A stretch of 22,199 nt of DNA from a virus. How positions within the stretch are numbered: position 1 is the stretch's first letter; every line of letters starts with the position of its first letter. This document shows, in pieces, positions 1 through 22,199 of this stretch. Where the stretch lies: positions 1 through 22,199 of IMG/VR virus record IMGVR_UViG_3300024264_000180, one strand, 5' to 3'. Position numbers and translations under genes: made by a program. Below the pieces are notes generated by a model. That model was not told the origin of the DNA and ran no database searches. It saw only the letters and a program-made list of their open reading frames with translations.

Positions 1-601
1 CTCTTCTCCAATCGGGAAAGTATTTCTCAACAACACCAGCAACTGCTTTAGGTTGATACTGAACACCCTCTCCATCTAGAATAGTCTGAACACGCTTAAA
101 GAATTCTCCAGCGAGTTTAGGTTTCTCAGATGCTGGAATACGAAATTCAATCACTGAGCATCTAGAGTGGAGAGGGTCGATGATTCGATTTTTGAAGTTA
201 CAGGTAAGAATAAACCCACAGTTCTTATGGAACTCTTCTATAAATCCTCTCAACGCAGGCTGAGTAGATTGAGGGTTTAAGTAGTCTGCCTCATCAAGAA
301 TAACGAATTTGCGATTACCATCCATAGAGACAGTAGAAGCAAAGTTCTTAATCTTGTTTCTGAGAACATCAATACCCGATTCTTCAGAACCGTTTATCAT
401 CATATAAGTAGCGCCTAGTTCCTCAAGCATTGCTTTTGCAACCGTGGTCTTACCTACCCCAGGCCCGCCAGTAAGTAGTAGATTAGGAATATGTCCATCA
501 TCTACGAAGGCCTGGAAAGTCTTTTTCAAATCTTCAGTAAGTACACACTCACTGATTTTTTTGGGACGAAACTTCTCGACCCACAACATCACATCATTCA
601 T
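1..601 (-). CDS. 44: Sliding-clamp loader large subunit gp44, C-terminus cut off by window edge
   Basis: AAA+ ATPase that, with gp62, loads the gp45 clamp onto primer-template DNA for replication and late transcription. About 200 residues are visible, starting MNDVMLWVEKFRPKK, the typical clamp-loader N-terminus. Walker A GGPGVGKT lies at residues 45-52, Walker B ILDEAD at 101-106, and the arginine-finger motif SRC at 146-148. T4 gp44 is about 319 aa, so roughly the last third lies beyond base 1. The ATG at 601 follows an AAGGAG ribosome site (minus strand, near 611-616). It sits 22 bp downstream of the clamp gene gp45, as in other T4-like phages, and is probably co-transcribed with it. Translated by hand from the sequence; identification is firm. 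Confidence 0.95.
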   Translation of the reverse strand, partial: MNDVMLWVEKFRPKKISECVLTEDLKKTFQAFVDDGHIPNLLLTGGPGVGKTTVAKAMLEELGATYMMINGSEESGIDVLRNKIKNFASTVSMDGNRKFVILDEADYLNPQSTQPALRGFIEEFHKNCGFILTCNFKNRIIDPLHSRCSVIEFRIPASEKPKLAGEFFKRVQTILDGEGVQYQPKAVAGVVEKYFPDWRR

Positions 602-623
602 AATATAAAACTCCTTGTTGGGA

Positions 624-1283
624 TTATTTTGCTTCTAGAGCAATAAAGTATTCGATTTGTTTATTCACATGTGCGAAATGCGAAATACCTTTATCGGATA
701 CCTGTACTTTATAATCACCTCCAAGCAGTTTTAAGTTCTCAACTTTGAAAAAGTATGTGAAGTCATTCGGTGAATTATCACCAACTTTAATACTGAAGTC
801 GTTAGAAGTTTCATTCTTACGGTCAGTAACAGTCAGTTCAATATCACCACCAGCTGTACCTTTAAGTACTACATCTGGAACACCCAATACTGCACTCGCT
901 TTTTGGATTGCACTAAAGGTGTCTTGTGTAAACGTAAACTCTACGTCTACTGAAGGCATAGTGATTTCCGTTTTCGGAGTAGTCACTACGGATGGGTCAC
1001 TAAAGAAATACTTCAGTGAACTCCCACCGCCTTCTTCATTCAATCGTACCGACTGATCTCCAAAGTCCAATGTAGGACTCTTAAACAGCGACATCGCTGA
1101 GAGGAATTCATTCAAATCGTAGATTGCGAATTCATTTGAAAAGGAATCTGGAATGGTTGCCTTCGCTACAATGTTTTTCATTGCAGACATTGTGTTTATC
1201 ACATTACCAGATTTAACCAAAAGGTTTTGGTTTATTGTTGAGAAGTTCTTTAGAACGTCTTTGGTATCATTACTAAGTTGCAT
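624..1283 (-). CDS. 45: DNA polymerase sliding clamp gp45
   Basis: Trimeric ring-shaped processivity factor for gp43 polymerase; in T4-like phages it is also the mobile activator of late transcription through gp55 and gp33. The 219-aa product is close to T4 gp45 (228 aa). It opens with the helical LSNDTKDVLKNFSTINQN stretch typical of these clamps, continues with alternating beta-rich segments, and ends in EYFIALEAK. No catalytic residues are expected. An AAGGAG site precedes the ATG. It lies 2 bp downstream of the DUF3310-like gene and just upstream of gp44, the conserved clamp/clamp-loader order, which supports the call. Expression probably starts at the sigma-70-type promoter upstream of the wHTH gene and reads through. 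Confidence 0.93.
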   Translation of the reverse strand: MQLSNDTKDVLKNFSTINQNLLVKSGNVINTMSAMKNIVAKATIPDSFSNEFAIYDLNEFLSAMSLFKSPTLDFGDQSVRLNEEGGGSSLKYFFSDPSVVTTPKTEITMPSVDVEFTFTQDTFSAIQKASAVLGVPDVVLKGTAGGDIELTVTDRKNETSNDFSIKVGDNSPNDFTYFFKVENLKLLGGDYKVQVSDKGISHFAHVNKQIEYFIALEAK

Positions 1284-1285
1284 AA

Positions 1286-1576
1286 TCAGTTATCTCCTTG
1301 ATTCATATCGTGATTGTGTAAAGCCATTATACCATAATGGATTACTTTTAGCAAGTCATTTCTGTTCTTGCCGTCTTTTTTTCCGTATCGTTGTGAATAT
1401 TTCATTATATTACCGATACAAAAACCTTCGCCATGTCCAGAATCCATAATGAATTCTGTGGCTTGAAACTTGTTGTGGGAATAGTGAGCATCATAGGTTT
1501 TGTCTATGTACTCTTTGAGTTGTTTCAGAATAACATCTTCTGAATATTTGTAATCTATTGTTTTCAATCCATACAT
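1286..1576 (-). CDS. DUF3310-like small protein
   Basis: A 96-aa protein of unknown biochemical role. Its C-terminal half has the pattern of the phage DUF3310 family (sometimes loosely labelled nucleotide kinase-like): FCIGNIMKYSQRYGKK, then GKNRNDLLKVIHYGIMAL, i.e. a G-N-x-x-K-Y helix, a basic turn, and a D-L-x-K-x-x-x-Y helix. The N-terminal part (about residues 10-50) shows no motif I recognise. It ends 2 bp before gp45 and is likely in the same early transcript, so a role in DNA metabolism or takeover is plausible, but that is inference from context only. A GC-rich hairpin lies just upstream. Confidence 0.65.
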   Translation of the reverse strand: MYGLKTIDYKYSEDVILKQLKEYIDKTYDAHYSHNKFQATEFIMDSGHGEGFCIGNIMKYSQRYGKKDGKNRNDLLKVIHYGIMALHNHDMNQGDN

Positions 1577-1588
1577 CCTATAAAGTTG

Positions 1589-1611
1589 GATGGGGGGACG
1601 AACCCCCCATC
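1589..1611 (-). terminator. GC hairpin between wHTH and DUF3310-like genes
   Basis: A perfect 9-bp stem (GATGGGGGG / CCCCCCATC) closes a 5-nt loop read as TTCGT on the minus strand. It sits 10 bp after the wHTH stop codon. The stem is strong, but the following minus-strand bases (CAACTTTATAGG) hold only a short T run, so it may attenuate, or act as an RNA processing or stability element, rather than terminate fully. Full termination would isolate gp45 and gp44 from the upstream promoter, and I see no other promoter for them here. Confidence 0.5.
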
Positions 1612-1621
1612 ACAGTTTCGA

Positions 1622-1885
1622 TTAGCTAGAGTAAGAGTAATCAGAACCAGAGACTGCTTTAAGTCCAGCAGCGATAACACCTTTCGATGGTTCGCCTAGT
1701 CTATATGCAGTTGTTCCTTGGAACTTGTTTACATAAATGCAATTACCTTCACTTCTAAGCGTATCAATCATCGCTCTTGGTGATGTCAAGTCAAGTTTGT
1801 TTCTGAGTGTTGCCCATGTTACATTCTTTCCAGTTGAAAGAAGTCTCATAGTCTTTTCTCTTTTTGTTAGTGCTTTTCTGCCCAT
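1622..1885 (-). CDS. Small winged-helix-like protein
   Basis: An 87-aa basic protein. Residues about 5-65 read as a compact winged-helix DNA-binding domain: a TKREKTMRLLSTGK helix, WATLRNKLDL, then a recognition-helix-like TSPRAMIDTLRSEG, and a beta wing containing CIYVNKFQGTTAYRLG. The tail GVIAAGLKAVSGSDYSYSS is small and Ser/Tyr-rich. Similar short proteins occur in marine T4-like phages; their targets are not known to me. It has its own near-consensus sigma-70-type promoter just downstream of hsp20 and a GGAG site, so it is likely early. A regulator role is inferred from fold and position only. Confidence 0.65.
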   Translation of the reverse strand: MGRKALTKREKTMRLLSTGKNVTWATLRNKLDLTSPRAMIDTLRSEGNCIYVNKFQGTTAYRLGEPSKGVIAAGLKAVSGSDYSYSS

Positions 1886-1937
1886 ATTATCTCCATTATC
1901 TATAATTTCAAATCACCATTATTGATGATTAGATTAC

Positions 1938-1966
1938 ATCATACCCTATTTCTAAGGTAATGTCAA
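1938..1966 (-). promoter_or_regulatory. Sigma-70-type early promoter for the wHTH gene
   Basis: Minus strand: TTGACA at 1966-1961, a 17-bp spacer, and TATGAT at 1943-1938, about 50 bp ahead of the wHTH ATG at 1885. It begins 5 bp after the hsp20 stop. The block around -35 (AAGCTATTGACAT) is also found at the gp55 promoter. Confidence 0.75.
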
Positions 1967-1970
1967 TAGC

Positions 1971-2393
1971 TTATTTGATTTTAATTGTTTTAGGTTTCAT
2001 TGCCTCTGGGACAATTCTTTCTAACTCAATACTCAAAATACCATCTTTGAAGGATGCACCCTGTACAATCACATACTCAGCAAGATTGAATGCTTTCTTG
2101 AAAGAACGATTAGAAATACCTTTGTGTAGGAACTCCTTTTCATCGTCACCTTCTGGTCTTGATGTGGATTCGATTGTAAGAATATTATCCTTACTTTCAA
2201 TAACAATATCTGATTTAGAAAATCCAGCAATTGCAAGTTCAATGCAATACTTCTCCTCTGAATCCTTTACGATATTATATGGGGGATATCCAGTTGATGC
2301 TGGTGCATCAAGTAGACTGTTGAACATTCTATCGAAACCGATAGAATAAGTTTTGACCCTATCAAACGGGTCGATATATTGATTACTTACCAT
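1971..2393 (-). CDS. hsp20: Hsp20-family small heat-shock protein
   Basis: ATP-independent holdase chaperone with an alpha-crystallin domain, found in many marine T4-like phages and presumed to protect virion or host proteins during assembly. In the 140-aa sequence the domain spans about residues 35-130: PYNIVKDSEEKYCIELAIAGF opens it, DIVIESKDNILTIES forms the central strands, and the conserved RSFKKAF and DGILSIELERIVPE segments follow. The C-terminal IKI (137-139) matches the I-x-I motif used for oligomer assembly. It is monocistronic: an exact late box and a 5' stem-loop lie upstream, and a separate early promoter lies right after the stop. A strong AAGGAG precedes the ATG. Late expression suggests a role in morphogenesis. 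Confidence 0.92.
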   Translation of the reverse strand: MVSNQYIDPFDRVKTYSIGFDRMFNSLLDAPASTGYPPYNIVKDSEEKYCIELAIAGFSKSDIVIESKDNILTIESTSRPEGDDEKEFLHKGISNRSFKKAFNLAEYVIVQGASFKDGILSIELERIVPEAMKPKTIKIK

Positions 2394-2422
2394 TTTTTTC
2401 TCCTTAGTTAAGCAAGATTAAA

Positions 2423-2451
2423 TACGATACCCGACTATTCGGCATATCGTA
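2423..2451 (-). promoter_or_regulatory. Stem-loop at the predicted 5' end of hsp20 mRNA
   Basis: Minus-strand TACGATA (2451-2445) pairs with TATCGTA (2429-2423), and an inner CCGA/TCGG stem encloses an ATAG loop. The upstream late box predicts a transcript start near 2450, so the mRNA would begin with this hairpin. 5'-terminal stem-loops are known to stabilise bacterial and phage mRNAs; that role here is inference. Confidence 0.55.
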
Positions 2452-2455
2452 CTCT

Positions 2456-2463
2456 TATTTATA
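2456..2463 (-). promoter_or_regulatory. Late promoter box TATAAATA for hsp20
   Basis: Exact match to the T4 late consensus on the minus strand, 62 bp upstream of the hsp20 ATG and placed between the DUF932 terminator hairpin and the hsp20 leader. Confidence 0.8.
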
Positions 2464-2470
2464 TAGGTAT

Positions 2471-2497
2471 TAAAGAGGGGGATTTCAACCCCCCTCT
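2471..2497 (-). terminator. Terminator-like hairpin after the DUF932 gene
   Basis: An 8-bp stem (AGAGGGGG / CCCCCTCT) with an 8-nt loop begins 8 bp after the stop codon and is followed on the minus strand by TTTAAT. The stem is strong and the T run short. It separates the early DUF932 unit from the late hsp20 unit. Confidence 0.6.
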
Positions 2498-2505
2498 GAA
2501 ACTTT

Positions 2506-3465
2506 TTATGCAGCTTCGGCATACTCAAGTGCTTTGTCTAAAGCATTGAGTTTTACTTTACGGTTACGTCCGTACCATGCAGACTGCAAACGTGAATCAC
2601 CTTCACGACCTTGCAAGTGGTCTGTCATGTATGTAACAGAGTTAAATGCCTGCCACCAAGAACCTTCAGCAAAGTTTGCTCCAGGCTGAGTAGTTAGGTT
2701 CTCCATTGCAATTTTAGCATTACGAGATGTAAATGGTAGAACACCATCTTCTTTCTCTTTTGCAGGCGCACCGAATACTTCATTGAAGTACTGGATAACA
2801 TTGTCACCAGTAGCACGTTTTCCACCAAGGAATGCAGCCATTGATTTGTACTGTTCCATTTTCTCTTTCGCAATACCCATCTGCTCTTTAACCATAGCAG
2901 GGTCGAATGCCTTACGGTGGTTTACAGTAACCATCTTATCAGTATCTTGTGATAAAGACAGTGTAAGAGTGTTATTACATACAACACGAATAGGTGTCAT
3001 ACGGATATTGATAGATTTACCAAATTGGTGTGGGTTAGTAAACAGAAAGTAGTTATCTGTTTGGTCACCTTTGAACAACTCAAAAGACTCTTTTGTCTTT
3101 GCAAGTGCCCAAACCATTTGTCCATCTTTAAGAGAACCAGCAGTATGCATTTCCATATCACCTGCCATCACATAGTCATGGAAGAATTCAAATGCTTCTG
3201 AGTTCTGTACAGGATTCCAACCAGTACCAACAACATCTAGTACAGAGTTGTCTGAGGAACGGATAAGTGCCTCTTTGTTTTTAATAGGAATACCAGTTGC
3301 AGTTACAAGAGGTTGTTTTTCTACTGTCCAATCAAGTCCAGCAACCTTTTGGAATTGGTCTGGTGTTAGTTCACGGTCAACCTTAGTACCTAGTCCATGC
3401 CAAGGAACATCCCCAACATAAGCCATTTGTGCTTCACCGTTTATCATTTCAAGTTCATGTGCCAT
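2506..3465 (-). CDS. DUF932 phage/plasmid-like protein
   Basis: A 319-aa member of the DUF932 family (phage/plasmid-like TIGR03299 type), whose function is not established. Diagnostic features are the N-terminal MAHELEMINGEAQMAYVGD followed by VPWHGLGTKV (about residues 20-31), the WTVEKQPL segment, VVGTGWNPVQNSEAF near 78-92, and IRMTPIRVVCNNTL near 155-170. A C-terminal helical part (about 205-319) includes WWQAFNSVTYMTDH and the GREGDSRLQSAWYGR tract. It is a single-gene unit with its own sigma-70-type promoter, an AGGAG site, and a GC hairpin after the stop, so early expression is likely. Relatives occur in many phages and plasmids near DNA-metabolism genes, but no enzymatic role can be read from the sequence. 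Confidence 0.85.
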   Translation of the reverse strand: MAHELEMINGEAQMAYVGDVPWHGLGTKVDRELTPDQFQKVAGLDWTVEKQPLVTATGIPIKNKEALIRSSDNSVLDVVGTGWNPVQNSEAFEFFHDYVMAGDMEMHTAGSLKDGQMVWALAKTKESFELFKGDQTDNYFLFTNPHQFGKSINIRMTPIRVVCNNTLTLSLSQDTDKMVTVNHRKAFDPAMVKEQMGIAKEKMEQYKSMAAFLGGKRATGDNVIQYFNEVFGAPAKEKEDGVLPFTSRNAKIAMENLTTQPGANFAEGSWWQAFNSVTYMTDHLQGREGDSRLQSAWYGRNRKVKLNALDKALEYAEAA

Positions 3466-3504
3466 TATATATTTCTCCTAGTTATTTTCACAGTTTGTAT
3501 ATTC

Positions 3505-3533
3505 ATTATATACGTTATTAGAACAAAAGTCAA
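3505..3533 (-). promoter_or_regulatory. Sigma-70-type early promoter for DUF932 gene
   Basis: Minus strand: TTGACT at 3533-3528, a 17-bp spacer containing TTTGTTCTAATAAC, and TATAAT at 3510-3505, 40 bp upstream of the ATG. The -35 overlaps the stop codon of the 62-aa gene. It is a diverged third copy of the promoters at 3751 and 4080. Confidence 0.78.
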
Positions 3534-3718
3534 GATGTTTTTGAAACATTTTTGAATAATTCTTTAGCACTCAAAAAAGTTCCATCCTCAAGGGTTAAAG
3601 TAATATCTGGTAATGCACCGAAACCGACAGTACGGTCTACGACTTTCTTACCATTTATGACTAACTCTTGAGCCCACATATTATCCATAAATTGTTTAAA
3701 TTCTGGGGTTAATGTCAT
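3530..3718 (-). CDS. Small hypothetical protein (62 aa)
   Basis: I do not recognise this protein. The 62 residues start MTLTPEFKQFMDNMWAQELV (a likely amphipathic helix), followed by a probable beta hairpin with INGKKVVDRTVGFG and ITLTLEDGTFLSA, then ELFKNVSKTS. There is no signal peptide or membrane segment. Support for it being real: an AGGAAAG ribosome site, a dedicated near-consensus promoter 33 bp upstream of the ATG, and exact fit between flanking promoters. It is one of three consecutive one-gene early cassettes, the usual setting for small host-takeover proteins in T4-like phages; that role is inference. Confidence 0.65.
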   Translation of the reverse strand: MTLTPEFKQFMDNMWAQELVINGKKVVDRTVGFGALPDITLTLEDGTFLSAKELFKNVSKTS

Positions 3719-3750
3719 AACTTCTTTCCTTTTCTCATCATTACTAGCAT

Positions 3751-3801
3751 AGTATACATGTTATTAGAACAAATGTCAAGGCATTTATTGAAGTTTTTTA
3801 A
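3751..3801 (-). repeat. 51-bp direct repeat, copy 1, carrying an early promoter
   Basis: Identical over 51 bp to 4080-4130. It contains TTGACA (3779-3774), a 17-bp spacer and TATACT (3756-3751) on the minus strand, so it is both the promoter of the 62-aa gene and a duplicated cassette boundary. Its upstream end runs into the stop codon of the 82-aa gene. Confidence 0.85.
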
Positions 3802-4046
3802 TTTAATTCGCAAAGAAGCTTCTTAAACTGCTCAATGCGTTTTGCCATCTTTTTATAATTGAGATGGACAGCACCGCCTGTTAAACCAAAATCATACCCA
3901 ATATCATTATAAGTGCGACCACCATATTCATACTCAGCCCACATATGAAGATTACGAACTAAATTTCCATTTTTCTTCATCTGTTTATTTTTATCCCAAG
4001 CAGTAAACTTCTGAATAAAATCTTTTGCAATCAATGTATTTTCCAT
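3798..4046 (-). CDS. Small HTH protein resembling sigma-70 region 4
   Basis: An 82-aa basic protein. Residues about 43-75 (GRTYNDIGYDFGLTGGAVHL, then NYKKMAKRIEQFKKLL) have the layout of a sigma-70 region 4 or related helix-turn-helix: a helix ending in D-I-G, a turn with G-L-T, a recognition helix, then a long basic helix. The N-terminal half (IAKDFIQKFTAWDKNKQMKKNGNLVRNL) is helical and basic. A GAGGA site precedes the ATG and its own early promoter lies 34 bp upstream. It could be a DNA-binding regulator or an RNA polymerase appropriator, but this is fold-level inference. It is distinct from gp55, encoded about 3 kb away. Confidence 0.6.
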   Translation of the reverse strand: MENTLIAKDFIQKFTAWDKNKQMKKNGNLVRNLHMWAEYEYGGRTYNDIGYDFGLTGGAVHLNYKKMAKRIEQFKKLLCELN

Positions 4047-4079
4047 AAGTATTCCTCTTTCAACTCATCTTACTTATAC

Positions 4080-4130
4080 AGTATACATGTTATTAGAACA
4101 AATGTCAAGGCATTTATTGAAGTTTTTTAA
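4080..4130 (-). repeat. 51-bp direct repeat, copy 2, carrying an early promoter
   Basis: Identical over 51 bp to 3751-3801. Minus strand: TTGACA (4108-4103), a 17-bp spacer and TATACT (4085-4080), driving the 82-aa gene. It ends just before the gp46 stop at 4132, so gp46 and this promoter are adjacent. Confidence 0.85.
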
Positions 4131-4131
4131 A

Positions 4132-5844
4132 TTAATTTGTGGATATTCTACTAAAGTTCTGAACCTTTTCAAACTTAACAATACTTCTGAACTTATCAAA
4201 TAGCATATCTTGTTTGTGTGATATAACAAATACATTCTGGTCGTGGAACGTATTGAGGATTTTGAGGAAGTCATCTGTACCTGTACCATCCAAAGAGGAA
4301 TCAAAGATTTCATCTAAGATTAGTAGGTTGGTATTAGTAGAGTTCTTCATCTTTGCGATTGCTCTCCATGTGAATAGGAGTGCAAGGTCGATACGCATCT
4401 TCTCACCTTCAGAGAATGATGCATAAGAGAATTCATCACGAAAGCGTGACTTGATTGTCTCATTGAAGTTTTCGTCAATATTAAAGTTGACAAAGAAGTC
4501 CATTGAGGATAGGTATGTGTTTACCAACTTATTCATAATTGGTAGATACTGTTTAATAATCTTAGTCTTAATACCAGAGTCTTGCAAAAGGTTCTTAGCA
4601 ACATCAACATAAAACTTATCTTCAGTTAACTTAGACCTTTGTTGTTCTATAAGTTCAAGTTGTCCTTTGAGTTTTGCAAGTTTTTCTTTATCTTCATCAG
4701 ATATAGAACCACTCTCATATGTCTCAATATCTTTTGCTAACTTAGAATTGAACTTTTCCATCTCTGTAATAGTTGCACGAAGTTTTGCAATCTCTACATC
4801 ATGCTTACGAATAGATTCTAAGTTTGTTATAATAACATCTAGTTTTGACTTTTCGGTGTTTTCCAACTCTTCAAGTTGTCGGATTCCGTTTGTGATTTCT
4901 CCAACTTTTTCGGTTCTAGTTGTAATCTGCGTCTGCTTTGTTGTGTCCGTAATCGATTGCTCGCAAGTCGGGCATTCATCGTTGTCCTTGAAAAATTTGA
5001 TTTGACGGTCATGATTATCTTTCCTATTTTGAAGTGCAGCTTCTGTTTTACTTAGTTTAGTAATCTTTTCTTCTAATCTTGCTTGTTCTTGTGCATCGTA
5101 AGACAATTTAGTTTTGTCTTGTTCTAACCCAACAATATCTTCTTTTCTAGTACCAATCGTAAAGTTATTATCAGATATCTTTTGATGGTTCTCAGCAATT
5201 ATCTCTGACTTATTATTAACCACTTGGTCGATAAACTTCTCTTGTAGGTTAATCTTTTCTCGTGTCAAGTCAAAATTATATTCTACGTCACGAGTTTCTT
5301 CATTTAGTTCTTTTGTTTTATTCTTTAACAGGAAGTTCATTAATGAAAAAATCTTGATGTCTAGGATATCCTCGACAACCTCACGGCGTGCTTTAGTTGG
5401 TAATTGCATAAACGGTACGAATGTAGAAGAACCCAAAATAACAACCTGTGTGAAAGAACGATAGTTCAGTCCCATAATTTGTTGTTCTAAGTGTTTCTGA
5501 TAGTCTCGAGCATTCGCATCTTGGTTAATCATGTTACCATTAACCCATACTTCAAATATATTAGGTTTGATGCCACGAACAACTTTTACTTCTTTAGTTC
5601 CAATACTAAATTCTACTTCAACAACAGATGCACCATTGTTAACAGAATTCACTAACTGCTTCTTTGAGATATTACGGAATGGTTTATTAAACAATCCAAA
5701 ACAAAGAGCATCGAGAACAGTACTCTTACCAGCACCATTCTCTCCAATTATTAATGTGGTTGAACTTCTGTCCAACTGAATTTCAGTAAAATTATTTCCT
5801 GTCGAAAGAAAGTTCTTCCAACGTACTTTTTTAAATATTATCAT
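4132..5844 (-). CDS. 46: Recombination nuclease ATPase subunit gp46 (Rad50-like)
   Basis: SMC/Rad50-type ATPase that with gp47 resects DNA ends to feed UvsX-driven recombination-dependent replication. The 570-aa product (T4 gp46 is about 560) has Walker A GENGAGKS at 34-41, two long coiled-coil arms (about 165-285 and 310-415), the zinc-hook CPTC at 291-294, the ABC signature SFSEGEK at 477-483, and Walker B LLILDE at 507-512 followed by the D-loop SSLDG. The ATG overlaps the gp47 stop by one base (TAATG), implying translational coupling. It is the last gene of the gp55-gp47-gp46 operon. All key residues are present. Confidence 0.96.
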   Translation of the reverse strand: MIIFKKVRWKNFLSTGNNFTEIQLDRSSTTLIIGENGAGKSTVLDALCFGLFNKPFRNISKKQLVNSVNNGASVVEVEFSIGTKEVKVVRGIKPNIFEVWVNGNMINQDANARDYQKHLEQQIMGLNYRSFTQVVILGSSTFVPFMQLPTKARREVVEDILDIKIFSLMNFLLKNKTKELNEETRDVEYNFDLTREKINLQEKFIDQVVNNKSEIIAENHQKISDNNFTIGTRKEDIVGLEQDKTKLSYDAQEQARLEEKITKLSKTEAALQNRKDNHDRQIKFFKDNDECPTCEQSITDTTKQTQITTRTEKVGEITNGIRQLEELENTEKSKLDVIITNLESIRKHDVEIAKLRATITEMEKFNSKLAKDIETYESGSISDEDKEKLAKLKGQLELIEQQRSKLTEDKFYVDVAKNLLQDSGIKTKIIKQYLPIMNKLVNTYLSSMDFFVNFNIDENFNETIKSRFRDEFSYASFSEGEKMRIDLALLFTWRAIAKMKNSTNTNLLILDEIFDSSLDGTGTDDFLKILNTFHDQNVFVISHKQDMLFDKFRSIVKFEKVQNFSRISTN

Positions 5845-6908
5845 TACAGTTCTAAGTCACTCGCTTCAAGATATAAAGATTTCATCATATTAGTTAGTCG
5901 GTTCTTATCCAAGGTTACATCTAGTTCTGCAATGTAACGCTCCAATAAAGTCATAGTATCCTCTGCATTTTCGACAATAGTATCATCAACATTCTCTGCA
6001 TCCAATTCACTAAAGTCCTCAACAATCTTTACCTCGTGAGCACCAGACTCACCAAGTACTCTGTCAATAAATCTATCAAATCCGTAAAAGTCTTTTTTGT
6101 TAACTACAATAATTTTAACAAACTTATTCTTTAATTGAGATACGTCAAACTGTGTATAGTCTGTAGTAGTTTCATCATAGAATACTTTCTGAAAGATTGT
6201 GTATGGATTAATGATACGTTCAAGTTCTCTAGTTGATGTATCAAAGACATGGAAACCTTTAGGGCATCCATCATCACTCCATGTCATCTGATAAGTATTG
6301 CCTAGATAGTATACTTGTCCATCATCAGATTTCTTGTGGAAGTGACCACTGAATACTGTATCAAACTTTCTTAGAAATTGTTTATCATACCCACCTTCTG
6401 CAAAGTGTCCAGCGTGCATTTCGAAACCATTAATCTCTAAGTGTCCCATTGCAACTTGTGCCTTGGTATCCTTAATGTGTTCCATTGTGTGTCCATAGTT
6501 GTCTGGACAAATCCAAGGAATAAAACATATAGGTGTGCCATCAAACTCAACGGTTGTCGTTTCTGGGTATACAAACATCTTAGGATATCTACCCTCTACA
6601 AGTTCTGCAAGAGAGTTAACATCATTAGTATTCTTATAGAATGTATCGTGATTACCCACCATCATGTGAAGGGTAATACCTTTGTCTACAAACTTTTGAA
6701 TAAATTTTTGTCGGAAGTCTTGTGCTATCTTGTAGGATACAAACTTACGTCTATCCATAACATCACCCAAATGGATAACTGTATCAATACCATTCTCTTC
6801 AACGTAAGGAAAAAATACTTTCTCCCAGAATTCGTAAAAGTAGTCGTTAAATGATAAGTTATCGTTTCGGGCGCCGAAATGGGTATCAGTTATCAGCGCT
6901 ATTTTCAT
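5844..6908 (-). CDS. 47: Recombination endonuclease subunit gp47 (Mre11-like)
   Basis: Metallophosphoesterase nuclease, partner of gp46. The 354-aa sequence (T4 gp47 is about 339) shows the phosphoesterase motifs in order: D-T-H at residues 8-10 (ITDTHFG), GDVMDRR with Asp49, GNHD at 85-88, MGHLE in the middle, and the metal-binding SGHFHKKS. The C-terminal region (about 250-354) holds the acidic DVSQLKNKF and DFSELDAENVDDT stretches, consistent with the DNA-binding and gp46-contact part of Mre11 proteins. Its start lies 23 bp inside the end of gp55 and its stop overlaps the gp46 start, so the three genes are coupled. The start is fixed by the conserved MKIALITDTHFG. Confidence 0.96.
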   Translation of the reverse strand: MKIALITDTHFGARNDNLSFNDYFYEFWEKVFFPYVEENGIDTVIHLGDVMDRRKFVSYKIAQDFRQKFIQKFVDKGITLHMMVGNHDTFYKNTNDVNSLAELVEGRYPKMFVYPETTTVEFDGTPICFIPWICPDNYGHTMEHIKDTKAQVAMGHLEINGFEMHAGHFAEGGYDKQFLRKFDTVFSGHFHKKSDDGQVYYLGNTYQMTWSDDGCPKGFHVFDTSTRELERIINPYTIFQKVFYDETTTDYTQFDVSQLKNKFVKIIVVNKKDFYGFDRFIDRVLGESGAHEVKIVEDFSELDAENVDDTIVENAEDTMTLLERYIAELDVTLDKNRLTNMMKSLYLEASDLEL

Positions 6909-7452
6909 CTATTATCTCTTCACCTTGTTCATCATAAAATTTTTCAAGTCCTTTTGGTTCACTCTTCTTTTTCTTTTTAGGTTTGTAAACTGCTTCTGGG
7001 GGTAGGAAATTCTTTTGTAGATAATCCACAAACACACCCTGTTCACTATCACCGTCCATTAGAATGTCTACATTCATATTTTCGATAATCTTGTGTTTAA
7101 CGTGCTGTTGTTTCTTTTCTTTTTGAATCCTACGAATAAACGCATAATAGATAATTTGCGTAAAATAAGCAAAAGGATTATTACTCTTTTCTGGATTGAA
7201 GTTACTACAATACTGTAGACAGTTTTCAATACCATCAGAAATCATTTCATCTCTGTAAGTGTAATTTATAAAGTTTGGACGATATGAAAGGTGGTTTGCA
7301 ATCTTTAGGAAACATTCCCCAATGTAATTAGACACAGGTGGTCGTGGGTCACCTTGCGCTTCAGCATCTTTGCATTGCTCTTTCCATTCTGTCATCGCCT
7401 CTAGGAACTCTTTGTTATTAACATAATGAGCACCCGATTTCTTTTTAGCCAT
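6886..7452 (-). CDS. 55: Late-transcription sigma factor gp55
   Basis: Divergent sigma-70-family factor that directs host RNA polymerase to TATAAATA late promoters and is activated by the gp45 clamp. The 188-aa product matches T4 gp55 in size (185 aa). Residues about 45-125 resemble sigma region 2: IGECFLKIANHLSYRPNF, then YRDEMISDGIENCLQYC, then NPFAYFTQIIYYAFIRRIQKEKKQQ, the helix that contacts core and the -10 element. The C-terminus is acidic and contains LEKFYDE, a plausible clamp-binding tail. A sigma-70-type promoter lies about 50 bp upstream, fitting middle/early expression before late genes. It heads the gp55-gp47-gp46 operon, the order known from T4-like marine phages. Confidence 0.92.
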   Translation of the reverse strand: MAKKKSGAHYVNNKEFLEAMTEWKEQCKDAEAQGDPRPPVSNYIGECFLKIANHLSYRPNFINYTYRDEMISDGIENCLQYCSNFNPEKSNNPFAYFTQIIYYAFIRRIQKEKKQQHVKHKIIENMNVDILMDGDSEQGVFVDYLQKNFLPPEAVYKPKKKKKSEPKGLEKFYDEQGEEIIDENSADN

Positions 7453-7499
7453 ATATTTAACTCCACATTGTATGCATGTTTTTATGCAACTTATTAACC

Positions 7500-7527
7500 A
7501 TTATACAGATTTCTACAGATATGTCAA
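7500..7527 (-). promoter_or_regulatory. Sigma-70-type promoter for the gp55-gp47-gp46 operon
   Basis: Minus strand: TTGACA at 7527-7522, a 16-bp spacer, and TATAAT at 7505-7500, 48 bp upstream of the gp55 ATG. The -35 region (AAGCTATTGACAT, plus AGAAAT in the spacer) matches the wHTH promoter at 1938-1966. Confidence 0.78.
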
Positions 7528-7562
7528 TAGCTTAATTAATTTAAATTTATTTCAAAAATCTC

Positions 7563-7618
7563 TTGCTAATCTCTTGACAACTTGGTATATTAGCTATGTA
7601 GGGTATGAGAATGAATAG
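7563..7618 (+). repeat. Inverted repeat element, left copy
   Basis: 56 bp that reappears as the reverse complement at 19177-19231. There are blocks of 28, 5 and 16 identical bases, with differences only in and beside the middle. Read on the plus strand it contains TTGCTA (7563-7568), a 17-bp spacer, TATATT (7586-7591) and then a fully conserved 27-nt downstream tract, so it could be a rightward promoter antisense to the Sm-like gene and uvsW. Read on the minus strand it follows the Sm-like stop by 10 bp. Similarity continues weakly upstream to about 7541. Confidence 0.8.
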
Positions 7619-7628
7619 AACTATAGAT

Positions 7629-8021
7629 CTAATGTAAAGTCTTAGTAACTACTTCTCCATACTCTTCATCCCATTCATCTTCTTCAATACCCATTAGTTC
7701 GGCATCTGTTGGTTCTCTTTCAACGACATCAATATCTGCGTTCATCCTCATTACACAATGTTCATAAAACTTAGACAAGCCCGTAGAAGCATTTGTGATA
7801 ATCATTACTTTGCTTTTATCTATATTATAGGTATTCTCCTCAGAAAAATGTATCCATCTTACTAAAGACACAGATTCGTCTATTCCAAACTTTGTTACTT
7901 TTGGAACAACTGAAATCTGTAAAGGAGATTGAATTTCAAAAGTTCTTGGATGTTCATCAGCTATGAGATTACAAATAATTTCTTCACCACTTAAAAGTTT
8001 TAGTATTTTGTATTCTGTCAT
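7629..8021 (-). CDS. Sm-like (LSm-fold) phage protein
   Basis: A 130-aa protein whose first 90 residues read as an Sm/LSm-type five-stranded barrel: YKILKLLSGEEIICNLIADE (strands 1-2), RTFEIQSPLQISVVP (strand 3), VSLVRWIHFSEENTYNIDK (strand 4) and the hydrophobic VMIITNASTGLSKFYEH (strand 5 and a following helix). The last 35 residues are strongly acidic (DAELMGIEEDEWDEEYGE). Sm-like proteins of marine T4-like phages are a recognised group, assigned by fold; their RNA or protein targets are not known to me. The ATG overlaps the uvsW stop by 4 bp, so it is translationally coupled to the uvsY-uvsW unit and probably late. An RNA-binding role is inference. Confidence 0.7.
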   Translation of the reverse strand: MTEYKILKLLSGEEIICNLIADEHPRTFEIQSPLQISVVPKVTKFGIDESVSLVRWIHFSEENTYNIDKSKVMIITNASTGLSKFYEHCVMRMNADIDVVEREPTDAELMGIEEDEWDEEYGEVVTKTLH

Positions 8022-9496
8022 TTGATTTTTATCCTATTGATAGTGTAATCGAATTGCTCTTCATTGTATATATTTATTCGTTCTAAGAAGTGGTTTAAAG
8101 TAAAGTTTCTTTTACTTTTGTGAGAAAGGTCATCTGCTAAATCGAAGAGGGTAGCGGCATCTTTAGTATCACTCCTACGCAGTCCACGGCCAATCGATTG
8201 CAAGGCACGAACTCTGGACTTACTTGGACTTGCGAACACGATGTTATGGAGATTCCGAATATTGATACCAGTACTAAAAGTACCATAAGACGCAACAATG
8301 ATTGCATTCTTTTCTTTTTCTGTAATTTCTCTAATTTGTTCACGAGTCTGAGTGTCTGTACCGCCAAAGACATAGAATACTCTCCTGTCTTTAGCAGAAG
8401 TATTAATCATATCATAGAGAACACTTCCATGTTTCTCTACATACTGGAACAATACTAATGTGTTAGTATTGAGATTGAGAGTTAAATCCCTAATGAATTC
8501 ATTTCTCTTTTGATGAGTGACAATAAAGTCCATCTCATCTTGATAGTTCATCTTTTTGACAAGTTTACACTCTTCTTCTGAGTATGTCAATACCAATGCT
8601 TTGATATCAAATTCAGCAAGTGTCTTTTTGTCAATAAGTTCTTTTGTGGATACTACTCTATTTAGTGAACCGAATAGTCCTTCAAGAACTAATCTGTGTG
8701 TTTGCATACCATCAAGTGTACCTGTCAACCCAAACCTGTACTTACATACATCTAGTTTAGTTAGAACATTTGTCAAGGACTTTGCTTTAAATAAATGAGC
8801 TTCATCACCAATAACACACCCAAACTGAGAGAAGTATTTCTTTGGAAATTTATAGATAGATTGCCATGTAGATATAACAACTTTCTTAGATACGTTCTTA
8901 TCATGTCCACTGTATATCTTCTGTAAATACTTTTCATCCCATCCATAGTCAAGAAAGTCAGAGTGCATCTGTTCTACTAAAGATGTTGTTGGAACAAGAA
9001 TAAGTATCTTGTCGTTATCTTGTTGCTGTAAAAGTAACTCGTAATATCTTACGAGAATATAGATGATAAGTGATTTACCAGATGCAGTAGGACTAAGAAG
9101 TAAAGCACGATGTTTTCTGATTGCATAATCCACGGCATTAATTTGGTAGTCCCTTGGATGTATTGGTTGATTTCTACTTTTAAGTTTAAGACTCGTAATG
9201 AATCCTTCCAAGACTTCTCTGCTGATTTGTTTTTCATCTTTAAGTTCCTCACTTATTTCATATGGTTCATCCCAATCCTCTAACCACTTTTCTAAATATG
9301 AAAGTAGTCCAAGGTATAACTCTCCGTTCTGTGGAGAAAATAATCTTATCTTACCATCCCAAATACGATTGCGATACGCAGGCATAAACTTAGCGCCTGG
9401 CACTTCAAATGTAAAATGTTCTGATAACGACCTTGCGGTTGAAGCTTCAGTATCCACTTGTAGGAATACTTCATCCTTCTTGGTAACTTGAGTCAC
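8018..9496 (-). CDS. uvsW: RNA-DNA and branch-migration helicase UvsW
   Basis: Superfamily 2 helicase that unwinds R-loops and branched DNA, shutting down origin-dependent replication and favouring recombination-dependent replication late in infection. The 492-aa product (T4 UvsW about 503) has an N-terminal substrate-binding domain (about 1-110, with AYRNRIWDGKIRLF), Walker A SPTASGKS at 135-142, ILVPTTSLVEQM as motif Ia, DEAH at 231-234, GLTGT at 256-260 (motif III), and QSIGRGLRRS as motif VI, plus VASYGTFSTGINI in the second RecA domain. It starts with GTG at 9496, sharing one base with the uvsY stop. The next downstream gene overlaps by 4 bp. No missing motif is seen. Confidence 0.95.
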   Translation of the reverse strand: MTQVTKKDEVFLQVDTEASTARSLSEHFTFEVPGAKFMPAYRNRIWDGKIRLFSPQNGELYLGLLSYLEKWLEDWDEPYEISEELKDEKQISREVLEGFITSLKLKSRNQPIHPRDYQINAVDYAIRKHRALLLSPTASGKSLIIYILVRYYELLLQQQDNDKILILVPTTSLVEQMHSDFLDYGWDEKYLQKIYSGHDKNVSKKVVISTWQSIYKFPKKYFSQFGCVIGDEAHLFKAKSLTNVLTKLDVCKYRFGLTGTLDGMQTHRLVLEGLFGSLNRVVSTKELIDKKTLAEFDIKALVLTYSEEECKLVKKMNYQDEMDFIVTHQKRNEFIRDLTLNLNTNTLVLFQYVEKHGSVLYDMINTSAKDRRVFYVFGGTDTQTREQIREITEKEKNAIIVASYGTFSTGINIRNLHNIVFASPSKSRVRALQSIGRGLRRSDTKDAATLFDLADDLSHKSKRNFTLNHFLERINIYNEEQFDYTINRIKIK

Positions 9497-9924
9497 TAGA
9501 TAGCACCGTCTACAAACTTACGCCATTCAATTGCGTTTTTGATATCCCATCCTCTAGATTGGATTTGTTTGAGTATACGTTCACATGAGTCAGTACACAT
9601 CTTGTAATATTCAACTTTCTGCTTTGCTTTAATAAGTTCTTCATCCGACTCCAAGTAAATGGGGATGTCAACTTTTAATATCTTATGGTCGAAAGGGTTA
9701 TCACGATATACGGTAGGGTCAGACTTACCACCGTAGTACTCCCATTTCTTTCGATAGAGTACACGATAAGTTCCCTCGTTCATTAAAACGAGTTGTCTAA
9801 AGGTATTGTATATGGTGAGGTATTTTTGATGAAGAGATGCAGACTTCAGAGATTCATCTCCAAGTTCTAAGTCATCCATCTTCAAGTCTTTTTCAGCTTG
9901 TTGCTGTAGTTCTTCTAGTGTCAT
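9496..9924 (-). CDS. uvsY: Recombination mediator UvsY
   Basis: Loads the UvsX recombinase onto gp32-covered single-stranded DNA. At 142 aa it matches T4 UvsY (137 aa) in size and mostly helical make-up. Conserved family features are the N-terminal MTLEELQQQAEKDLKMDD, ALHxKY-like SLHQKYLTIYNTF near residues 30-42, YRKKWEYYGGKSDPTVY near 58-74, the PFDHKILKVDIPIYLESDEEL block, and RGWDIKNAIEWRKF near the C-terminus. It lies directly upstream of uvsW with a one-base overlap, the usual marine T4-like order after gp23. A TATAAATA box 123 bp upstream and an unusual structured leader precede it. Ribosome site AGGA lies about 16 bp before the ATG. Confidence 0.94.
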   Translation of the reverse strand: MTLEELQQQAEKDLKMDDLELGDESLKSASLHQKYLTIYNTFRQLVLMNEGTYRVLYRKKWEYYGGKSDPTVYRDNPFDHKILKVDIPIYLESDEELIKAKQKVEYYKMCTDSCERILKQIQSRGWDIKNAIEWRKFVDGAI

Positions 9925-9951
9925 AATATATCACATCCTAATAATAAAAGT

Positions 9952-10042
9952 TGAGCAGAGATTGGTTGGAACTTTCAGTTCTAAATTTTCTCTGTACTGC
10001 TGAGACTCATGGTTTGGTGTTAAAGTTCACCGTATCTGCTCA
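9952..10042 (-). ncRNA. Candidate structured RNA / 5' leader of uvsY
   Basis: Minus-strand TGAGCAGA (10042-10035) can pair with TCTGCTCA (9959-9952), closing about 90 nt. Inside are a GGTG/CACC hairpin (10031-10028 with 10019-10016, 8-nt loop) and a GAACT/AGTTC hairpin (9982-9978 with 9974-9970, loop GAA). The late box at 10047-10054 predicts a start at about 10041, the first base of the closing stem. The 3' side is followed by AACTTTTATTATT. It is not a tRNA: there is no T arm, D-loop GG or anticodon arm. It may be a leader fold or a separate small RNA; folding is by eye only. Confidence 0.4.
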
Positions 10043-10046
10043 TACT

Positions 10047-10054
10047 TATTTATA
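10047..10054 (-). promoter_or_regulatory. Late promoter box TATAAATA for uvsY-uvsW-Sm unit
   Basis: Exact late consensus on the minus strand, overlapping the stop codon of the preceding tube-like gene (10050-10052) and 123 bp upstream of the uvsY ATG. Confidence 0.78.
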
Positions 10055-10619
10055 ATACTGCTAATTCGTAAACGTCATAATTGAACGTCACACTTGCAGT
10101 TAATCCTTCAGTTGCAGTATCTTTAGTATCGAACTGAAGTCCAGAAAGTGAAGTCGGATATATATTCCGAAACTTCACTTGTATACTGGGATTGTTCTTA
10201 TTTGTCAATATAGTCAAGGTCGCATCACTTGTCATAACTGAAGGGTTAGTAACATTACCCTTGCCTGCGTTGCCTATGTCTTTTGTATCTGTGTCTTTAA
10301 TTGCTTTTGCGAATTGTTCTGGACTAATTGGAAATCCTATTCCTGTCATCCAATCGTGTATTTCTCTGTAATTTTTTAAGTTCTCTTGAACTAGAAAGGT
10401 AAGTTCTAATGGACTAAAATCCAAGGTGTCACCCATGAATGGCATTGCTTTATAACGAGTATTCATAATTGCATCACCAGAAAATGCGATGCCAGGCAGA
10501 TTAATCTCCTGTGCGAAGTATGTCGTATTCGGTACTTTTAGAATATCAAACTTAAACTGTGAGGCACGTGCCAAGTCAAAGTTATCTGGTTGTCTTTCTA
10601 TTGCAGTTGTTAAAGCCAT
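10050..10619 (-). CDS. Second tail-tube-fold virion protein (gp19/gp54-like)
   Basis: A 189-aa probable structural protein of the T4 gp19 tail-tube superfamily. It has the family pattern of a beta-rich core: SQFKFDILKVPNTTYFAQEINLPGI (about 20-44), MPFMGDTLDFSPLELTFLVQENL and NYREIHDWMTGIGFP (about 59-97), then a C-terminal strand pair GLTASVTFNYDVYEL. It differs clearly from the other tube protein at 16203, so it is not a recent duplication. Candidates are the tube-initiator gp54 or a tube-terminator/connector protein; I cannot decide between them. It occupies the slot after gp23 that gp24 fills in T4. It has its own TATAAATA box 22 bp upstream and an AAAAGGAAT ribosome site, giving a very short leader. 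Confidence 0.65.
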   Translation of the reverse strand: MALTTAIERQPDNFDLARASQFKFDILKVPNTTYFAQEINLPGIAFSGDAIMNTRYKAMPFMGDTLDFSPLELTFLVQENLKNYREIHDWMTGIGFPISPEQFAKAIKDTDTKDIGNAGKGNVTNPSVMTSDATLTILTNKNNPSIQVKFRNIYPTSLSGLQFDTKDTATEGLTASVTFNYDVYELAVL

Positions 10620-10641
10620 ATCTTATTCCTTTTCATAATAC

Positions 10642-10649
10642 TATTTATA
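10642..10649 (-). promoter_or_regulatory. Late promoter box TATAAATA for the second tube-like gene
   Basis: Exact late consensus on the minus strand, 22 bp from the ATG at 10619 and directly after the gp23 terminator. Confidence 0.82.
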
Positions 10650-10655
10650 GCGACC

Positions 10656-10688
10656 AAAAAAAAAGGGAGAACCGAAGTTCCCCCTTTT
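10656..10688 (-). terminator. Rho-independent terminator after gp23
   Basis: Minus strand: stem GGGGGAAC / GTTCTCCC (one G-T wobble) with a TTCG tetraloop, flanked by AAAA/TTTT pairs and followed by a run of nine T residues (10664-10656). It lies 23 bp after the gp23 stop. This is the clearest intrinsic terminator in the window and insulates the highly expressed capsid gene from the next late promoter. Confidence 0.93.
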
Positions 10689-10711
10689 CAGAATCGTTAA
10701 CCGATTTCTTA

Positions 10712-11992
10712 TTACATGATGTTAGTAACTTGTACTCTTCTGTAATATACGTTGTCGTTAGCAGTCAACACACCAGCACGAGCAGTCGCACCACCAGCAA
10801 ATGGGTTCGCAACCAAGCCGTAGCGAGTTTTGAAACCAATTTTAGGTTGGAATGTGTTTTCACCAACCGCACGAACCATTTGTAATGGAACATATGGGCA
10901 GTAGAAAAGACCAGAGTCATAAGGTGAAGTACCTTTATAACCAACAGTGTAGTACTGTTTCGCATCAGCATTTGCTGAGTATGGGTCGATATACACTTTG
11001 AAACGTCCGTTAAGTACACCAGCGAATGTGTTACCAGCGTCATCAACATTCAAGTTGTTGTTAAGAGCAGGAGTGTAATCTAATACACCAGCCATTTGAA
11101 GTGCAGATGCAACATCTGAAGAACAGATAATTACGTTACCTTTACCTCTACGAGTTTCTTGAGCAATTACGTTCGCATCTCTTTCAAGTTGGAACATAAG
11201 GCCTTTGAACTTCTCAACACTCCAACGTCCGTTAGAGTCAACGTCCATATCGAATGTACCAGCAGTAGCAGTATCAGTCTGTGCGCCTGGTTTAGCAGTT
11301 ACATAGATTGAACGGATAACTTCACGGTTGATTTCGTTTAGGATTTCAGCAGATAGAATGTTTGCAAGTTCTGTTTCAGCATCCAAGCCGTGGATTGCTT
11401 TAAGGTCTTGCGCCAATTCCATTGTGTATTCTGCTTTTAGAGCACGTGACTTTGCAGTAACAGTTTGTTTTTCAATTGAGAAAGACATTTCTGAGAATGC
11501 ATTGTTTGATGCGTCACCCAATGCTTCTGCAGCAGCAGTAGTCATACCAGTACCACCAGTATAAGTACCAGCTGGCGAATCGTTAAGAATCGCTGGGTTA
11601 GTACCTGCTTGTGTACCAGCACCAGAGAAGTCAGAGTCTGCTTCGTTATAGAAAGCTTCTGTACCACTTTGGTTAGTGTAACGTGAACGCATAGCAAAAA
11701 TCAGTCCAGTAGGGCCTGTCATTGGTTGTACACCTGCCACATCGTATGCGATGAGGTTTGGCATAGAACGTCTAACTAGTGAGATCATGATCGGATCCCA
11801 GTTTGCAGCGCCTGCTGTGTTTGATGTTGGTGCAGCTTCTGATAAGAACGCAGAGTCCTCACGAAGTGCTTTTTCTTGGTTTTCTAGGATAACAGTAGTT
11901 ACAGCCTTACGATAAGAATCATTAATCTTTGGTAGATCATTGTGTTCTAGAACTGGATTCCACTTTTCCTGTAAATGTTCAGTTTGAAACAT
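10712..11992 (-). CDS. 23: Major capsid protein gp23
   Basis: Forms the hexamers of the head after cleavage by the gp21 protease. The 426-aa product is shorter than T4 gp23 (521 aa). Family landmarks are SRPNLIAYDVAGVQPM-like SMPNLIAYDVAGVQPMTGPT (about 72-91), LIFAMRSRY, the mid-protein KAEYTMELAQDLKAIHGLD, and the C-terminal YYTVGYKG, GLFYCPYVPLQMVRA and IGFKTRYGLVANPF. FLSE|A near residue 52 fits the prohead-protease [L/I]-x-E rule and is the likely N-terminal processing site. An AAGGAG site and an exact late box lie upstream and a strong terminator downstream, as expected for an abundant product. No gp24 paralogue follows it. Confidence 0.97.
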   Translation of the reverse strand: MFQTEHLQEKWNPVLEHNDLPKINDSYRKAVTTVILENQEKALREDSAFLSEAAPTSNTAGAANWDPIMISLVRRSMPNLIAYDVAGVQPMTGPTGLIFAMRSRYTNQSGTEAFYNEADSDFSGAGTQAGTNPAILNDSPAGTYTGGTGMTTAAAEALGDASNNAFSEMSFSIEKQTVTAKSRALKAEYTMELAQDLKAIHGLDAETELANILSAEILNEINREVIRSIYVTAKPGAQTDTATAGTFDMDVDSNGRWSVEKFKGLMFQLERDANVIAQETRRGKGNVIICSSDVASALQMAGVLDYTPALNNNLNVDDAGNTFAGVLNGRFKVYIDPYSANADAKQYYTVGYKGTSPYDSGLFYCPYVPLQMVRAVGENTFQPKIGFKTRYGLVANPFAGGATARAGVLTANDNVYYRRVQVTNIM

Positions 11993-12026
11993 TTTTATTT
12001 CTCCTTGTTGAGTTTTTTTCTAATAA

Positions 12027-12034
12027 TATTTATA
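12027..12034 (-). promoter_or_regulatory. Late promoter box TATAAATA for gp23
   Basis: Exact late consensus on the minus strand, 34 bp upstream of the gp23 ATG and after the gp22 stop (12071). Confidence 0.85.
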
Positions 12035-12070
12035 AGAAGTTAAGCTTTGATAGATAAAATCTTCCGCAGC

Positions 12071-13246
12071 TTAAATCTTACCTCGCTTTACATTTCTACT
12101 AATTGCACTCATATAAGCACTCATAGCACCAGTTGTATCGTAAGATTCTGAACCATCTGATTCGGAATCTACAGATTCAGCGACAGTCGTTGCCTTTGGA
12201 AAATAATTTTCCTTAAGCGTGTCAAGTTTACTTCTGAAAGTATCTTCATCAGTAAAATCAACATCTTCTGCAAGAGCTTTAAATTTCTCAGCTTCAGTGT
12301 CAGCCAAGTCTGAAGCAACCTCTGCAAAAACAGACTCACGAACCAGTTGATTGTTTGCTTTCTTTAATTCAGCAGACTTCTCAATTTGTTCATTAAGTTT
12401 GGCTTCTAAGTCATCAAGCTTTTCTGCTTGACTTCCTAAGATGTCGTACTTTTCATCTGGAACATCGATATAATGCTCTTCGAAAAGAGATTTAAGTCCA
12501 GAAATGAAATCTTCTGCAATCTCGCCTTTGAGACCACGTTCAATCGCAATTTCGTTTTCTTTCATCCATTCTTCAACTACATAACCCATATATGCGTCAA
12601 CTTTTTCAGTCAACTCACTGTGAATTCTGTTTGTCTCTTCAGCAACTTCTTGAACCTTTGCAGATTCAATTCTCTCAACTTCTGAACGAAGTTTTGATTT
12701 AATAGCAGCTTCAAAGATTGTAGATGCTTTTTCTTTGAACTCTTCAGAAATTTCTTCACCATTAACTAGTGCAGTAATATCTTCTGAGACATCTACTGAG
12801 GCAAGACGATCTTCCAAAGTAGATTCGTCAACTTCCACTGACTCTTCTTCTTTTTCTTCTTCTTCTTTTGCCATCATTTTGTCATATGACGCTTTAAGAG
12901 TACTTGCATTCATTTTTTCCATTTCTGAATACATTGCAGCAAGTGTTTCCTTTTTAGTCATTTTTGCTTCTTCTAATGCTTCTGCATCATCTTCAGCAAG
13001 TTCTGTTTCTTCTTTGGTTGCACCGACAGCAGGTTCTGCAGCTTTCTTAACTTTAGCAGCAGCCTTCTTACCAGCACTGTCTTTTGATTCTGGATCATCG
13101 ACAGCTTTACCCAAATCTTCAACATCACCTTCTTGTTTTTCCATTGAGTCACCTTTTGCAGCGCCGTCTTTAGGGCTTGATGCTTCAGCAAGTTCTGCTG
13201 AGACTTCCGCTTCTAGTTCCTCAATTGTCTTATCTAGTTCTGACAT
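12071..13246 (-). CDS. 22: Prohead core scaffold protein gp22
   Basis: Internal scaffold around which gp23 assembles; it is degraded by gp21 during maturation. The 391-aa product lies between gp21 and gp23, as in T4. It is very Glu/Lys/Ala/Ser-rich and helical: an N-terminal charged, low-complexity part (about 1-140, with MSELDKTIEELEAEVSAEL and repeated EEEKEEESVEVDES), then coiled-coil-like segments about 180-310, and a short C-terminal DTTGAMSAYMSAISRNVKRGKI typical of gp22 ends. T4 gp22 is about 269 aa, so the acidic N-terminal extension is extra and may have absorbed functions of other core proteins. Its own late box lies upstream. Confidence 0.88.
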   Translation of the reverse strand: MSELDKTIEELEAEVSAELAEASSPKDGAAKGDSMEKQEGDVEDLGKAVDDPESKDSAGKKAAAKVKKAAEPAVGATKEETELAEDDAEALEEAKMTKKETLAAMYSEMEKMNASTLKASYDKMMAKEEEEKEEESVEVDESTLEDRLASVDVSEDITALVNGEEISEEFKEKASTIFEAAIKSKLRSEVERIESAKVQEVAEETNRIHSELTEKVDAYMGYVVEEWMKENEIAIERGLKGEIAEDFISGLKSLFEEHYIDVPDEKYDILGSQAEKLDDLEAKLNEQIEKSAELKKANNQLVRESVFAEVASDLADTEAEKFKALAEDVDFTDEDTFRSKLDTLKENYFPKATTVAESVDSESDGSESYDTTGAMSAYMSAISRNVKRGKI

Positions 13247-13276
13247 TGGGATTTTCTCCTTGGTTGTTTATTAACA

Positions 13277-13284
13277 TATTTATA
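13277..13284 (-). promoter_or_regulatory. Late promoter box TATAAATA for gp22
   Basis: Exact late consensus on the minus strand, 30 bp upstream of the gp22 ATG in the 42-bp gap after the gp21 stop; followed by an AAGGAG ribosome site. Confidence 0.83.
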
Positions 13285-13288
13285 ATGA

Positions 13289-13936
13289 TTAAAGTTTTGA
13301 CAGAAATTTTGCGAATGCAAGTGCGGAAACATTTGACTGTCTACGTCTTACAGACTCATTGATTTCATCGTGGATTTCGGCAATCTCAACTTCTTTGAGT
13401 ATTCCGTTGTTCCAAATCCATTCCTTACCTTCCATAATTCCTTCTACAAAGGCTTGAGGTGCAGATGGGTCTGCAACAATATCTGCCGCAGTGGCAAGAT
13501 AAAAATCGTCTTTCACATAATTCGCACCACTTCTAGACTCAATAGAACCCATACCTCTTGAAGAGACACCAAGTTTACCACCGTCTTTAATTAATGCTTT
13601 CGCTATTTCCCCCATTGGAGTAGAGAGCAGTTTCGCCTCACCAATAAAGTTCTTTCCATCAGCTTCCAGTTTTGTAATCATATGCGATACCCTGTCAAGA
13701 TTGACAGTAGGGCCTTCTGGATGACCCAGTTCCCCAAACGCACGACCTTCAGCAACAAATTCTTTGTTATAACGTGCAACTTCTTTAGCTAACACGTTCA
13801 TTGGGTAGACACGACCATTACGGTTCTTCATGTCTGCCTGCATGAAAATTCCACGAATCTTCATGTCTTTACCACCGTCCTCTTTGGCTTCGGTGATGTA
13901 TTCTACTTCTTGGATTTGTTCGGCGATTAGTTTCAT
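13289..13936 (-). CDS. 21: Prohead maturation protease gp21
   Basis: Serine protease that cleaves gp23, gp22 and other core proteins before DNA packaging. The 215 aa match T4 gp21 (212 aa). It belongs to the herpesvirus-assemblin/HK97-type fold family: GIFMQADMKNRNGRVYP at about 29-45, the catalytic-His region GELGHPEGP (His72), and the Ser motif GVSSRGMGS (Ser125/126) are all intact, with DIVADPSAPQAFVEG following. The gene ends 42 bp before gp22 and starts 1 bp after the stop of an unidentified 82-aa gene, so translation is probably coupled. Confidence 0.95.
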   Translation of the reverse strand: MKLIAEQIQEVEYITEAKEDGGKDMKIRGIFMQADMKNRNGRVYPMNVLAKEVARYNKEFVAEGRAFGELGHPEGPTVNLDRVSHMITKLEADGKNFIGEAKLLSTPMGEIAKALIKDGGKLGVSSRGMGSIESRSGANYVKDDFYLATAADIVADPSAPQAFVEGIMEGKEWIWNNGILKEVEIAEIHDEINESVRRRQSNVSALAFAKFLSKL

Positions 13937-13937
13937 A

Positions 13938-14186
13938 TTAATACCCCGAACTTACAACTGGTGTGATAAAAAGAGAGGTTGCTCCACGCATTCCTACTCC
14001 AATATCAGTGTGAATAACGACACCAGCATTTGCATTAATTCTAATTGAACCAGTGTCACCGTCATCATCAGCATTTCTAATTGTAACTGCTTGTTTTGAA
14101 CCATTATTAAAAACATAATGTGCAGTTGCAGTTTTACCTTTGGTTGCCCCAGTAGCGAGTGCTTCTTCTGCTCCGATTATTTTCAT
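13938..14186 (-). CDS. Small unknown protein in the prohead operon
   Basis: I do not recognise a named family for these 82 residues. The sequence starts MKIIGAEEALATGATKGKTA and then alternates short hydrophobic strands with polar turns: AHYVFNNGS, AVTIRNADDDGD, SIRINANAGVVIHTDIG, ATSLFITPVVSSGY. This looks like a small all-beta domain. Comparable small beta proteins in marine T4-like phages are often virion-associated, so a head decoration or prohead component is possible. The gene lies 10 bp after the preceding small ORF and 1 bp before gp21, firmly within the gp20-gp21 late operon. It has no signal peptide or membrane segment and does not look like T4 gp67 or gp68. Confidence 0.65.
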   Translation of the reverse strand: MKIIGAEEALATGATKGKTATAHYVFNNGSKQAVTIRNADDDGDTGSIRINANAGVVIHTDIGVGMRGATSLFITPVVSSGY

Positions 14187-14196
14187 GTCATTCTTC

Positions 14197-14445
14197 CTAA
14201 ATTGTTAGCATTTCTTTTTCAAAATAGTCCATAAGTGCCTTATGCGGAACTTTGAACTTCTTGGAAACACTATTTATTGTTTTGTCAAAAGTATTTAGGA
14301 AATCTGTGGGTTTCGCATCCATTTCCTTGAATATAGCATCAATAGCCTTCTTCATCGCTGGAGATAACTTCTTATACTCCTTAGACGATTTATGCTCATC
14401 TTTCTCTGGTAAGTTCTGTTTGAACTGCGAAAGAGTTTTACTCAC
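14197..14445 (-). CDS. Small prohead-operon protein, gp68 position
   Basis: An 82-aa basic, helical protein: SKTLSQFKQNLPEKDEHKSS, then KKLSPAMKKAIDAIFKEMD, then PTDFLNTFDKTINSVSKKFKV, and PHKALMDYFEKEMLTI. It shows no catalytic motif. It occupies the place of gp68 in the T4 order 20-67-68-21-22-23, so a prohead-core role is likely from position; sequence similarity to T4 gp68 (141 aa) is not evident to me. Its start overlaps the end of the previous ORF by 8 bp, indicating coupled translation. Confidence 0.62.
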   Translation of the reverse strand: MSKTLSQFKQNLPEKDEHKSSKEYKKLSPAMKKAIDAIFKEMDAKPTDFLNTFDKTINSVSKKFKVPHKALMDYFEKEMLTI

Positions 14446-14623
14446 TATCTTCTTCTACCTTTGTATCTGAAATATGGTGTGTCACAAAGGTTTGTGCCAC
14501 GTCTTGTCTTTTTGTTTCTAAAGCATCCCCAACCTTAGTTGCGAGTGCATTATTAAAATGTGTCTCCGCCGCAAGGTTGTCGCCTGATGCAATTGAACTT
14601 ACAAAGTCTTTTACATTGTCCAT
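14438..14623 (-). CDS. Small prohead core protein, gp67-like position
   Basis: A 61-aa protein: MDNVKDFVSSIASGDNLAAE, HFNNALATKVGDALETKRQDVAQ, ending in an acidic ISDTKVEEDSE. The A-x-x-x-F-N-x-x-x-x-x-K-x-x-x-A-L-E-x-x-R pattern recurs in small prohead core proteins directly after the portal gene in marine T4-like phages, matching T4 gp67's place and size (80 aa). The ATG overlaps the gp20 stop by one base (TAATG). The assignment rests mainly on position and helical, charged composition. Confidence 0.65.
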   Translation of the reverse strand: MDNVKDFVSSIASGDNLAAETHFNNALATKVGDALETKRQDVAQTFVTHHISDTKVEEDSE

Positions 14624-16149
14624 TATTTATCTCCCTTATTTGGATCGTTATATGCGTACATACCGTCATCATCTCCACCCATTTCACCACCTTCTTCGTC
14701 ACTTATCTGTGTTTCGATTTCTTCAATCTCTTCATCAGACATTCTAAGAATATTTTTCTTAACATATTCTTTAGAGAAGTAAGTGCCTACATAGGATTCA
14801 ACCTGTCCAAGCATGTCTAGTCTTTCCCGAAGAATTTCTGCATTCTTCAGTTCAGTGAAATGTCCATCTTGTAGGAAGTCAAACTGGATATGTTCTTTAA
14901 AGTGATCCCACTCTTCCACGGCAATCACACCCTTCAGTAGAAGTTGTGTGCGTATCATGTCTAAGAACAATGCAGTAAACTTCTTACGAAGTCTCTGGAC
15001 AAATTTTGTGAATTTCAGTTCATCTCTTGTAATGTTATCAGAACGTCCAATTTGGAATCCTCCAGACTCTTCTGCAAGTCTAGATACTGGTACATTCAAT
15101 GAACGAAATAATTTTTTCTGGAAGTAGGTAATGTCATCAATCTCACCAAGGTTTGAACCGCCTGGCAATGTTGTAATCTCTGTACCCCTACCACCTTCTC
15201 TACGAGGCAACCAAAAATCTTCCAACATAGACATATGGTTTCTGTCATCTCTGATTTCACCAGTTCGTGCATCGTATACCATTTTGTTACGATAACGATT
15301 CATCACATCTTTCAGATATGATTCTGCTTTCATCTTTGGTAAGTTACCAACGTCAATGTAGAAAATACGTCTTTCAGGCGCACGAGATATACGATAGATA
15401 ACTAACGAATCCTCAATCATGCGTAACTGATTGACAGGTTTAATTGCTTTGTTTAGATAAGAAAGTACTGTACCCTTACCCATATCGATTAATCCAGATG
15501 GGCAATAAGTAATTGAATCAGATGTAATCTTAACACCCTCAGATGTACCTACGTTCTGTTCCCAACCTTTATCATTGTAAAGGTAGAAGTCATCAATCTT
15601 CTTGACCATTTCCATGCCAGTAGATGCATTAACTTCTTTTTGTGTTTCTCTCGCCTTTTTGATTTTGCGAGGGTCAATATATCGAACCTCTTTAATTCCC
15701 TTGCGAGGATTTTTTGGGTCAATAATTTTGTGGTAATAAAGTCTGCCATCAACATACCAACGTCTAAAGATATCGTGTCCTTTTAAATTAAAGTCCAATA
15801 AGTGAAGTATCTCATGGAACTCTTCACGAATTTTTGTTTTAATTTTAGGGGATACATCTAGTCTGTCTAGTAAAATTGATACAGATTGGTCACGTTCATC
15901 ACTTACAATCGCCTCATTCGTAATATCTTCAATTGCACTATCACACTCTGGTTGTTGTGCAATGTCACGATACCTACGAATTAAGTCTACTTCATTACGG
16001 TCTCTTCCATCCATATCAAGGACAGAAGCGTAATGACCACCGCCTGATACAATATCAAGGGTGCCGTCATCAGAGACAGGAGAAGTGAAACTATCACTCC
16101 CCCCATCTTGATTCGCTCTTGTAATTCTGAAACCGAAAAGTTCCGCCAT
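14623..16149 (-). CDS. 20: Portal vertex protein gp20
   Basis: Dodecameric portal that initiates prohead assembly, forms the DNA entry channel and docks terminase and tail. The 508-aa product is close to T4 gp20 (524 aa). Landmarks are RYRDIAQQPECDSAIEDITNEAIV (about 60-83), GRLYYHKIIDP, LIDMGKGTVLSYLNKAIKPVNQLRMIEDSLVIYR followed by RAPERRIFYIDVGNLPK, RNHMSMLEDFWLPRREGGRGTEI and TLPGGSNLG, all hallmarks of T4-like portals and of the regions used for g20 diversity surveys. The acidic tail DEEGGEMGGDDDGMYAYNDP is usual. It is preceded by a TTAGGAG site and a TATAAATC box. Confidence 0.97.
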   Translation of the reverse strand: MAELFGFRITRANQDGGSDSFTSPVSDDGTLDIVSGGGHYASVLDMDGRDRNEVDLIRRYRDIAQQPECDSAIEDITNEAIVSDERDQSVSILLDRLDVSPKIKTKIREEFHEILHLLDFNLKGHDIFRRWYVDGRLYYHKIIDPKNPRKGIKEVRYIDPRKIKKARETQKEVNASTGMEMVKKIDDFYLYNDKGWEQNVGTSEGVKITSDSITYCPSGLIDMGKGTVLSYLNKAIKPVNQLRMIEDSLVIYRISRAPERRIFYIDVGNLPKMKAESYLKDVMNRYRNKMVYDARTGEIRDDRNHMSMLEDFWLPRREGGRGTEITTLPGGSNLGEIDDITYFQKKLFRSLNVPVSRLAEESGGFQIGRSDNITRDELKFTKFVQRLRKKFTALFLDMIRTQLLLKGVIAVEEWDHFKEHIQFDFLQDGHFTELKNAEILRERLDMLGQVESYVGTYFSKEYVKKNILRMSDEEIEEIETQISDEEGGEMGGDDDGMYAYNDPNKGDK

Positions 16150-16199
16150 ACTATAATTCTCCTAAGTTTTACCCAACTATTTAGTCAGATAAAAAAGAG

Positions 16200-16207
16200 G
16201 ATTTATA
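16200..16207 (-). promoter_or_regulatory. Late-promoter-like TATAAATC box for gp20
   Basis: Seven of eight bases match TATAAATA on the minus strand. It overlaps the gp19 stop and lies 50 bp upstream of the gp20 ATG, a spacing like that of other late units here. Probably a weaker late promoter; read-through from gp18 could also supply gp20. Confidence 0.5.
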
Positions 16208-16727
16208 CTGCGCTAGCGGAGAAACTTGTGTATCTCCATGTAACATCGAATGTTTCGATATCACTCACAGTGTCGTATGACAATTCAATCGGTGTCACTG
16301 CTGTAGGCCAACAGTTTTTAAGAACATAAGACTTTAGAATGTTATCATCTCTATCTAACTGTTCTACTCTCACCTGTGCAGTATAATCTGACACATTGTT
16401 GAGTCCTAAACCAGTTTCTAGATCATTGATTCCACTCATCCAACGCTCCATTGCGTTACGAACCATAAAGTCCGTATCGTTAATGAAAGTTGTAGTCCAT
16501 GTTTCAACTGTTCTGTCGCCTGCAACATAAAGTTGTCTACCTCTGAATTGAACTTCAATTTCAGAAATAGTTTGCCCTGGCAATGACGTTGCTTTCACGA
16601 GAAAAGATGTGCGATTGATGTCTAACCCAGTAGTAATTGCTGGGGGAGTAGTCAAAATAACACGGTATTGATTCGCTCTTGCGCCACCACCGATAAGGTT
16701 TGATTTAAAGTCGTCTATGCTAGCCAT
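16203..16727 (-). CDS. 19: Tail tube protein gp19
   Basis: Polymerises into the inner tube of the contractile tail through which DNA passes. The 174-aa product (T4 gp19 is 163 aa) starts MASIDDFKSNLIGGGARANQYRV and carries LVKATSLPGQTISEIEVQFRGRQLYVAGDRTVETWTTTFIND-type segments, EMRNAMERW-like VRNAMERWMSGIN, and the C-terminal SYDTVSDIETFDVTWRYTSF, all characteristic of T4-like tubes. It lies 2 bp after gp18, the invariant sheath-tube order, and is probably translated from the same late message. Confidence 0.96.
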   Translation of the reverse strand: MASIDDFKSNLIGGGARANQYRVILTTPPAITTGLDINRTSFLVKATSLPGQTISEIEVQFRGRQLYVAGDRTVETWTTTFINDTDFMVRNAMERWMSGINDLETGLGLNNVSDYTAQVRVEQLDRDDNILKSYVLKNCWPTAVTPIELSYDTVSDIETFDVTWRYTSFSASAV

Positions 16728-16729
16728 GA

Positions 16730-18721
16730 TTAACCTCCTACCTCACTAAATGCAACGCCAGTTCTTACGGCGATGAAACTTAGTGTAATAAAGTTGATAG
16801 AACGAGCAGGTTTGATGTAGATGTCAGCGACAAATTCATTCCTGTCGATTACCTCACCTGTGTTGTTAGTGTCATCGGCAACTACTGAGAAATCAGTAAT
16901 ACCTCTTCTACCTTGAACATCACGAAGGAAAGGTTCAACCAAGTTCTTAAACTGTGCTTGAGTAAACGCATCGTTAAACTCAAATAGTTGGAACTTAGCA
17001 GCAGTTGAGATTGCTTTTTCAAGAACAATGAACAATCTACGGACGTTAATCCTATCGAATGCACTTGGTCTAGACAATGCAGTTTTATCTCCAAAGAGAA
17101 CAGTACCTTGGCCTGGGAACGTACAAACAGGGTTAATACGAGCAGGATAAAGAATATCTCTTTGTGCTTTGGTTGGGTTAAATGCAAGTTTAACTGCACC
17201 ACGAATCTGTCCTCTGTTGTAACCAGCTGGTGAGAACCAAGGGTCAGCAACACTATCTGTATTCGCAGAAAGTCCAGCGATATCACCGTTCAAAGGAACG
17301 TAACGATATACGTCTGCATACTTGTCGTACATATACTTGTATCCAGAATCGAATACTGCATATGATGAACTTGCAAGGTTATCAAAGAAACCTTTTACGT
17401 TAGTTGCTTGTGCAGCACCAGTAGTCACTCCAACAACATCTGCTCTACGAGGAGAGATGAAACCAACACAATCTTTACGAGTTTCGCACAAGTCCATAAT
17501 CATGGTTGCGTGTGCTACTCCGTCTGTAGCAGCAGGACAAGAACCTGCCATTACTAAGTTAATGTCTACAGTTTCAACATCACTGAATAAACCATATGCA
17601 AGGTCTAATTCACCAATTGTTGGGTTATCATCTGTACCACCTGTTAAAAGTGTATTTAAGACACCAGCATGTGTTTGTGTTGATGCGTATGAAGCACCAC
17701 TTGCAACATCAGTTCCAGCTTGAGTCAATGAACCGTTGTGATCCATCCACCAAACATACTGTGAACCTACGTTGATTTTGTTTGCGTAGAAGTTAGTTCC
17801 ACCTTGTGCTGTTTTAGCACCAGATGCTTGTGATACAAATGCGTATGTTTCCAGAACTGCAAGAGTTCTTTGTCCAGCAACATCTGAATCATAACCACTT
17901 AACGCACCAGTTACGTCATGCACAACAACGTGCATTTCGTCAGCAGATGCACCTTTAGAAGTTGCCCATGTTGATGTGCCTGGAGCAGCATCGAATAGGT
18001 CATAAAACTTCCAACGTCTACGAACATTAGTCGCAGCAACGAGTGCAGATTTTAGTCCACCACCGTTTGGATTATCTAGTTGTCTGATAGTTAGGTTGTC
18101 AGTTGCGATTGCAGTAACTTCGTACTGTGAACCGTCTGCTTCTCCGAAGTGAACGATATCGCCTACGTTATAAGCGCCACCGCCGTCACCAGCAGAACCA
18201 CCACCGTTGTCAACTCCGACAACTGTTGCTCCAGCAGCAGGTGTTCCAGTTGTTACACCTAATACTCCAGCGTTACCACTGAATGTTTGTTCGTATGCGA
18301 TTGCGTTAGAACATACAGATACACCAAGAGCGTTGCCCCAAGTGCCTGGATATTTTGCAGCGAAATCTCCTACTGAACCAGAACCGTCAGCGTAGTTACT
18401 ATCGTAATCATTATCATTTTTAATCTTCAGTCCAGAACCGTTACCTGTTGCATTGACAGCAGCAGTATCTGCTCTGACAACACGAAGTCCGTTTGTGTAC
18501 TGAAGAAAGTTTGCGGCAGTAAACCAGTTCTCAAAGTTATTTGAGTCGGGTTTACCAAAAGTCTCGACAAGTTCTTGCTCTGAACCGATTGGTATGATTT
18601 GATCTACAGGGCCTTTTGAAAAGCCTGAAGCAATCGCACCAATTGAAGTCGCAACAGCAGGAACAACATTAGTCAAGTCTATCTCTTTGACGAGAACGCC
18701 TGGGGATACTTGAAATGCCAT
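16730..18721 (-). CDS. 18: Contractile tail sheath protein gp18
   Basis: Forms the contractile sheath around the gp19 tube. The 663-aa product matches T4 gp18 (659 aa). The N-terminus MAFQVSPGVLVKEIDLTNVVPAVATSIGAIAS is typical of sheaths. A variable, Gly/Ser-rich surface region spans about residues 110-380. The C-terminal third holds DVVGVTTGAAQ, YPARINPVCTFPGQGTVLFGDKTAL, SAFDRINVRRLFIVLEKAI, LFEFNDAFTQAQFKNLVEPFLRDVQGRRGI and DIYIKPARSINFITLSF, the conserved core. A late box and AAGGAG site lie upstream. The middle region likely holds the exposed, fast-changing domains known for sheath proteins. Confidence 0.97.
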   Translation of the reverse strand: MAFQVSPGVLVKEIDLTNVVPAVATSIGAIASGFSKGPVDQIIPIGSEQELVETFGKPDSNNFENWFTAANFLQYTNGLRVVRADTAAVNATGNGSGLKIKNDNDYDSNYADGSGSVGDFAAKYPGTWGNALGVSVCSNAIAYEQTFSGNAGVLGVTTGTPAAGATVVGVDNGGGSAGDGGGAYNVGDIVHFGEADGSQYEVTAIATDNLTIRQLDNPNGGGLKSALVAATNVRRRWKFYDLFDAAPGTSTWATSKGASADEMHVVVHDVTGALSGYDSDVAGQRTLAVLETYAFVSQASGAKTAQGGTNFYANKINVGSQYVWWMDHNGSLTQAGTDVASGASYASTQTHAGVLNTLLTGGTDDNPTIGELDLAYGLFSDVETVDINLVMAGSCPAATDGVAHATMIMDLCETRKDCVGFISPRRADVVGVTTGAAQATNVKGFFDNLASSSYAVFDSGYKYMYDKYADVYRYVPLNGDIAGLSANTDSVADPWFSPAGYNRGQIRGAVKLAFNPTKAQRDILYPARINPVCTFPGQGTVLFGDKTALSRPSAFDRINVRRLFIVLEKAISTAAKFQLFEFNDAFTQAQFKNLVEPFLRDVQGRRGITDFSVVADDTNNTGEVIDRNEFVADIYIKPARSINFITLSFIAVRTGVAFSEVGG

Positions 18722-18776
18722 TAGTTTTTTCTCCTTTTTGGATTCAATAATTTAGTTTATCTCAATCTTACGAATA

Positions 18777-18784
18777 TATTTATA
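18777..18784 (-). promoter_or_regulatory. Late promoter box TATAAATA for gp18
   Basis: Exact late consensus on the minus strand, 55 bp upstream of the gp18 ATG. It lies in the divergent gap between gp18 and the plus-strand HNH-like gene. Confidence 0.83.
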
Positions 18785-18840
18785 AAAACCCATCTCTACA
18801 CTTTGTATTTTTATAGGTTCTCTAGCACATAAATAAATGT

Positions 18841-19140
18841 ATGTCAGAGTTCTATCAAAAGTATAAAGACACCATTAAACGTGTATCTCAACGTAATTAT
18901 AGGCAACGTATCATATGGGTGAACGAACACCTACAGGATAAGTACTGTCATTACTGTGGAGAATCCGAAAATGCATGTCTCCAATTCCATCCTTATGAGA
19001 CAGAAATTCGTAAACGCACAAAACGTAAAGGGCTTAATGAAGAATCCAGACAAGAAATCGTGGATTTAATCAATCAGTCAAAAGTCGTTTGTGCTAATTG
19101 TTACTTAAAATTAGAAAATGATCTAATTGATATTATGTAG
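18841..19140 (+). CDS. Degenerate HNH-like zinc-binding protein on the opposite strand
   Basis: A 99-aa basic protein and the only convincing plus-strand gene. Two CxxC pairs, C36-H-Y-C39 (YCHYCGE) and C84-A-N-C87 (VCANCYLK), flank a spacer with LQFHP (His50), the layout of zinc-ribbon HNH proteins. Typical HNH enzymes have an H-H or D-H pair at the LxFHH position and NCH...H at the end; here Pro replaces the second His and Tyr and Asp occupy the later His positions, so nuclease activity is doubtful. The N-terminal half (EFYQKYKDTIKRVSQRNYRQR) is basic and helical, fit for nucleic-acid binding. Its 5' end faces gp18 and its 3' end faces the gp17 stop. The ribosome site is weak. Relatives occur in marine T4-like phages. 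Confidence 0.72.
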   Translation: MSEFYQKYKDTIKRVSQRNYRQRIIWVNEHLQDKYCHYCGESENACLQFHPYETEIRKRTKRKGLNEESRQEIVDLINQSKVVCANCYLKLENDLIDIM

Positions 19141-19176
19141 TATTCTTTTGTTCTTGACTGAATAAGTTATTTAAAT

Positions 19177-19231
19177 CTATTCATTCTCATACCCTACATA
19201 GCTATTATACATTATGTCAAGAGATTAGCAA
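19177..19231 (-). repeat. Inverted repeat element, right copy
   Basis: 55 bp, reverse complement of 7563-7618 with one gap and a few mismatches. On the minus strand: TTGCTA (19231-19226), a 16-bp spacer, TATAAT (19209-19204), then the same conserved 27-nt tract, so it could be a leftward promoter running antisense through the HNH-like gene into gp18. Read on the plus strand it lies 36 bp after the HNH-like stop. The gap between gp17 and this gene contains nothing else I can identify. Confidence 0.8.
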
Positions 19232-19254
19232 TACATTTATGAAATATATTTTGA

Positions 19255-20898
19255 CTACCAATCAGAATCATGTGTTCTAACTACAGGGCTCCACCTAGTA
19301 CCGTATTCATCAACAACAGTCTCACCATAAGGTGCATCTACTCCATTATCCATAAATCCAAATGGTGCCATGTCCTGTTCTAACTGATTCTGTTGTTCTG
19401 CAAACATCCTTGCACGAATATCATCATCAGTTAATTCTTTAAAATAAGTCTGTTGAACCAACCATCCAAACAATACACAACACATTGCAAGGTCATCTGT
19501 GTGTCCTTCCTCTGCTTCATATGATTGTCCTTTAAGAATAAAGGTAGAGAATTCTGTAATCAAATCATAATCATTGATAATCATCTTATCTGTCTCAATG
19601 ATTTGTTTAAGGTTTGAACACCCTAGTCTTTTAACAGCCTTAGTTGTTCGTACCCCAAGTTGTGCTTTTCCACCGCTAAAACCACCTCCAACGACTTGAC
19701 CCGCACGACCACGCATGCTTGCCATTATTAGGTTCTCATACTCTAAGTCAAATTGTAGTGCAGTGGCAACTTGTTCACCGATATCATTTACCTCTACCAT
19801 AACGTATGCCATATTATATGCATTTGCAACATCATGGATAATATTAGGGAATAGCATTGGTTTAATCTGATTGTCACGATATTTTGCAACAATATTATAC
19901 GGTACTGTAGATACATCAAATACAATGAATGCAGAGTAATCGTTATTCGTACCCCTTGATACGTCTGCGACAATAACATAGGTTGAACCATGTTGAGGTT
20001 TCTCGTACATATCCAAACCAGCATTAGATGTGATTGGATTCTTAAATGCCATAGATTTAATTTTAGTAGGATGTATAAGGGTGTTTGCACTACCTAAGAA
20101 CTCACACTCAAACTCTCGTTTGAATTGTTCCTCAGATGTGTTTGCAATAGTTTCGTTCTTCCACTTCTCATCTCTGCCTGGCACTTGACTCCAGTGTACA
20201 TCTACGATGTTATATGAGTTGCGTTTATGTTCTGCGTCTACCCACAACTTATAGAATAGGTTCATACCGTTAGGTGTAGAAACAATAATAACTTTAGTAG
20301 ATTTACCAGATGAGATTGTAGGATACACAGAACTGAAAAAGTCCTCTGCTACGTTAGTTGGAACGAATGCAAATTCGTCCAAGAAAATCATGTTGAATGA
20401 ACCACCACGAACTGCACTTGAAGATGTAGAAGATGCAACTACTCGACTACCATTCTCTAAGTCTACAGAACCTTTGTTCCAAGATACCACACCCTGTTGT
20501 AACCACTTAGGAAGATTCTCATATGCGAGTTGCAGTCTGCCAAGAATGTCCCTTGCAGTCGCAGCTTTGTTCGCTAGAATGGCAACATTCATGTTAGGGT
20601 TGAATAAGATGTAGTGTAGAATATAAGATACCATAGTCGTGGATTTACCAGACTGTCTCGGCATCTTACATATAGTAAATCTGTCGTTGTGGATTGTCTC
20701 TACGATATTCTCTTGGAAATCATAGAGTTTAAAGGGTACTAAACCCTCATCTAAAGATACAATCTTGATGTAGTTCTTAATGAAGTATATGGGGTCTTCC
20801 ATACACTTCTGATACTCAAGAATCTGATCCTTTTCCCAATTAACAGGAACATTGCTCTTCTTTAAAAGAGGATTACCTAGATAATGATTTTCAGACAT
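19255..20898 (-). CDS. 17: Terminase large subunit gp17
   Basis: Packaging motor ATPase and headful nuclease acting at the gp20 portal. In the 547-aa product (T4 gp17 is 610 aa) the ATPase domain has the adenine-motif region YDFQENIVETI (about 59-69), Walker A MPRQSGKST at 79-87, Walker B MIFLDEF at 170-176 and the coupling motif STPNG at 207-211. The RNase H-fold nuclease domain shows its acidic triad: Asp312 (VADVSRG), Glu369 (MVEVNDIG) and Asp468/469 (HTDDLAM), matching T4 D401, E458 and D542 in order. A 41-bp gap with a weak ribosome site separates it from the upstream fibre gene. gp16, its usual upstream partner in T4, is not here. Confidence 0.97.
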   Translation of the reverse strand: MSENHYLGNPLLKKSNVPVNWEKDQILEYQKCMEDPIYFIKNYIKIVSLDEGLVPFKLYDFQENIVETIHNDRFTICKMPRQSGKSTTMVSYILHYILFNPNMNVAILANKAATARDILGRLQLAYENLPKWLQQGVVSWNKGSVDLENGSRVVASSTSSSAVRGGSFNMIFLDEFAFVPTNVAEDFFSSVYPTISSGKSTKVIIVSTPNGMNLFYKLWVDAEHKRNSYNIVDVHWSQVPGRDEKWKNETIANTSEEQFKREFECEFLGSANTLIHPTKIKSMAFKNPITSNAGLDMYEKPQHGSTYVIVADVSRGTNNDYSAFIVFDVSTVPYNIVAKYRDNQIKPMLFPNIIHDVANAYNMAYVMVEVNDIGEQVATALQFDLEYENLIMASMRGRAGQVVGGGFSGGKAQLGVRTTKAVKRLGCSNLKQIIETDKMIINDYDLITEFSTFILKGQSYEAEEGHTDDLAMCCVLFGWLVQQTYFKELTDDDIRARMFAEQQNQLEQDMAPFGFMDNGVDAPYGETVVDEYGTRWSPVVRTHDSDW

Positions 20899-20939
20899 AA
20901 TAAAAATCCATAATGTAAGGGTTGCACAGTATTACTTTA

Positions 20940-22199
20940 CTATGCCCAAGCTAATGATGTAGCGTGTATTTTTGTATGTTTACTTGCACTTTGATTATGT
21001 GTAGTAATTTTATACTTTATGCTTGTACCAGAAGGTTGTCCACTAATATCTAAGTCATGGAAAGCTAATATTTTTTTATTAGTTCCCCAATCACCTTCAT
21101 CTGCTAAAGTTCCTTGAGTCCAAGTAGAACCATTATCTCTTGAAATATAACCTTTAATATCAGTATTTAATGTTGCTGTTCCAGCAGAATTTTCTATTAG
21201 TGTTACTAAATCTCCAGTAGTAGGAGCGCCATCTTTGGCTGTATTTGCAGTAGATTGTAATGTTATATCGGCAACATTATATATTTCAAAAGCAGTTGTA
21301 AGATATCTAATAAGAACAGTTCCAGAACCACCATCACCAGAAGCATTGGTTTGTGGATTACCAGAACCACCGCCACCACCTGTCTTAGCTAATCCTGAGC
21401 CTCCGTTTATTTGACCATTGTAGTTACCACCATAGCCACCACCACCAGTACCGCCGTCATATCCATGCCAACCACCGCCGCCACCAAAAACACCATTCTC
21501 ACCAAATTGAGAGAATTGTGAGTATGTTGTACCATTTGCACCAGCACCAGATGTATTCGTAGCATTCGCTCCACCAGCTTTAGTTGTTCCAAAAGCAGAA
21601 GAGGATTGGCCAGGGTTTGAGTTTGTCCAACCACCAGCGTTACCAGCAACTACAATAGGATAAGTGCCTGCAGATTTAGTTTGATTTGTAAAAAGTTGAT
21701 GTGAACCACCAGCACCAGCACCAAGAGAACCAGCGTGTGTACTACGTCCCGAACCACCAGCACCTACAATTAAATAATCAATTGCTCCAGAAGTCCCAGA
21801 TTGTATAACAAAATTTGTTGTTAATGAACTATTTACACCGCCTGGTTGAAATTCGTGATATCTGTAACTGCCTGAAGTGGTTATTGTACCACCAGTAGGA
21901 TTGGCACCTGTAACAGTTTGCCCAGCATAAGCACCACCAGATAAATTTTCATTTGTAGACGCACTAGCATCAATACCTGTTGCATCATTAAAATCATCAA
22001 CAACTTGGTCTACTAAACTGTATTTTGTTTTTGAATGGTCTGTTGCTCTATAAAAAGCAAGCATAGCAATATTATTTTCTATTGTATTAATTGGTAAACC
22101 AGTTAGATTAGCGCCACTAATAGCTGGTAATGCTCCAGTTAATTTAGAAGCAGTAATACCAGATGCCAAATGAGCATCGTCAACTGCCCCTGCAACTAT
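20940..22199 (-). CDS. Glycine-rich tail fibre / adhesin, N-terminus beyond window
   Basis: The frame stays open to base 22199, so the TTG at 22169 is not a likely true start; the visible part is about 419 codons. It begins IVAGAVDDAHLASGITASKLTGAL, a low-complexity fibre repeat. Next comes YSLVDQVVDDFNDATGIDAS (about 50-69 counted from 22169), then a Gly/Ser/Asn-rich stretch (about 93-290) with GGGGG runs and a closing GSGTVLIRY, as in glycine-rich beta-sandwich domains of phage fibres. The C-terminal domain (about 295-409) contains YISRDNGSTWTQGTL, EGDWGTNKKILAFHDLDISGQPSGTS and YKITTHNQS, a module I associate with marine phage fibres. It is probably a receptor-binding or whisker-like protein. 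Confidence 0.75.
   Translation of the reverse strand: MVAGAVDDAHLASGITASKLTGALPAISGANLTGLPINTIENNIAMLAFYRATDHSKTKYSLVDQVVDDFNDATGIDASASTNENLSGGAYAGQTVTGANPTGGTITTSGSYRYHEFQPGGVNSSLTTNFVIQSGTSGAIDYLIVGAGGSGRSTHAGSLGAGAGGSHQLFTNQTKSAGTYPIVVAGNAGGWTNSNPGQSSSAFGTTKAGGANATNTSGAGANGTTYSQFSQFGENGVFGGGGGWHGYDGGTGGGGYGGNYNGQINGGSGLAKTGGGGGSGNPQTNASGDGGSGTVLIRYLTTAFEIYNVADITLQSTANTAKDGAPTTGDLVTLIENSAGTATLNTDIKGYISRDNGSTWTQGTLADEGDWGTNKKILAFHDLDISGQPSGTSIKYKITTHNQSASKHTKIHATSLAWA

Follow-up and report, generated by a model that had tools for sequence, protein, structure and literature searches.

A 51-bp exact direct repeat in the genome of a Melnitz-like phage probably consists of two members of an early promoter class of this lineage, whose copies would exchange promoter-plus-gene units by recombination; the latest event at the repeat appears to have been the gain of one gene, and a palindrome in the promoter spacer is a putative protein-binding site. 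The repeat was identified in a 22,199-base virus record carrying T4-type genes (the window, i.e. the whole stretch of DNA analysed). The closest named relatives of the window phage are the four Melnitz methylophage isolates: positions 2000-7000 of the window share 87.6% DNA identity with Melnitz across 91% of the interval, and the terminases are 95.4% identical. With its collinear T4 core genes and this high identity, the window phage is, on these comparisons, a marine T4-like relative of methylophage Melnitz. The minus strand encodes, in order, gp46, an 82-aa gene, a 62-aa gene, and a DUF932 gene, and a promoter precedes each of the last three (Table 1).

Table 1. Coordinates of the repeat copies, predicted promoters, palindromes, and genes of the gp46-DUF932 interval in the window.
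Feature	Position	Strand	Remarks
gp46	4132..5844	-	Upstream anchor of the variable interval; recombination endonuclease subunit per annotation of matches; stop codon 4132-4134
Repeat copy 1	4080..4130	-	-35 at 4108-4103, -10 at 4085-4080 (TTGACA-17-TATACT, 4108-4080); A-rich upstream sequence; after gp46 stop, before 82-aa gene
Promoter-plus-gene unit	3780..4108	-	329 bp, promoter and 82-aa gene; once it is removed, the window and near-identical phages are collinear
82-aa gene	3798..4046	-	Between copies 1 and 2; stop codon 3798-3800 inside the repeat
Repeat copy 2	3751..3801	-	Identical to copy 1 (TTGACA-17-TATACT, 3779-3751); overlaps 82-aa stop codon, before 62-aa gene
62-aa gene	3530..3718	-	Stop codon TGA 3530-3532 inside the -35 (TTGACT) of the third promoter
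Third promoter copy	3505..3533	-	Diverged (TTGACT-17-TATAAT, 3533-3505); -35 provides the 62-aa TGA stop; before DUF932
DUF932 gene	2506..3465	-	PF06067, E=4e-38; downstream anchor of the variable interval
Palindrome TGTTnTnAnAACA	4088..4100	.	Spacer of promoter copy 1
Palindrome TGTTnTnAnAACA	3759..3771	.	Spacer of promoter copy 2
Palindrome TGTTnTnAnAACA	4825..4837	.	Exact copy within gp46 coding sequence

Elsewhere in the window, the terminase gene and the structural gene after it flank a small HNH-endonuclease-like ORF that lies on the opposite strand (18841-19140, plus strand; phrog_2255, E=5e-7). The window also contains another repeated promoter-like element, with the tail GCTATGTAGGGTATGAGAATGAATAGA, at 7541-7633 (+) and 19251-19162 (-); its two copies are 86-89% alike, inverted, and 11.5 kb apart, and, judged by position, both are aimed antisense into a neighbouring gene. 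Melnitz-1 has copies as well, one preceding a CDS at 72430 (+) and one at 131053 (-); the element gave no match in Rfam.

The initial annotation had described a 51-bp exact repeat with a TTGACA-17-TATACT promoter in each copy, a diverged third copy before DUF932, promoters abutting the preceding stop codons, and one gene after each promoter, and every one of these features was recovered. The two copies are identical at all 51 positions, and the window has no longer direct repeat (none of 52 bp). The longest direct repeat in order-1 Markov simulations (n=50) averaged 14.5 bp and reached 18 bp at most, which rules out a chance origin. The third copy shares 38 of its 51 positions with copies 1 and 2. 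All three promoters agree with the consensus at 11 of 12 positions and have a 17-bp spacer, the promoter pattern is found three times in the window against 0.00 expected from shuffles, and the copies are predicted, from their sequence only, to be sigma-70-like early promoters.

The class pattern is TTGAC[AT]-TTTGTTnTnAnAAC-nnn-TATA[AC]T. In Melnitz-1, 11 sites match it with no more than one mismatch, all on the plus strand, and one more class-like site with three mismatches is present on the other strand. Melnitz-1 has 74 sites that match the hexamers at 10/12 positions or better across a 17-bp spacer; these comprise 10 with no mismatch to the spacer core, one with a single mismatch, and 63 with four or more. 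A cytosine precedes the -35 in all 11 class sites and in 60/60 non-redundant contexts, this position being outside the search pattern. At up to three mismatches the class promoter was absent from the marine T4-like phages Mosig, HTVC008M, P-SSM2, AG-345-F15, and AG-345-L05, and the idea of a promoter common to Kyanoviridae at large was not borne out by these five phages. The class is discrete and, among the phages tested, specific to the Melnitz lineage. Among 44 IMG/VR records drawn from loci already under study, 29 match at two or fewer mismatches and 15 do not, and the reversed pattern has no match in any of the 44. A scan of viral_contigs gave at least 119 stretches with the promoter class; a cellular promoter is unlikely, as genome_contigs gave three exact pattern matches, all in clostridial MAGs. 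The 193 loci include several ids per contig, and statistics refer to distinct contexts: 65 of 112 have an ORF, 40 codons or longer, terminating no more than 45 nt from the -35, and in 17 of the 112 the stop is the TGA within TTGAC (both raw counts). Melnitz-1 also contains three 12/12 sigma-70-like sites with a different spacer end inside ~150 bp (71657-71808, minus strand).

Alignment with close relatives, which the initial annotation had proposed as a means of detecting promoter-bounded gain or loss, revealed such a change at the repeat pair. Four contigs (L214/L275, L130, L210, and L129), which come from four IMG/VR datasets and are 99.4-99.5% identical to the window, lack the 82-aa gene and have just one promoter in the interval from gp46 to the 62-aa gene. 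The alignment of the unmodified window to each of these contigs breaks at the repeat. After removal of the 329-bp unit, the window aligns with L275 over 6,245 bp without gaps (99.36% identity; 245 bp of this right of the junction), with L130 over 9,465 bp (99.54%, one gap), with L210 over 5,988 columns (99.42%, two gaps), and with L129 over 3,866 columns (99.46%, one gap; ~85 bp left of the junction). The L275/L214 contig ends inside the 62-aa gene, and the L129 contig starts in the last 20 codons of gp46. The healed junction is crossed by six of the seven loci compared, including L209 and L217 (~92% identical); in L212 it is not spanned, and other genes lie beside gp46.

The occupied allele was found in the window contig only, in a searched set from which records very near the window may be missing. 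Because six of seven loci span the healed junction, gain in the window is the simpler polarity, and because the 82-aa family was seen at the gp46-DUF932 interval in the window only, gain is also the simplest history; the last event in the window was most likely the gain of the 82-aa gene. It is distinctly less probable that the ancestor had the unit and that the near-identical phages deleted it between the repeats. Deletion between direct repeats is easy and would yield exactly the L214/L275 allele, but the six loci spanning the junction all lack the unit, L209 and L217 with their differing promoter among them, and the confinement of the family to the window at this interval likewise argues against loss.

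Searches of Pfam, PHROGs (best E=0.027), PDB sequences, and phages (tblastn, best E=0.5) returned no significant hit for the 82-aa protein. An 81-aa homologue in L265 matches Sigma70_r4 (PF04545, E=3.1e-7), and in a single BLASTP comparison the two proteins are identical at 21/56 positions (E=3e-11). The structure model of the 82-aa protein, built on a two-sequence alignment, is helical (mean pLDDT 82), and its best PDB matches, which are weak (E>=0.2), include sigma-factor region 4. Through its homologue and predicted fold, the protein is probably a sigma-70-region-4-like helix-turn-helix protein. Four relatives, 30-42% identical, were identified (L358, L359, L360 on the contig of L265, and L361 on the contig of L274); none carries a class promoter upstream within six mismatches, and all four were rejected as donors of the unit. 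In L361/L274, a gp23-like region, the 82-aa relative, the promoter, and the 31-kb gene f19 adjoin, elements that are far apart in Melnitz-1.

Promoter-to-promoter unit removal was tried on five distinct units, and three of them leave collinear flanks (raw count): the window unit; a 381-bp unit in L329 (P-f183), absent from all three loci compared (93% identity, 1-2 gaps); and a 389-bp unit in L313 and L315 (P-f142), absent from all seven loci compared (74-88%, 6-11 gaps). Removal of the Melnitz-1 unit at 37.4 kb and of the L302 unit gave no continuous alignment, because the flanking genes differ too. Gene content between consecutive promoters varies at four sites. The 37.4-kb site holds f61, f59, or f183, and in L245, L250, and L354 it consists of one promoter with no unit; 29 locus ids place the 62-aa family near gp46-DUF932, and four place it at the 65-kb site; and f46 and the 82-aa family are each also found at two sites. 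The ORF families f43 and f57, which look like ORFs reading through the promoter, were left out of the mobile counts.

Gene f31 follows the TTTGTT-class promoter in L302 (98-811, minus strand) and, as judged by eye, another sigma-70-like promoter in L338 (~4260-4880), where the upstream genes are unrelated to those in L302; this is a promoter-level junction between larger blocks. Changes that are not promoter-bounded were also observed. In L215, a 102-aa ORF and a member of a 172-aa deformylase family lie beside gp46. In Melnitz-1 (135343-135485, in L124), only a remnant of the 62-aa gene persists, flanked by intact promoters that lie 99 bp apart; an internal deletion removed most of the gene and spared both promoters. 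The 40-aa 'polypeptide deformylase' annotated in Melnitz-1 is an ORF that runs across the second of these promoters.

Relatives of the 62-aa protein are present in 31 IMG/VR loci, and 21 of these also include gp46 or DUF932. In 29 loci a member of the 62-aa family occurs along with the start of DUF932, and the region upstream of the 62-aa gene is readable in 26. A class promoter (two or fewer mismatches) stands ahead of the 62-aa gene in 11 of these 26, and none is found within four mismatches in 15; ahead of DUF932, the corresponding figures are 11 and 18 of 29. Diverged relatives keep the gene order without the class promoter, an outcome that the initial annotation had named as refuting, and its reading of the whole interval as units added at the promoter by recombination was not supported for the 62-aa gene and the third copy. 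It was upheld for the exact repeat pair, where empty alleles exist and the flanks are collinear once the unit is removed.

The exact identity of the two copies had been attributed to recent duplication, conversion, or strong selection. At 51/51, the window pair ranks first among 222 within-contig promoter pairs (some contigs being counted under several locus ids); the next-best pair, at 45/51, also flanks one gene (L302, L260). The 55 promoter pairs of Melnitz-1 are on average 69% and at most 82% identical over the 51-bp frame, and over the 19 bp upstream of the core they average 39% and reach 74%, a stretch in which the window pair is identical. The identity of the window pair passes ~20 bp upstream of the core. 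Motif constraint accounts for the core, and the remainder requires conversion or a recent shared origin; identity beyond the motif is what recent duplication or conversion would produce. That selection alone produced the pattern, the copies being alike since the same machinery reads them and the 82-aa gene having been moved by illegitimate recombination at arbitrary points, is improbable. The core is indeed constrained, with fixed and variable positions alternating in the 60 non-redundant contexts, and its palindrome is retained even where shifted, but this explanation covers neither the upstream identity nor the location of both breakpoints within promoters in three units. Splicing of a related phage's cassette into the window by the assembler at a shared promoter is very improbable: the repeat is short, the promoter is common to relatives, and the unit is on one contig only, but two false joins would be required, searches with the 82-aa protein found no near-identical gene elsewhere, and the comparable L313/L315 unit recurs in two datasets.

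In the preferred reading, exchange of units between promoter copies, the 30-50 bp shared by many copies would permit homologous recombination between them, with co-infecting genomes, concatemers, or excised circles as possible partners. Whole promoter-plus-gene units would be inserted or removed, and a promoter would be left at each junction, so that an incoming gene would be expressed early at once and its neighbours would retain their own promoters.

PeSLs (promoter-early stem-loops) are reportedly mobile regulatory cassettes of T4-like phages, as described by Arbiol and colleagues in 2010 and Comeau and colleagues in 2014. The stem-loop is their defining part, and they are exchanged by recombination between copies, with excised mini-circles. 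A passage of one study (PMC4503421) presents the PeSLs of T4-like phages as promoter-mediated modular exchange, and the phages analysed here resemble them in carrying several copies of a sigma-70-like early promoter at junctions of differing gene content. The window copies are strong sigma-70-like early promoters by prediction, and copies lie at gene gain/loss junctions in three of the five distinct units. Within 110 nt upstream, none of the three window copies has a terminator-like hairpin; in the family as a whole, stem-loops accompany 26 of 113 contexts (base-shuffled sequence gave 1.0), and of the 11 Melnitz-1 sites two have one. Since the stem-loop is missing at the window copies, they are not strict PeSLs, and they differ further from PeSLs in being of a type specific to the Melnitz lineage among the phages tested and in having a palindrome in the spacer. 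By analogy with PeSLs, the event in the window may be read as promoter-mediated modular exchange, here without a stem-loop. For Melnitz, a phage of the same lineage as the window phage, 46 promoters were predicted with BPROM, 31 of them early (PMC9004378), and passages of that paper say nothing of a shared spacer motif, of a dispersed palindrome, or of promoter-bounded exchange. No description of the promoter class or of the palindrome was found in the literature searched, these passages included.

The palindrome TGTTnTnAnAACA has the general form TGTTnYnRnAACA, and the third window promoter contains an imperfect version with G as its last base. By a reading of the sites, 14 of the 18 DUF932 regions lacking a class promoter have a sigma-70-like promoter with the same palindrome one base nearer the -35. 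Among 622 distinct sigma-70-like 17-bp sites of relatives, the start of TGTTnTnAnAACA lies 8 bases from the -35 in 92, 7 in 28, 6 in 7, and 10 in 7 (53, 11, 4, and 4 when non-redundant, one offset-10 form having a poor -35); letter-permuted motifs (n=200) averaged 0.025 occurrences in such sites and never exceeded 2. In unrelated viral contigs, 2 of 277 sigma-70-like sites have the palindrome, the comparison set being 120 stretches that match a 14-base pattern and are mostly unrelated to the promoter. The occurrence of the palindrome at several offsets indicates that it is not a rigid part of the promoter.

Melnitz-1 contains 26 copies of TGTTnTnAnAACA, against a mean of 1.0 and a maximum of 3 in 20 order-3 Markov simulations. 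Of 1,024 symmetric layouts, none is more frequent in that genome; the variant TGTTnCnGnAACA follows with 10 copies, and then one with 3. TGTTnYnRnAACA occurs 58 times in Melnitz-1, 58 times in Melnitz-2, and 3-6 times in five other phages of 140-252 kb, and the reversed pattern is absent from Melnitz-1 and Melnitz-2. Each of 12 Melnitz-like IMG/VR records (17.5-59 kb) contains 7-20 copies, and three records of other lineages (72-126 kb) contain 0-3; the reversed control gave 0-2 across these 15 records.

Most Melnitz-1 palindromes (47/58) lie outside sigma-70-like spacers. The ORFs of Melnitz-1 contain 39, against a mean of 4.6 and a maximum of 9 in 100 synonymous-codon shuffles, and the counts were 38 versus 2.7 in the ORFs of 15 relatives' loci and 1 versus 1.3 in those of 10 other viral loci; in the window ORFs, the palindrome is not clearly enriched (2 versus 0.5, maximum 3). 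The codon shuffle also underpredicts controls about twofold (TGCA-N8-TGCA, 44 versus 17.9; TGTT-N8-AACA, 21 versus 9.6), the excess for the palindrome being 8.5-fold, and with the inner pair swapped (RY for YR) the count is 2 versus 1.2. TGCA-N8-TGCA ranks second among layouts (50 versus 80), indicating that such counts can be inflated by coding effects. Of the 39 coding palindromes, 33 are in a single frame, and the same holds for most of those in the shuffles. Covariation between the variable symmetric positions is absent both in promoters (26/76 complementary versus 22.2 in shuffles, P=0.18) and at the 47 non-promoter Melnitz-1 sites (P=0.28 and 0.47 for two pairs), which counts against an operator. 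A post hoc symmetry score was reached in 18 of 20,000 column permutations and 40 of 20,000 random-letter sets and is only suggestive, the positions being mostly fixed by the search pattern. From its sequence and distribution, the palindrome looks like a candidate dispersed binding site for a dimeric protein.

Stoperators are sites of temperate-phage repressors that stop transcription. Those of Cluster A mycobacteriophages are presented in PMC9283540 as many copies of a short, asymmetric binding site across the phage genome. Like them, the Melnitz-1 palindrome is present in many copies beyond chance across one genome; unlike them, it is symmetric, belongs to a T4-like phage, and is a putative site known from sequence alone. 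We tentatively suggest, as a possibility slightly short of even likelihood, that Melnitz-like phages carry TGTTnYnRnAACA as a dispersed putative operator for a dimeric DNA-binding protein, with ~58 copies in Melnitz-1, about ten of them in early-promoter spacers at lineage-dependent offsets and the others mostly intragenic. The promoter would then be a plug-in socket giving strong early expression, operator control, and recombination homology.

As a searchable sequence, the promoter class marks early genes that lack a known function. Near-identical marine T4-like phages with and without the unit (occupied and empty alleles) make promoter-mediated gene exchange open to study at base resolution. 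The dispersed palindrome predicts an undescribed regulator or genome-organizing protein in the Melnitz methylophage lineage; if the operator proposal is true, it would represent a stoperator-like or genome-organizing system in a T4-type phage.
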